Shown: positions 1 to 64,000 of the stretch, one piece after another
Layout: every line of letters begins with the position of its first letter
Numbering within the stretch: the first letter of the stretch is position 1
From: an uncultured SAR86 cluster bacterium
GTDB lineage: Bacteria > Pseudomonadota > Gammaproteobacteria > Magnimaribacterales > TMED112
Direction: 5' to 3'
Assembly: GCA_902526535.1 (NCBI GenBank)
Contig: CABZLG010000001.1
Span: 43,764-107,763 of the forward strand
DNA: 64,000 nucleotides
Program-made: the position numbers and the translations under genes
Notes under the pieces: model-generated
Told to the model about the DNA's origin: nothing
Seen by the model: only the letters and a program-made list of their open reading frames with translations
Database searches by the model: none

Positions 1-261
1 ATGAACAGACTTAAAAGAGTCGTTGTGTTAAAAGAAAATTTCAATTTGAAATCAATTAATAATCTATCAGCGAAATTTCCAAATGTTTTTTTTGTAAAAG
101 ATATAGATCAAGAATTTGAAGAATTACTTTTAAATGCTGGCAAGAGTCCTTTTGAAAATCAATCTCTATTTTTATTAGATGATTTCTCTTTTGTAATGGA
201 AGAATTTAATAAAGAGCTTGATTTTAAAAAAGTTTTTGAGGATATAAAAACTTTATTATGA
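1..261 (+). CDS. hypothetical protein upstream of ctaA, possibly 5'-truncated by the window edge
   Basis: 86-aa ORF overlapping the next gene by 4 nt; no recognisable motif. Confidence 0.6.
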   Translation: MNRLKRVVVLKENFNLKSINNLSAKFPNVFFVKDIDQEFEELLLNAGKSPFENQSLFLLDDFSFVMEEFNKELDFKKVFEDIKTLL

Positions 262-1241
262 ATATTTTTACAACAAAATTTTTATCATTTTTAGGTGTTT
301 TTCTTGCTTTTATCGTTATTGGTCTTGGGGCCTGGACTCGCTTAGCAGATGCTGGGCTTGGTTGTCCTGATTGGCCTGGATGTTATGGGTTTGTAACTTT
401 TCCAACAACTATTCAGGAAATAGAAATAGCAGAACAACTGTACCCAGACTCTCCTGTTGAAATTGATAAAATAATTCCTGAAGTAGTGCATAGGTATTTT
501 GCAGCTTCTCTCGGCCTTCTTGCAATTTTTCTACTTTTTATATCAATAAAGGAAAAAAAACATATTCTTACTTCATCCCTGTTGCTTGCAATAATCATAG
601 GACAAGGAATATTTGGTTATCTAACAGTAAGCTTAAAACTACACCCTCTAATAGTAACCACACATCTTTTTGGGGCAATGATTACTACATCAATTTTTCT
701 TATTATTTTTTTAAGATCGCTTAAACTTGAGCATAGCTTCCAAATTCTTAAAGCAAACAGACATTTAATAATGATTGGTTTTGTTTTAATTATTTTTCAA
801 ATTTTTTTAGGAGCATGGACATCAACAAATTATGCTGCAAGAGCGTGTTTAGATCTTCCTTACTGTCAGGGTGAATTAATACCAAACACAAATTTCAAAG
901 AAGCTTTCAACCTATTTCAAACTATTGGTCCTAATTATTTATTCGGACAAATGAGCAATGAAGCTAGGGTTGCTATTCATATTACACACAGAATTGGTGC
1001 AATAGTTGTATTTTTATACTCACTTTTTCTTATATTTAAATTGAAATCAAAAGAAACCTTACCTGTAATAGTCTCTTTTGCAGCTATTCTTTTTCTTCAA
1101 GTTTTCTTGGGTATTAATAATGTTTTGAGCCATTTACCTTTATGGAATGCTGTAGCTCATAATATTTTTGGCGTTATGTTGTTTCTGTGCATGATTGTTA
1201 TTATGTATTTAAGTTATAGAAAAGTTGATGCAGTTGAATAG
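258..1241 (+). CDS. ctaA: haem A synthase (COX15/CtaA family)
   Basis: Polytopic protein with GLGAWTRLADAGLGCPDWPGCYG and conserved His (EVVHRY, THLFGA, IHITHRIGA); followed by ctaB and SCO. Confidence 0.93.
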   Translation: MNIFTTKFLSFLGVFLAFIVIGLGAWTRLADAGLGCPDWPGCYGFVTFPTTIQEIEIAEQLYPDSPVEIDKIIPEVVHRYFAASLGLLAIFLLFISIKEKKHILTSSLLLAIIIGQGIFGYLTVSLKLHPLIVTTHLFGAMITTSIFLIIFLRSLKLEHSFQILKANRHLIMIGFVLIIFQIFLGAWTSTNYAARACLDLPYCQGELIPNTNFKEAFNLFQTIGPNYLFGQMSNEARVAIHITHRIGAIVVFLYSLFLIFKLKSKETLPVIVSFAAILFLQVFLGINNVLSHLPLWNAVAHNIFGVMLFLCMIVIMYLSYRKVDAVE

Positions 1242-2094
1242 TTATCTCGATCTTTGCAAACCAAAGATTGTCCTTCTTTTAACACTAACAGCATTAGTGG
1301 GGATGATGCTTTCAACAAATTTCTATAATGATGTCATCTCAGGCCTTGCGAGTTTACTTGGATTCGCATTTCTAGCAGCCTCATCAGCAGCTTTAAATCA
1401 AATTTTTGATAAAGAAACTGATAAAAATATGCAGAGGACAAAAAATAGACCTTTAGCATCAGGAAGCATCACTTTGTTTAATGCTTTAATCTTTACATCT
1501 ATACTTTTATTTCTGGGCTCATCTCTCATGCTCTATTTCTCTAATATTTTGACATTATTAATAACTACTTTTGGATTCATTTTTTATAGTCTGATTTATA
1601 CAATTTATTTGAAATGGGCAACCCCACAAAATATTGTTATAGGAGGATTATCAGGAGCGTTACCTCCATTAATAGGATGGACAGCCGTGACAAATGAAAT
1701 TTCATTACTACCACTAACACTTGTTTTGATTATTTTTCTTTGGACTCCTCCTCACTTTTGGCCTCTAGCAATAGATCGAATTGATGAATACAAAAAAGAA
1801 GGTGTTCCAATGATGCCAATTGCCAAAGGTGTGGCGAGAACAAAAATTGAAATGGTTATTTACGCTGTTCTACTATTTGGTGCGTCGCTTGCTCCATTTC
1901 TTTATGACCTTACCGGAATTTTTTATTTAGTTTCTACATCTTTATTGAATGTTTATTTTATTTATTTATGTGTTGCGTATCTTAATGATCGAGAAAATAT
2001 CCTTTCTATGAAAATTTTTAATTTTTCTGTTAAGTATATGTTTTTGTTTTTTTTAGCAACTTATATCGACTTCTTATTAATCCTTTATGTCTAA
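1225..2094 (+). CDS. ctaB: protohaem IX farnesyltransferase
   Basis: UbiA-type motifs NQIFDKETDKNMQRTKNRPL and WTPPHFWPLAI. Confidence 0.95.
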   Translation: MMQLNSYLDLCKPKIVLLLTLTALVGMMLSTNFYNDVISGLASLLGFAFLAASSAALNQIFDKETDKNMQRTKNRPLASGSITLFNALIFTSILLFLGSSLMLYFSNILTLLITTFGFIFYSLIYTIYLKWATPQNIVIGGLSGALPPLIGWTAVTNEISLLPLTLVLIIFLWTPPHFWPLAIDRIDEYKKEGVPMMPIAKGVARTKIEMVIYAVLLFGASLAPFLYDLTGIFYLVSTSLLNVYFIYLCVAYLNDRENILSMKIFNFSVKYMFLFFLATYIDFLLILYV

Positions 2095-2710
2095 AAATAA
2101 ACTTACAATTTTATTATTTGCTATTGTTATTGCACTAACCTCTTATTCATTTTGGCGAATAAGTATACCGAGAGTGCTATCTATCGAAGAGATGAAGGTA
2201 AATGGCTTCTATAAGTATGGCGATTCACAAGAAGTTAGAGAATTTGCATTGAAGGATCATGATAATAATATTTTTACCAAAGAAAATTTACGAGAGCATG
2301 ACATAAACTTCATATATTTTGGATACACCACATGTCCAACTGAGTGTCCGGTAATGATGTCTGTGATGAGACAGCTTTTCGAAAAAATTGATACAGATGA
2401 CATTGCATTTTATTTAATAAGTTTTGATCCGGAAATTGATACTATTGAGAGGCTAAAGAAGTATGTAACTGCTTTTAATGACGATTTTATCGGAGTGTCT
2501 GGTGAACAGTCTGAAGTTTTGAAATTAGGCTACCAGCTCGGAATAGAAAAATTAGAACCCGTCCAAAATCATATGAGTCAAAGAGTAATTTCACATACTA
2601 ATCATTTAGTTCTAGTAGATAATGATGCAAATATCATGGGAATATTTAAGGGGCCATTTGATAGCAGAGCCATGTCATTAGTAACTAAGTCTTTGTTACA
2701 GACAAATTAA
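2087..2710 (+). CDS. SCO1/SenC copper chaperone
   Basis: N-terminal TM, FGYTTCPTECPVMM CxxxC motif, conserved SHTNHLVLVD His region. Confidence 0.9.
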   Translation: MSKNKLTILLFAIVIALTSYSFWRISIPRVLSIEEMKVNGFYKYGDSQEVREFALKDHDNNIFTKENLREHDINFIYFGYTTCPTECPVMMSVMRQLFEKIDTDDIAFYLISFDPEIDTIERLKKYVTAFNDDFIGVSGEQSEVLKLGYQLGIEKLEPVQNHMSQRVISHTNHLVLVDNDANIMGIFKGPFDSRAMSLVTKSLLQTN

Positions 2711-2781
2711 ATTCACAGTAAATTCACATTAATAATCTAACAATCTTTAAAAATAGTTTTATTATTGAATAAGGAGGAAAT

Positions 2782-3498
2782 ATGAGAATTATTTATTTAT
2801 TTATTTTATCTTTTACTCTTTTTCCACTTTCGGCTGATGATCATAAAGTTATGCCTGGTGGTGAGGTAGGAGAATTTCACTACATAAAAGCAAAGAATCC
2901 ATTAGCAATTGTTGCAGCTACTGATAAGTTCATTGCTTCTGATTGCGGGCAAAAATGGCAAGCAAAATCAAGAGGGTTAGTGTTAATGCAGTTAGATGGC
3001 TCAGGCATGTCACACTTTTTTTATTCAGGCTTTGATGATTATGAAAGCATGAATGAAGCAATTCAATTAGCAAGCAGTTGTGCTGCAGGTCTTGAATTTG
3101 TCCAGGCAGTTGGCGACGCCTCATATGGAGAATATTATTTCAATAGAATTGGCGAACTTTCACTTCAAAAAGGTGATTGGACAAAAGATAGCGTTTTCAT
3201 GAAGTATGATCTTTTTGTTGATCCAACGAAAAGGGGCGATTATGTAAAGGCTTGGAGTTCATTAGTTGAAAGCCAAGAAACTCCGGGCGCATCAGGGCTT
3301 GTAACACATGTTACTGGTAACGGGCGTGTATCACATTTTGCATTTAATGGTGGCCCTTCGATGCCAGAATTGATGTCAGGATCGGAAGATACCTTTAGCA
3401 GCAAAGAGTTTCTGGAATTTGCAGCGGAAGTTGATGAATATAGAACTGTTGTTAATGTAATGATGGTTACTCCCATAAAAGCTTGGGTTAAAGAGTAA
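2782..3498 (+). CDS. secreted protein of unknown function
   Basis: Signal peptide MRIIYLFILSFTLFPLSA; strong Shine-Dalgarno AAGGAGGAAAT; two halves look internally similar. Confidence 0.75.
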   Translation: MRIIYLFILSFTLFPLSADDHKVMPGGEVGEFHYIKAKNPLAIVAATDKFIASDCGQKWQAKSRGLVLMQLDGSGMSHFFYSGFDDYESMNEAIQLASSCAAGLEFVQAVGDASYGEYYFNRIGELSLQKGDWTKDSVFMKYDLFVDPTKRGDYVKAWSSLVESQETPGASGLVTHVTGNGRVSHFAFNGGPSMPELMSGSEDTFSSKEFLEFAAEVDEYRTVVNVMMVTPIKAWVKE

Positions 3499-3503
3499 CT
3501 CTT

Positions 3504-3530
3504 AAAAGGTCCTGTTTAACAGGGCCTTTT
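3504..3530. terminator. bidirectional intrinsic terminator between convergent genes
   Basis: AAAAGGTCCTG-TTTAA-CAGGGCCTTTT hairpin with A-tract and T-tract flanks (one T.G wobble). Confidence 0.85.
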
Positions 3531-4530
3531 ATTCATTTGTGAGAACTACTTTTCCTATTACACCTCTATTTCCAATAAGATTTATTGCTTCAACGGCTCT
3601 CTCCATTGGAAATGTTTTTGAAACTAGAGGTTTAATTTCACCATCTTTAAGCATTTGATTAATCTCATTCAGGTTTTTAGAATTTAAATCAGGCTCACGT
3701 CCAGTAAAAGAACCCCAAAAAACTCCAACTAATGAAGCCCCTTTCAAAAGTGAAAGATTTATAGGCAATTTAGGTATCTGTCCAGCTGCAAAACCAACCA
3801 CTAAATATCTTCCCTTCCAACCAATGGACCTAAATGCTGGTTCTGTGTAGCAGTCACCAATTGGGTCATAAATAATATCAAATCCACCTTTTAGACTTTT
3901 TGACTTTAGTTCTAATGATAGTGCTTTTGATTCATATTTATCTTTGGGGCCCTCTCCATATATAACAACATCAGCAGCACCATAATCATGACAAATTTGA
4001 GCCTTTTTTTCGTTGGATACACCAGCAACAACCCTTGCTCCTTTCGCAACTGCGATATCTACAGCAGCTAATCCCACGCCGCCAGATGCTCCTAATACAA
4101 GCAATTCATCGTCTTTCTTAAGTTCACCTCTTTGCATAAGCGCATGATAGCTGGTGCCATATGCCATTTGATATGATGCAGCCATTTCGAAAGATGTATC
4201 TTCTTCAATTGCAAAGGTCCCAAGTTCATGCATACAAATCTCTTCAGCAAAAGCTCCATAAGCAGACATAAAATAAACACGATCTCCTTCTTTGAATTTC
4301 GTTACATTTTTTCCGATTTTTTTTATTACACCAGATCCCTCATTCCCTGGTGCAAAAGGAAATTCAGGTTTAAATTGATAGAGGCCTTGAACAATTAAAT
4401 AGTCAGGGAAATTAAGTGCTGCAGCCTTAACTGATATTAGTACCTCATCATCTCGAGGCTCAGGAGAATCAATATTCTCCCAAACAAGATTTTCAACTGG
4501 ACCGAATTCTTTACAATGCAGAATTTTCAA
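3529..4530 (-). CDS. NADPH:quinone oxidoreductase / zinc-type alcohol dehydrogenase family protein
   Basis: MDR family: FAPGNEGSGVI, LLVLGASGGVGLAAVDIAVAKGARV. Confidence 0.88.
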   Translation of the reverse strand: MKILHCKEFGPVENLVWENIDSPEPRDDEVLISVKAAALNFPDYLIVQGLYQFKPEFPFAPGNEGSGVIKKIGKNVTKFKEGDRVYFMSAYGAFAEEICMHELGTFAIEEDTSFEMAASYQMAYGTSYHALMQRGELKKDDELLVLGASGGVGLAAVDIAVAKGARVVAGVSNEKKAQICHDYGAADVVIYGEGPKDKYESKALSLELKSKSLKGGFDIIYDPIGDCYTEPAFRSIGWKGRYLVVGFAAGQIPKLPINLSLLKGASLVGVFWGSFTGREPDLNSKNLNEINQMLKDGEIKPLVSKTFPMERAVEAINLIGNRGVIGKVVLTNE

Positions 4531-6014
4531 TTGATTTCCCCTCTATAATTTTCTAAAAAAGTTTCAAAATCTATCTTATCGTTATTTTGCTGAACTAAGT
4601 ATTCTTTTCTCGATGCTTTAGCCTCTAAGGACATCTTTTTTAAAAATTCTTTCGACAGATTTAAACTTTGTTTTTTTGATTTAGAGCTTATGAAATTCAC
4701 TATTGAATTATTTGATAAATCATCAACAATTTGCTTCGATAGTGGTGCTTCATTTCTTCTATAAAATTCCTTAAACATATTTTTATGGCTCTCTTTAAAA
4801 CCAATTGCATTTGATAGGCTTTCAAGTGATTCTAAAAATTCTTGTGTTAATACTTTAATACTTTTTTCTGCATCACCTTTTTCAAAACTGCAAATCAAAT
4901 TACAATCCTGACCAGATTCAGAGGCACGTCTTATATTTTCTTTGATCTTAATTTCTTCGATAGGATCAATCTTTTCGCTACCACATAAAATACAATATAT
5001 TGATAAAAGTTCTAGAAACTCAATTTCAATTTGAGAAATTCCAAAAGGTGTGTAAGGGTTCAAATCTATAGATCGTAACTCAAGATACTTTATTCCCCCC
5101 TTTTTTAACTGATTATATTGACGCTCATTTGTCGTAAATTCTCCCTTTGGTCTTATATGATTATAGAGTTCACTCTCCATTTGAATTGTCCCATTATTAA
5201 TTTGTTTTGGATTTGTTAGTTCGATTTCAATTTCTTTAAATCTTTTATTTGGAACATTTATGTAGTACTTAATTATTTCGAGATAATCTTTCAATGAATT
5301 GAAATTAATAAATTTCTGCTCTTGCTCCTCTGAGTAATATCCTAATTTACTCACCCTCAAAGATGTGGCTTTAGGTAAATAACAGTCTGTTCTATTAAGA
5401 AATTGTGCATTTATATCTCTATCCTTAATAAAAGATTTATGAGCAACAGGTGATGCCCCTATAACTCTCAAAACTTGAGGAAAGATACGAAGAAAATTTC
5501 TGCATGCGCAGAGATAGATCTCATCTTTGTTTCCACCAAGAGAATCAATAACCGAGCTTGAGAAAGATATATTAAAGTGAATGCCTGCTGTACTTTGCAT
5601 CTTATCTCCATATCTATTTCTTAAGCCCAACCTGTAAAGATAGGCTAATTTTGATTTATTTATATCACCTGAAGATGGAAGAGTAATGTACTTTTTTTTA
5701 AATTTTGGCGGCATTGAATAATTCCACAAAAAATCACCCTCAATTTGCTGCTCTAAATATAAATGAAGATTTTCTAAAAATTTTAACAATTCCAGATTAT
5801 CCTCAAAAGGTGGCGTAACAATTTCAAAGTGAGGCTCTGAATAATCAAGTGTGATGTACTTGTTAAAATGATGATTGCCTAGATTATCAGGAAATTTATT
5901 GCCTGAAATTTTGCCTTCTCTATCTGTTCGAAGATTTTCTTTTTCTAACCCTTTATATGTCTTTTTATCAGATGCTAAGAAAGCTTTAACTTTATTTCGG
6001 TTGATTGCAACCAT
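4527..6014 (-). CDS. gshA: glutamate-cysteine ligase
   Basis: Long ORF with MQSTAGIHFNISFSS, KYLELRSIDLNPYTPFGI; start moved from 6050 to 6014 (MVAINRNKVKAFL) to avoid overlap with pckA. Confidence 0.85.
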   Translation of the reverse strand: MVAINRNKVKAFLASDKKTYKGLEKENLRTDREGKISGNKFPDNLGNHHFNKYITLDYSEPHFEIVTPPFEDNLELLKFLENLHLYLEQQIEGDFLWNYSMPPKFKKKYITLPSSGDINKSKLAYLYRLGLRNRYGDKMQSTAGIHFNISFSSSVIDSLGGNKDEIYLCACRNFLRIFPQVLRVIGASPVAHKSFIKDRDINAQFLNRTDCYLPKATSLRVSKLGYYSEEQEQKFINFNSLKDYLEIIKYYINVPNKRFKEIEIELTNPKQINNGTIQMESELYNHIRPKGEFTTNERQYNQLKKGGIKYLELRSIDLNPYTPFGISQIEIEFLELLSIYCILCGSEKIDPIEEIKIKENIRRASESGQDCNLICSFEKGDAEKSIKVLTQEFLESLESLSNAIGFKESHKNMFKEFYRRNEAPLSKQIVDDLSNNSIVNFISSKSKKQSLNLSKEFLKKMSLEAKASRKEYLVQQNNDKIDFETFLENYRGEIN

Positions 6015-6030
6015 GAAACAATAATACTTA

Positions 6031-7554
6031 TTATTTTGGACCAGAAGCAAGAATCTCTTCGCTTACTTCAAATTTTTTGATGTTATGTTTAAATCTTTGT
6101 GCCAATTTTTCTGCTTCATAGTCATACATATCTTTATTTTCCCATGCCTCTCTTGGGTTTAGATATTTTTCATCTACTCCAGATATTTTATTTGGAATTA
6201 TTAAATTTAAAGATTCCATATGATAAGTATCATTATGGTCAATGGCATTATCTTGTATTGCTGAGATAATTGCTCGAGTTACAGGAATAGGAAATCTTTT
6301 TCCTACTCCATATCCACCTCCTGTCCAGCCAGTATTTACAAGATAAACTTTTGTATCCATTTTTTCGATTCTTTTTATAAGCAAATCTGCATATACGCCA
6401 GCAGGTCTCGGAAAAAACGGGGCTCCAAAGCAAGTTGAAAAAGTGAAATCCATTGATTTTGTACTTCCTACTTCGGTAGAACCTACTTTAGCGGTATAGC
6501 CACTCAAGAAATGATAAGCAGCTGAAGTTTTATTTAGTATGCTCACTGGTGGTAATACTCCCGATAAATCACAAGTTAAAAAAATAATATTATCTGGTTC
6601 TATACCTTCATTTTCTGGAACGCTATTTTCAATAAATTCTCTTGGATAGCAGCATCTTGTATTCTCTGTATATTTATCACTATCATAGTCGGGGTTTCCT
6701 TGGGTGTCGGTATCAACATTTTCTAAAACAGTCCCAAACTTAATTGCATCCCAAATCAATGGTTCATTTTCTTTAGAAAGCTTTATGCACTTAGCATAAC
6801 AACCACCCTCAAAATTAAAGACTGTGCCATCGCCCCATCCATGCTCATCATCTCCAATAAGCGAACACTTAGGATCTGCCGATAGCGTTGTTTTGCCTGT
6901 TCCAGATAAACCAAAAAATAATGTTGTTCGTCCATCTGAGGTTTGATTTGCAGAGCAGTGCATAGGAAGTACATTTTTTTCAGGCAATAGAAAGTTTTGT
7001 ACAGCAAACATAGATTTCTTCATTTCACCAGCATATTTCATACCAGCAATCAAAACCTTTCTTTTATGAAAATTGATTATCACACAACCATCAGAATTTG
7101 TTTTATCAACTTCGGGGTCACAAATAAAATCAGGAGCCGAAAGTAACTGCCAAACTTCTTTATTCTCCGAGTTATATTTATCAGGAACAATAAAGATTAA
7201 TTTTGAAAAGAGAGAATGCCATGCTTTTTCACACTTTACTTCTACTGGAATATAGTGATCTGTATTTGAACCAACATGAATTTCTGTTTTGTAGTGTTTT
7301 TTGTTACTTAAATAATCGTAAACTTTGTCCCATAGATTATTAAAATCATCTGAATTAAAAGGCTGATTAACCTTACCCCATTCAATTTGATCCCTAGTAC
7401 TGACTTCTTCTACAATGAATCTATCTTTTGGACTTCTGCCTGTCCTACTTCCAGTTAAGGCAAGAAATGCGCCGTTGCTGGCAAGTTTTCCTTCATCATT
7501 AGCAACTGCTTCTTCAATAAGTTTTGAATTAGATAAAATTTGTTCTTTTGACAT
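6031..7554 (-). CDS. pckA: phosphoenolpyruvate carboxykinase (ATP)
   Basis: [17 protein letters not shown]-loop, [21 protein letters not shown]. Confidence 0.97.
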
Positions 7555-7571
7555 TAAAGGTAGCCCAATAT

Positions 7572-8075
7572 TTATTTACTCATATTTGTAAAAATTAAAA
7601 GGTATCTTAACAGTATTAATAAAATCATTGAAGCAAAATAGACTGTTGACCATTCGGCAATATTAAAAGACAAAAACGTCCAAACTTCTTCTGCACACTT
7701 GCTGCTACCAATGAAAATTTTTTGAATACCTTCAAAAAATGGATAAATATTAAATACAACATCAAAGGGCATGTCACATAAACCATCAGGCAGCTTATCC
7801 TTAGGCAAATTTTGTAAATATATTTGTCTACTTCCTGCTGACAGACCTATAGTTAAGGCTAAGACTCCAAGGATATCAAAAAAAGTTTTTAATATCGGCG
7901 TTAACATCTTAAACAGAAAAATTACAAAAATAGTTCGAGCTGCATAAGATTGAATTAAACATAGATTACACGGCTTAAGGCCCTCTATGTTTTCAAGATA
8001 ATATTGACTTAAAACAACAAATCCCGAGCAAAAAGTAATAAAAAAATCTAAATAGTTTTGAAAAAATGCTTTCAC
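7572..8075 (-). CDS. dsbB: disulfide bond formation protein B
   Basis: Four TMs, [13 protein letters not shown] CxxC, second Cys pair. Confidence 0.88.
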
Positions 8076-8098
8076 AATTAAGTATTATATATACTTCT

Positions 8099-10753
8099 AT
8101 GAAATTTCAACCGAACGTTATTCTAATAGATGGAACCTCATATATTTATCGAGCATTCCATGCTTTGCCACCTTTAACTACATCAACTGGTAAACCTACT
8201 GGAGCAACTAGAGGATTTGCAGCGATGTTGAATAAATTAATAAAAACGTATCCTGAAACACCAATGGTTATGGTCTTTGATGCAAAGGGAAAAAATTTTA
8301 GAAATGATTATTATGAAAAATATAAAGCAAATAGACCTCCCATGCCCAATGAACTTAGACATCAGATTGAGGATATAAAAAAATTATGTGGTTTGTTTAA
8401 TTTTACAGTTCAGGAAATTGAGGACGTTGAAGCAGATGATGTTATTGCTACTTTAGTCTCTAATCTTTCTGAAGATAAAATTTTAATATCTTCTCCAGAC
8501 AAAGATTTAACTCAGTTAGTTAGTAAAAATGTGATTCAACATAATTCAATGAGTGATATATTCTTCGATGAAAATGGCGTTAAAGAAAAATTTGGAGTTT
8601 TTCCAAATAAAGTGGCTGAATTGCTGGCTTTAGTAGGAGATAAATCAGATAACATCCCTGGAATTACAAAAGTGGGAGAAAAAACTGCCGCTAAATGGCT
8701 TAATGAATACGGAAGTTTGGATGAAGTTATAAAAAATGCTGAAAATCTCACAGGAAAAGTTGGTGAAAATCTTAGAGAGGAAAAAAATGTTCTACAGAGA
8801 AATTTCTTTTTGGTCAGCTTAAAAAGTGATATTAATTTAGAACTTCAAAAAAGTGACATCTCAACTCCAAAAGCTAATAGTAGTGGACTTCAAGAATTTT
8901 ATAAGGGTCTAGAATTCAATACATTTATTGAACATGAAGATAATAAAAGTGCAAGTGTAGAGTACAAGTCTGTAATATCTCTTGAGGAGCTGGAGAATCT
9001 TTCATCTCAATTTTATAACTGTGACTACTTTAGCTTTGATACTGAAACAACATCATTGGATGTAAATATTGCACAAATAGTTGGTTTTTCTTTTTGCTTT
9101 GAGTCTGGAAAAGCCTTTTACGTGCCATTAGAACACAATGAGAGCACAGATCTTTCAAAAGATATCGGAATAAAATGGCTAAAAGAAGTCCTTCCTAAAA
9201 ACTGTTCAAAGCTTATAGGGCAAAATTTAAAATATGATTTAGCAGTTCTTTCAAAAGAAGGAATTTATCTAGAGTCATTTCTTGCTGACACGATGCTTAT
9301 GTCATACGTATTAAATAGCACTGCATCAAGACACAACCTAGATGCACTTTCTGAGTATTATCTTAATTTTAAAACTATTAAATATGAGGATGTAATAGGA
9401 AAAGGAGCAAAGAAATACAAATCATTTGCTGATGTGCCAATTAAAGAAGCAACAAATTATGCCGCTGAAGATGCTGACATAACTTTGCGATTATATCAAA
9501 AGTTCTGTGATCTGCTTGATAAAGAAACTCAGGATATTTTAATAAATATGGAATATCCATTATTAATTGTTTTAATGCAAATGGAGAAAGATGGAGCACG
9601 TATAGACACCGGACATCTTAAAAAATTATCAAATAATTTTGGTGATCAACTTATGAAATTAGCAAAAAAAATACACGATATTTCTGGCTCTATCTTTAAT
9701 ATTGATTCACCAAAACAACTTAGCGAAATACTTTTTGAAAAATTAAAAATTGAAACAAAAGGTCTTAAAAAAACTAGTACTGGATATTATTCGACATCAG
9801 AGAATGTGTTGCAGAAATTGGCTACTGAAAATCCTATTGTTAAAGATATTCTTAACTACAGGTCATTAGCAAAATTGAAAAGTACTTATACAGATAAGTT
9901 GTCCGAGATTTGTGATGCCTCTTCCAGAGTTCATACGTCCTATCAGCAAGCAGTAACATCAACAGGAAGACTATCTTCTTCTGAACCTAATCTTCAAAAT
10001 ATACCCATTAGAACCCCAGAGGGAGTGACAATACGAGAAGCTTTTGTGGCTTCAGAGGGCAAAAAGATTCTAGCAATGGACTACTCACAAATAGAATTGA
10101 GACTGATGGCACATTATTCCAAAGATCAAATTATGCTAGATTCTTTTAAAAATAATGAGGATATTCACAAAAGAACAGCATCAGAGGTTTTCTCAGTTGA
10201 AATGGAAAATGTAACAGATGAAATGCGGAGAAGGGCAAAAACTATTAATTTTGGTTTGCTCTATGGAATGAGTGCTTTTGGTCTTTCAAATCAATTGTCC
10301 GTATCTAGGGCAGAAGCTGAAGAGTTCCTTCTAAATTATTTTGCTAAATATTCCTCCATAAAAATATTTATGAAAGATGTTATAGAACAAGCAAAAAAAG
10401 ATAAATACGTGTCTACTCTCTATGGCAGGAAAATTCATGTTCCTAATATTGAGTCATCAAATTATATGCTTAGACAAGCCTCAGAAAGAGCAGCAGTTAA
10501 TGGTCCTTTGCAAGGAAGTGCAGCGGATATTATCAAAAGAGCAATGATTAATATCTTTAAAGAATCTGGAAGGAATGAAAAGGGTGTAAAAATGATACTG
10601 CAAGTTCATGATGAGTTAGTATTCGAGGTTCCGGAAGATTATGATGAAAAAAATATTTCTTACTTAATTGATTTGATGGAAGAAAGTTCTTCGATTGATG
10701 TTCCACTTAAAGTTGAGTACGGCTTTGGCTCAAATTGGCGAGAGGCTCATTAG
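8099..10753 (+). CDS. polA: DNA polymerase I
   Basis: Start reassigned to MKFQPNVILIDGTSYIYRAF; 5'-3' exo, DTE 3'-5' exo, and polymerase motifs (DYSQIELRLMAHYS, RRRAKTINFGLLYG, QVHDELVFEV). Confidence 0.97.
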   Translation: MKFQPNVILIDGTSYIYRAFHALPPLTTSTGKPTGATRGFAAMLNKLIKTYPETPMVMVFDAKGKNFRNDYYEKYKANRPPMPNELRHQIEDIKKLCGLFNFTVQEIEDVEADDVIATLVSNLSEDKILISSPDKDLTQLVSKNVIQHNSMSDIFFDENGVKEKFGVFPNKVAELLALVGDKSDNIPGITKVGEKTAAKWLNEYGSLDEVIKNAENLTGKVGENLREEKNVLQRNFFLVSLKSDINLELQKSDISTPKANSSGLQEFYKGLEFNTFIEHEDNKSASVEYKSVISLEELENLSSQFYNCDYFSFDTETTSLDVNIAQIVGFSFCFESGKAFYVPLEHNESTDLSKDIGIKWLKEVLPKNCSKLIGQNLKYDLAVLSKEGIYLESFLADTMLMSYVLNSTASRHNLDALSEYYLNFKTIKYEDVIGKGAKKYKSFADVPIKEATNYAAEDADITLRLYQKFCDLLDKETQDILINMEYPLLIVLMQMEKDGARIDTGHLKKLSNNFGDQLMKLAKKIHDISGSIFNIDSPKQLSEILFEKLKIETKGLKKTSTGYYSTSENVLQKLATENPIVKDILNYRSLAKLKSTYTDKLSEICDASSRVHTSYQQAVTSTGRLSSSEPNLQNIPIRTPEGVTIREAFVASEGKKILAMDYSQIELRLMAHYSKDQIMLDSFKNNEDIHKRTASEVFSVEMENVTDEMRRRAKTINFGLLYGMSAFGLSNQLSVSRAEAEEFLLNYFAKYSSIKIFMKDVIEQAKKDKYVSTLYGRKIHVPNIESSNYMLRQASERAAVNGPLQGSAADIIKRAMINIFKESGRNEKGVKMILQVHDELVFEVPEDYDEKNISYLIDLMEESSSIDVPLKVEYGFGSNWREAH

Positions 10754-11334
10754 ATTAGTTTATCGATTTTTTTTGCTAGGGTCGTTACCAATCCAATGTC
10801 TTTATTACTTAAAAGATAAAAGCTCTGAAAATTTTCTTCAAAGCTTTTTGAAACTTCGATTATTTGCTCATTCTTAAGCTTGTCTATTTTTGTAAGCACG
10901 ATATGAAATGGCAAATTGAGTTTGTTGAGATACTCAATCATTTGTATGTCAGTTTCTTTAATTTTCTTTGATTTATAGAAGGAATTTGAGTCAATAAATA
11001 GAAAAGCATATTTTAAATTTTCTCTTTCTTCAAAATATCTGGGTAATTCCTTCTGCCAAGACTTGATTTGAGATTTTGAAATATTTGCAAAACCGTATCC
11101 AGGAAAATCAACAATAAAATTATTATCTTTTTTAAAATAATTAAATAACTTTGTTTTCCCTGGTTTCTTACTGGTATAAGAAAGCTTTTTATTATTTGCC
11201 AATAAATTAATAGCAGAGGACTTGCCTGAGTTAGATGCTCCTACAAATGCAATTTCCTGACAATTTACACTTGGTATTTGTTCAAAAAATTCATAACTAG
11301 CAAAAAATTCTAAATTTATAGTATGACGGTCCAT
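10750..11334 (-). CDS. engB: ribosome biogenesis GTPase YsxC/EngB
   Basis: FVGASNSGKSSAINLL G1, DFPGYGFA G3, LTKIDKL G4. Confidence 0.95.
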   Translation of the reverse strand: MDRHTINLEFFASYEFFEQIPSVNCQEIAFVGASNSGKSSAINLLANNKKLSYTSKKPGKTKLFNYFKKDNNFIVDFPGYGFANISKSQIKSWQKELPRYFEERENLKYAFLFIDSNSFYKSKKIKETDIQMIEYLNKLNLPFHIVLTKIDKLKNEQIIEVSKSFEENFQSFYLLSNKDIGLVTTLAKKIDKLI

Positions 11335-11368
11335 ATTTCGAAAAAACTTGTTATATAATCATTTTCGC

Positions 11369-11944
11369 ATGTTTAGATTGTTTTCAATAATTCTAGTTGC
11401 CTTTCCATTATTGGCTCAACCAAAGCTAAATGTCGACTATATTGAAATACCCGAAGGATTAGTCAAAGAAAAGGGTGTAACTGAAATCTTTTGGTACGGT
11501 TGTCCGGCTTGTTTAGAGTATGAAAATACTCTTAAAAAGATCAAAGAAATAGATCCAACTATTGAAGTAAACAAGATTCCTCAATTTAGACTTCCAGCAG
11601 CAAAAACCTATTACACCATTGAGGCGTTAAATCTTGGTGATGAAGTTCACGATAAAGTATTTAAAGACTGGCAACTAAAAAGAAAACCACTTGGTAGTGA
11701 TAAAGATGTAGAAAACTTTGCGAAAAGACATAATCTTGATGTTGAAAATTTCATGAGAGTTTACAACTCTTTTAGCATAAATATAAAAGCTAAAAATGCC
11801 ATAGTCGTTCCAAGAAAACTTATTGAAAATGGAATAGATTTCAAAGGCACACCAACTGTTGTAGTTAATGGTAAATATATTGTGACAAGACAAAGAAACG
11901 TGAGTAAAGAGATAGAGAATATAATCTTTCTTTTGAATAAGTAA
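11369..11944 (+). CDS. dsbA: thiol:disulfide interchange protein DsbA
   Basis: Signal peptide, FWYGCPACLEYE CxxC, cis-Pro GTPTVVVNGKY. Confidence 0.88.
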   Translation: MFRLFSIILVAFPLLAQPKLNVDYIEIPEGLVKEKGVTEIFWYGCPACLEYENTLKKIKEIDPTIEVNKIPQFRLPAAKTYYTIEALNLGDEVHDKVFKDWQLKRKPLGSDKDVENFAKRHNLDVENFMRVYNSFSINIKAKNAIVVPRKLIENGIDFKGTPTVVVNGKYIVTRQRNVSKEIENIIFLLNK

Positions 11945-11980
11945 CTTGAAATAAAAAAATTTATATAAATAAAAGTATTA

Positions 11981-12376
11981 ATGAAAAATTTGATTTACCT
12001 TCCACTTTTAATATCAGGTCTTCTCTTTGCAGATGATTATGAAGATGAAGTAAGAGACAGACTTAATAAATATTCGGGAAGTACTATTGCTGTTGATAAT
12101 GGATCGCAAGAGGGTGAGGAAGTTATCTCAAGGAGTGGTAAGGAAGTTTACGATATTGGGTGTGCTGCATGCCATACTGCAGGCCTAGCCGGTTCTCCAT
12201 TATTAGGCGATCAATCTCAATGGGAACCTAGACTTGTGAAAGGCGTAGAGACATTAACAAATAATGCCTACAACGGCTACAATGCAATGCCTGCGAAAGG
12301 TCTTTGTATGGATTGCTCAAAAGAAGAAATAAGAGCTTCAGTAGATTACATGCTCGAGGCTTTAACAGTCGACTAG
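11981..12376 (+). CDS. cytochrome c5-type c-type cytochrome
   Basis: Signal peptide, CAACH haem motif, AMPAKGLCMDCS with extra Cys pair as in cytochrome c5. Confidence 0.88.
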   Translation: MKNLIYLPLLISGLLFADDYEDEVRDRLNKYSGSTIAVDNGSQEGEEVISRSGKEVYDIGCAACHTAGLAGSPLLGDQSQWEPRLVKGVETLTNNAYNGYNAMPAKGLCMDCSKEEIRASVDYMLEALTVD

Positions 12377-12549
12377 ACTTTCTTTTCTAGCTCTTCAATT
12401 TTTTTTTCTAACTGATCAATTTTTGTAATTAGTTGTTCTAGCTCATCTTTTTTAACAAAACCAGAATCTTTCATAAATTTTTCAAGGGCAGGTTTTACCA
12501 TTTTTTCCATACCTTTTAAATCTTTACCCATTCCAAACGGATGAAACAT
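12373..12549 (-). CDS. ubiK: ubiquinone biosynthesis accessory factor UbiK-like (BMFP family), 58 aa; absent from ORF track
   Basis: Hand-translated: MFHPFGMGKDLKGMEKMVKPALEKFMKDSGFVKKDELEQLITKIDQLEKKIEELEKKV*; coiled-coil C-terminus with (V/F)xxxEL(E) pattern. Confidence 0.7.
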   Translation of the reverse strand: MFHPFGMGKDLKGMEKMVKPALEKFMKDSGFVKKDELEQLITKIDQLEKKIEELEKKV

Positions 12550-13288
12550 TTTCTCTCTCCAAAATAAAATTTTTATTAATTAGATTGTAGACCTCTTTCC
12601 AATTTTTAGCTTGTAATTCACATGGAAAAATCTCAGTCCACTTTTCTCCCTCAGAATTAAACCATATGGTGTTAAAGTTACAATTTCTTGCACCTCCTAC
12701 ATCATTTATAGGGCAGTCTCCTATGTGTAAGACTTCATCAGCTTCGCATTTTGTAAATTCTAAAGCTTTCAAAAAATGATCTGGCGATGGCTTGTTGCTT
12801 TGAACATCTTTTGAATTAACAGAGAAATCAAATATATGATCTATACCAATAAGCTTCAGATCTGCATTTCCATTTGAAAGAGAAGCAACCTTTGTTTTTC
12901 TAAAGAGTCTTTCAATAATAATTTTTGCATCTTTGTAGAGTTGAACTTTATTTCTAGATTTAAAGAATTCATTAAAAGCTTCATTACTATAGTAAGTAGC
13001 TTCGCTTTCATCAGCTCCGACTTCTTCAAGAATGTGCTTAATAATTTCTTTTCTAAAAGTGGTTAAATCGAATTTTAAATGAGGTTTTTTTTCAACTAGA
13101 GTTACTCTAATTTCACTTATGCGCTTATCGTCATAGTCATTATATATTTCTGGAAATTTTGTGAATACAAAATCCCACATCGCTTTTTCTGCCTCAACAA
13201 TTACTTTGTTATTCGGCCACACAGTATTATCCAAATCTAATGTAATGAGTTTAATTTTCTTTCTTTGCATGAGGATGTGAGGCATCAT
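12524..13288 (-). CDS. HAD-superfamily hydrolase (YigB-like)
   Basis: LDLDNTVWPNN, SLSNGNADL, HIGDCPINDVGGARN; downstream of xerC as in many gammaproteobacteria. Confidence 0.88.
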   Translation of the reverse strand: MMPHILMQRKKIKLITLDLDNTVWPNNKVIVEAEKAMWDFVFTKFPEIYNDYDDKRISEIRVTLVEKKPHLKFDLTTFRKEIIKHILEEVGADESEATYYSNEAFNEFFKSRNKVQLYKDAKIIIERLFRKTKVASLSNGNADLKLIGIDHIFDFSVNSKDVQSNKPSPDHFLKALEFTKCEADEVLHIGDCPINDVGGARNCNFNTIWFNSEGEKWTEIFPCELQAKNWKEVYNLINKNFILERENVSSVWNG

Positions 13289-14135
13289 AAATTTTTGCCA
13301 GTTGTTGGAAATTAAGTTTAGTATAAATCTGAGTTGTTGTGAGGCTGCTATGTCCCAACATTTCTTGAATCGATCTTAAGTCTCCACTTGATTCAAGGAG
13401 ATGAGATGCAAAACTATGTCTCAGCATATGCGGATGTACAGGTTGCATGCCTTGCGAAACTGAGATTTTATACAATCTTTGCTGGAAAGCTCTCACAGAA
13501 ATTCTATTACCATATTTATTAGTAAAAAAAGCATCAGTTTTGATTCCTTTGGTCTCTCTAAAACTAATCCAATCTTGAATTGCTATTTGCGCAAATTTGC
13601 CAACGGGTATTAGCCTCTCTTTTTTTCCTTTTCCATAAACTTTTACAAAAGAGTAATTTGACTCAAAAGAAGATAAATTTAATCCAACTGCTTCTGAAAC
13701 TCTTAATCCTGAAGAGTAGAGCAGTTCTAAAAAAGCTTTATCCCTGAAGTCTGACATTGTTTTAGGTTCAAATGAAAGTAGTTTTGCAACATCTTCCGGT
13801 GGCAAAGCCTTAGGCAAGGTTTCATTAAGTTTTGGACTTTGAATATTTTCAAAAACGTTCTCATCGATTTCTTCCATCTTTTTTAAATATCTAAAAAAAT
13901 TTCTTAAAGAAGAAAGATTTCTCAAGATAGAGCGATTACTGAGTCCTTTTTTTCTTAAATCAAAAATCCAGGAAGTTACATCTTGTTGCTCTAATGACTT
14001 TAAACTTATTTTGGTTTTAGATAAAAAGGCTAGAAATCTCTTAACATCTCTCTCATAGTTTGAAATTGTATGATTAGAGTAATTTTTTACTCTCAGAAAA
14101 GTTTTTAAATTTTCAAAAATATTCTCTTTCATCAA
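13251..14135 (-). CDS. xerC: tyrosine recombinase XerC
   Basis: Catalytic signature GLRVSEA...HPHMLRHSFASHLLESSGDLRSIQEMLGHSSLTTTQIYTKL; neighbours dapF. Confidence 0.93.
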   Translation of the reverse strand: MMKENIFENLKTFLRVKNYSNHTISNYERDVKRFLAFLSKTKISLKSLEQQDVTSWIFDLRKKGLSNRSILRNLSSLRNFFRYLKKMEEIDENVFENIQSPKLNETLPKALPPEDVAKLLSFEPKTMSDFRDKAFLELLYSSGLRVSEAVGLNLSSFESNYSFVKVYGKGKKERLIPVGKFAQIAIQDWISFRETKGIKTDAFFTNKYGNRISVRAFQQRLYKISVSQGMQPVHPHMLRHSFASHLLESSGDLRSIQEMLGHSSLTTTQIYTKLNFQQLAKIYDASHPHAKKEN

Positions 14136-14805
14136 ATTTACTTTTATTAATTATTTCAGTGTTTGCTTCTGTGCATATTTTATTGTCATCTTTTTTATAG
14201 CAGATCATTTGACCCCCTCTAGAATTAAGAAAAATTTTATCTAACGAAGGATTCTTCCTAAAGATTACAAAAGCTGTTGCAGAACTTCCACTTCCACATG
14301 AAAGCGTTTCACCTACACCTGCTTCAAAAGTCCTTATCAGAAACTTATCACCAAAATTACGTTTATAGATATTTAAATTAAAATTATCTGAATTAAAGAA
14401 TTTCCCTGTTTTTTGATATTCATTTTCAAAGTCATCATCTATTAAATTTTCAGATTCCCAAACAATGTGATAATTGATTGTGTCGACATAAGTTAATCCA
14501 TCTAAAAGTTCCTTGTAATCATTAATTCTCACAGTGGCTTTAATATTTTTAGCTATTGGTTTATCTCCATTCAATAAGGCCTTTATACACCTTTTTCCAT
14601 TAATGCAGTTTAGCGCAGGTGTTCCATCTCGGTTAAAAATTTTTAAATCCATAAAAGATGTGTCATTTTGTTTATGTATTAGTAACTGGTCAAATTTAAG
14701 GTCTTTATTTTGATTTAGCTTTTTAAAAGAGCACTTCGTAATTTTTTCATCTTTAGTAATGATAAAGGAGTTGCCATTACAGTGCATTTTTACAAATTCA
14801 ATCAT
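14113..14805 (-). CDS. dapF: diaminopimelate epimerase
   Basis: MHCNGNSF and ETLSCGSGSSATAF active-site Cys motifs; start set to MIEFVKMHCNGNSF. Confidence 0.88.
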   Translation of the reverse strand: MIEFVKMHCNGNSFIITKDEKITKCSFKKLNQNKDLKFDQLLIHKQNDTSFMDLKIFNRDGTPALNCINGKRCIKALLNGDKPIAKNIKATVRINDYKELLDGLTYVDTINYHIVWESENLIDDDFENEYQKTGKFFNSDNFNLNIYKRNFGDKFLIRTFEAGVGETLSCGSGSSATAFVIFRKNPSLDKIFLNSRGGQMICYKKDDNKICTEANTEIINKSKFDEREYF

Positions 14806-14873
14806 ATAATTTTTTAATACTCGTTTATTTTTTAATTTCAATTATATAATTGACCTGAGGTTTTTTTCTTAAA

Positions 14874-16835
14874 TTGATCAAAAACAGGACCGTAAATGCA
14901 TTAAGATTTCTGTCTGTAGACAGTGTGGAGAGGGCTGCTTCAGGACATCCAGGAATGCCACTTGGTATGGCAGACATAGCAGAGGTTTTATGGCGGAAAC
15001 ACCTTAAGCATTCCCCAAATAATCCTAAATGGTTTGATAGAGATAGATTTGTCTTGTCAAATGGACATGGCTCTATGCTCCTATATAGTCTTTTGCATCT
15101 TACTGGTTATGACTTAACTATCGAAGATCTCAAAGATTTTAGACAACTAAAATCTAAAACTCCTGGCCACCCAGAATATGGAATCACATCAGGTGTTGAA
15201 ACTACAACAGGACCTCTTGGACAAGGGATTGCTAATGCTGTTGGGATGGCTTTAGCTGAGAAAATATTGGCTAATCTACTAAATAACGAAAAAATAAATG
15301 TTATTGATCATTTTACTTACTGCTTTTTAGGCGATGGATGTCTTATGGAAGGGATTTCACATGAGGCTATGTCTTTTGCTGGCGTACATGAGCTTAATAA
15401 ATTAATTTGCTTTTATGATTCAAATGGAATTTCTATAGATGGTGAAATAAGTGATTGGTACAAGGATGATATTTCATTAAGGTGTAAAGCATATAGATGG
15501 AATGTTATCGATAATGTAGATGGACATAATAGAGAAGAAATTGATAAAGCAATTTCTGACGCAAAAAAGTCAAAAAAACCAACTATGATTGTATGTAATA
15601 CACATATTGGCTATGGTGCAGGTGATAAGCAAGATTCTGAATCGTCTCACGGAGCTGCACTTGGACCTGAGATTGTAAAAGAGTTAAGAGAAAACTTAGA
15701 TTGGCCATTTTCTGAATTTGAAATCCCTCACGAAATTTATGCAGATTGGGATGCTTCAGACATAGGTCAAAAATATGAAGATGATTGGATTGAAAAAGTC
15801 CAAATCCTTAGATCAGAAAACCCTGAGCAAGGAGAACTTCTAGAAAGACTATTAAAAGCTAAGCTACCTGAGAAATTTGATTCTAACTTTAGTGCTTTTT
15901 TAGAGGAAATTTTGAAGCACAATGAACCAATAGCAACTAGAAAAGCTTCTCAGAAAGTTCTTGAATTCTTAAAGAAAAATTTGCCAGAATTGATTGGCGG
16001 CTCAGCTGATTTAAGTGGCTCAAATAATACTAATACAAGTATTTCAAGCCCAATTACCAGCTCCCAAAATGGAAATTATATTTATTATGGCGTCAGAGAG
16101 TTTGGTATGAATGCAATAATGAATGGCATCTCACTTCATGGAGGGCTTATTCCTTATGCAGGTACATTTCTAGTATTCATGGATTACGGAAGAAATGCTG
16201 TAAGAATGGCTGCATTGATGAGGATAAAAGTAATCTTTGTTTATTCTCATGACAGTGTTGCGCTTGGAGAGGATGGGCCTACACATCAACCGATTGAGCA
16301 TCTTACCACTTTAAGATCTACCCCAAACATGCACACCTGGAGAGCAGCTTCATTATTAGAAACAGCAGTTGCATGGAAATCAGCTATTCAAAGAAATGAT
16401 GGACCATCTTCTCTAATACTTACTAGACAGAATATAGACAATATTGAGAATAAAACTTTTGATGATGTGTCAAAGGGAGGATACTTTTTAAGAAAATTTG
16501 ATGATTCAAATATTCATCTTATAGCTACTGGGTCAGAGGTTTCTCTAGCACTTGAAGCCGCTGAAATCCTTGAAGAAGAAGGAATTAAATGTAATGTTGC
16601 TAGTGTTCCTTGTATTGAAGTGTTAGAAACTAACAAACAAATTTATGATGAAATTTTTACAGAAAGCAAAATTAATATTGCCATTGAGTGTAGTCATCCA
16701 AATTCTTGGTATGCACATACAAAGAATGTTATTGGAATTGAAGAATTTGGAGAATCGGGGAAAGGTCAGATATTAATGGAGCACTTTGGTTTCAACTCAA
16801 AAAAAATAGTAGAAAAAATTAAAAGTTTTTTATGA
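14874..16835 (+). CDS. tkt: transketolase
   Basis: TTG start; SGHPGMPLGMADIAEVLW, GDGCLMEGISHEA, HDSVALGEDGPTHQPIEHL. Confidence 0.97.
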   Translation: MIKNRTVNALRFLSVDSVERAASGHPGMPLGMADIAEVLWRKHLKHSPNNPKWFDRDRFVLSNGHGSMLLYSLLHLTGYDLTIEDLKDFRQLKSKTPGHPEYGITSGVETTTGPLGQGIANAVGMALAEKILANLLNNEKINVIDHFTYCFLGDGCLMEGISHEAMSFAGVHELNKLICFYDSNGISIDGEISDWYKDDISLRCKAYRWNVIDNVDGHNREEIDKAISDAKKSKKPTMIVCNTHIGYGAGDKQDSESSHGAALGPEIVKELRENLDWPFSEFEIPHEIYADWDASDIGQKYEDDWIEKVQILRSENPEQGELLERLLKAKLPEKFDSNFSAFLEEILKHNEPIATRKASQKVLEFLKKNLPELIGGSADLSGSNNTNTSISSPITSSQNGNYIYYGVREFGMNAIMNGISLHGGLIPYAGTFLVFMDYGRNAVRMAALMRIKVIFVYSHDSVALGEDGPTHQPIEHLTTLRSTPNMHTWRAASLLETAVAWKSAIQRNDGPSSLILTRQNIDNIENKTFDDVSKGGYFLRKFDDSNIHLIATGSEVSLALEAAEILEEEGIKCNVASVPCIEVLETNKQIYDEIFTESKINIAIECSHPNSWYAHTKNVIGIEEFGESGKGQILMEHFGFNSKKIVEKIKSFL

Positions 16836-17944
16836 CAGATCTTCACTCCATCGATCTTAAAAGTAAGTATGTTGGGCTAAGAGTAGATTTAAATGTTCCT
16901 TTAGAAAGCGGAGAAGTATTGAGCCCTGACAGATTATCAGCTGTATTGCCAACAATTTTATATATTCTTGAACATACTGATAACATCTGTCTTATAAGTC
17001 ACCTCGGTCGTCCAAAAGAGGATGATTTTGATCCAAACCTCTCCTTGAAGCCTATTAAAGAGTGGTTTGAAAAAAGATTAAATAAAAAAATAGCCTTAGA
17101 GAATGAAATTAAAAAAAGTGAAGGTATAAGGATACTTGAAAATATTCGTTTTTTTAAAGGAGAAAATGAAAACTCTGAATACTTAGGACAAAAGCTTGCG
17201 GATATTTTTGATGTATACATTATGGATGCCTTTGCTACAGCTCACCGTAAATCTGCTTCAACTTATGGAGCTATAATAAAATCAAAAATTAAATCACCCG
17301 GATTTCTATTTAGTAACGAAGTCAGCAATTTAAAAGAAATTCTTAATAAACCAAATCAATTAGTAAGCATAATTGGAGGTTCTAAAGTTTCAACTAAGCT
17401 TGAAGTTGTTGAAAATTTACTTCAGAAATCTGAAAAAATTATTGTTGGAGGCGGCATTGCTAATACTTTTCTTAGAGCAGTTGGATATGAAATTGGAGTA
17501 TCAATTTATGAGGAAAATATGTTAAATAAATGCTCAAAAATGATTAAAAGTGGAAAAGTTTTGTTACCAGAAAAAGTTTATGTTGCAAGCTCTCCATCTG
17601 CTACAGAAGTAAATTTAGTTGATGTTGAAAAAGTACCAAAAGAAATGATGATTTTAGATTTAGAATTTAAGAGTCAACCTGTATCAAAATATTATAATTT
17701 CTTATGGAACGGCCCATTGGGTATTTTTGAGATTGATCTTTTTTCAAATGGAACAAAGCAACTGATTGATTTTTTAGCTCAACCAAATAGGAAAGTTGTT
17801 GCAGGTGGTGGGGAAACAATTTTTGCTATTAATAAGTTTTCTGATAAGAAAAATTTTCATTACGTATCCACAGCAGGCGGTGCTTTTTTAGAGTATTTAT
17901 CGGGCAAAAGCCTTCCCTCGGTTGAGGCATTGGAGTTAGAATAG
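16832..17944 (+). CDS. pgk: phosphoglycerate kinase
   Basis: GLRVDLNVPL, SHLGRP, IIGGSKVSTKLEVVENLL, WNGPLGIFE. Confidence 0.96.
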   Translation: MTDLHSIDLKSKYVGLRVDLNVPLESGEVLSPDRLSAVLPTILYILEHTDNICLISHLGRPKEDDFDPNLSLKPIKEWFEKRLNKKIALENEIKKSEGIRILENIRFFKGENENSEYLGQKLADIFDVYIMDAFATAHRKSASTYGAIIKSKIKSPGFLFSNEVSNLKEILNKPNQLVSIIGGSKVSTKLEVVENLLQKSEKIIVGGGIANTFLRAVGYEIGVSIYEENMLNKCSKMIKSGKVLLPEKVYVASSPSATEVNLVDVEKVPKEMMILDLEFKSQPVSKYYNFLWNGPLGIFEIDLFSNGTKQLIDFLAQPNRKVVAGGGETIFAINKFSDKKNFHYVSTAGGAFLEYLSGKSLPSVEALELE

Positions 17945-17950
17945 CAAACA

Positions 17951-18964
17951 ATGAATTTTTCCAATTTAAATTCTATAGTGAACTATATTGTAGAAAATGG
18001 AAAAGGCATTCTTGCAGCAGATGAAAGCAATCCTACATGTAAGAAAAGGTTTGATACAATTTCTGTAGAATCAACAGAAGAAAATCGTAGAGATTATAGA
18101 CAGCTTTTATTTCAGGCTGAGGGCATGTTAAATAATATAGGAGGGGTAATTCTTTTTGATGAAACTATTAGACAAAGCACTAGTGATGGCACTGCCCTTG
18201 TAGATTTAATAAAACAAAAGAAAGCACTTCCAGGAATAAAAGTTGATAAAGGTCTTACTCCTTTTGAGAACTCAGATATAGAAAAAGTAACACAAGGTAT
18301 AGAGGATCTTGACTCTAGGTGTGAAGAATACTTCAAGATGGGTGCTCTTTTTACAAAATGGCGTGCAGTGATAAGCATTGGAAATAACTTCCCTTCACAA
18401 GGATGCATTGACGAAAATGCAAAACTTCTTGCTAGATATGCAAAGATAGTTCAAAACAATAACATGGTTCCTATAGTTGAGCCTGAAGTTCTAATGGATG
18501 GCAGTCATAATATTCAGGAATGTTATGACGCTACTTCTAGAACATTAAAATCGCTTTTTCAAAATCTTGAAAAAGAAAATGTCGATATACCAGGAACTAT
18601 ATTAAAACCAAATATGGTAACACCTGGATCGGATTATCAGGAAAAGATCAGTATTGAGACTGTTGCTAACGAAACCTTAAGGTGTCTACATGAGAGTGTT
18701 CCTGAAAACCTTCCTGCTATTACATTTCTTTCAGGTGGACAATCAGAAACTGTTTCAACAGAACACTTAGATGCAATGAATAAGATTGGAGGTTTTCCAT
18801 GGAAACTAAGTTTTTCATTTGGAAGAGCTTTACAAGCTGGAGCTTTACAAACCTGGTTAGGTAAATCAGAAAATGTTGATGCAGCACAAAGTGCATTTTC
18901 TCATAGGGCTTTAATGAATAAAAAAGCAGCACTTGGCCAATGGTCAATAAATTTAGAAATTTGA
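17951..18964 (+). CDS. fructose-bisphosphate aldolase class I
   Basis: GKGILAADESNPTCKKRF, TILKPNMVTPGSD, FLSGGQSE, LSFSFGRALQ typical of Schiff-base class I aldolases. Confidence 0.95.
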   Translation: MNFSNLNSIVNYIVENGKGILAADESNPTCKKRFDTISVESTEENRRDYRQLLFQAEGMLNNIGGVILFDETIRQSTSDGTALVDLIKQKKALPGIKVDKGLTPFENSDIEKVTQGIEDLDSRCEEYFKMGALFTKWRAVISIGNNFPSQGCIDENAKLLARYAKIVQNNNMVPIVEPEVLMDGSHNIQECYDATSRTLKSLFQNLEKENVDIPGTILKPNMVTPGSDYQEKISIETVANETLRCLHESVPENLPAITFLSGGQSETVSTEHLDAMNKIGGFPWKLSFSFGRALQAGALQTWLGKSENVDAAQSAFSHRALMNKKAALGQWSINLEI

Positions 18965-18965
18965 T

Positions 18966-19502
18966 TTGAAAAAACTTGCAGTTTTTCTTTCTTCTGGGGA
19001 ACCTAATTTCCAAATAAAGTCAGATTTAGACCAAATAGCAAATTTTCTAGCTGAACAAAAAATATGTCTATTATATGGAGGGGGCAAGCTTGGCTTGATG
19101 GGTTATCTCTCTCAAAAAACAAAAAAGTATAATGGATATGTCGAGGGTGTAACAGTCGATATATTTGACAAAAAAAAATTTACCCCAGACTATATTGATT
19201 CTCTAGAAGTTGAAACAAATTTTTACGATAGGAAGAGAAAATTAAATGATCATTCAGATGCATTTCTTATTTTACCTGGTGGAATTGGAACAGCAGATGA
19301 ATTCTTTGATGTCTTAAACTTAGCTAGTCTTGGTTTAATAACAAAAAAAATTATTGTCTACAACAAAAATGATTGTTGGACAGATTTACTAACGTGGATA
19401 GATAAAGCTAAAAATATGGAAATGTTGCGTACTATTCCCAAAAATTTACTTATAGCTGAAAATATAGATGAGCTTATTTTTGCTTTAAAAAGTTATGTCT
19501 AA
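18966..19502 (+). CDS. LOG family protein (TIGR00730)
   Basis: TTG start; LLYGGGKLGLMG, RKRKLNDHSDAFLILPGGIGTADEFF (PGGxGTxxE). Confidence 0.92.
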   Translation: MKKLAVFLSSGEPNFQIKSDLDQIANFLAEQKICLLYGGGKLGLMGYLSQKTKKYNGYVEGVTVDIFDKKKFTPDYIDSLEVETNFYDRKRKLNDHSDAFLILPGGIGTADEFFDVLNLASLGLITKKIIVYNKNDCWTDLLTWIDKAKNMEMLRTIPKNLLIAENIDELIFALKSYV

Positions 19503-21414
19503 GTTTGATATTAAGAATTTTGTAAACCCACATATAGCAAACCTTGAAGACTTTAATTCACAATATAAAGAGTCCATTCAAAATCCAAGTACCTTCTTTC
19601 TCAAAAAAGCTATTTCTTATATTTCTTGGTTTAAAGAGCCAAATATTGGACATAATGGAAACTTTGAAGAGCCAAAATGGTTTGAAGATGGAATACTTAA
19701 TATAAGTTATAACTGCATAGATAGACACGCAAAAAAAAATCCAGAGAAAATTGCAATCATTTGGCAAGGGGATCAAGAAAGTAACTCTAAAAAAATTTCT
19801 TATCAAGAACTTCTAGAAGAAGTTTCAAAATTAGCAAATGGTCTAAAGTCTTTAGGTGTTAAAAAAGGTGACAGAGTTTGCATTTATATGCCCATGATCC
19901 CTGAAGCAGCATATTCAATGTTTGCCTGCATGAGAATAGGGGCCATTCATTCAGTTGTTTTTGGGGGCTTCTCTCCAGAGGCAATTTCATCAAGAATTCT
20001 CGATGCTGATTGCGAATATGTGATTACTGCAAATGAGGGAATTAGAGGCGGCAAGACAATCCCACTTAAGTTCAGTGTAGATAAAGCATTAGAGAAATGT
20101 CCAAAAATTAAAAAAGTGATAGTTTTTCAATACACAAAAACGGATGTTACTTGGAATAGTAAATTAGATATTACTTATAGGGAATTAGTTGCTAATCAGC
20201 CGATACAATGTGAGTGTGCTGAGTTAAAAGCTGAAGACCCTTCATTCATACTTTATACTTCTGGTTCAACAGGAAAGCCTAAAGGAGTGCTGCATACAAC
20301 TGCAGGCTATCTTTTGGGTGCAAATCTTTCATTTAAATATATTTTTGGAATAAGAGATGATGATATACATTGGTGCACTGCAGATGTAGGTTGGATAACA
20401 GGTCATACTTATATTCTTTATGGACCTCTTTCAAATGGAATTACAACAGTAATGTTTGAAGGAGTCCCTACTTATCCTGATCCCTCAAGGTTTTGGAAGG
20501 TATGTGATAAACACAAAGTAAACATTTTTTATACTGCACCTACTGCAATAAGAGCACTCATTGCAAAGGGCGACAAGCATCTTGAAAGTACTTCTCGAGA
20601 TTCAATAAGAGTTCTAGGGACGGTTGGGGAGCCTATTAATCCTGATGTTTGGGAATGGTATTACCATGAGGTAGGCAAAAGTAATTGTGAAGTAGTAGAT
20701 ACTTGGTGGCAGACTGAAACAGGCTCAGTTTTGATATCACCTGTTGCAGGTGTTACTCCAAAAAAACCTGGTTCAGCAACTTTACCATTTTTTGGGGTAA
20801 AACCTTCGCTAGTTGATGGCAATGGAAAAGAGCTTGAAGGAGATGCAAAGGGAAATCTTTGCATAGATTCATCTTGGCCAAGTCAAATTAGAACTGTCTA
20901 TGGCGATCATAAACGAATGACTGATACATACTTTAGTCAATACAAAGGAAAGTATTTTACTGGTGATGGGGCTAAAAGAGATAAAGAGGGCTACTACTGG
21001 GTTACTGGAAGAGTTGATGATGTCTTAAATGTTTCCGGACATAGAATTGGAACTGCAGAAGTTGAGAGTGCAATCGTTAATCATGTAGATGTTGCTGAAG
21101 CAGCAGTTGTAGGGATAGAACACGACATAAAAGGTCAGGCAATTTATGCTTATGTAATTTTAAAGGATAATAATAAAGATAAAAAAATAATTAATGATGA
21201 AATTCTTGAAGAAGTCTCTAAAATAATAGGGAAGATTGCTAAGCCAGAGGCTATTCAATTTACAAGAGATTTGCCAAAGACTAGATCAGGAAAAATCATG
21301 AGAAGAATTTTAAGAAAAATAGCAAATAATGAATTTGAAAATTTAGGTGACACAACTACACTTGCAGATCCCTCAGTAGTTGAAGAGCTCATAAAAAATA
21401 AAAATGAAAGATAA
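19495..21414 (+). CDS. acs: acetyl-CoA synthetase
   Basis: YTSGSTGKPKGVLHTTAGY, ADVGWITGHTYILYGPL, DTWWQTETGS, KTRSGKIMRRILR. Confidence 0.96.
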   Translation: MSKFDIKNFVNPHIANLEDFNSQYKESIQNPSTFFLKKAISYISWFKEPNIGHNGNFEEPKWFEDGILNISYNCIDRHAKKNPEKIAIIWQGDQESNSKKISYQELLEEVSKLANGLKSLGVKKGDRVCIYMPMIPEAAYSMFACMRIGAIHSVVFGGFSPEAISSRILDADCEYVITANEGIRGGKTIPLKFSVDKALEKCPKIKKVIVFQYTKTDVTWNSKLDITYRELVANQPIQCECAELKAEDPSFILYTSGSTGKPKGVLHTTAGYLLGANLSFKYIFGIRDDDIHWCTADVGWITGHTYILYGPLSNGITTVMFEGVPTYPDPSRFWKVCDKHKVNIFYTAPTAIRALIAKGDKHLESTSRDSIRVLGTVGEPINPDVWEWYYHEVGKSNCEVVDTWWQTETGSVLISPVAGVTPKKPGSATLPFFGVKPSLVDGNGKELEGDAKGNLCIDSSWPSQIRTVYGDHKRMTDTYFSQYKGKYFTGDGAKRDKEGYYWVTGRVDDVLNVSGHRIGTAEVESAIVNHVDVAEAAVVGIEHDIKGQAIYAYVILKDNNKDKKIINDEILEEVSKIIGKIAKPEAIQFTRDLPKTRSGKIMRRILRKIANNEFENLGDTTTLADPSVVEELIKNKNER

Positions 21415-22162
21415 CAAACTTGTTTTAATTTCTGGTTCAGGAAGAGGCCTTGGAGCATCTATTGCTGAATCGTTTGCAAACAAAGGATATAAGGTTGCTA
21501 TAAATTACTGTAAGAGTGAAAAACAAGCACACGAATTAGCAGATAAATTAGGCTCTGATGTAATAGCTTTTTATGGAGACGTTTCCTCTAAAGAAGATGT
21601 AGTTGAATTGAATAAGAATATTCGCGACACATTTAAAAAAGGTCCAGACATCTTGGTAAATAATGCTATGACTGAATATTTATTTAATGGTGATTTAAGA
21701 AAAAAAGCTCATGAAGTCACTTGGGGTGAGATTCAAAACCATCTTGATGTAACAATTAAGGGATCATTAAATTTGATACAAGAACTTTTCGATAATATGA
21801 AAAAAAATAATTTTGGAAGGATAATTAATGTTGGAACAAACTTATTTCAGAATCCAGTAGTTCCATATCATGATTATATTATTGCTAAATCTGGTTTATT
21901 AGGATTAACAAGAAGTTTTGCCAAAGATCTTGGTGAATTTGGTATAACGGTCAATATGGTATCTGGAGGTTTGCTTAAAGTTACTGACGCCAGTGCTGCA
22001 ACTCCAGATGAGGTTTTTGATGCAATTGCCTCAATGACTCCATTGCAGAGGGTTACTACAACTAAAGATTTCTCAGATGCATTAATATTTTTTGCTTCAG
22101 ATGAAGCAAGATCAATAACCGGTCAAAATCTTACAGTAGATGGAGGATTAACTTTTAATTAA
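21404..22162 (+). CDS. short-chain dehydrogenase/reductase
   Basis: GSGRGLGASIAESFA, NNAMTEY, YHDYIIAKSGLLG, GQNLTVDGGLTFN. Confidence 0.9.
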   Translation: MKDNKLVLISGSGRGLGASIAESFANKGYKVAINYCKSEKQAHELADKLGSDVIAFYGDVSSKEDVVELNKNIRDTFKKGPDILVNNAMTEYLFNGDLRKKAHEVTWGEIQNHLDVTIKGSLNLIQELFDNMKKNNFGRIINVGTNLFQNPVVPYHDYIIAKSGLLGLTRSFAKDLGEFGITVNMVSGGLLKVTDASAATPDEVFDAIASMTPLQRVTTTKDFSDALIFFASDEARSITGQNLTVDGGLTFN

Positions 22163-22204
22163 AAAAAGACCAGAATTCTGCCAAATATAAACGTTGTTAA
22201 ATGC

Positions 22205-22501
22205 CTAAGAGATTTGTCTAAGATTCTTAAACTTACAAGTCATGAAACCATTTTGATGATTAATCAAGAATGAGTCATTAATTACATTTTTAAAACTGAA
22301 GGAAATTTTATATGGTTTTTTTATAATGCAGCTCTTAGGGGTAATAATGTCACCTTTAAAATAAATATCATCTTTTAATTTAAAAATGATGTCTTCATTT
22401 TTCATAATAAAAATTTGATCTATATCCTTTACAGAAAAATGGTTGTCCGAGTACAACATTGAGCCAAAAAATAATAAAAATAATATTTTGATAGTTTTCA
22501 T
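22205..22501 (-). CDS. small secreted protein of unknown function (98 aa)
   Basis: Start reassigned to MKTIKILFLLFFGSMLYSDNHF (signal peptide; AGGAAAT RBS); the longer tracked start would include the promoter. Confidence 0.65.
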   Translation of the reverse strand: MKTIKILFLLFFGSMLYSDNHFSVKDIDQIFIMKNEDIIFKLKDDIYFKGDIITPKSCIIKKPYKISFSFKNVINDSFLINHQNGFMTCKFKNLRQIS

Positions 22502-22519
22502 ATTTCCTATGTAGTGTAT

Positions 22520-22558
22520 TGTTACAAAACTGTCACTTAAATGTAATATATATGTAAC
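22520..22558 (+). repeat. four TGTnA direct repeats at 11-bp period (Pho-box-like / OmpR-family-like operator)
   Basis: TGTTAC 22520, TGTCAC 22531, TGTAAT 22542, TGTAAC 22553. Confidence 0.55.
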
Positions 22559-22573
22559 TATCTTTTTTGTCAA
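22545..22573 (-). promoter_or_regulatory. sigma-70 promoter of the 22205..22501 gene
   Basis: Minus strand TTGACA (22573-22568), 17-bp spacer, TATATT (22550-22545). Confidence 0.75.
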
Positions 22574-22676
22574 TTAGATGATCAAAAATTAGTCAATTTT
22601 ATTTTGCTTATTCTTTCTAGAATACGTCTTCTTTTGGGGTTTTACCCTCATTTTGTACTTTGGTGTTTTTAGATCT

Positions 22677-23399
22677 TTAGCTATTAGATTTCTTTTTCTT
22701 TTCATTGCTTAATAATAAGCCTAATTCAAATAAAAAATACATAGGCACAGCAAGAAGTATTTGTGAAATTACATCTGGTGGAGTAAAAATCATGCCAAAA
22801 ACAAAACACAAAACAAGAACTATACCTCTGTATTCCTTAATTTTATTTTTATTAAGAATATTTAAAGAAATTAATATATTTACAATTAATGGAACTTGAA
22901 AAGCTGTTCCAAAAGCGAAGGAAAGCGTCAAAGCAAATGAGTAAAATCTAGAAATGTCAGTAGAAATTTCAAGATTACTTGGCCCAACTGTTGAAAAAAA
23001 TGCAAGTGCATTTGGAACAACTAAGAATAAGCAAAAAATAACTCCTATATAAAATAAAATAGTTGCTAAAAATGTTTTTGAAAAAATAGCTAGCTTTTCA
23101 GACTTATATAATCCAGGCGCCATGAAGCTTAAAATTTGCCAAATAAATATTGGAAGTGAGACTAAAAAAGCAATAAATAGTACAAGTTTCAAAGGAATCA
23201 AAAATGGCGAAGTTACTTCAATAGCAATTAGAGTCTTTTGATCTACTAAATCTAAGAAATGCAAAAAACCATCAAATAAATAATTTGTAAAAGGCAGCAA
23301 AACAATAAATGAAATTATAAAAATAGTAATTGAAAATAAAATTCTATTTCTTAATTCTCCAAAGTGAGATGAAAGACTACTGCTCATCTTCTTTATCAA
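22677..23399 (-). CDS. tatC: Sec-independent translocase TatC
   Basis: HFGELRNRILFS N-terminus, six TMs, MAPGLYKSEK, GMIFTPPDVISQ. Confidence 0.95.
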   Translation of the reverse strand: MIKKMSSSLSSHFGELRNRILFSITIFIISFIVLLPFTNYLFDGFLHFLDLVDQKTLIAIEVTSPFLIPLKLVLFIAFLVSLPIFIWQILSFMAPGLYKSEKLAIFSKTFLATILFYIGVIFCLFLVVPNALAFFSTVGPSNLEISTDISRFYSFALTLSFAFGTAFQVPLIVNILISLNILNKNKIKEYRGIVLVLCFVFGMIFTPPDVISQILLAVPMYFLFELGLLLSNEKKKKSNS

Positions 23400-23613
23400 A
23401 CTCTTTCATTTTTTTTTCGTTAAAGACTTCTTGCTTTAATTCTTGATAATTAAACTCTCTCTCTAAGTCTTCTTTTGCATTATCAAATGTAGAGCGGATC
23501 TTAATAAAAGACTTCATTAGATCCCTTAAGTATTTTGATATTTTTTCTGGTTTTGCGGCAACAAAAAAAACCAGAATAATAATAAAAAGTTCAGGAATTC
23601 CTATCTGAATCAT
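23377..23613 (-). CDS. tatB: Sec-independent translocase TatB
   Basis: [32 protein letters not shown]; between tatA and tatC. Confidence 0.82.
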
Positions 23614-23749
23614 TATCCTCTTTAATCTCTTTTTTGAAACCTTTCAAAGCTTTTCCTATATCACTTCCCAAAGTTCTTAATCTTTTAGTTCCAAAAACTA
23701 AGATTATTATTGCTAGAACAACAATTATCTGCAGCCAACCAATGGTCAT
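23591..23749 (-). CDS. tatA: Sec-independent translocase TatA, 52 aa; absent from ORF track
   Basis: Hand-translated: [52 protein letters not shown]; FGTKRLRxLGSDIGxAxKGFKK is the TatA hinge/amphipathic motif; ATGA overlap with ubiB stop. Confidence 0.95.
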
Positions 23750-25137
23750 TTCATATCTCCATAGTTTTGATCAAATATTTCTTGTGTTTCCTCAAATCTT
23801 TTCACAATCATATATGTAAGTATATGTTTTTTTGATACAAGATACTTTACAAGTCCTTTAACACTATACTTATCTTTAAACCATGTTTTTAAGAACGGAT
23901 TTGCCACACTCCAAAAATCTAATTCAGGATAAATTTGTCTACCCATACCCTCGATATGAACTAAAGTTTTAATTAAAAGCAAAAAATCATTGTCTAAGTA
24001 AAGATTAAATGGTCTCATAGCTTCTAGAAGATTTAATAAAAGCTCACCAAATAAAATCTGAGACAGAGGTTTATCTAATAAATGTTCACAATTAATTCTT
24101 AAAATATTTTCTAATTCCTCAGTTTTTGTATCCTCACTCACCCAATTGGCAAAAATGAAAAGTTGAGCCAAAGAATAAAAATCTTTTTTTAGTAAAGAAG
24201 ATATCATCTGTGCAATTAATATTTGATTAGACTCAGATAATGAACCACATATGGCGTAATCAACTGCATAGTAAAAAGGTTTTTTTGGCGATGTTTTAGC
24301 AGCAAAAATATTTCCAGGATGCATATCAGCATGAAAAAAATTATCTTGAAAAACTTGTTTTAAAAAAATTTTTACCCCACTCTCTGCCAAAGCTTTAAGG
24401 TTTAACTTATATTTCTTTAACTCTTTAATATTTGTAACAGGAATTCCATCAATATATTCCATAACAATTATTTTTTTGGTCGTATATTTTTCTACAATCG
24501 CGGGCACATAAAGAAAACTACTATCTTGAAAATTCTCGTATGTCTTTTTTGCATTATTTGCTTCTAAACGAAAATCTAATTCATTATTAATAACTCTTTC
24601 GTAATCATTGATGATTTTCATTAAATCTATTCTTGGATACGATTTTATAAAAAACCTTAATATCCTAATTCCAAATTTTACGAGGTTAATATCTCTTAGA
24701 ATCTTTTCTTTAAGATCCGGCCTTTGAACTTTTACAACAAATTTCTTTTTATCCATAAAAAAAACATGTACCTGTGCAAGTGATGCTGACGAAAGTGGTG
24801 TTTTGTCCATGTTATTTAGAATATTTTTAGATTTTTTCCCCAGTTCATTTTCAATGGTTTTTTTAATGTAATTAAACGATACTGCTTCACAATCATCAGT
24901 AAGCTTATTTAACTCTTTGGAGAGTTTTTTTGACACTAAATCTGTTCTAGTAGAGAGTAATTGGCCTAATTTTATATAGACTGGTCCAAAATCTTCTAAA
25001 ATCTCTTTAAAATTTTGTTCTGGATTTTTTTTATTTATAAATGGTACTAATAGAAAGTTGTATCTAATTCCAAATGTAGAAAATATTCCAGATGCCCGTA
25101 CTTTGAATAATATATAAAAAAGTCTTAAAACGTTCAT
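23746..25137 (-). CDS. ubiB: ubiquinone biosynthesis atypical kinase UbiB (ABC1/ADCK)
   Basis: [18 protein letters not shown] KxGQ motif, [17 protein letters not shown]. Confidence 0.93.
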
Positions 25138-25883
25138 TTAATACCAGAATGAATACATACTATTCCGTTTGTTAGATCTTCAAATAAAACTTTTGAAAAT
25201 TTATTTTTTTTCAACATTGATTTCAGTTCTTTCTGATTTTCATGAGTTCTAATTGATTTAACTAAATACTCATAACTTTTTTTATCATCTGAGACTAATT
25301 TACCAATTGTTGGAATAATTTTGTAACTATAAAAATCATATAGTTTTGAAAAAGCCACATTATTAACTTTTGAAAACTCAAGAATTCTTAAAGAACCACC
25401 TTTTTTTAATATTCTATAAATCTCTTTTAATGACCTATCCTTATCTGAAAAGTTTCTAAATCCAAATGAAATTAAGACATGATCAAAAAAATTATTCTCG
25501 AATGGCAAAGACTCAGCCTCACTTATTGCAAATTTAGATTTATTTATAAAACCTTCGTCCGCAGCTCGCTCCTTTGCTTTAAGTATCATCTCCTTATTCT
25601 GATCAACTAACCAAATATTTGATGAAGGGGAATGTTCATAAATTAATTTAGCGATATCTCCTGTGCCTGAAGCTAAGTCAAGAATTTTAGATTTATCTTT
25701 GATATTTGTGTTTTTTACAAATTGCTTCTTCCAAGCCCTGTGAAGACCAAAGGACATTAAATCATTCATCAGGTCATAATTATCAGCAACTTGAGAGAAG
25801 ATTTTATTTACTCCCTTCGTTTTTGTTTTTTTTTCAACCTTCTCGTCTCCAAAAAATACTTTTTGATTATCTTTACTGGTCAT
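25134..25883 (-). CDS. ubiE: ubiquinone/menaquinone methyltransferase UbiE
   Basis: YDLMNDLMSFGLHRAWKKQFV, LDLASGTGDIA, GFRNFSDK. Confidence 0.95.
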   Translation of the reverse strand: MTSKDNQKVFFGDEKVEKKTKTKGVNKIFSQVADNYDLMNDLMSFGLHRAWKKQFVKNTNIKDKSKILDLASGTGDIAKLIYEHSPSSNIWLVDQNKEMILKAKERAADEGFINKSKFAISEAESLPFENNFFDHVLISFGFRNFSDKDRSLKEIYRILKKGGSLRILEFSKVNNVAFSKLYDFYSYKIIPTIGKLVSDDKKSYEYLVKSIRTHENQKELKSMLKKNKFSKVLFEDLTNGIVCIHSGIK

Positions 25884-25913
25884 ATAGAATTATTGTTTGA
25901 ATAGAGAGTATAA

Positions 25914-26450
25914 ATGACAAATACAAATTTTCTAGCTTGGGTAGATTTAGAAATGACAGGTTTAGACCCTGAAAAACACCATATCATTGAAATTGGAAGT
26001 CTGATTACTGATGAGAATTTGAATATAGTTGAGGAAGGTCCAAATATTGCAATTTCGCAACAACAAGATGTTCTTGATTTAATGGATGAGTGGAATGTGA
26101 ACCAACATTCTAAAACTGGATTAATTGAGTTAATTAAAAAAAGTGAAGTAAATATAAAAGAAGCAGAACTTAAAACACTTGAATTTTTTAAAAAACATTT
26201 AAAACAACACTCCTCGCCCCTTTGTGGTAGTAGTATTTCTCATGATAGACGTTTCTTAATCAAATATATGCCAAAACTTGCAAACCATTTCCATTACAGA
26301 CATATAGATGTAACTTCTTTTAAAGAGTCACTAAAAAGATGGGATAAAGATTTTATAGAGTATAAGAAAAAAGCATCTCATAGGGCTATGGATGACATAA
26401 GAGAATCTGTAGAAGAGCTAAGGTATTACAAAGAAAAATATATTAAATAA
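25914..26450 (+). CDS. orn: oligoribonuclease
   Basis: LAWVDLEMTGLDPEKHHIIEIGSLITD, CGSSISHDRRFL, SHRAMDDIRESVEELRYY. Confidence 0.96.
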   Translation: MTNTNFLAWVDLEMTGLDPEKHHIIEIGSLITDENLNIVEEGPNIAISQQQDVLDLMDEWNVNQHSKTGLIELIKKSEVNIKEAELKTLEFFKKHLKQHSSPLCGSSISHDRRFLIKYMPKLANHFHYRHIDVTSFKESLKRWDKDFIEYKKKASHRAMDDIRESVEELRYYKEKYIK

Positions 26451-28032
26451 TTTTCTTCTTGTGATTTAGTTCAAATGTTTTTAGAACAAATCTTTCATAA
26501 GTTTTATTTTTAACAGTATCAACACCTACAAATGAGACTTGCCCGGAGTATTGGTTTAGCTTAAGTGTTAAGTAACCTCTATTTCTTAAATTTGTCCAAA
26601 CTAAATCTTTATTAATTTTTGTTACAGCTTTTTCAAGTGGTCTGACATCAAGTCCTCGGAATTCCTCGGATCCACCTGGCGCAGAAACTGATGGTGTGCC
26701 AAACTCAACTCCCTTAAATGTTCCAGAATTATCAGAAATATTTCCAGCCCAACAATTATGAGTATCACCTGCTAGAAAAATATTGTTTGATGAAGTATTT
26801 ATAGAATTTAAAAATCTTTCTCTATCTGCTGGATAGCCGTCCCATGCGTCTGTGTTATAAGGCAAATTTAAATTATTAATATATTTCAGAAATGTTGCTT
26901 GTGTTGAGAGATTATCAAGCATTTCAGATGGAAGAGGTGGTAATACAACTTTAGAAATTAAAACTTGTTGACCAAAAACATTCCAAAAAAATTTCTTCTT
27001 AGTTTCTTTAGCTATAAACCCTAGTTGTTCTCTACCTATAAGACTACGCTTTTCATTGTTAAGATCATTTAGAAACTTATTTTTATCAAATTTCCCATCA
27101 TTAATGTAGCTTGCATAACTAACTTGTTTATCTCTATTACTTAGTCTTGTATCGAGAATGATTAAATTTATCAAGTTGCCAATCTCAAAATTTCTCCAAC
27201 CTCTTTCTTTTGAATATTTTTCTCTGATAGGCATCCATTCATAATATGCTTTTAACGCTGTTCTTTTTCTTAAATCAAATTTACCTTCAATTTTTTGATG
27301 ATTTTCTGCACCATATTTCCATGCATCATTCGTTACTTCGTGATCATCCCAGATGGGAACCATAGGACGTGATTGATGTAATTTTTGAAGATTTTTGTCA
27401 GTTTTATACTGTGCGTGTCTGAGTCTATAGTCATGAAGAGTAAGAATTTCTTTTTCAGGGATTGGGATTCGCCCTAATTTATCTGCATCTTGTGTAGCAT
27501 AACCACCATTTTCATATTCGTAAATGTAATCCCCAAGATGTATGTTGAGATCAATGCTTTTATCTTCTGCTGCATCTTTATAAACATTAAAAAAACCTGC
27601 AGGGTGATTAGAGCAGCTAAAAATCGCAAGCTTATATTCTTTAACGTTTCCTTTTGGAAGTGTTGATGTTATACCAATTGGTGAATACGTATCAGTACAA
27701 ATAAAGCGAAAGTAAAACTTAGTTCCTGGAGGAAATTTAGCAAGATTTACATCAGCTTTGACTGTAAAATCTTTCTTTCTGTTTGTATGAAGAGTTCCAG
27801 TTGATGAGATTTTTGAAAAATCTTTATTTTTTGATATCTGGTAAATTACTTTTTGTGACGAATCAAAGTTTTCTGGTGTAACTCTAGTCCAAATAATTAC
27901 CTTGCTATTTGTTGGATCACCACTTGCTACACCATGTAAAAATTTTACTTTGTTAATCTTTTTTTGAACAGCAGCTAGTGCTGGCATAAAGAATAAAAGA
28001 GATAATGATTTAAGAAATGATCGTCTATTCAT
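26443..28032 (-). CDS. PhoD-family alkaline phosphatase, predicted Tat substrate
   Basis: NRRSFLKSL twin-arginine leader; FLHGVASGDPTNSKVIIWTRVTP, HLGDYIYEYENGGY, IWDDHEVTND, LAGDTHN. Confidence 0.93.
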   Translation of the reverse strand: MNRRSFLKSLSLLFFMPALAAVQKKINKVKFLHGVASGDPTNSKVIIWTRVTPENFDSSQKVIYQISKNKDFSKISSTGTLHTNRKKDFTVKADVNLAKFPPGTKFYFRFICTDTYSPIGITSTLPKGNVKEYKLAIFSCSNHPAGFFNVYKDAAEDKSIDLNIHLGDYIYEYENGGYATQDADKLGRIPIPEKEILTLHDYRLRHAQYKTDKNLQKLHQSRPMVPIWDDHEVTNDAWKYGAENHQKIEGKFDLRKRTALKAYYEWMPIREKYSKERGWRNFEIGNLINLIILDTRLSNRDKQVSYASYINDGKFDKNKFLNDLNNEKRSLIGREQLGFIAKETKKKFFWNVFGQQVLISKVVLPPLPSEMLDNLSTQATFLKYINNLNLPYNTDAWDGYPADRERFLNSINTSSNNIFLAGDTHNCWAGNISDNSGTFKGVEFGTPSVSAPGGSEEFRGLDVRPLEKAVTKINKDLVWTNLRNRGYLTLKLNQYSGQVSFVGVDTVKNKTYERFVLKTFELNHKKKII

Positions 28033-28043
28033 AATATAAATTT

Positions 28044-28367
28044 TTATTTTGTCTTATCAGGCACTATATTCATAGGGAATTGAGCTAGATTCTTTGAATC
28101 AGCTTTAGAAATTTTTGACTTACCGATTTCGTTAACAACATCAATTCTGACAATTGAGTTTATAGGTAAAAGAGTTTTTTGCACATCTGAAAATTCAGCT
28201 TTTAATTTTTCTTCAGACGTGTCTACAACTAAATTATTTTTTGTATCAAAAATATAGCCCTCAATTTCAAGAAAAGCGTAAAAATCACTTTGGTATATAT
28301 TTTTTGCGTAAATTTCGTATACTTCTCCAACTTGAAAAAATTTAATTTTGTAAATTTTTTGTTTCAC
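28044..28367 (-). CDS. conserved hypothetical protein, probably DUF1820 family
   Basis: 107 aa, GEVYEIYAKNIYQSDFYAFLEIEGYIF; divergent from miaB; family call from memory. Confidence 0.55.
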   Translation of the reverse strand: MKQKIYKIKFFQVGEVYEIYAKNIYQSDFYAFLEIEGYIFDTKNNLVVDTSEEKLKAEFSDVQKTLLPINSIVRIDVVNEIGKSKISKADSKNLAQFPMNIVPDKTK

Positions 28368-28379
28368 TATAATAAGAAT

Positions 28380-29705
28380 ATGCCAAAAAAATTATACATC
28401 AAAACACATGGCTGTCAGATGAATGAGTACGATTCAGAAAAGATGGCAAAGATACTAAAACAAGAAGCAAATTTTGAGATCACAAATTCAGAACATGAGG
28501 CAGATCTTATCGTTTTGAATACTTGCTCTATTCGTGAGAAAGCTCAAGAAAGAGTATTTCATCAGATTGGTAGATGGAGAAAGATTAAAAATAAAAAGCC
28601 AGGTCTCAAAATAGCAGTTGGTGGATGTGTTGCATCACAAGAGGGCGATAAAATTATAAAAAGAGCACCAGAGGTTGATATTGTTTTTGGCCCACAATCA
28701 CTCCATCGTTTACCGGAGCTTTACAAAAAGAAAGAAAAAGCAAAAAAAGCTCAAATTGACATATCTTTTCCAAAATTAGAAAAATTTTCTCATATGCCTG
28801 CTCCAGATAAAGGAGAACCATCATCCTTTGTTTCAATAATGGAAGGGTGTAATAAATATTGCTCCTTTTGTGTGGTGCCGATGACAAGAGGCCATGAAGT
28901 ATCAAGAACTGTTGAGGATATTCTTAGTGAGGTGAAGCTCTTATCTAAAAAGGGAACAGCTGAAATTCATTATTTAGGACAAAACGTTAATAACTTTAAA
29001 GGAACATATAGAGGTCAAGTTTCTTCACTTGCAAATCTTATTGAGTTAACTGGAAAAATCGATGGCATAAAAAGAATTCGATTTACTACGAGTCATCCAC
29101 ACGAATTTAAAGATGATCTTGTTGAGGCTTATGCAAATGTTCCTCAATTGGTAAGCCATGTACATCTTCCAATTCAAAGTGGCTCTGATCGTATACTCAA
29201 ACTTATGAGAAGAAGATACGACACAAATAAGTACTTAAAATTAGTTGAAAAAATTAAAAAAATAAGACCTGAAATACGTTTCTCATCAGATTTTATTGTT
29301 GGTTTTCCTGGTGAAACTGAAGAAGATTTTTTGGCCACTATGAATATAGTTAAAAAAATAAAATTTGATACTTCATACAGCTTTATATACAGTCAAAGAC
29401 CAAATACGCCTGCATCTCAAATGGAAGATAATGTGCCAGATAAAGTCAAAAAAGACAGGCTAGATTTATTACAAGAAAGATTAAATCATATATCTTTTGG
29501 TTATAGTAGAAAGCTAGTAGGTACAAAGCAGAATTGCCTAGTTATGGGAGTATCCAAAAAAGATCCTGGCCAGCTTCAAGCAAGAACAATCTGTGATAGA
29601 GTGGTAAATTTTCAGTCAGATGACTATGATTTAATCGGGCAATTGGTTAATATTCAGGTTAATGAAGCATTGCCTAACTCACTTAGAGGCGTAATAAATA
29701 ATTAA
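28380..29705 (+). CDS. miaB: tRNA-2-methylthio-N6-dimethylallyladenosine synthase
   Basis: Start set to MPKKLYIKTHGCQMNEYDSEKM; EGCNKYCSFCVVPMTRG radical-SAM CxxxCxxC. Confidence 0.97.
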   Translation: MPKKLYIKTHGCQMNEYDSEKMAKILKQEANFEITNSEHEADLIVLNTCSIREKAQERVFHQIGRWRKIKNKKPGLKIAVGGCVASQEGDKIIKRAPEVDIVFGPQSLHRLPELYKKKEKAKKAQIDISFPKLEKFSHMPAPDKGEPSSFVSIMEGCNKYCSFCVVPMTRGHEVSRTVEDILSEVKLLSKKGTAEIHYLGQNVNNFKGTYRGQVSSLANLIELTGKIDGIKRIRFTTSHPHEFKDDLVEAYANVPQLVSHVHLPIQSGSDRILKLMRRRYDTNKYLKLVEKIKKIRPEIRFSSDFIVGFPGETEEDFLATMNIVKKIKFDTSYSFIYSQRPNTPASQMEDNVPDKVKKDRLDLLQERLNHISFGYSRKLVGTKQNCLVMGVSKKDPGQLQARTICDRVVNFQSDDYDLIGQLVNIQVNEALPNSLRGVINN

Positions 29706-29709
29706 ATAC

Positions 29710-30657
29710 TTGTATAGTCAACAACTAAATTTTTCAAACCTAAGTCCAGATAGATTAATTCTACTTTGCGGAGAATTTAATAAAAATTTAAAACAAATTG
29801 AAAAAGCCCTTCGTATTAAAGTTCTTCAAAACGGGACAGAATTTGAATTAAAAGGAAAAAAAGAAGATGTTGGTATAGGAGTCTCTGCATTATTTAGTCT
29901 GAAAGAAAAATTGGAAACCAATTCAATAATAACCCCAGATGTTGTTCATCTAAGTTTACATTCAGCAAAATTTGAAGATAAAGAAAACGAAGAATCAAAC
30001 TCGTCAAAGATTAAAACTCCTCGCACACTTGTGTCTCCTAGAGGAAAAAATCAAATTGCATATCTGGATAATATTAAAAAAAGTGATTTAACTTTTGGAA
30101 TAGGGCCATCAGGTACGGGAAAAACTTTTTTAGCAGTTGCATGTGCGGTGGACGATTTAATAAACGAGAAAATAAGAAAAATTGTTTTAGTCAGGCCAGC
30201 TGTCGAGGCCGGAGAGAAGCTCGGTTTTCTACCAGGAGATTTGTCCTCAAAAATTGATCCATATCTTAGACCTTTATACGATGCTTTGCATGATATGTTA
30301 GGAGCAGAAAGAGTAACTAGGTTAGTTGAAAGAGATGTAATAGAAATTGCTCCTCTTGCTTATATGAGAGGCAGAACATTGAGAGAAGCTTTCATAATTA
30401 TGGATGAGGGCCAGAACACAACGATTGAGCAGATGAAGATGTTTCTTACAAGGTTAGGTTTTGGATCTAAAGCTGTTGTAAATGGAGATTTAAGTCAAAT
30501 TGATTTACCTAAAAATATTACATCTGGTCTCAAACACTCTATAGAAGTTCTTAAGAATGTTGATTCGATAAAATTTACAAAATTTGGTGCAAGAGACGTT
30601 GTAAGACATTCCTTAGTTCAAGAAATTGTTCAAGCATATGATAATTTCGAAGAATAA
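29710..30657 (+). CDS. ybeZ: PhoH-like ATPase (YbeZ)
   Basis: TTG start; GIGPSGTGKTFLA, VRPAVEAGEKLGFLPGD, IIMDEGQNTT. Confidence 0.95.
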   Translation: MYSQQLNFSNLSPDRLILLCGEFNKNLKQIEKALRIKVLQNGTEFELKGKKEDVGIGVSALFSLKEKLETNSIITPDVVHLSLHSAKFEDKENEESNSSKIKTPRTLVSPRGKNQIAYLDNIKKSDLTFGIGPSGTGKTFLAVACAVDDLINEKIRKIVLVRPAVEAGEKLGFLPGDLSSKIDPYLRPLYDALHDMLGAERVTRLVERDVIEIAPLAYMRGRTLREAFIIMDEGQNTTIEQMKMFLTRLGFGSKAVVNGDLSQIDLPKNITSGLKHSIEVLKNVDSIKFTKFGARDVVRHSLVQEIVQAYDNFEE

Positions 30658-31102
30658 TTTTAAATTTGAAATATTCAATTTACCGACAAAATTGAATAAT
30701 AATAAGAAAGCTATTACCGAAGCACTTGATCTATTCATTACATTTTTTGATATAAATAGATTAAATGTTGAAGTTAGTTTTTGCTCTCAAGAGGATATTC
30801 AAAAAATTAACTATAAATTTAGAAAAATAAATAAACCTACAAATGTTCTCTCTTTTCCAAGTGAGAAGCTAGATCAGCTAGATATGAATTGTGAGGGAGA
30901 AATACTTATTTGTAATGATTTATTATTAGAGGAATCACTTGCCCAAAATAAAAATCATTTAGATCATTTTTTACATCTACTAATACACTCTCTTCTACAT
31001 TTAAATGGTTATGGGCATGATAATGAAAATGATGCTATATTAATGGAAGAAAAAGAAATTAAGTTTTTGTCACAAATTGGAATATCTGATCCTTATAAAT
31101 AA
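30626..31102 (+). CDS. ybeY: endoribonuclease YbeY
   Basis: KPTNVLSFP and zinc motif HSLLHLNGYGH; start uncertain within the phoH overlap. Confidence 0.92.
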   Translation: MFKHMIISKNNFKFEIFNLPTKLNNNKKAITEALDLFITFFDINRLNVEVSFCSQEDIQKINYKFRKINKPTNVLSFPSEKLDQLDMNCEGEILICNDLLLEESLAQNKNHLDHFLHLLIHSLLHLNGYGHDNENDAILMEEKEIKFLSQIGISDPYK

Positions 31103-31899
31103 TGTCTGAAGAGCCCTCGCAGAGAAGATTTTTATCTTTTTTTTCAAATCTGTTTTCTAAAGAAAAAACTAATTCTAATAAAACAATAGAAACACCAGAC
31201 GATGAACAGATTGAAGAACTTATACAAAATGTACTTAAAATTAAAGATGCTATAGTCAGAGAAATTATGATTCCAAAAGTAAATATTTCTTATATAAATG
31301 AAAATAGCAACATGCAGGAAGTTTACAAAACTATTCAAGATACAAGACATTCAAGATACCCTGTTTTTGATAGCTCATCAGAAAAAGCTGTTGGGGTACT
31401 TCACGTAAAAGATTTAATTGATGAAGAAATAAGTGATAAAAAATTTCGAATTAAAGACTTATTAAGAGAGGTCAAATATGTTCCAGAGACACAATCAGTT
31501 ACATCTCTTCTTGAGGACTTCAAAAAAGATAGAGCTCATCTGGCTATGGTTTTAGATGAATATGGAATGTTGGCAGGACTAATTACTATTGAGGATATTC
31601 TTGAAGAAATTGTTGGTGAAATTGAAGATGAGTTTTATGAAGAAAAAACAGATGAGATTATTAAAATTAACCAAAATGAGTTTATAGTTTCTGCAACTTT
31701 GGATATAGAAAAATTTGAAGAATTTTTTGAAATTAACCTGAGTTCTGAAGAGGTAGAATCTATTGGAGGCTTTGCCTTGAGGAAATTTGGGCATCTTCCA
31801 AAAGTAGGTGAAACTTTTGAAGACTATGATCTTAGATTTACTGTTACATCTGCGGATCAAAGAAAAATAAAAAAAATAACAGTTCGAAAAATTGATTAA
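31102..31899 (+). CDS. corC: CorC/HlyC-type CBS-domain transporter-associated protein (YbeX)
   Basis: REIMIPKVNISYI, CBS pair, LDEYGMLAGLITIEDILEEIVGEIEDE. Confidence 0.93.
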   Translation: MSEEPSQRRFLSFFSNLFSKEKTNSNKTIETPDDEQIEELIQNVLKIKDAIVREIMIPKVNISYINENSNMQEVYKTIQDTRHSRYPVFDSSSEKAVGVLHVKDLIDEEISDKKFRIKDLLREVKYVPETQSVTSLLEDFKKDRAHLAMVLDEYGMLAGLITIEDILEEIVGEIEDEFYEEKTDEIIKINQNEFIVSATLDIEKFEEFFEINLSSEEVESIGGFALRKFGHLPKVGETFEDYDLRFTVTSADQRKIKKITVRKID

Positions 31900-33148
31900 A
31901 GCATTTTTTCGAGGTTTTGTAATTGGTTTAATATTTTGGTCTCTTTCAATAAATTGGATCTTTGATGCAATAAATTTTTATGGTGCAGGATATTTTTTAA
32001 GTTTTTTTATTACCACCCTTTTAATTCTTTACTTATCTTTTTATTTTGGCTTTTTTACTCTTTCAGTAAGATTTTTTGAAGGGAATAAATTTTTTGTGCT
32101 ACTGGTACCATCTTTAATTTTCATTCTGGAATGGATTCGTTCATGGATGATATCAGGATTTCCATGGTTAAATATTGGGATTTTTTCAGTTCCTATTAAT
32201 TTCACAGGATATCTTCCTTTAATAGGTGTATCTGGAACATCATTTATTTTTGGCTTAATAATTGTCTTAGCCCTAAAGATCAGTGCTTTAAGAATTGGAA
32301 CTATATTTTTGTTATTACTAGTTGGTTTTTTAAGTCCAAATAAGAATTTATTTCTTGATGAAAGTTCTAAACGATTAAAAATTGCAGTTGTTCAACCAGT
32401 AGAAAATAACTACAAAATTTTAAACAACCTAACTTTGCAGGCAAAAAAAGATGGAGCTGAGGTAATAATATGGCCTGAGGCCGTAAGTAGCTATCAAAAT
32501 TTTCAAGTAAGAACGGAATTTGCGGATGTTGATATTATTGGTGGTTTCTTTGTTCAACAGGATGAAAGTATTTTTACCTCAATCGTAAATACTTCAACGG
32601 ATGATAGATATGATAAAAGAAACTTAGTACCTTTTGGAGAATTTCAGCCTTTCAATAATTTACTAAAAAACTTCAGTGAATTTTTTAATATCCCTAACTC
32701 ATCACTAACAAGAGGAGAAAAATCTCAAAAAAAGGTTTTTGTTCAACAAGTTCCCTTCTCTGGTTTAATTTGTTGGGAATTATCTTTCAATGATACTTTT
32801 GTTGATAGAACTCGGAATTCAGCATTTATCATTCATATAAGTAATGACAGCTGGTATGGAAAAAATATGCCAGCACAACATCTACTTCATGCAAAAGCAC
32901 GTGCAATTGAGTCTCAAAAATGGGTTGTTAGATCTACTACAGATGGTATTTCAGAGATTATTTCACCTTTTAATCAGAGAAAATTATCAAAAAACATTCC
33001 AAAAGGTATCAGGGGTTTTAAAACAGAAACTATCTCTACTAATATGAAAAATACAACATATCTAATTTTTGGAGATTATCCATTACTCATCTTCTCATTT
33101 ATTATTATCCTATTAGCTTTAATTGATAAAAAAAGAAATGAAAAATAA
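31892..33148 (+). CDS. lnt: apolipoprotein N-acyltransferase
   Basis: TTG start; IIWPEAVSS, KRNLVPFGEFQP, LICWELSF; downstream of ybeZYX. Confidence 0.93.
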   Translation: MIKAFFRGFVIGLIFWSLSINWIFDAINFYGAGYFLSFFITTLLILYLSFYFGFFTLSVRFFEGNKFFVLLVPSLIFILEWIRSWMISGFPWLNIGIFSVPINFTGYLPLIGVSGTSFIFGLIIVLALKISALRIGTIFLLLLVGFLSPNKNLFLDESSKRLKIAVVQPVENNYKILNNLTLQAKKDGAEVIIWPEAVSSYQNFQVRTEFADVDIIGGFFVQQDESIFTSIVNTSTDDRYDKRNLVPFGEFQPFNNLLKNFSEFFNIPNSSLTRGEKSQKKVFVQQVPFSGLICWELSFNDTFVDRTRNSAFIIHISNDSWYGKNMPAQHLLHAKARAIESQKWVVRSTTDGISEIISPFNQRKLSKNIPKGIRGFKTETISTNMKNTTYLIFGDYPLLIFSFIIILLALIDKKRNEK

Positions 33149-33668
33149 TATCTTGGTTTTATTAATCATGTCCTTCCTGATGAAATCAACAGAGATTGAA
33201 ATTTCTATTACCGAGCAAAAATTATTTTTGCTTAATAACAAATCCGTTGTAAAAACCTATTTAATATCTTCTTCAAAGTACGGAGAAGGATCAAAAGTTA
33301 ACTCGTTTAAAACACCACTTGGGAAACATATTATCAAAAGAAAAATTGGAAAGGACATTCCATTAGGGGCAAGATTTATTGGAAGGAGCTTTTCAGGTGA
33401 AATTTATCCTATATATGATTCTGATCCAGTACTTGTGGAAGATGATGTGGTTCAGTCAAGGATTCTTTGGCTTGATGGATTAGAGGATGGGATCAACAAA
33501 GGTGAGGGTGTAGATTCTTATAGCAGGTATATTTACATACATGGAACACCAGAGGAATGGCTATTAGGAGTAAAAGCTTCAAAAGGCTGCATAAGAATGT
33601 CAAATGAAGATGTTATTGAGTTATTTAACCTTGTAGAGGAGGGAATACCAGTAACAATTAATAAATAG
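33123..33668 (+). CDS. L,D-transpeptidase (YkuD domain)
   Basis: YIHGTPEEWLLGVKASKGCIRMSNEDVIEL (HGT...SxGCIRM). Confidence 0.9.
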   Translation: MIKKEMKNNILVLLIMSFLMKSTEIEISITEQKLFLLNNKSVVKTYLISSSKYGEGSKVNSFKTPLGKHIIKRKIGKDIPLGARFIGRSFSGEIYPIYDSDPVLVEDDVVQSRILWLDGLEDGINKGEGVDSYSRYIYIHGTPEEWLLGVKASKGCIRMSNEDVIELFNLVEEGIPVTINK

Positions 33669-33710
33669 CTATTATTTTATAAAATAAGCATCATTTATTT
33701 ATAATAAATA

Positions 33711-33738
33711 TTGATATTACATAATAAATATGTATTAT
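33711..33738 (+). promoter_or_regulatory. putative sigma-70 promoter upstream of the candidate sRNA
   Basis: TTGATA (33711-33716), 16-bp spacer, TATTAT (33733-33738). Confidence 0.4.
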
Positions 33739-33743
33739 ATTAC

Positions 33744-33807
33744 TTAAGTCAGTCTCTCCTCTCCCCCAAAGACTGACAACTCGGGGCTTCGGCCCCAAAC
33801 TTTTTTG
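33744..33807 (+). ncRNA. candidate small RNA: stem-loop with CU-rich loop plus intrinsic terminator
   Basis: GTCAGTCT (33748-33755) / AGACTGAC (33770-33777) around CTCCTCTCCCCCAA; terminator hairpin follows; largest CDS-free gap in the window. Confidence 0.55.
33783..33806 (+). terminator. intrinsic terminator
   Basis: GGGGC-TTCG-GCCCC then AAAC and TTTTTT. Confidence 0.8.
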
Positions 33808-33810
33808 AGA

Positions 33811-33918
33811 ATGAAAGATTACTTCTACAACTTATTCACTTTTTGTAAAGATTACCCGGTCTGGACTGCAGCTTTTTTTTCAATTGGTTATTTAATCGGA
33901 GAGATTTACTTAGTCTAA
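33811..33918 (+). CDS. putative 35-aa single-TM micropeptide
   Basis: MKDYFYNLFTFCKDYPVWTAAFFSIGYLIGEIYLV*; hydrophobic, in a CDS-free gap; weak RBS. Confidence 0.35.
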   Translation: MKDYFYNLFTFCKDYPVWTAAFFSIGYLIGEIYLV

Positions 33919-33919
33919 G

Positions 33920-34021
33920 ATGGAAAAGTATTTTAATAACATAATTAATAAGTTTTCAGACTCCATAGAGTTAGCTACTCTATGTCTAATTTTTGTAGTA
34001 TTAATTGTAGGCATTTCCTAG
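33920..34021 (+). CDS. putative 33-aa single-TM micropeptide
   Basis: MEKYFNNIINKFSDSIELATLCLIFVVLIVGIS*; begins 1 nt after the preceding stop. Confidence 0.35.
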   Translation: MEKYFNNIINKFSDSIELATLCLIFVVLIVGIS

Positions 34022-34052
34022 ATACTTCTGTATACTTTTTTCGGTGTGAAAT

Positions 34053-34592
34053 ATGAAAATTAAAATCATTGCAACAATTTTTTTATATCTTTTTTCAAGC
34101 AGTGTTCTTTCCGCATGTGAAGGTCTTCTAGATGAGGAAGTAAAAATTCTAAATGAAAAAAAATATCAAAATCTTTGTGAGTATTCTGGTAAAACTATTC
34201 TTGTAGTTAATACTGCGAGCAAATGTGGATTTACTTACCAATATGAAGAGCTTGAACAACTACAAAGACGTTTTAAAAAAGATAACTTCACTGTTTTAGG
34301 GTTCCCATCAAGAAATTTTCTTTATCAAGAATTCACCGATGAAGAAGAAGTTGCAGAATTTTGTAAGTCAACTTTTGATATTACATTTCCTCTTTTCTCA
34401 ATAACAAATGTAAACGCGGTAAATACACATCCTTTCTTTGAAAAGTTATTCGAAATTACACAAAAAAGACCTACTTGGAACTTTCATAAATTTTTAATTA
34501 CTAGTAAAGGAGAGGTGAAAAGTTTTTCTCATAGGATAAATCCTTCAGATCCGCAGATAGTTGAAGCAATTCAGCAATCTATAGACTCATAA
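34053..34592 (+). CDS. glutathione peroxidase family protein with lipoprotein-type signal
   Basis: VVNTASKCGFTYQYEELEQL, NFHKFLI; N-terminus FLYLFSSSVLSAC resembles a lipobox. Confidence 0.9.
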   Translation: MKIKIIATIFLYLFSSSVLSACEGLLDEEVKILNEKKYQNLCEYSGKTILVVNTASKCGFTYQYEELEQLQRRFKKDNFTVLGFPSRNFLYQEFTDEEEVAEFCKSTFDITFPLFSITNVNAVNTHPFFEKLFEITQKRPTWNFHKFLITSKGEVKSFSHRINPSDPQIVEAIQQSIDS

Positions 34593-35233
34593 TACGTATC
34601 TCTACCTATCTTTATTGAGGTAGGCTTGTTTCTTGCAAATATACCTACTTCTACAATGCCAGGAACAGATATGAGTTCTACCTCCATTTTTTCTGGATCA
34701 GAAATTAACATCCCATGTATGTCTAGAATAATATTTCCACTATCAGATAAAAAACTTCTCTTTGTTATTTTTTCACCCATATTTTCTAAATTTCTTCTTA
34801 CTGAATGTTCTGCAAATGGAAGCACTTCTATTGGTAAAGGAAATGTACCAAGAGTTTCAACTTCTTTAGAGTCATCAGCTATACATATAAATTTTTTTGA
34901 AGCTGCAGCTAGTATTTTTTCTTTAGTGTGTGCCCCTCCACCGCCTTTAATAAGATAATAATTTTTATCTATCTCATCTGCTCCATCAATGTAGTAATCT
35001 AATAAAAAATTCTCTGGTGCTCCTTGTGAAACTTTAAATTGTAGATTCTCCAATAACTCTGTTGATTCATTTGAGCTTGAAAAAATATTGTTTATTCTGT
35101 GTTTAAAATTTGAAAGAAATTCGTTTATAAAAATGGTTGTTGTGGACCCTGTCCCAATACCTATATTTATTTTACCATTTGAACTATTTATCTCGTCAAA
35201 TGCGCCTTCGGCTGCAAAAAATTTCTTATTCAT
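34571..35233 (-). CDS. rpiA: ribose-5-phosphate isomerase A
   Basis: GIGTGSTTTIFI, YIDGADEIDKNYYLIKGGGGAHTKEKI. Confidence 0.95.
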   Translation of the reverse strand: MNKKFFAAEGAFDEINSSNGKINIGIGTGSTTTIFINEFLSNFKHRINNIFSSSNESTELLENLQFKVSQGAPENFLLDYYIDGADEIDKNYYLIKGGGGAHTKEKILAAASKKFICIADDSKEVETLGTFPLPIEVLPFAEHSVRRNLENMGEKITKRSFLSDSGNIILDIHGMLISDPEKMEVELISVPGIVEVGIFARNKPTSIKIGRDTYYESIDC

Positions 35234-35765
35234 AGATTTCTATTTCAGTAAAAATTTTATCTAATTTAACATCATGCTTTTCTTGAAAGTTTAGATTTGT
35301 TTTTTGCATTTCAAAACCTACTCCCCATAAAACAGGTCCTTTTCTTCCACTCTTAATATTAACAAAAGTTTTGTCATAGAACCCTTTACCTCTTCCAATC
35401 CTATAAAGTTTCTCATTGAAACCAACAAGTGGAACTAAAATGATATCTAATTCAAATATATTTACCTCTGTTTTAGATTTTGGTTCTAATATTCCATAAG
35501 TGCCAACTAAAACTCCTTTTGATATATTTCCATAGCCTAAAAATTTATCTTTTATAAAGGGGATATAAACTTTTTTATCTTTTGGTATTACAAGTTTGGG
35601 TTCAAATTTGATAGGCATAAACAAACCAATTTTCTTAGCTTTCTGAAACAGCTCTTGCTTATCTAGAAGTTTTTGAATTAGATGTGTTTTTTCAATTATT
35701 TCATATTGCGAAAATGAAAGGAGTTTATTTTGAATTTCTGATCTTATTTCATTTTTAACAGACAT
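35226..35765 (-). CDS. fau: 5-formyltetrahydrofolate cyclo-ligase family protein
   Basis: RIGRGKGFYDKTF; located next to 6S RNA and zapA; start moved from 35774 to the second ATG (35765) because the first lies in the 6S terminal stem. Confidence 0.85.
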   Translation of the reverse strand: MSVKNEIRSEIQNKLLSFSQYEIIEKTHLIQKLLDKQELFQKAKKIGLFMPIKFEPKLVIPKDKKVYIPFIKDKFLGYGNISKGVLVGTYGILEPKSKTEVNIFELDIILVPLVGFNEKLYRIGRGKGFYDKTFVNIKSGRKGPVLWGVGFEMQKTNLNFQEKHDVKLDKIFTEIEIYE

Positions 35766-35926
35766 CTGAATCATTGTTTCCAGTCACCCTGAACCCTTAG
35801 GTCAGGTGGGTAGCTCTTATTTATAGTAAGGCTTCCTCTAAAGTAACGCACAGCTATAAAAAATCTGCTTCCCTTAATTTACATTATCGGTTCTAGAGTA
35901 AATTCTGAAAAACTATGATTCAGACA
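35764..35926 (-). ncRNA. ssrS: 6S RNA
   Basis: Minus strand has GAACCGATAAT, GGAAGCCTTA and CACCTGACCTAAGGGTTCAGGGTGACTGG, matching E. coli 6S blocks; closing stem CTGAATCAT/ATGATTCAG; zapA-ssrS-fau synteny. Confidence 0.9.
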
Positions 35927-35957
35927 ATTAAATATTAAACATTTTTTGCAAATGTAT

Positions 35958-36245
35958 CTATTGGTTTATAAATAATTTTATTTTATTTGTTAAGTCGTCT
36001 AAAGCTCTTTCATTTATTTCACTTTCAGAGGAAAGATCTTCATTTTTTAATTCATATTCGATGGCAAATCTAAGAGCAATTTGCACTAATGCATGATCAA
36101 GCTTTTCTTCAGGAGCATTAATTTCCTCAAGAAGTTTTTCAATCTTTTTTTTCGCCTTTCCAAAGGGTATAAATTCATCAGCCGGTATACTAAACGAAAA
36201 AGTTCTTTCGCCTAATTTAATGTCTACTCTTTGTTCGTCATTCAT
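35958..36245 (-). CDS. zapA: cell division protein ZapA
   Basis: 95 aa, VDIKLGERTFSFSIPADE, ALVQIALRFAIEYE; upstream of 6S RNA. Confidence 0.82.
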   Translation of the reverse strand: MNDEQRVDIKLGERTFSFSIPADEFIPFGKAKKKIEKLLEEINAPEEKLDHALVQIALRFAIEYELKNEDLSSESEINERALDDLTNKIKLFINQ

Positions 36246-36982
36246 CCTAAAGACTTTCCACCATCAACATTAATATTTCTTCCTGTCATATATGTATTTT
36301 TTGTGACTAAATAATCAACCATCAATACAATATCTTTTACCGACCCCATTCGCCTAAGTGGTACTTTTTTTAATATTTCTTCCTTCTTTTCTTCATCTGG
36401 CTCATTTCCGACATCCCATAAAATAACACCTGGTGCTACTGAATTTACTAACACCTCAGGTGCTAATTCAGATGCAAGTGATTTCGTCATATTCAATAAC
36501 CCTGCCTTTGCAGCAGCATAGGTAACATACTTTGCTAAGCCTGATTCAGCATAAATATCTGTAATATTGACTATCGAGCCTGTATTTTTCTTTAACCTTC
36601 CTCCTAAAAATTTGCATATGAACATTGGTGCCTTTAGGTTTGAGGATAAAAGTGCACTCCAGTCTTCTTCTTCAATTTCAGATATTTCTTTTGGATAAAA
36701 TGTTGAAGCATTATTTATGATTGCTTTTAAATTTGGTGAGATTTCTAGTACCTTTTTACATAAAACTTCTACTGAAGCATGATCATCAAGGTCTGCCTTT
36801 ATAATTTCGAATGAATTCTTTCTCATCGAATTAAGTTTCTGCTTAAGCTCAATAGCTTCTTTTTCAGAATTCCTGTAGTGAATGATTACATTCCAATTAT
36901 TATGATGAAAGTGTTCAGCAATAGCTTTGCCTATTCTCTGGGCACCACCTGTAATAAAAATCCAATCACTCATATCTCTCAA
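36242..36982 (-). CDS. SDR family protein, pteridine/dihydromonapterin reductase-like
   Basis: FITGGAQRIGKAIAEHF, NNASTFYP, YAAAKAGLLNMTKSLASELAP, GRNINVDGG. Confidence 0.88.
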   Translation of the reverse strand: MRDMSDWIFITGGAQRIGKAIAEHFHHNNWNVIIHYRNSEKEAIELKQKLNSMRKNSFEIIKADLDDHASVEVLCKKVLEISPNLKAIINNASTFYPKEISEIEEEDWSALLSSNLKAPMFICKFLGGRLKKNTGSIVNITDIYAESGLAKYVTYAAAKAGLLNMTKSLASELAPEVLVNSVAPGVILWDVGNEPDEEKKEEILKKVPLRRMGSVKDIVLMVDYLVTKNTYMTGRNINVDGGKSLG

Positions 36983-37976
36983 TTATATTAATTATTTTTT
37001 TCTTTTTAATTTTTTCAATTTCATCATGTTTATGTGATGTTAAGTCAGTAAAATCTATTTTTGTAATTTCATCTATAACATTGCAACAATATTTACTCTT
37101 ATCATCAAAATATTTGATGATATCTTTAAAAATTACTCTTTTTTTATCATTTAAAAATGATGAAAAGAAAAGAAATTTATCATCAGCACTACAACTTTTG
37201 TTAAATTGTTGAATTTGTTTCCATATTTCTAGATATTGAAGAAATTTTTTTGGCATATATTTTTTTAGCTTTAAACAGAAATTATATTTATTAGCTTGAT
37301 TAATTTGAGAAAGAGCAATTTCAGGTCTTTGATCAATTATTTTTGGTATTTTAACTAACTTAGAAAACCAAGGTTCTTGAAGATTAAAGTTTTTAATCAC
37401 TTTTAAAAATCTTGAGAAATCAAAATTTAGTGCCTTCAGAGTTTCTTCCCAAACTCTTTCACCACTTAAATAATGCAGCTCCCCAGATTGCGAAATTTTT
37501 TGCAAACCTTTTTTGGTACTTGTGTGGATTTGAAAATCACTAAATTTGGCATAAAATCTCGCAAGTCTTAAAGCTCTTAGAGAGTCTTCAAAAAAACTTT
37601 CAGATACATGTCTTAGAACTTTTTTCTTTAAATCATTTACACCTCCAAACGGATCAATCAAATCCCCACTTTCATTCTGTGCAATTGCATTTATAGTTAA
37701 ATCTCTTCTCTGTAAGTCTTCTTCAAGAGAGATAGTTTTATCAAAAATAAATTGAAAATCTCCATGCTTCCTTCCTACTTTTTTTTCTTTTCTTCCTAAT
37801 GCGTAAGCCTCTTTAGTCTTAGGATGTAAGAATACAGGAAAATCCTTACCTACCTTTTTAAAACCATGTGAAAACATCTCCTCTGGTGAAGAGCCAATTA
37901 CAACCCAATCTGTCTCACCAGGTATAAATCCTAATAATTCATCTCTAATTGCTCCACCAACTTTATATATCTTCAT
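36966..37976 (-). CDS. cca: CCA tRNA nucleotidyltransferase
   Basis: YKVGGAIRDELLGF, ETDWVVIG, RRDLTINAIAQNESGDLIDPFGG, ALRLARFYAKF. Confidence 0.95.
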   Translation of the reverse strand: MKIYKVGGAIRDELLGFIPGETDWVVIGSSPEEMFSHGFKKVGKDFPVFLHPKTKEAYALGRKEKKVGRKHGDFQFIFDKTISLEEDLQRRDLTINAIAQNESGDLIDPFGGVNDLKKKVLRHVSESFFEDSLRALRLARFYAKFSDFQIHTSTKKGLQKISQSGELHYLSGERVWEETLKALNFDFSRFLKVIKNFNLQEPWFSKLVKIPKIIDQRPEIALSQINQANKYNFCLKLKKYMPKKFLQYLEIWKQIQQFNKSCSADDKFLFFSSFLNDKKRVIFKDIIKYFDDKSKYCCNVIDEITKIDFTDLTSHKHDEIEKIKKKKIINIIERYE

Positions 37977-38791
37977 TTCTGAGAGTCTACTGTAATAATT
38001 GATCTATCGTTAATATTGATTGCGGCTAAGGAGCCACCCCAAACGCATCCTAGATCAACTCCTTTTATTTTATTATTATTTGTGACACCTTTCAGTGCAG
38101 CCCAATGGCCAAACACAATGCTATCAACTTCTTTTAAAGTCTTATGTTTATAATTGAACCAAGGTTGATATTTTTGCTTTGGTGATTCCTTAATTTTGGT
38201 ATTTAAGTCTAATTTATTTTCTTTAGTTATGAATCTCATTCTGGTGAAAGCATTTACAAGGTATCTTCTCCTATTTTTTTTATTAGTTGATTTAGAAATT
38301 GCCTTCCTTCTATCACCATACATTTGATCAAGAAACTTTTCAGGGTTAGATCTTAAGGAAGAGGTTAGTTCTTCATTTGCAGCTTTTACATCCTTAATAG
38401 ACCAAGTGGGCAGAACACCTGCATGTACAACAAGTGTTTTTTTTGTTTCATTTGAGAGCACTTTGGCAAAAGGGAAATTTAAAAAATAATCTAGAATTTC
38501 AACAGATTTATTCTTGCTTATAATTTTTGTCATAGTATCTTTTTTATCATTATGTTTACGCACTCCTGCTAGAATTGCCATTAGATGCAAATCATGGTTA
38601 CCAAGTACACTCTTTACTTTATTTTCTAAAACATAATCAACTATCTTTTCAGATTCTGGACCTCTATTTACAAGATCACCTACACAGAAGAATTTATTTT
38701 CCTTATTTGGGTCTATAAGTTTTAGTAAATTTTTAAATTCTTTGTAACAACCCTGAATGTCACCTATTACAAATTTAGATTTGTTGTTCAT
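37973..38791 (-). CDS. apaH: bis(5'-nucleosyl)-tetraphosphatase, symmetrical
   Basis: IGDIQGCYKEF, VGDLVNRGPES, VLGNHDLHLMA, VVHAGVLPTW. Confidence 0.95.
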   Translation of the reverse strand: MNNKSKFVIGDIQGCYKEFKNLLKLIDPNKENKFFCVGDLVNRGPESEKIVDYVLENKVKSVLGNHDLHLMAILAGVRKHNDKKDTMTKIISKNKSVEILDYFLNFPFAKVLSNETKKTLVVHAGVLPTWSIKDVKAANEELTSSLRSNPEKFLDQMYGDRRKAISKSTNKKNRRRYLVNAFTRMRFITKENKLDLNTKIKESPKQKYQPWFNYKHKTLKEVDSIVFGHWAALKGVTNNNKIKGVDLGCVWGGSLAAININDRSIITVDSQK

Positions 38792-39536
38792 AAGCCCTTA
38801 GTATTTCAAAAAAATCTTCCAAGACAAGCTCCTCAGGACGTTTATTAATATCAAACGAAAAACCATCCATTTCCAGATTTAATGCTTTTAATCCAGCCTT
38901 AATTTTTTTTCTCGGGTTCGCGAAACACTTCGTTAAAACCATTTTAAAATTTTGATAATTTAGTTCTCTATCTTTATTATTTTTAACTAATCTGATTAGT
39001 GTTGAAGTCACTTTTGGTTTTGGATGAAATGCCTCAGGTGGAATATCAAATATTCCATGAATTGTGCCAAAATATTCAGTTATTAAAGAAAGTTTATTTT
39101 GCTTCTCTTTTTTTGAAATGAATCTCTCTGCCATTTCCTTTTGAACGAGAAAAATACATTCAAGAAAAATAAAGTCTTCTTCTAAAATCTTTAAAATAAT
39201 TTGGGATGAAATGTTATAAGGCAGATTGCCAAAGACTATAAGACTTTTTGAGGAAAATTTATGTAAATCAACTGCCAGAATATCTGCATTTATAAACTCC
39301 ATATTATTATTATCAGAAAACTTATTATTTAAGATGCTATTTAATTTACTATCTACTTCAAAGCCCCTAAATTTTTTATTTGTACTGGCTAAGTAATTTG
39401 TAAGAGCGCCATCACCAGGCCCTATTTCAATAATTTCAGTAGCATTTGGCAGATTGGCACATGTAAGGATTTTTTCAATGAAAGTGTTATCTCTTAAAAA
39501 GTTTTGGCCAAGAGATTTTTTAGGCTTTATTTTCAT
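38775..39536 (-). CDS. ksgA: 16S rRNA dimethyladenosine transferase
   Basis: KKSLGQNFLRD, IGPGDGALTNYL, NLPYNISSQI. Confidence 0.96.
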   Translation of the reverse strand: MKIKPKKSLGQNFLRDNTFIEKILTCANLPNATEIIEIGPGDGALTNYLASTNKKFRGFEVDSKLNSILNNKFSDNNNMEFINADILAVDLHKFSSKSLIVFGNLPYNISSQIILKILEEDFIFLECIFLVQKEMAERFISKKEKQNKLSLITEYFGTIHGIFDIPPEAFHPKPKVTSTLIRLVKNNKDRELNYQNFKMVLTKCFANPRKKIKAGLKALNLEMDGFSFDINKRPEELVLEDFFEILRAYEQQI

Positions 39537-40488
39537 TCAAAGCAATTTTTATCGATTTTATCATGCTGCTAGGGTCTGCTTTAAAATCTGATGCTATATC
39601 TTCAGCTGTCCCATGATCAACCGAGACACGCATAAAAGGTAGTCCAATAGTAATATTTACAGTGCCATGAAAATCTAGTGTTTTAATTACTGGCAAAGCT
39701 TGATCGTGATACATAGAAAGATATCCATCACATTTTGATGAAACAAAAGCGGTATCCGCCGGCAAAGGTCCAATCAGATTAAATTTGTTACTTAGCTTGT
39801 GAACGCTAGGCTGAATAATATTTTTATCTTCTTGACCATATTCGCCACTTTCACCTGCATGTGGATTTAATCCCAAAATACCCATCAAAGGATTTTGGAT
39901 ATTAAAGAGTTCTCTTAATCCCTTTTCTAAAAGGCTTATTTTATTGATTAATAGTTTTTCAGTAATAGTGTTTGAAACCTCTTTAAGAGGTATATGAGTA
40001 GTTGCAACCCCAATTTTAAGCTGATTATTTGCTAACAACATCAAAACATCACTACAAGAAAATTTATTCTTTAAGTATTCGGTGTGTCCTTGAAAATTTT
40101 TAATTTTGGAAGAAATAATACTTTTATTAATAGGGCCTGTAACAAGATTGAATTTATTATCAAATGCCAAATCCGATGCAATATTAATGCAGTCGATAAC
40201 ATAATCTGCATTATTTTCATCTGATTTTCCTACTTCATAGTTTGGACAATTCTGAACATTAATAAAATTAATCTTATTCGATTTAGTATCTTTGATATTT
40301 GTTAGTTCGTTGAACTCAAAACTATATTTGAGTTGGCTATTTATAAAATCTAAAACACTTAATGAACTTACAACAACAATTTTTTCAAAAATTTCTTTCG
40401 AATTTATTTTAGATAAGGCCTTTAAAAAAATTTCAGGTCCAATACCCGCAGGATCACCCAAAGAAACGATAATTTTTTTATTTATCAA
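39520..40488 (-). CDS. pdxA: 4-hydroxythreonine-4-phosphate dehydrogenase
   Basis: GDPAGIGPEI, GHTEYL, GLNPHAGE, DGYLSMYHDQALPVIK, DHGTAEDIA. Confidence 0.95.
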   Translation of the reverse strand: MINKKIIVSLGDPAGIGPEIFLKALSKINSKEIFEKIVVVSSLSVLDFINSQLKYSFEFNELTNIKDTKSNKINFINVQNCPNYEVGKSDENNADYVIDCINIASDLAFDNKFNLVTGPINKSIISSKIKNFQGHTEYLKNKFSCSDVLMLLANNQLKIGVATTHIPLKEVSNTITEKLLINKISLLEKGLRELFNIQNPLMGILGLNPHAGESGEYGQEDKNIIQPSVHKLSNKFNLIGPLPADTAFVSSKCDGYLSMYHDQALPVIKTLDFHGTVNITIGLPFMRVSVDHGTAEDIASDFKADPSSMIKSIKIALNENKA

Positions 40489-41735
40489 TAGTCCTTTATT
40501 TCAATGAACGCTTCAGCTCGAAGTTCTTGTAAATCTGATTCAAGTTCTTCCTCAAATTTTCTGCTGTATAGATAATTAAATGCTTGATCTGCAATTCTTT
40601 CATTTGTCTTGTCTTCAATTCTAGTACCAATAACTTCTAAAATATGCCATCCAAAGTCTGAACGAAAAGGAAGAGAAACCTCATTGAGATCAGATCTCAT
40701 CATTACTTCTTCAAAGGCCTCTGTGTACTTTCCTTTACCTGCCCAACCCAGCTTTCCACCTTCCTGTTTTGAGCCAGGATCATCACTAAACTCTGCTGCC
40801 AATTGATCAAAATCTTCGCCAGCAAGTAATCTTTCTCTTATAGAAATCATTAATTCTTCAGATTCATCATCTGGTCTTACTCTGTTAGGAATGAGAAGTA
40901 TATGTCTAACTTCCCATTCTTTTTCAAAAGAAACTGCTGGACCTCTTTTATCATTAAGGTAAAGAATATGTGAGCCTGCACCACTTTTTATAACTTCTGA
41001 AACTTCTCCAATCTTAAGTTTTTCAAGAGTATTCTGAAATAATTCTGGGAAACCAGTTATCTTTCTCCAACCTAAATCTCCCTTATTTTGATCTTCAGAA
41101 AAATTTTCTGATAGCTCTATGAAATTTTTCCCACTATCAACAGATTCAACAACTTCGTTATAAACATCATCAATGTTTTTCTGAGAATTTGTTCTTATTA
41201 AAATTTGCCTAACATTTAGTTCTGGTCCTAACTGTGTTTTAGCTTCTTCTGTATTAAGAAAATTTACTAACTCTTCTTGAGTTATAGATATTCTATTTTG
41301 AACCCTTCCTTGTTGTACCCTGTTAATTTTTAATGATCTTTTGATTTCATCTCTGACAAGCTCATAGGAATCACCCTCATCTTCAATCGATTGAATAAAT
41401 TCTTCAATTGTTAACTCATTTTGCTGAGCAACTCTTTTGACGGTAACATTAAGTTCTTCATCACTTATCTTTATACCTGCTTTGTCAGCAATCTGTAGTT
41501 GAAGTTCCTCAATTATCAGAGCTTCAACTATTTCATTTCTTAAATCCTCTTCAGACGGTACTCTCGCTCCTGAAATAGCAGCTTCTTTCTTAAAATTATT
41601 AATTTTAAGTTGAATATCTGATTCAAGAACAACCCCATCATTAACAATCACTGCAATCCTATCAACCGTCTGACTGTAAGCACCAGCAGATAGTGAAAGT
41701 ACAAAAATTAATTTAATTAAATAATCCATTTTCAA
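40485..41735 (-). CDS. surA: periplasmic chaperone SurA (peptidyl-prolyl isomerase)
   Basis: Signal peptide, DRIAVIVNDGVVLESDI, two parvulin domains (GGKLGWAGKG...PFRSDFGWHILEV). Confidence 0.95.
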   Translation of the reverse strand: MKMDYLIKLIFVLSLSAGAYSQTVDRIAVIVNDGVVLESDIQLKINNFKKEAAISGARVPSEEDLRNEIVEALIIEELQLQIADKAGIKISDEELNVTVKRVAQQNELTIEEFIQSIEDEGDSYELVRDEIKRSLKINRVQQGRVQNRISITQEELVNFLNTEEAKTQLGPELNVRQILIRTNSQKNIDDVYNEVVESVDSGKNFIELSENFSEDQNKGDLGWRKITGFPELFQNTLEKLKIGEVSEVIKSGAGSHILYLNDKRGPAVSFEKEWEVRHILLIPNRVRPDDESEELMISIRERLLAGEDFDQLAAEFSDDPGSKQEGGKLGWAGKGKYTEAFEEVMMRSDLNEVSLPFRSDFGWHILEVIGTRIEDKTNERIADQAFNYLYSRKFEEELESDLQELRAEAFIEIKDY

Positions 41736-43590
41736 TAATATTTTCTAATGGGTTCAAAATATTTGAAAGCCCTATCAGTTCAAATTCAAAGCTAAGGTTA
41801 TTTTTTACCTGAGGATTAGTCAAATTTATTATCTGCATATAAGACAAATTTACGTTGTTAGGATCTATATATGGAAAAAATCTAGCTCGTTCAAGACTTA
41901 ATCTTAATTTCAAACAATCAACAAACCATTCTCCACCAATAACACTTTCATTAATTAATTCATTTTCTTGTGAATATTGAGCTCTAGTGAATAAAGTTAT
42001 ATCACCAAATTTTTGTTTTGCTTTTAAAACATAATTATTTATTCCAGATAAGGGAAAACTTGCCATAGCAAATTCATTTTTTTCTAATGAAAATAAACCC
42101 TCTTGGTTTGAATATTTTAATCCAAACCGTAGCCCCATAAATTTTTCTTTTTCAACACTATAGTTTCCATTTGTAAAATAAGAAAAGTTTCCAGAGTTTT
42201 TTTGAATCTTAAAAAAAATTGGTTTCTTTTCATAAAACTTTTTGAAAATCATGCTTTCATCTGAAAAGTTATAGTCCTCATATAAGTTTGTTGATACAGA
42301 GTAATCAAAATTGTTCATTGATCCTGAGTGAAAAATAAATAATTTATTTTGATTAGGCCCTCTATCTTTCCCTGACCAAGGCTGTAAAGATATATTAGAT
42401 TCTGGAGTAGGCATTCTTGGATAGGAATCAAGTATGGGAACTTCTGATTGATCTTCATACGAAGAAACAATCACACCTAGTTTGAGTCCTTTAATTTCAC
42501 GAAAAGAAAAATTCTGCCTGAAAGCAAAGTCATTTTTTTGGATGCCTTCAATTGTTTTGTCCTTAAAAGAGTAGTCTCTTATCTGTACAAGAAAATCAGT
42601 ATCAATTTTTATCTTAATGTTTTGATATTTATTAGAAGCTCTAAGTTCTGTAAAAAAACGCTCAACATTGTCGTAAACAGAATAGGGCAACTGAAAGATT
42701 TTGTTAGATTTGTCTTTAAATTTTGCAAATTCTGTTACTAAATCTATACGAAATTGACCTATATCAAAAAATAAATTACTTGTTACATAATCTTTTCTAT
42801 GTGAAACAGGTCTAGCAATACCTAGCTGTTTGAAGTCATCACTTCCAAAACTCATAAATAAATTATCAAGCTCATAAGATAAATTTATGGATTGCCTCAG
42901 ATCTAAACTTCTTCTACTTGCGTCTAGATATCTATATCCATAGTTTTGTATTAATGATTGACCTGAAAAATCAGAATAATTCACTCCAAATGTTATATTT
43001 TCCCCAATTAAAGAGTTTCCAATTAGTTTGTACACCCAAGAGCCATCATTATCATTCAGAGCTAAGCTTGTAAATTTATAATTATTGTCATCATCCTTGT
43101 GCTGGTATTTAAATGAAGCACCAAACTTAGATTTTGTGTAAACAGGTTCTAAGACAAATGAACTATTTTCATATTTTCTTTGAAATTTATAACTAATATC
43201 TATTTCATTATCTGTTAATCCAAGAGAGGGTACTGAAATAGAATCTTTATCATCGTAATTTACCTCATTTACCCAAAATATTGGAATATCAAATAAAGTA
43301 ACTTTTGCTTTTTTTAGTTGGATGCTTTTATCTTTTTTAAGAGAAGCTTCATCTGCTGAAAATTTCCATACAGCATCTTTATCACATGTATATATTTCAA
43401 CATCAGTTAAAACTGTTTCATTATTTTTAAGTTCTGCACTCTTAAAACCCAATGAGGTTTTTTCATCAAGTTTGATTTCACCATCAGCTAACTTTATTTG
43501 TGAGTTTTTGTCTTCATCAGAACACTCAGCCCATAAAAAACTTTGATACGTTAATGTAAATAACAATAATAGTTTTTTAAATTTGTTCAT
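41713..43590 (-). CDS. lptD: LPS assembly outer membrane protein LptD
   Basis: Signal peptide, OstA-like N-domain, beta-barrel; upstream of surA. Confidence 0.88.
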   Translation of the reverse strand: MNKFKKLLLLFTLTYQSFLWAECSDEDKNSQIKLADGEIKLDEKTSLGFKSAELKNNETVLTDVEIYTCDKDAVWKFSADEASLKKDKSIQLKKAKVTLFDIPIFWVNEVNYDDKDSISVPSLGLTDNEIDISYKFQRKYENSSFVLEPVYTKSKFGASFKYQHKDDDNNYKFTSLALNDNDGSWVYKLIGNSLIGENITFGVNYSDFSGQSLIQNYGYRYLDASRRSLDLRQSINLSYELDNLFMSFGSDDFKQLGIARPVSHRKDYVTSNLFFDIGQFRIDLVTEFAKFKDKSNKIFQLPYSVYDNVERFFTELRASNKYQNIKIKIDTDFLVQIRDYSFKDKTIEGIQKNDFAFRQNFSFREIKGLKLGVIVSSYEDQSEVPILDSYPRMPTPESNISLQPWSGKDRGPNQNKLFIFHSGSMNNFDYSVSTNLYEDYNFSDESMIFKKFYEKKPIFFKIQKNSGNFSYFTNGNYSVEKEKFMGLRFGLKYSNQEGLFSLEKNEFAMASFPLSGINNYVLKAKQKFGDITLFTRAQYSQENELINESVIGGEWFVDCLKLRLSLERARFFPYIDPNNVNLSYMQIINLTNPQVKNNLSFEFELIGLSNILNPLENIIENGLFN

Positions 43591-43631
43591 ATGCCTGTTA
43601 TTATAGGACTTTTAAAATGTAAAAAAGTTTT

Positions 43632-44489
43632 ATGAGTTTGAAAGATAAAGTGATTTTTATGACCGGCGGAAGCAGAGGTATAGGTCTGTCTATAGCATTA
43701 AAAGCAGCAGCCGATGGAGCGAAAATTGCGATTGCGGCAAAAACTGCTGATCCACACCCTAAACTTCCTGGAACAATATTTACTGCAGTTGAAGAGATTG
43801 AAGCAGCAGGAGGACATGGATTGCCTATTCAATGTGATATTAGAGATGAACATAATGTACATGAATCAGTAAAGAAAGCTGTAGATCATTTTGGTGGAAT
43901 TGACATTTGCATTAATAATGCGTCTGCAATAAGCCTTACACCAACATTGGATACAGATATGAAAAGATATGATCTTATGCATAACATCAATGGCAGAGGC
44001 ACATTCCTTACGAGTAAGGCATGCATACCACACCTTCTTAAATCAGATAATCCACACATTTTGAATATTTCACCGCCTTTGGATATGAATCCAATATGGT
44101 TCCAGGGTCATGTTGCCTACACAATGGCTAAATACAATATGAGCCTGTGTGTTTTAGGTATGGCAGCTGAATACAAAGGACAAATTGCAGTAAATGCTCT
44201 CTGGCCGAGAACGGCCATTAGGACAGCAGCAGTAAAAAATGTACTAGGAGGAGATGAAATGATGAAAAAATCAAGAGATCCAAAGATAATGGCTGATGCT
44301 GCCCATATAATTCTAAATAAAGACAAAGATAAATTTTCAGGCAATTTCGTTTTAGATGACTCTTTGCTAGCCGAACATGGCGAAACAGACTTTAGTAAAT
44401 ACGCTGATTATCCATTCGCAGAACTAATACCAGATTTTTTTGTACCCGAAGATGCTTATCCAGTTCCTCAGGTAGTAAAAGATAGTTGA
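43632..44489 (+). CDS. short-chain dehydrogenase/reductase (HSDL2-like)
   Basis: MTGGSRGIGLSIALKAAADGAKIAIAAKTADPHPKLPGTI, NNASAISLT, NISPPLDMNP, YTMAKYNMS. Confidence 0.88.
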   Translation: MSLKDKVIFMTGGSRGIGLSIALKAAADGAKIAIAAKTADPHPKLPGTIFTAVEEIEAAGGHGLPIQCDIRDEHNVHESVKKAVDHFGGIDICINNASAISLTPTLDTDMKRYDLMHNINGRGTFLTSKACIPHLLKSDNPHILNISPPLDMNPIWFQGHVAYTMAKYNMSLCVLGMAAEYKGQIAVNALWPRTAIRTAAVKNVLGGDEMMKKSRDPKIMADAAHIILNKDKDKFSGNFVLDDSLLAEHGETDFSKYADYPFAELIPDFFVPEDAYPVPQVVKDS

Positions 44490-45400
44490 AAAAAGACTTA
44501 AAAGAAGCAATCAGTTGGTTAGAAAAAATTCTAGGTAACCATTCATTTCAGATTAGCCCACTCAGACAAGAAGCAAGCGAAAGAAGTTACTACAGAATAA
44601 AAGTAAATAATAATAGCTATGTTTTAATGAATAATTTTGGCCCTAAAGAAAACGCAGCTAACTTTATTAAGATACAAAAAATATTAAAAGATGAAAAAGT
44701 AAATGTTCCAGATATCTTTGGTTTTTCAGATGAATTGGATTATTTACTTCTTGAAGATTTAGGAGATATTACACTTGATGAATATGATGAATTATCTGAG
44801 GAAGATTTTTTGAAGTGTGCTTCAGTTGAATTAGAAAAAATTAGATCAATTCCAAACTTCTCTATTGAAGAAAATATATCACTAGAATCACATTATTCTC
44901 AAACTAAGGATTTCTTAAATTTTTTTTATGATAAAAAAATAACCATTTCTTCCGAAGAACAATTAGTAATAAAAGAATTAAGAAATTCAATTTCAGGGAA
45001 GCTAGTACAACAAGCTATTGTGCCTACTCATTTTGACTATGAAAGAAGGAACATGCTTTTTTATAAAGATAAAATTCATATCATAGACTTCCAAGATCTT
45101 AAATCTGGTCCAATTAGTATGGATGCTGCATCATTAATTTTTGAACATAAATTTAATTATTCAGATGAATTAGTCAATAAATTTTCTAAGAGATTAGTTG
45201 GTGAGGATTCACAAAAAGAAATTTTTGTCGCTCTTGCTCATCGTTCAATGAGGATTATTGGAACATTCAGCAAATACTTTAAGGAAGGTAAGCTTTTGAA
45301 TCGTCAAAAAGATATAACTTTGTTTGTTGAAAGGCTCTTATTAGCTCTAAAATATTTAAATGAAAAAGATGCATTAAGGATTGTTGAGAAATTAATATGA
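44486..45400 (+). CDS. amgK: sugar kinase of the aminoglycoside phosphotransferase fold (AmgK-like)
   Basis: TTG start; YLLLEDLGDITL, THFDYERRNMLF, IIDFQDLKSGPISMDAASL; followed by murU and adjacent to lptD. Confidence 0.82.
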   Translation: MKKDLKEAISWLEKILGNHSFQISPLRQEASERSYYRIKVNNNSYVLMNNFGPKENAANFIKIQKILKDEKVNVPDIFGFSDELDYLLLEDLGDITLDEYDELSEEDFLKCASVELEKIRSIPNFSIEENISLESHYSQTKDFLNFFYDKKITISSEEQLVIKELRNSISGKLVQQAIVPTHFDYERRNMLFYKDKIHIIDFQDLKSGPISMDAASLIFEHKFNYSDELVNKFSKRLVGEDSQKEIFVALAHRSMRIIGTFSKYFKEGKLLNRQKDITLFVERLLLALKYLNEKDALRIVEKLI

Positions 45401-46035
45401 AAGCAATGATTCTTGCTGCAGGTTTTGGTAAAAGGCTTGGACAGTTAACAAAAAATACACCGAAACCTCTCATTCAAGTGAAAGGAAAAGCTTTGATTGA
45501 CTATCATTTAGATAAACTTATCAAATCAGGTTTTGAGCTGGTGGTAATAAATCTTCACTATCTTGGCGAACAAATAGAAGAACATTTAACCTCAAAATTC
45601 TCTGGAAAAATTGAAATCATATTTAGCCATGAGAAAGAAATTTTAGGTACGTGTGGCGGCATTTTAAATTCAATCAATCATTTTGGAAATGATGACTTCT
45701 TAGTGTTAAATGCTGATATTTATAGTGACATTGATTATAAGTATTTTAAAAAATTTAAAGCACCAACAATTTTTGCAGTAAGAAATAATAAAAATGGAGA
45801 TTTTTCAGTTAAAAATGAAAAAGTTATTGTTCATGGAGAAAAAAATTTCACCTGGACGGGGTTTAGCATAATTAATTCTTCTTTTTTTCAAGGAATGGAA
45901 ACTAAATACTCTCACTATTGGGAAGACTTAATGATGCATTTAGCTGCTGAGCAGAGAGTCTTTGCAGATATTCCAAATATAAATTGGTATGATGTTGGTA
46001 TTAAAGATACCCTTGATTATTTAAATAGTGAATAA
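45397..46035 (+). CDS. murU: N-acetylmuramate alpha-1-phosphate uridylyltransferase / nucleotidyltransferase
   Basis: [38 protein letters not shown]; paired with amgK. Confidence 0.85.
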
Positions 46036-46687
46036 AGTAATTGCTCCCTCTATTTTATCAGCAGACTTTGCTCGGCTAGGTGAGGAAGTAAATGCAGTTT
46101 TAGATTGTGGTGCAGATTGGATACATTTTGATGTGATGGATAATCATTATGTCCCTAACCTTACTATTGGCCCTATGGTTTGTAAGTCTTTAAGAGATTT
46201 TGGAATAAAAGATTTTATTGATGTGCATCTTATGGTGGAGCCAGTTGACGATTTAGTAAAAAAATTCGCTAAAGCTGGCGCTGATCTGATTTCATTTCAC
46301 CCTGAAGCTAGTAATCATGTTGACAGAACGCTGGGAAAGATAAAAGACGCAGGCTGTAAGTCTGGTTTGGTTTTAAATCCAGCTAGCCCCTTATCATTAA
46401 TAGAAGATCTTTTAGAGGAGGTTGACCTAATTCTGTTGATGTCAGTAAATCCAGGTTTTGGTGGGCAAAAATTCATTTCCAGAACCCTTCCAAAAATTAA
46501 AAAGCTCAGATCTTTGATCGATCAAACTGGCAAAGATATAAGGCTTGAGGTTGATGGAGGTATAAGTGAAGAAAATGTAAAAGAAATTTCTGATGCTGGT
46601 GCAGATACATTTGTAATGGGTTCTGCAATTTTTAATTCTGATGATTATAAAAAAACAATTTCTGCCGTTCGTAATCTTATTGCTTAG
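46028..46687 (+). CDS. rpe: ribulose-phosphate 3-epimerase
   Basis: GTG start; [56 protein letters not shown]. Confidence 0.97.
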
Positions 46688-47051
46688 CTTCTTTCTGCCT
46701 TCAGAAAAAATCAAGATAAATAATTCTGTATTAGAGGTTGTAATAGCTGATACCAAGCAATCAAGAAATCAAGGCCTAATGTTTATTGACTCCTTAGATG
46801 AAAATATGGGTATGTTTTTTATATGGTCAGAGTCTTCAAAAAAATGTATGTGGATGAGAAATACAAAAATTCCTTTATCAGTTGCTTTTATTGATGAAAA
46901 CTTTCTTATTAGAGAGATTAAAGAACTAAAACCATTAAACTTAGATTCTGTTTGTTCAAAATCAGGGTCAATAAAATATGCCTTGGAGGTAAATCAGGGG
47001 TGGTTTGCTGAAAAAAATATAAAAATTTTTAACAAAATTATTGTTGAATAG
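46641..47051 (+). CDS. DUF192 family exported protein
   Basis: Signal peptide, [47 protein letters not shown]. Confidence 0.85.
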
Positions 47052-47654
47052 TTAAATATACCTACTTAAGGTTGTCATTGATTTTGCGGTGATTTTCATT
47101 AATCCTTTTACAACTGTAGGAAGCTCTTCTCCCCCATGATCTTTGGCCTCTTTGCCATGCTCTTCCTCTTCATCAATCATTTTTTTGAGAATTTCACGAC
47201 TTTTTTTATCGCTTGGAGACATTTCATCAAGATGCCCCTCTAAGTGTTTAACAACTTGTTTTTCTGTTTCTTCTATGAAGCCCAAACTCTTTTCGTCGCC
47301 AAAAAAGGCTGCTATTGATCCTAGTGTAAAAGAACCAGCATAGTAAAATGGGTCTAAGAGTGACTTTCTGCCTCCAAGTTCCTTTAATCTTTTATCACAC
47401 CACTTTAAATGTCTAAATTCTTCTTCACCTGCTTTAAGAAGATGTTTTTTTACTTTCTTCGATTTCGCGAAGAATGCTTGTCCTCTATATAGTGCTTGAG
47501 CTGCAACCTCACCTGATGCATTGACCCGCATAAGTGATATGGAGTGTTTCTTTTCATCTTCAGAAAGAGATTCATCTGGCTCCCCCCTCTCTTTATGATT
47601 CATAATTTTTAAAAAATGATTGAATTCTCCAGCAATCTTTTCTTCAAGACTCAT
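47052..47654 (-). CDS. coq7: Coq7-type demethoxyubiquinone hydroxylase
   Basis: LMRVNASGEVAAQALYRGQAFF, EEEFRHLKWCDKRLKELGGR, DEEEEHGKEA di-iron ligands; start set to MSLEEKI. Confidence 0.92.
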   Translation of the reverse strand: MSLEEKIAGEFNHFLKIMNHKERGEPDESLSEDEKKHSISLMRVNASGEVAAQALYRGQAFFAKSKKVKKHLLKAGEEEFRHLKWCDKRLKELGGRKSLLDPFYYAGSFTLGSIAAFFGDEKSLGFIEETEKQVVKHLEGHLDEMSPSDKKSREILKKMIDEEEEHGKEAKDHGGEELPTVVKGLMKITAKSMTTLSRYI

Positions 47655-48900
47655 AAATATCACCTATATCTTTTCTATAAACCATATCATTAAATTTTAT
47701 ATTGTTTATGTTTGTATAAATAATTTTTTTACAAGATTCTAAGTCTGGCGCTTTTGCGTTTAGGCTAAAAACTCTTCCACCACTAGTAAGTAGCTCTCCA
47801 TTATAATCTTTTGTACCTGCATGAAAAAGTTTCACTTTATCCAACTCTGAAATTTCAATATGCTGATCTTTTTTATAACTCCCAGGATATCCGCCTGATG
47901 CTATTACCACCCCCATAGAGCTCTGTTTACCCCAAGAAATATTTTTTAGATCATCTGAAAGTGCATCCAATAATACTTTTAGTAAATCAGAATCTAATTG
48001 AAGCATTAAACACTGAGTTTCTGGGTCGCCTAATCTACAATTATATTCAAGTACTTTAGGCTGATTATCCTTGACCATAAGACCAAAATACATAAAACCA
48101 TAAAAATCTATTTTCGCATTTCTCAATCCATTCATAGTTGGCTCAACAATTTGTTTATTTATATTTTTTAAAAGCTCATCATTCATAAATGGTGATGGAC
48201 TCATACAGCCCATTCCACCTGTATTTGGCCCACTATTACCGTCTAAAAGTGGCTTGTAGTCGACACTAGTCTCAAAAGGGTAAAATCTATAAGGTGTCAT
48301 TATTCCCATGTAACTAAGCTCTGTACCAAATAAACATTCTTCAATTAACACTTTATTTCCAGCATCACCAAACTTATTTTTTTCCATAATGTCTTCAATC
48401 CATTGCATTGCCTCACCAAGTTTTTTTGATACTAAAACTCCCTTACCTGCTGCTAATCCATCAGCCTTAAGAACAATTGGAAATTCGACTGTCTCAAGAT
48501 GACGTTTAGCTAATTTTGAATCAGAAAAGAAATTAGCAGCACCTGTAGGAATATTATTTTCAAACATAAATTTTTTTGAAAATATTTTAGAGCCCTCAAG
48601 TTGGGCTCCTTCTTTTGTTGGTCCAAACACTTGTACACTCGAATTTTGAAAATAGTCATTGATACCATTCACAAGGGGATCTTCAGGACCAACTACAATT
48701 AATTCAATATTTTCACTGTTAACAAGTTCTTCTAATGCAGAAAAATTATTTACGTCTATTTTTTTGTTATAACATTTTGATTCCTTAGCTGTTCCTCCAT
48801 TTCCAGGAGCAACAAAAATTTTGCCAACTTTTTTAGATTTGGATAATTTCCATGCTAATGCATGCTCTCTACCACCTTGACCAACAACTAAAACATTCAT
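47644..48900 (-). CDS. purD: phosphoribosylamine-glycine ligase
   Basis: VGQGGREHALAWKL, APGNGGTA, LKADGLAAGKGV, EYNCRLGDPETQ. Confidence 0.97.
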   Translation of the reverse strand: MNVLVVGQGGREHALAWKLSKSKKVGKIFVAPGNGGTAKESKCYNKKIDVNNFSALEELVNSENIELIVVGPEDPLVNGINDYFQNSSVQVFGPTKEGAQLEGSKIFSKKFMFENNIPTGAANFFSDSKLAKRHLETVEFPIVLKADGLAAGKGVLVSKKLGEAMQWIEDIMEKNKFGDAGNKVLIEECLFGTELSYMGIMTPYRFYPFETSVDYKPLLDGNSGPNTGGMGCMSPSPFMNDELLKNINKQIVEPTMNGLRNAKIDFYGFMYFGLMVKDNQPKVLEYNCRLGDPETQCLMLQLDSDLLKVLLDALSDDLKNISWGKQSSMGVVIASGGYPGSYKKDQHIEISELDKVKLFHAGTKDYNGELLTSGGRVFSLNAKAPDLESCKKIIYTNINNIKFNDMVYRKDIGDIYES

Positions 48901-50373
48901 CTAATGCTTAAAGTGCCTATAACCTGTCATAATCATTGAAATACCGTGTTCATCAGCTGCTGCAATTACCTCGTCATCCTTTACCGAACCACCAGGCTGA
49001 ATAATATGTTTTACCCCTTCACTGGCAGCTATATCAATATTATCCCTGAAGGGAAAAAATGCATCAGAAGCTAAAACACAATTTTGCACATTAAGTTTTT
49101 CTTCCTCAGCTTTCATAAACGCGATTTTGGTACTGATAACTCTACTCATTTGACCAGCGCCAATACCTAAAGTCATTTCATCTTTAGCGATTACAATAGC
49201 ATTGGATTTTACATGCTTAGCAACTTTCATTGCGAATAATAAATCATTAATATCATTATTTTCAGGTTTTACTTTTGTATTTGACTCTAGTTTAATTTTC
49301 TCAAAATTCAGATTGTCACCGGTTTGCTCTAAATAAACTCCTGAATCAAATTTATAGCTCTTGGTAAAATGTTCTAATTTATTGCCTTTTAGTACTCTTA
49401 TGTTCTTCTTGTTTTTTAGAAGATTAATTGATTCTTGATCAAAATCTGGGGCAATAAGCACTTCTACAAATTGATTAGCTATGATGGTAGAGATTACTTT
49501 ACTATCTGCCTTCTGATTTAATGCAATTACTCCACCAAATGCAGAGGTTGGATCTGTCGAAAAAGCTTTTTTATAAGCATTTTCTAAATCCGTATCTGAT
49601 GCTACTCCACACGGATTTGTGTGTTTCACAATACATACTGAAGGCTTATCAAATTCATTTACACAATTCCATGCTGCCATCGCATCTGCCACATTATTGT
49701 AAGAAATTTGTTTTCCTTGAAGTGGGTTTAAAAAGTCGATTGGTGAAGTAGTTTCAATCTTTAATTTAGCTGATTGATGTGGATTTTCACCATATCTTAA
49801 ATTTATTTCTCTAGTATCTTTTAACCAACTTGATATATCTGAGTCATAAAGATTTGTTTTATTAAAAACATGTGATGCTAGCTTCTTTGATTGCACCTCA
49901 CTAATTCCGTTTAGATTTATTTTACTGTAATTTTCCGGGCCTGCTACTGCTACAGTGTATTTAAAGTTCTTTGCGGCAGCTCTCAACATTGCTGGGCCAC
50001 CTATGTCAATTTTTTCTATTATTTCTTCATTAGAGGAACCCTTTTGCACCTCTTCTCTAAAGGGATAAAGATTTACAACAACAAGATCTATTTTCTTAGC
50101 ACCCATTTTTTTTAATTCTTCAAAGTCTTTCTCACCTCTTGCTAAAATCCCGGCATGAATTTTAGGATGTAGAGTTTTAACTCTTCCATCAAATATTTCA
50201 GAAAAACCTGTGTAATCTTCAACCTCAGTTACTCTAATATTATTTTCTTTTAGATATTTTGATGTGCCCCCAGAAGAGATTATTTCTACATTGTTATCAA
50301 CGAGTTTTTCAGCAAGCTCAAGGATTCCATGTTTATCATAAACACTTATAAGAGCTGTTTTAATTTTAATCAC
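48901..50373 (-). CDS. purH: bifunctional AICAR formyltransferase/IMP cyclohydrolase
   Basis: ISVYDKHGILELAEKL, GGPAMLRAAAKN, LRYGENPHQSA, KHTNPCGVA, DAFFPFRDNID. Confidence 0.97.
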   Translation of the reverse strand: MIKIKTALISVYDKHGILELAEKLVDNNVEIISSGGTSKYLKENNIRVTEVEDYTGFSEIFDGRVKTLHPKIHAGILARGEKDFEELKKMGAKKIDLVVVNLYPFREEVQKGSSNEEIIEKIDIGGPAMLRAAAKNFKYTVAVAGPENYSKINLNGISEVQSKKLASHVFNKTNLYDSDISSWLKDTREINLRYGENPHQSAKLKIETTSPIDFLNPLQGKQISYNNVADAMAAWNCVNEFDKPSVCIVKHTNPCGVASDTDLENAYKKAFSTDPTSAFGGVIALNQKADSKVISTIIANQFVEVLIAPDFDQESINLLKNKKNIRVLKGNKLEHFTKSYKFDSGVYLEQTGDNLNFEKIKLESNTKVKPENNDINDLLFAMKVAKHVKSNAIVIAKDEMTLGIGAGQMSRVISTKIAFMKAEEEKLNVQNCVLASDAFFPFRDNIDIAASEGVKHIIQPGGSVKDDEVIAAADEHGISMIMTGYRHFKH

Positions 50374-50624
50374 TACAACAAACCATATTTAGCAAGTTTT
50401 TTTCTTAAAGTACCTCTATTAAGACCCAAAATTTTACTTGCTTCTGATTGATTACCTCTACACTTCTTCATTACCACCTCGAGAAGTGGTGGTTCAATCT
50501 GGCTTAAAGTTAAGTCGTAAAGTTCTATCGGATTTTCACCATCAAGATTTCGGTAGTATCTTTTAATGGCCCTTTTGACTTCACCTCTTAAACTCCTTTT
50601 ATCAGTATTAAACTTGCTAGACAT
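50373..50624 (-). CDS. fis: DNA-binding protein Fis
   Basis: LDGENPIELYDLTLSQIEPPLLEVVMKKCRGNQSEASKILGLNRGTLRKKLAKYGLL; start set to MSSKFNTDKRSLRGE. Confidence 0.93.
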   Translation of the reverse strand: MSSKFNTDKRSLRGEVKRAIKRYYRNLDGENPIELYDLTLSQIEPPLLEVVMKKCRGNQSEASKILGLNRGTLRKKLAKYGLL

Positions 50625-50640
50625 CAAAATGATATAATTT

Positions 50641-50659
50641 CTGTTCTCTATGAGAACAG
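50641..50659. repeat. perfect palindrome CTGTTCTC-TAT-GAGAACAG over the rsmE start codon
   Basis: 8-bp arms, 3-bp spacer, in the fis/rsmE divergent region. Confidence 0.8.
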
Positions 50660-51336
50660 CATCAATATTCCTCAAAAAAAAGATGAATACTGATATTGCT
50701 CATTTTTTAGACAATAGTCAAATACATTATTTAAAAAAAGTAATGAAAATTAAAGATGACGAAAAGTTTTATACGTTCGATGGAAATGGCTTAAGAGGAC
50801 TATGTATACTGACCTCTGACTCAAAGCTAAAAGTTTTAGATATAAATGAAGAAGAGAGAAAATACCATTCTTGTGTAATTATTCCTCTTTTAAAGAAAGC
50901 AAGATTTGAATATGCCCTTCAAAAATGTGTAGAGTTAGGTATAAAAAATATCGTTACTTATATATCTTATAAAGCTCGAGATAAATATGATTTTTCAAAA
51001 GAGCTTACTAGACAATATAGATATAAGGAAATTATAAAATCAGCATTTCTTCAGTCTGAAAACTATTATTTACCTGATATTGAAATGTCAGAATTTCTTT
51101 TTGATATTGATTTTGAGAATTTCAAAAATCCGATTTTCCTGGATCAGAATGTAAGCTTAAATTTAAATGGAGATGAGAGTGTTGATGCAATTGTTGTAGG
51201 GGGTGAATTTGGCTACCATGAAAAAGAAATTGAATTTTTAGAAAAACAAAAAAACATAAGAAGTTTTAGGGTAAGTTCTAATATACTAAGAGTTGAGACT
51301 GCGCCTGTTGTTGCTCTTGCTAAATTAAATTATTAA
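50650..51336 (+). CDS. rsmE: 16S rRNA m3U1498 methyltransferase
   Basis: MRTASIF start, VVGGEFGYHEKEIEFLE, LRVETAPVVALAKL. Confidence 0.92.
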   Translation: MRTASIFLKKKMNTDIAHFLDNSQIHYLKKVMKIKDDEKFYTFDGNGLRGLCILTSDSKLKVLDINEEERKYHSCVIIPLLKKARFEYALQKCVELGIKNIVTYISYKARDKYDFSKELTRQYRYKEIIKSAFLQSENYYLPDIEMSEFLFDIDFENFKNPIFLDQNVSLNLNGDESVDAIVVGGEFGYHEKEIEFLEKQKNIRSFRVSSNILRVETAPVVALAKLNY

Positions 51337-52266
51337 ATGAAAGTAGCCTTTATAATCAACGATTTTGACTCAATGAATCTTGAGAAAGATACATCAGTTT
51401 TTCTCATGAATGAAGCTTTTAAACGAGGCTATGATGTTTTTTCTTTCGGTGTTAATGATGTTACTTACAAATTAAACAATCTTTTTGCGAAATGCGAAAA
51501 AGTAAATTTTCCTGATCCGAGTTTGCTTTCATTCACAAAAGAAAATGCTGATTTACAGGATCTTGATCAATTTGATTATGTAATTAATAGAGTAACCCCA
51601 CCTTTTAATAAAGAATATCTGTATTTAACACAGTTGTTAGACCTTGCAGATATTAAATGCATTAATCCAGCACAAGCTTTAAGAGAAGAAAATGAAAAGC
51701 TTGTCATCTTGAACTTCCCAGAAATCATACCAGTCACAAAAGTTACAAATTCCCTTGATGAAATAAAAGATATGTTTAAAGAAGGATGTAAAAAAATTGT
51801 TATAAAACCACTTGATGGAATGGGTGGTAAATCTATCTTTAGTTTAAGTGAGTTTGACAAAAATATAAATGTGATTTGGGAGACGATTACTCAAAACGGA
51901 AGGAAACATGTAATGCTACAAGAGTATATCGAAGAGGCTAATAAAGGAGATACAAGAATTATTTTTATAAATTATGAAATGCTTGAAAAGAAAGTTGTAA
52001 GAGTCCCATCAAGTGATGACTTTAGAGGAAATTTAGCAGTTGGAGCTAAATATAAAGTTGAAGATACAACAGAGTTTGATAAAAAAATTGCGAAACAAAT
52101 TATTCCCTTTTTAAAAGAGAGAAATATTTACTTTGCTGGTGCGGATTTTCTTGGAGAAAAGCTCTCTGAAATAAATATTACTTCTCCAACATGCTTACAA
52201 GAAATTAATAAAAGTACTGATTTAAATCCTAGCAAGATTTTCTGGGACAATATTGGAAATGAATAA
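51337..52266 (+). CDS. gshB: glutathione synthetase
   Basis: KPLDGMGGKSIF, VMLQEYIEEANKGDTRIIFI, ATP-grasp; INITSPTCLQEIN. Confidence 0.94.
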   Translation: MKVAFIINDFDSMNLEKDTSVFLMNEAFKRGYDVFSFGVNDVTYKLNNLFAKCEKVNFPDPSLLSFTKENADLQDLDQFDYVINRVTPPFNKEYLYLTQLLDLADIKCINPAQALREENEKLVILNFPEIIPVTKVTNSLDEIKDMFKEGCKKIVIKPLDGMGGKSIFSLSEFDKNINVIWETITQNGRKHVMLQEYIEEANKGDTRIIFINYEMLEKKVVRVPSSDDFRGNLAVGAKYKVEDTTEFDKKIAKQIIPFLKERNIYFAGADFLGEKLSEINITSPTCLQEINKSTDLNPSKIFWDNIGNE

Positions 52267-52645
52267 AAATCACAATATGTTTCTTTGTTTTGATTTTGGT
52301 GTAAAGAAAATAGGAATTTGTTTTGGAGAAACAATAGCGGGAAGTTCTACTCCCCTGCCGTTAATTAAAAATAATGATGAGTTGATGAAGAAAATCAAAG
52401 CATATGTTGATGAATGGGATCCAGATGCATTTTTAATTGGATGTCCTTCGAAACCATCTAAAGATTTTTTTAAACAACTTAATATTTTTAAGAAGAATCT
52501 AAGAAATGAATTTAAATTAGATGTATTCCAATGTAATGAAGATTTTACAAGTCAAATAATTTCATCAGAATTTAAAAATAAAGAATATGATTCATTATCA
52601 GCACAAAAAATATTTGAAAGTTGGGTAAACATTAAAAGTGAGTAA
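52253..52645 (+). CDS. ruvX: Holliday junction resolvase-like protein RuvX/YqgF (divergent)
   Basis: CFDFGVKKIGICFGE, FQCNEDFTSQ, DSLSAQKIFESW; downstream of gshB. Confidence 0.85.
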   Translation: MEMNKNHNMFLCFDFGVKKIGICFGETIAGSSTPLPLIKNNDELMKKIKAYVDEWDPDAFLIGCPSKPSKDFFKQLNIFKKNLRNEFKLDVFQCNEDFTSQIISSEFKNKEYDSLSAQKIFESWVNIKSE

Positions 52646-54374
52646 ATCTATTCCAAGAGAATTTATAGATAAATTAATTGAGATGTCGGATATAGTTGGG
52701 ATAATTGGAACTTATGTTGATTTACGTCAATCATCTGGACAATACAGGAGTAAATGTCCTTTTCATGATGGTGACAACATAACCACATTTTCTGTAAGCC
52801 CACAAAAAGGGATATATCATTGCTTTAAGTGCAATGAAGGAGGAAATGTGATAAGTTTCCTCATGAAATACCTATCACTGGATTTTATTGAAGCAGTTGA
52901 AAAACTAGCAGAAATAAATCACATTGAAATTCCAAGAACAGCAATTAAGCAAGGTCCTGATAATAGTAAATTTTTTGAAATAAATAATTTAGTTGCAAAA
53001 GAATACTTCAGTTATCTAAAGAGTGAACCTTTATCAGTAGAGTACCTAAAAAATAGAGGTCTTACTGGTGAGACCGCAAAAGATTTTTTAATTGGTTTTG
53101 CTCCTAAAGTGCAATCGAAATTGATAGAAAAGCTTAGAGAAGAGTTTGATGATGAATTGTTGATAAAAAGCGGTTCTTTTGGCAAGGGAGAAAATGGTTT
53201 ATATCCGTTTTTTAGAAATCGAATAACTTTTCCAATTTTAAATACTAAAGAAAATGTTATTGGGTTTGGCGGTAGGTCGATAGATGAACAAATGCCTAAG
53301 TATCTTAATTCTAAAGAAAGTAATTTTTTTCAAAAGAAACGAGAACTGTATGGCTTCAATAAAGCTAGGCAAGATAAAAAGTTAGATTATTTTCTTGTGA
53401 CAGAGGGCTACATGGATGTAATTATGCTAAATCAAAACGGAATAAATAATGCTGTTGCCTCTTTAGGTACTGCTTTTTCTTTATATCATCTTGAAAATCT
53501 CTTTAAGTTTAAGAACAAGATAATTTTTTGTTTTGACTCAGATGAGGCTGGTCTCAAAGCTGCGTGGAGATCACTCAATCAATGTATTAATAAAATTTAT
53601 GCTGACAGGACAATTAGATTTCTTTTTTTACCAGTTGACGAGGATCCAGATTCTTTTGTATTAAAAAATGGTAAAAAAGAATTTTTAAAAAAAGCTGAAA
53701 ATGCGATGGTGTTGGAAAATTTTGTATTTCAATATTTAAAAAGAGGTAAAAATTTACAATCACCAGAAGATATAAGATTAATTTCATATGAAGTACAAAA
53801 TTTAATAAAGAATATAGAAGCAGATTTATTGAAAGAGACTTTACTAAATAAAATTTGTAAAGAATTGGGGGTAAGTAAAGAAGCTCTAGTTTCTACAAAG
53901 AGAAGCATCCCAAAATTAAATTCTAAAACAGTACAGCAATCCTCTGAGGCTAAGGCTGACAAATCATTTCTATTATTCGTTTATATCTATTCAAATTTTA
54001 AAGATTTAATCGCAGAGAAAGGCGCACTTAATTTTGTGAGTAATTCTGAAGATGATGCATTGGCTTCTTTAAAAAAAGTTATTAATTCAATTTCAAATGG
54101 TAGCAGTCAGCATACTGAGTCAACACTTTACACTGAAGCAGAGATGTTAAATCTTAAATTAAGTGAAGATGATGCATTACAGGAGTTTCAAAGAGTTTCT
54201 GATGATATTCAACTTAAATATGACAAAAATTTCCTCAATGAAATGAAAAAAATGGCAAAAGATAGAAAATTAAGTGTTGAAAGGAAAGAAAATCTGCAAA
54301 AAACTATAAATTTGAGTGATAATATCTCAACTCAGGAAGAGGAGCTGATTAAATTCCTAAATGACTATGGTTGA
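52638..54374 (+). CDS. dnaG: DNA primase
   Basis: GTG start; CPFHDGDNITTFSVSPQKGIYHCFKCNEGGNV zinc finger, VTEGYMDVI toprim. Confidence 0.96.
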   Translation: MSKSIPREFIDKLIEMSDIVGIIGTYVDLRQSSGQYRSKCPFHDGDNITTFSVSPQKGIYHCFKCNEGGNVISFLMKYLSLDFIEAVEKLAEINHIEIPRTAIKQGPDNSKFFEINNLVAKEYFSYLKSEPLSVEYLKNRGLTGETAKDFLIGFAPKVQSKLIEKLREEFDDELLIKSGSFGKGENGLYPFFRNRITFPILNTKENVIGFGGRSIDEQMPKYLNSKESNFFQKKRELYGFNKARQDKKLDYFLVTEGYMDVIMLNQNGINNAVASLGTAFSLYHLENLFKFKNKIIFCFDSDEAGLKAAWRSLNQCINKIYADRTIRFLFLPVDEDPDSFVLKNGKKEFLKKAENAMVLENFVFQYLKRGKNLQSPEDIRLISYEVQNLIKNIEADLLKETLLNKICKELGVSKEALVSTKRSIPKLNSKTVQQSSEAKADKSFLLFVYIYSNFKDLIAEKGALNFVSNSEDDALASLKKVINSISNGSSQHTESTLYTEAEMLNLKLSEDDALQEFQRVSDDIQLKYDKNFLNEMKKMAKDRKLSVERKENLQKTINLSDNISTQEEELIKFLNDYG

Positions 54375-54404
54375 AAATAGTTTATTTAGAGGTATATAAA
54401 ATAA

Positions 54405-56228
54405 ATGTCTGAAAAAATTAATCCAGAAGAAAAAAATGCAGCAAATGATATAGCTCAGTTAATTCAGTTAGGCCGTGATCAAGGTTTTTTAACTCACGCA
54501 GATATAAATGATACTTTGCCTGAGGGATCAACAGACGAAGAAAATTTTCCTGAAATCTTGCAAGCTCTTAAAGATATGGGGATTAAAGTCTTTGAAGAAA
54601 CTCCTGATCAAGATGAATTAATGCTTGGAGAAGATGAAGACACCGATGATCTAGCTGCAGAAGATGCAGTTGCAGCTCTTTCTCAAACCGAAATTGAATC
54701 AGGAAGAACGACTGATCCAGTACGAATGTATATGAGAGAAATGGGGAGTGTAGACCTCTTGACCAAAACAGGGGAAATTGATATTGCCAAAAGAATTGAA
54801 AAAGCTATGAAGGAAGTTCTTTCATTATGCGCTGAGTATCCTCTGTGCATTGAATATATCCTGGATTTTTATGAAAGGATTAAGAAGGAAGAAAAGAAAA
54901 CACAAGATTTGATTTCTGGTTTTATGTTGGATGAACCTGAAGGCGAAATAGTAGAAGAAGAGTTTAATGATCAAAATCAACAAAAGGAGGTGATTGAAGA
55001 TGATGAGAATGAAGAATCTTCAGCAATATCTTTTGAAGAGTGTACAAATGTAATAAAAAAAATAAAAAGAAACCACAACACTTATGTCAAATCGTTAAAT
55101 AATGCCAAACTTGATTCTAAAGCTCAAAAAGCTCTGGACAAACTAAAGGAAGAATTCCAAAAAATTAAGTTCAATTCCAAAGTTTTCGATACTCTGGTTA
55201 TAATTCCGGCTGAGAGAAAAGCACAAGTTGGAGCTTTTGAAAAAGAACTTAAAAAAATGCTTGTTAAAAATGTGGGCCTCCCAAATAAAGAGGCAAGAAC
55301 TTTGATTGAAGAAAATCTTATAAACATTCGGCTTCTGACTAAACTATCCAAAGATAAAAAAATCAAGAAAAAGATTGAAGCTATAAAACCTACATTTATC
55401 AGGATTCAAAAAGACCTTATCAAAATCGATGAAAATAATTTAATGCCTGTAACACAAATTTTGTCGCTTAATAAAAGAATTAACAAAGCTTACAGAGGTT
55501 TGCTAAGAGCCAAAAAAGAAATGATAGAGGCGAATTTAAGATTAGTTATTTCAATAGCAAAAAAATATACAAATAGAGGACTGCAGTTTTTAGATCTTAT
55601 TCAAGAGGGCAATATTGGGCTCATGAAAGCAGTTGATAAGTTTGAATACAGAAGAGGATATAAATTTTCGACTTATGCAACCTGGTGGATAAGACAAGCG
55701 ATAACTAGGTCAATTGCTGACCAAGCAAGAACTATTAGAATTCCTGTCCATATGATAGAAACAATAAATAAATTAAATAGACTCTCTAGGCAAATGATGC
55801 AAGAAATTGGGAGAGAACCTACTCCTGAAGAGATGTCAAAGAGGTTAGATATCCCAGAAGATAAAATGAGAAAGGTAATGAAAATTGCAAAAGAGCCAAT
55901 TTCAATGGAAACACCAATCGGTGATGATGAAGATTCAAATCTTGGTGATTTTCTTGAAGATAGCTCAATCAACTCACCCATAGATGATGCTTCCATTAGA
56001 GGTCTTAAAGACGCTACAGATGAAATACTAGGATCATTAACAGCGAGAGAGGCAAAAGTCCTAAGAATGAGATTCGGTATTGGAATGAATAATGATCATA
56101 CTCTTGAAGAGGTCGGAAAACAATTTGATGTGACCAGAGAGAGAATAAGACAAATTGAAGCTAAAGCACTTAGAAAACTACGCCATCCATCTCGTTCTGA
56201 TGTTTTAAAAAGTTTCTTGCATGAATAA
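54405..56228 (+). CDS. rpoD: RNA polymerase sigma factor RpoD (sigma-70)
   Basis: [106 protein letters not shown]. Confidence 0.98.
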
Positions 56229-56275
56229 AACTTTAAGATACTATTAAATCTGGCATTTAACTCTTAAAAAGCATT

Positions 56276-57556
56276 GTGGAATTCATAATTGAGAATTTTT
56301 ATCTAATTATTGCATCGGCATTAATTTTCGGTTTCTTTATGGCCTATGGTATTGGGGCAAATGATGTGGCGAATGCTATGGGTACTTCTGTTGGAAGTAG
56401 GGCTTTAACTCTAACGCAAGCTTTGGTCATAGCAGCTATTTTTGAATTTCTAGGTGCATATTTAGCTGGAGCTGAAGTTACAACAACAATTAAAGAAAAT
56501 ATCGTATCTCCTAGTAATTTTGATGCAAATCCCTCGATATTTGTTTTAGGGATGCTTTCTAGTCTGCTAGCAGCAGGGGCATGGTTATTATTAGCAACTA
56601 TTTTTGGATTACCTGTATCCACAACACATGCAATAATCGGGGCAATAGCAGGTTTTTCAGTATTCTATTTAGGATGGTCATCAGTCAGCTGGGGATATAT
56701 CGGGAGCATTACAATATCATGGCTAATCACTCCTTTACTTGCAGCGTTATTATCCGGACTTCTATACTACAGTGCAAAGAAATTAATTATTAAATCAGAT
56801 ACTCCAATCGAATCAGGAAGAAGATATATACCAATGTATGCTGGTCTTGTTGGTTTCATTATATCTGCTATTACACTTAATAAGAGTCTAAAAAATACTG
56901 ATGTTCCTGAATTAATAACTTCAACCTTTGGCGGATCTGATTTATTAGTAGTAAATGTTTTTGTTTCGTTATCTGTCGCTCTGATTTGCTATGCGATTTC
57001 AAGATTAATTTTATCGCATTATATTTCTACTACACCAAATCCAGATGTTGAAGGAAAGTTTGCTATTTTAATGATTTTTACAGCTTGTTCTATTGCATTT
57101 GCTCACGGTTCAAATGATGTTGCAAATGCTGTAGGCCCAATGGCTGCAGTTATTTCCACGATTGAAAACTTAGGCTCTATCGAAGCTAGTTCTACTGTAC
57201 CAGAATGGGTGCTTTTGACTGGAGCTATTGGTATTGTTTTAGGTATGCTCACATTAGGCTTTAGAGTTATTAGAACAGTCGGTGAGAAAATTACAGAATT
57301 GAAGCCTAGCAAAGGTTTTGCAGCAGAAATGTCTACAGCTATTGTAGTTCTTTTAGGAAGTATTTCTGGAATTCCCCTTTCTACAACCCATACATTAGTG
57401 GGTGCTGTTATAGGGATAGGAATATTTAGTAAAAATGAGGTGAATTATAGATCTGTTTTACAAATCTTAGGTTCGTGGTTTGTTACAATTCCCGGAGGTG
57501 CAATTTTAGCAATAATGTTCTTTGTTATACTCAAAAATCTTTTTGGAGTTGTGTAA
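56276..57556 (+). CDS. pit: PiT-family inorganic phosphate transporter
   Basis: GTG start; GANDVANAMGTSVGSRALT, AFAHGSNDVANAVGP, GIPLSTTHTLVGAV. Confidence 0.94.
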   Translation: MEFIIENFYLIIASALIFGFFMAYGIGANDVANAMGTSVGSRALTLTQALVIAAIFEFLGAYLAGAEVTTTIKENIVSPSNFDANPSIFVLGMLSSLLAAGAWLLLATIFGLPVSTTHAIIGAIAGFSVFYLGWSSVSWGYIGSITISWLITPLLAALLSGLLYYSAKKLIIKSDTPIESGRRYIPMYAGLVGFIISAITLNKSLKNTDVPELITSTFGGSDLLVVNVFVSLSVALICYAISRLILSHYISTTPNPDVEGKFAILMIFTACSIAFAHGSNDVANAVGPMAAVISTIENLGSIEASSTVPEWVLLTGAIGIVLGMLTLGFRVIRTVGEKITELKPSKGFAAEMSTAIVVLLGSISGIPLSTTHTLVGAVIGIGIFSKNEVNYRSVLQILGSWFVTIPGGAILAIMFFVILKNLFGVV

Positions 57557-58044
57557 TGGGTTTCGAATACTGGATAGAACTAGTTAACAAAGTCGTAAAT
57601 ATTATTACAGGACCAGCAGTTATTTTTAGTGTGTGGTTTCTTGTAGCTCAAATAAGAACACAGATTAAAGTGGGGAAAGCTGCTTCTAGACAATCTATTG
57701 CAGAAGCTCATCAAGAGGTAACTCTCGCTGGTCTTGATCCTCTTTTAATGAAAGCCAAAAAAAAATTAATTCAGAAAAAAGAGTTAGATATTGAAGAGGA
57801 AGTTGCTCTAAGAATTCATATGACAGCAATATTGAGGGCAAGAGAAAATCATTTTTATCAACATCAAATGGGAATGCTAGATATTGAAGAGTGGAAAACT
57901 ATGAGAAAAGCATTAGGAACACTTTTTATTGATAATCAGTTAAATTTAGATATTTGGAATAAAAGTAAATCTACTTTTAATCCAGATTTTGTGAAAATAG
58001 TTGATGAAGAAATACAAATGAGAAAAGATACATTTAAAAAATGA
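57556..58044 (+). CDS. membrane-anchored protein of unknown function
   Basis: Start reassigned to MGFEYWIELVNKVVNIITGPAVIFSVWFLVAQ (overlaps pit stop); one TM then charged helical cytoplasmic region. Confidence 0.75.
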   Translation: MGFEYWIELVNKVVNIITGPAVIFSVWFLVAQIRTQIKVGKAASRQSIAEAHQEVTLAGLDPLLMKAKKKLIQKKELDIEEEVALRIHMTAILRARENHFYQHQMGMLDIEEWKTMRKALGTLFIDNQLNLDIWNKSKSTFNPDFVKIVDEEIQMRKDTFKK

Positions 58045-59132
58045 CAAACAAAGAAGAGAATTTAAAGTTTTTATCACAGTCTTTGAAGATGCATCAAAGA
58101 CCTTTCATTATTACCTCTACTTCTGGTGAAGTGCTTTGGCTTAATAATGCGAGTAAATATATATTTTCATTGAAAGATAATGACAAACCAAATCTTTTAT
58201 TCATTGATGAGAAAGATCTTGAGAAAGCGCAATTTGACTCAGAGATAGCTGATTCATTCGATGTATTTATGAAAATAAATCTTAGAAAGAAAGACTTTGT
58301 AATGAGAGTTCTATTGCATGTAATTCCTGTCGATGATCAAAAATATTTCCTTATTGAAATTGTTTCAAATTCAAAAGAAAACCTATTTGCATTAAAGACT
58401 GTCTTGTCTTGTTTGGAACACGACAGAATTGGCATGAATTATCAAAAACAATACAGACTTACAGGCAATAAAGAGCTTACAGGGATAGAGGCTTTAATAA
58501 GATTCTATGATGAAAATAATAAAGTTATTCCGAATGATAAGGTCATACCATTTATTGAGGGAGAAAATGTTTTTTCACTAGTAGTTATATCTTCAATGGA
58601 TATCGTAAAAGAGTATTTCGATGCTAGAAAAGAAAAAGGATTAGAGGATGTCACATTATTCTTTAATGTTTCAGCACATACAATTTTACATAAAGATTTT
58701 CTTACAATATTTAAAGACTTTATACAAAGGCTAGATATTAAACCCGGTGATTTTGGGATAGAGGTTACTGAAACGGCTGAGCTAAACAATCTATCAATAG
58801 CATCATTAAGGCTTTCTAGCATAAAAAATTTAGGAGTATCAATAGCACTTGATGATTTTGGTGCTGGATACTCAGCTTTAAGGTATCTTAAGGATCTGCC
58901 AGTTGATGTTCTAAAATTAGATAAAAGTTTCACATTTGAATTAGAGGAAACTCATAATCAAAGTCTAGTTCAAATAGCAAAATTAATGGCAGATTCACTA
59001 TCTATGGAATTCATTTGTGAAGGACTAGAAGAGGAGTGGCAATTAAAAAGGGCTATAAGCTTGGGATGTGAGATGGGACAAGGTTACTATCTTCATAAGC
59101 CATGTTCATTAGAAGACCTGAATAATGAGTGA
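58041..59132 (+). CDS. PAS-like + EAL domain protein, predicted c-di-GMP phosphodiesterase
   Basis: GIEALIRF, FFNVSAHTIL, GIEVTETAELN, IALDDFGAGYSALRYLKDLPVDVLKLDKSF, CEGLEEEWQ, GQGYYLHKP. Confidence 0.93.
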   Translation: MTNKEENLKFLSQSLKMHQRPFIITSTSGEVLWLNNASKYIFSLKDNDKPNLLFIDEKDLEKAQFDSEIADSFDVFMKINLRKKDFVMRVLLHVIPVDDQKYFLIEIVSNSKENLFALKTVLSCLEHDRIGMNYQKQYRLTGNKELTGIEALIRFYDENNKVIPNDKVIPFIEGENVFSLVVISSMDIVKEYFDARKEKGLEDVTLFFNVSAHTILHKDFLTIFKDFIQRLDIKPGDFGIEVTETAELNNLSIASLRLSSIKNLGVSIALDDFGAGYSALRYLKDLPVDVLKLDKSFTFELEETHNQSLVQIAKLMADSLSMEFICEGLEEEWQLKRAISLGCEMGQGYYLHKPCSLEDLNNE

Positions 59133-60564
59133 TAAAAAAGAAAGAATATTACTTACTCAAATTAAACAAGACTTCACTACACCTGTAGATGCTGTTTCAG
59201 ACTATATAAATCTAATTATTGATTCTAGCGATATATATGATGAGGAAATAAGTGATGAATTTGATAACATCAAAAAATCAGCAATAACACTTAGACTTAA
59301 TTTTATTGATGCATTTAAAGAATATGCAGAACAAAAAAATAAATCCATAAAAAACGATGAAGAGGCCTCGGTTCTTAGACATGATTTACGAACGCCTTTA
59401 AATGGAATAATTGGCTACAGTGAAATTCTTATTGAAGATTACGAAGACGATATTAGCGATAACCATAAAGAAGATCTTGGCAATATCATAAATCTCGCAA
59501 AAGAGGTGGAGAATGCTATTTCTAACTTTGTAGATTTCTTAAAAGGAGGGTCAAAGGTTGATTTATCAAAACAAGATAATGAAGGAAGTGCGGAGAGTCT
59601 ATTTAGTTCTTTAGGAAAAATTGAAGCAGAAATAAAGATTAATGATGAAATTAAAAAATCAAAAATTTTAATTGTTGACGACATCAAAACAAACTGTGAT
59701 GTACTTCAAAGAAGATTAGAATCTTCAGGATTTAAAACCGAGGTAGCGATGTCTGGTAAGGAAGCATTAGCGGCAGTTGGTAAAAAAAATTATGACCTTG
59801 TACTTCTTGATGTGCTGATGCCAGAAATCAACGGATTAGAAGTTCTTATAAAGGTAAGAGAAAACTTTGATCTAGATAAACTTCCAATAATAATGGTTTC
59901 ATCATTTGATGATGTTGAAAGCATTTCTAAGTGTTTGCAGCTAGGAGCTAATGAGTATCTGCCAAAACCGCTTAATTCAACAATATTACTTGCTAAGGTT
60001 GCAGCTACCCTTGAAAGGAAAATGTTAAGAGAAAGAGAAAAAGAGCTACTTTCAGAGTTACATCACCAAGCAATAACAGATGAGATGACAGGAATTCCAA
60101 ATAGAAGATTTGTATTTGAAGAGCTTGAGAAAAATTTTGATGAAATAAAGAAAGAAAATAAGGAAAACTTTGCGGTTGTAATATTTGATATTGATCATTT
60201 CAAAAATGTAAATGATACCTATGGCCATGCTGCCGGTGACGAAATTATCAAAAAGGTATGTGATTTAGCAAAAGAAAATATTGAGAGTCCAAGTATTTTT
60301 GGCAGAATTGGTGGTGAGGAGTTTTTGGCAATAATTTATAACAGTTCAACGAATTATTTGCATGATTTATGTGAAAAAATTCGTCAGGTGGTTGAGAAAG
60401 AAACAACTTTATTCGATAATCAAAAAATAAAGGTTACTATCAGTGGTGGTGGAGCCTTTACAAGTGAAAGCCTAAATATTTCTGATTTGATAAATAAAGC
60501 TGATGAAAGGCTTTATCTTTCAAAGAAGAATGGGCGGAATAAATTTTATTTAAAAGAGGATTAA
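59125..60564 (+). CDS. HisKA (DHp)-REC-GGDEF protein, predicted diguanylate cyclase
   Basis: SVLRHDLRTPLNGIIGYSEIL H-box; ILIVDDIKTNCDVL...VLLDVLMPEINGLEVL REC; FDIDHFKNVNDTYGHAAGDEII...FGRIGGEEFLAI GGDEF; no HATPase_c. Confidence 0.93.
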   Translation: MSDKKERILLTQIKQDFTTPVDAVSDYINLIIDSSDIYDEEISDEFDNIKKSAITLRLNFIDAFKEYAEQKNKSIKNDEEASVLRHDLRTPLNGIIGYSEILIEDYEDDISDNHKEDLGNIINLAKEVENAISNFVDFLKGGSKVDLSKQDNEGSAESLFSSLGKIEAEIKINDEIKKSKILIVDDIKTNCDVLQRRLESSGFKTEVAMSGKEALAAVGKKNYDLVLLDVLMPEINGLEVLIKVRENFDLDKLPIIMVSSFDDVESISKCLQLGANEYLPKPLNSTILLAKVAATLERKMLREREKELLSELHHQAITDEMTGIPNRRFVFEELEKNFDEIKKENKENFAVVIFDIDHFKNVNDTYGHAAGDEIIKKVCDLAKENIESPSIFGRIGGEEFLAIIYNSSTNYLHDLCEKIRQVVEKETTLFDNQKIKVTISGGGAFTSESLNISDLINKADERLYLSKKNGRNKFYLKED

Positions 60565-60566
60565 CG

Positions 60567-60926
60567 ATGGCTTACATATTAATTGTTGAAGATAATGAAA
60601 TGAATCGAGATATGCTTGGAAGAAGGCTTGAACGAAGAGGTTATGAAATTAAGTTTGCTCTTGATGGCCAAGAAGGATTAGATATGATGAAATCAACAAA
60701 GCCTGATTTGGTTCTAATGGATATGGGGCTGCCTGTTTTAGATGGCTGGCAAGCAACTACTCAAGCAAAAGAAGATTCAGAACTAAAAGATATACCAATA
60801 ATTGCTCTGACAGCTCATGCTCTTGAAACAGACAGACAAAAAGCTCTTGCAGCTGGTGCTGATGACTTCGATACAAAGCCTGTTGATATAAAAAGACTTT
60901 TAGAAAAGATAGGAAAATTTATTTAG
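60567..60926 (+). CDS. single-domain response regulator
   Basis: YILIVEDNEMNRDMLGRRLERRGYE, LVLMDMGLPVLDGWQATTQ, IALTAHA, DFDTKPVD. Confidence 0.95.
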   Translation: MAYILIVEDNEMNRDMLGRRLERRGYEIKFALDGQEGLDMMKSTKPDLVLMDMGLPVLDGWQATTQAKEDSELKDIPIIALTAHALETDRQKALAAGADDFDTKPVDIKRLLEKIGKFI

Positions 60927-63918
60927 TTTTAAGTATCTGATTCACTTCTTTAACAAGCGATTCAACTTTTGATTCTTTTTTAACTATCCCCTCGGTATAT
61001 TTACTCAGCATTTTTTCTTCCACTGCAGTTATGTCTTTTCCAGAAAAGACAACAATTGGTATTTTCATTCCCTCTGTTCTTGACCTTTCAATAAACTCAA
61101 ACCCATCCATGCGAGGCATGTCTAAATCTAAAACAATTAAATCAGGTTTTTCTTTTACCCTCTCTAAAGCATCTTCACCATTTTTTGCATCTATTGACAT
61201 ATAACCTTCATTGTTAAGGATTTTTGTTAACAGATCCCTAGTGTTCTCATCATCATCAACTACAAGAACTTTTTGATCTTTTTCAGTTATATATCTCTTC
61301 ACAATATTTAGGAAGAAAGTTCTATCTATAGGTTTTTTCATGTAATCATCAGCACCAAGTGAAGAAGCAAGACTTTCCTCATTAAGTACTGAAGTAATAA
61401 CTACAGGAACATCTTTAAGGTTTTTATCATTTTTGATCTCTTTAAGAACAGACCAACCATCTCTACCAGGCATTAAAACATCAAGGAGAATAAGCTTTGG
61501 CTTAAATTTTCTTGCTTGATCAACACCCTCATCGCCATCAAAAGCACTATAAACTGTATGACCTTCCTTCCTTATTGCTCTTTTTACAACATCATGTGTT
61601 GCTTTATCATCATCAACTAAAAGGATGTACTCATCACCTTCTTTTAATTCTGGATTCTCAATTTCTGTTTCCTCATCGATATTTTCTTCTTCTGATTCTT
61701 TTGGAACGAAAATTGAGAAGGTACTTCCTTTTCCAACTTCGCTTGAAACTTCGACACCTCCTCCCATCATTTCTGCAAAATGTTTTGAAATTGACAGACC
61801 AAGACCTGTTCCACCATATTTTGCGCTGGTCGACCTTTCAGCTTGAGTATAAGTATCAAAAAGTTTACCTAATTGTTCCTCCGTCATTCCTATACCAGTA
61901 TCTTTAATATCAAAGTTAATATATTCTTTTCCTTCTATTTCCTTTTGATCAATTACTAATGCAACTTGGCCATTTTCTGTAAATTTAAATGCATTACTTA
62001 AGAAGTTAACAATACATTGCCTTAACTTTGTCTCATCACTTGTCATTTCTCCTTTAACATTATTTTTAATGATGAATTCATTATTATTTTTTGTAGCAAG
62101 AGGACCAGAAACATCTTTGATAGTTTCGATCATGGTATCAATTGAGAATGGAGTGAAGTACATATCCATTTTTCCCGCCTCAATTTTGGATAAATCAAGA
62201 ACGTTGTTTATTAGTGACAGTAAATGCTTACTTGAGTTGGTAATTCTCTTTAGGTCTGGGATCATATCGTCATTGCCAAGGTCTTCACAATCTTCAAGAA
62301 GCATTTCACTGTAACCAATAATCGCATTAAGTGGTGTTCTCAATTCATGACTCATATTTGCAAAGAATCGAGATTTTGCACTACTTGCCTCTCTAGCTTC
62401 ATCTCTAGCAGTGGCCATTTCTTTTGTTTTTAAATCTATAAGTGCATTTACCTCATCAGACATCCTTGAGAAAGCAATTTCCATCATTTCAACAGAGGCT
62501 TCTTCAGCGTTCTCATCTGAAGTTTCTGATACAAGCTTTTTCATGTTGGTAATATCTTTTGTGATAAGACTTTTCGCGTCACCCTCTAATTTACCGGCAA
62601 GACCACTCATTTTTTTAATTATCACTTCGTCTCTTTGTTTTCTTCTCTCAGCTCTGTCTTTGCGAACCTCATCCATTTCAAGAAGATGATTTCTATACCT
62701 CCCTAAAGCATTTGATAATTGTCCAACTTCGTTTGTTTCTGAAGATAAAAAGCCTTTATTTTGTGGTATCTGTTTCGTTGTGTCTCCTTTTGTAAGTGCT
62801 TCTAAAACTTCAATTGCTTTTGCAATTCTTGCGAAAGCACCGTCTTGAATCCACCATATTGCCAACACTATTAATATGATTACAGCAAAAGTAAAAATGA
62901 TAGAATTCAGTGTCGAGTCTCTTAATTCTTTGAGATCATCTGCAACGTTTTTTATCACAAAGAAAAGGGCTGTATTTGGGTTAACTGTTGATGCAACTGG
63001 TACAGAAGTCAGAGATAAACCTAGAGCTTCAAAATTCCTACTATCAAGATTATTTAAACCATTTTCAAGAATATCTGTTTTAACATGGTTAAAACTATAA
63101 GAAGAAACACCTATTGATTCATCAACGGAAAGTTCATCTGAGTATACAGCATCAATAATCTGATCATTTGAAACTATACCTGTTCGAACACCCAAATCAC
63201 TTTCGAAAATTGTCATGGACTGTCTTAAATCTCTTCCAATAATGACTGAGCCTAATAATTGGCCTGTACTGACACCAAATTCGTTACTCATATATACAGG
63301 AAATCCAACTATTTGATGAAGATTAGTATTGCCATCTGGTTCTTGAGCAAAAATTACTTCATTAGTTACACTTAACCTATTTTTAATCTTCCCTAAGAAA
63401 GCTGCGACTGAATTATCCCTTAGAAAATTTATTTTATTATTTGAATCACATACATCTATCGAATTTCCAACATCAGCCCAATCAAAAGCATATAAACATG
63501 TAAGTTCTCTATTTTCTTCGTTATAGATTTTAATGAAACTAATATTTCCTAAATCTACTTCATCCAGAAACATTTCATCGATCATAATGAAAAGATCACC
63601 TTCAATCTCTTGATCGAGTGCTTCTATTAGCGGGTTAGAATACTCAAATCCCTCAAAACCTATGTCAACAAATAAAGGAATTTCAGAGTATGGATTCCAA
63701 TATTGTTGACCCTTTTCTCCAGCACTGCCCCATGAGTTCAAATTTGAAAAACTATTATCAATCGACTGCACCCAAGCAGATTCAACAATACTTGTATATT
63801 GGCTATTTGCAGATTTCGTTTGAATATTTTGGTTTTGAACATTCATGTAAAGAAGAATGCCAGCAATGATAATATTACCGATAAGTCCAAATATTAGAAT
63901 CTGGGTACGAACAAGCAT
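60919..63918 (-). CDS. hybrid sensor histidine kinase (TM sensor-HAMP-HisKA-HATPase-REC-REC)
   Basis: FFANMSHELRTPLNAIIGYSEMLLED, NFLSNAFKFTENG, DTGIGMTEEQLGKLFDTYTQAERSTSAKYGGTGLGLSISK; two REC domains (LILLDVLMPGRDG, LIVLDLDMPRMDG). Confidence 0.95.
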   Translation of the reverse strand: MLVRTQILIFGLIGNIIIAGILLYMNVQNQNIQTKSANSQYTSIVESAWVQSIDNSFSNLNSWGSAGEKGQQYWNPYSEIPLFVDIGFEGFEYSNPLIEALDQEIEGDLFIMIDEMFLDEVDLGNISFIKIYNEENRELTCLYAFDWADVGNSIDVCDSNNKINFLRDNSVAAFLGKIKNRLSVTNEVIFAQEPDGNTNLHQIVGFPVYMSNEFGVSTGQLLGSVIIGRDLRQSMTIFESDLGVRTGIVSNDQIIDAVYSDELSVDESIGVSSYSFNHVKTDILENGLNNLDSRNFEALGLSLTSVPVASTVNPNTALFFVIKNVADDLKELRDSTLNSIIFTFAVIILIVLAIWWIQDGAFARIAKAIEVLEALTKGDTTKQIPQNKGFLSSETNEVGQLSNALGRYRNHLLEMDEVRKDRAERRKQRDEVIIKKMSGLAGKLEGDAKSLITKDITNMKKLVSETSDENAEEASVEMMEIAFSRMSDEVNALIDLKTKEMATARDEAREASSAKSRFFANMSHELRTPLNAIIGYSEMLLEDCEDLGNDDMIPDLKRITNSSKHLLSLINNVLDLSKIEAGKMDMYFTPFSIDTMIETIKDVSGPLATKNNNEFIIKNNVKGEMTSDETKLRQCIVNFLSNAFKFTENGQVALVIDQKEIEGKEYINFDIKDTGIGMTEEQLGKLFDTYTQAERSTSAKYGGTGLGLSISKHFAEMMGGGVEVSSEVGKGSTFSIFVPKESEEENIDEETEIENPELKEGDEYILLVDDDKATHDVVKRAIRKEGHTVYSAFDGDEGVDQARKFKPKLILLDVLMPGRDGWSVLKEIKNDKNLKDVPVVITSVLNEESLASSLGADDYMKKPIDRTFFLNIVKRYITEKDQKVLVVDDDENTRDLLTKILNNEGYMSIDAKNGEDALERVKEKPDLIVLDLDMPRMDGFEFIERSRTEGMKIPIVVFSGKDITAVEEKMLSKYTEGIVKKESKVESLVKEVNQILKTK

Positions 63919-63926
63919 TTTTTGTA

Positions 63927-64000
63927 TTAATCAGCTAATTTAAAGGTGAATCTTGCTGTAACACCTTCAACCCTAACAGCTATTCCATTTAGCACGTATG
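63927..64000 (-). CDS. partial CDS, C-terminus of an unknown protein continuing beyond the window
   Basis: Open minus frame ...YVLNGIAVRVEGVTARFTFKLAD*. Confidence 0.5.
   Translation of the reverse strand, partial: YVLNGIAVRVEGVTARFTFKLAD

Follow-up and report, generated by a model that had tools for sequence, protein, structure and literature searches.

The intergenic region 3' of an L,D-transpeptidase gene in a SAR86 genome holds two adjacent hairpins, and the question it raises is whether these belong to a small RNA acting on other transcripts, to a leader of the genes that follow, to a binding site for a protein or to the end of the transpeptidase operon. The window (the whole stretch of 64,000 nucleotides that was analysed) comes from the SAR86 cluster, family TMED112, and thus from a gammaproteobacterium and not from the alphaproteobacteria; the family corresponds to CHAB-I-7 in PMC11582366. 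An earlier note on this DNA had described a stem, a pyrimidine loop and the string GGGGC-TTCG-GCCCC-AAAC-TTTTTT, and this reading was exact by coordinates and by fold: at 33748-33777 a perfect stem of 8 bp bears a CU-rich loop of 14 nt, and GGGGC-UUCG-GCCCC with a run of U comes next. Hairpin 1 begins 80 nt 3' of the L,D-transpeptidase stop. The plausible promoter that the note had placed behind the transpeptidase gene was recovered as a promoter-like TTGATA-16-TATTAT at 33711-33738, about 9 nt 5' of stem 1, and the element is conserved. The features of the locus are the following.

33123..33668, plus strand: L,D-transpeptidase gene, upstream (Pfam YkuD).
33700..33738, plus strand: conserved promoter region, with an AT-rich upstream block, a -35-like TTGATA (33711-33716), a 16-nt spacer and a -10-like TATTAT (33733-33738).
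33745..33806, plus strand: predicted small RNA of about 62 nt, two hairpins and a U run, from sequence, fold and the covariance-model matches R1 and R2; its 5' end is placed by the position of the promoter.
33748..33777, plus strand: hairpin 1, 8-bp stem and 14-nt loop CUCCUCUCCCCCAA, with compensatory changes in family f3.
33748-33755 and 33770-33777, plus strand: arms of stem 1, GTCAGTCT and AGACTGAC.
33756-33769, plus strand: loop of hairpin 1, 14 nt, CTCCTCTCCCCCAA.
33756..33767, plus strand: CU-rich, conserved loop core CUCCUCUCCCCC, putative seed for target pairing; unpaired probability 0.92-1.0 in the folding ensemble.
33783..33806, plus strand: hairpin 2, intrinsic-terminator-like, made up of GGGGC (33783-33787), TTCG (33788-33791), GCCCC (33792-33796), AAAC and T6 (33801-33806); the hairpin is retained with altered sequence in f3.
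33811..33918, plus strand: small ORF 1, 35 aa, hydrophobic by its sequence, probably one membrane helix (MKDYFYNLFTFCKDYPVWTAAFFSIGYLIGEIYLV); homologues in L009, L010, L014, L021 and L023.
33920..34021, plus strand: small ORF 2, 33 aa, hydrophobic, probably one membrane helix; third-codon-position bias of substitutions.
34053..34592, plus strand: glutathione peroxidase gene (gpx), 3' of the small ORFs (Pfam GSHPx, E=1.7e-28).

Folding of the RNA predicted exactly the two hairpins that had been proposed, at -21.4 kcal/mol and z = -4.6, and 0/200 shuffles were as good. The palindrome GGGGCTTCGGCCCC is unique in the 64 kb, where 0.01 is expected at up to 2 mismatches. Besides, positions 47124-47135 of the window hold a second match to CTCTTCTCCCCC, with one mismatch to the loop. 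The RNA reached no family's gathering threshold when the window was searched against Rfam 15, the best weak match being S774 with 27 bits vs a cutoff of 48, and the Rfam search of 11 related loci returned tRNAs only. Membership of a known Rfam family was therefore ruled out for the window and for these loci. A chance palindrome was ruled out by the conservation and covariation described below.

The RNA was present in 20 of the 21 genomes of the window's genus, the exception (G018) being 60% complete. The 20 nt of the 5' arm and loop, GUCAGUCUCUCCUCUCCCCC, are invariant in 20/20 genus members within an aligned region that averages 73% column identity, and the 3' arm varies solely in ways that preserve pairing. 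As the stem barely varies there, a covariation test on the genus alone was uninformative. With a covariance model of promoter and hairpins the RNA was found in a second SAR86 family (f3), in all ten genera sampled and in one to three copies, with E-values down to 4e-24. Family f3 is probably D2472 (Suzuki), and a common origin of the TMED112 and D2472 families has been described (PMC11582366). An f3 alignment that was not fitted to a model contained double changes in 4/7 pairs of stem 1, with 99.6% of cells paired and 0/500 shuffles matching this. In an alignment of 57 sequences from both families, which was fitted to the covariance model (a fit that favours the structure), double changes were seen in 12 of the 13 pairs of the two hairpins, and 98.8% of cells pair vs 37-57% for slid partners. 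Both conservation and covariation among relatives, for which the earlier note had asked, are thus strong.

The stem was encountered as GUCAGUC/GACUGAC, GUCAGCA/UGCUGAC, GCUAGCA/UGCUAGC and ACCAACA/UGUUGGU with an unchanged loop core. The loop CUCCUCUCCCC is kept across genera and most other genera retain a UCYCCCC core, in many cases with UAU behind it, whereas the length of the loop and its 3' side are free to vary. One copy in g9 (L142) and another in g15 (L135) show more degeneracy. The TATTGAT block of the promoter is conserved in 17 of the 20 genus members, and the promoter element is the same in f3. A T-rich tail follows hairpin 2 in 12/20 sequences of the window's family (f1), in 35/39 first copies and in 8/9 second copies of f3, and is missing in the rest. 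Two points had escaped the earlier note: in 8/20 genus members hairpin 2 makes a poor terminator, and a short distance 3' of it conserved small ORFs begin.

Outside these two families the RNA was not encountered with confidence. A search of about 365 gammaproteobacteria outside SAR86 gave zero matches. When 84,980 species genomes were scanned with the hairpin pattern, 74 matches came up, six of which lie outside marine gammaproteobacterial bins (e.g. in Streptomyces and Bradyrhizobium) and are consistent with chance; the remaining matches are labelled SAR86 or belong to marine bins labelled just Gammaproteobacteria or Proteobacteria. No credible copy was found in the SAR86 families f2 and f4 by covariance-model search. 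The weak R2 matches L145 and L146 from that search were discarded, the two-hairpin layout being absent by eye. In the nine f2 and f4 genomes that were examined (L282-L290), gpx lies within a few bases of the L,D-transpeptidase gene, and the RNA and the small ORFs are absent. Together with the common origin of f1 and f3, the lack of a credible copy in f2 and f4 suggests that the RNA was gained once, in the ancestor of the two families; its loss in f2 and f4 is the alternative.

The surroundings of the copies bear on the mode of action. At copy 1, f1 and f3 (e.g. L105) agree in the succession of RNA, small ORF and gpx, even with another upstream gene in f3, and in both families the small ORF starts at most a few tens of nt 3' of hairpin 2. 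This conserved small ORF is under coding constraint, as its substitutions fall mostly at third codon positions. Small ORF 2 is kept 3' of the RNA in f1 and f3, small ORF 1 has homologues in part of the window's genus, and the micro-proteins of both (33-35 aa) have no Pfam match. Several f3 genera carry a second, stand-alone copy with the same promoter and loop, which runs up against an exonuclease I gene in convergent orientation; a tRNA is nearby in the loci scanned, and no conserved small ORF was found behind these copies. A third copy, in G166 (L139 1001-1128, minus strand), is situated 5' of a seemingly decayed or truncated small ORF, and an alternative oxidase gene lies nearby downstream on the other strand.

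The position of the RNA directly before the small ORF in nearly every copy-1 locus, and an order of RNA, small ORF and gpx that is kept despite the changed upstream gene, would be in line with a cis-acting 5' leader, in which the two hairpins set the expression of gpx and the small membrane proteins, either through partial termination at hairpin 2 or by shielding the start region. The lack of a good T tail at hairpin 2 in 8/20 genus members points the same way, for transcription in some members of the genus then probably continues into the small ORFs. However, the stand-alone paralogs retain loop, stem and promoter without a conserved downstream ORF, and gpx in f2 and f4 lacks the element and comes straight after the transpeptidase gene. 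Moreover, nested folding gives no stable alternative structure that joins the loop and hairpin 2. The earlier note had considered an attenuator in which the CCCC of the loop pairs with the GGGG of the terminator; this switch was not supported, since forcing the upstream pairing yields no stable alternative among nested folds, which are the forms scored, and costs about 10 kcal/mol (-10.3 vs -20.5 kcal/mol). Because the stand-alone copies keep the RNA without the ORF, a trans-acting sRNA is favoured over something that is simply a leader, and we consider the leader unlikely. The conserved promoter element and the stand-alone paralogs would fit a trans-encoded sRNA with its own promoter and a discrete, predicted transcript. 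The small RNA that the earlier note had put forward as a candidate is a real structured RNA and most likely an sRNA, as is borne out by the stand-alone paralog and the compensatory changes. If the transpeptidase operon simply ended in an intrinsic terminator next to a chance palindrome, this might explain a terminator-like hairpin 80 nt past the transpeptidase stop, but the promoter element lies in between, f3 has a different upstream gene, and the loop is invariant and the stem covaries. This reading, to which we attach next to no weight, is already refuted by the conservation data.

Domain searches detected the Hfq domain in 0/203 and the ProQ domain in 0/203 SAR86 genomes (control genomes were positive), and the absence of both families implies that any action of the RNA would be independent of Hfq and ProQ. 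Within the genus, near-complements to the loop occurred at close to the control level, the RNA locus excepted, and no long conserved target was found. The total of GGGGAG occurrences before ATG was above that of the reversed-pattern control, with many scattered matches and no clear orthologous recurrence among the matches listed. When the loop was compared with the 66 start regions of the window, its complementarity was not above that of shuffled loops (25/30 shuffles were at least as good). A generic anti-Shine-Dalgarno action on most mRNAs was rejected for want of such an excess. As these searches revealed no conserved target and the loop is no general anti-Shine-Dalgarno sequence, the target step is the weakest link of the mechanism. 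A loop that is strongly conserved, yet negative in target searches, in cells where neither Hfq nor ProQ is there to assist an RNA in pairing, could also be a protein-binding site or decoy, with an RNA-binding protein that reads the C-rich loop and is sequestered by it. On the other hand, there is no candidate protein, elsewhere among bacteria C-rich loops of this kind base-pair with mRNA sites rich in G (PMC3771888), and a loop free to vary in length and on its 3' side argues against such a site. A decoy is in our opinion quite improbable.

The locus is thus probably the gene of a trans-acting sRNA with a C-rich loop, about 62 nt long and independent of Hfq and ProQ, that is partly read through into the small ORFs and gpx. 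We infer its transcription, its termination, its pairing with mRNA and the resulting repression. The promoter at 33711-33738 would belong to the sRNA itself and drive its transcription. Hairpin 1 would display a pre-formed seed, the C-rich loop, and hairpin 2 would terminate or protect the transcript. Translation of a restricted group of mRNAs would be blocked, without Hfq or ProQ, when the loop pairs with their G-rich ribosome-binding regions. For the copy in the window, incomplete termination at hairpin 2 would allow some transcripts to extend into the small membrane-protein ORFs and gpx, whereby the RNA may double as the 5' part of the small ORF/gpx mRNA.

We read this RNA as a presumably new family of Hfq-independent C-rich-loop sRNAs that would be like sX13, RepG and NfeR1 in action and is not homologous to them. 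RepG is also named HPnc5490. The predicted fold has the feature of the functional class of C-rich-loop sRNAs, a structured RNA with an unpaired C-rich loop. The sX13 RNA of Xanthomonas is 115 nt long, with three C-rich stem-loops (CCCC/CCCCC, UCCCCCU) and an unstructured 5' end; it is strongly structured and Hfq-independent and pairs with GGGG motifs near start codons (PMC3771888). It is likewise a gammaproteobacterial, structured RNA with a C-rich apical loop, whereas the SAR86 RNA of about 62 nt has one C-rich loop and a terminator-like hairpin, and no homology was detected. HPnc5490 of Helicobacter pylori is described in PMC3771888 as having a C-rich loop with UCCCCCU that acts on a G-rich mRNA; the C-rich loop is the likeness, and the epsilonproteobacterial host and the other context are the difference. 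The alpha-r14 family, with NfeR1 of rhizobia, has three hairpins, each with the loop CCUCCUCCC, and this ultraconserved anti-Shine-Dalgarno loop is carried on stems of variable sequence and blocks translation starts independently of Hfq (PMC3927594, PMC10746234). The earlier note had likened the CU-rich, anti-Shine-Dalgarno-like loop to sRNAs of the alphaproteobacteria. The layout of a loop hairpin followed by a terminator-like hairpin stood, and a loop that is kept while the stems vary is a likeness in behaviour, not in homology. Membership did not stand, since the SAR86 RNA has one loop hairpin instead of three, its core is CUCCUCUCCCC or UCYCCCC, and its host is a gammaproteobacterium whereas those of the CCUCCUCCC loop are alphaproteobacteria; the alphaproteobacterial family was ruled out on structure and organism. 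The CcsR1-4 RNAs of Rhodobacter sphaeroides are processed from the 3' UTR of ccaF1 (PMC8625941). They share the linkage to a very-small-protein gene, but the SAR86 RNA lies 5' of its small ORF and has its own promoter element.

The promoter element of f3, TATTGATAATnnATTATAAnTAnnTATAATA or a closely similar form of it, was also found 5' of a small membrane-protein gene adjoining a pseudoazurin-type (Copper-bind) gene, and 5' of a similar pseudoazurin-type gene itself (L143 3972-4090, minus strand; L147 1001-1051; L297 near 1516, minus strand). These few loci hint at co-regulation with electron-transfer proteins, that is, at a regulon. It is conceivable, if speculative, that the locus has a dual function and was gained once in the ancestor of the two SAR86 families, combining a trans-acting C-rich-loop RNA with a co-transcribed membrane micro-protein under a promoter shared with pseudoazurin-type genes, in a redox- or copper-linked regulon that operates without Hfq or ProQ. 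With the RNA, metatranscriptomes can be searched for an exact target of 62 nt, and reporter tests have a defined loop to work on. SAR86 are abundant ocean bacteria, and if the preferred reading as a trans-acting sRNA is true, two of the four families of SAR86 have kept a regulatory RNA family in every genus sampled. This would show that base-pairing regulation persists in streamlined free-living bacteria without a match to Hfq or ProQ.
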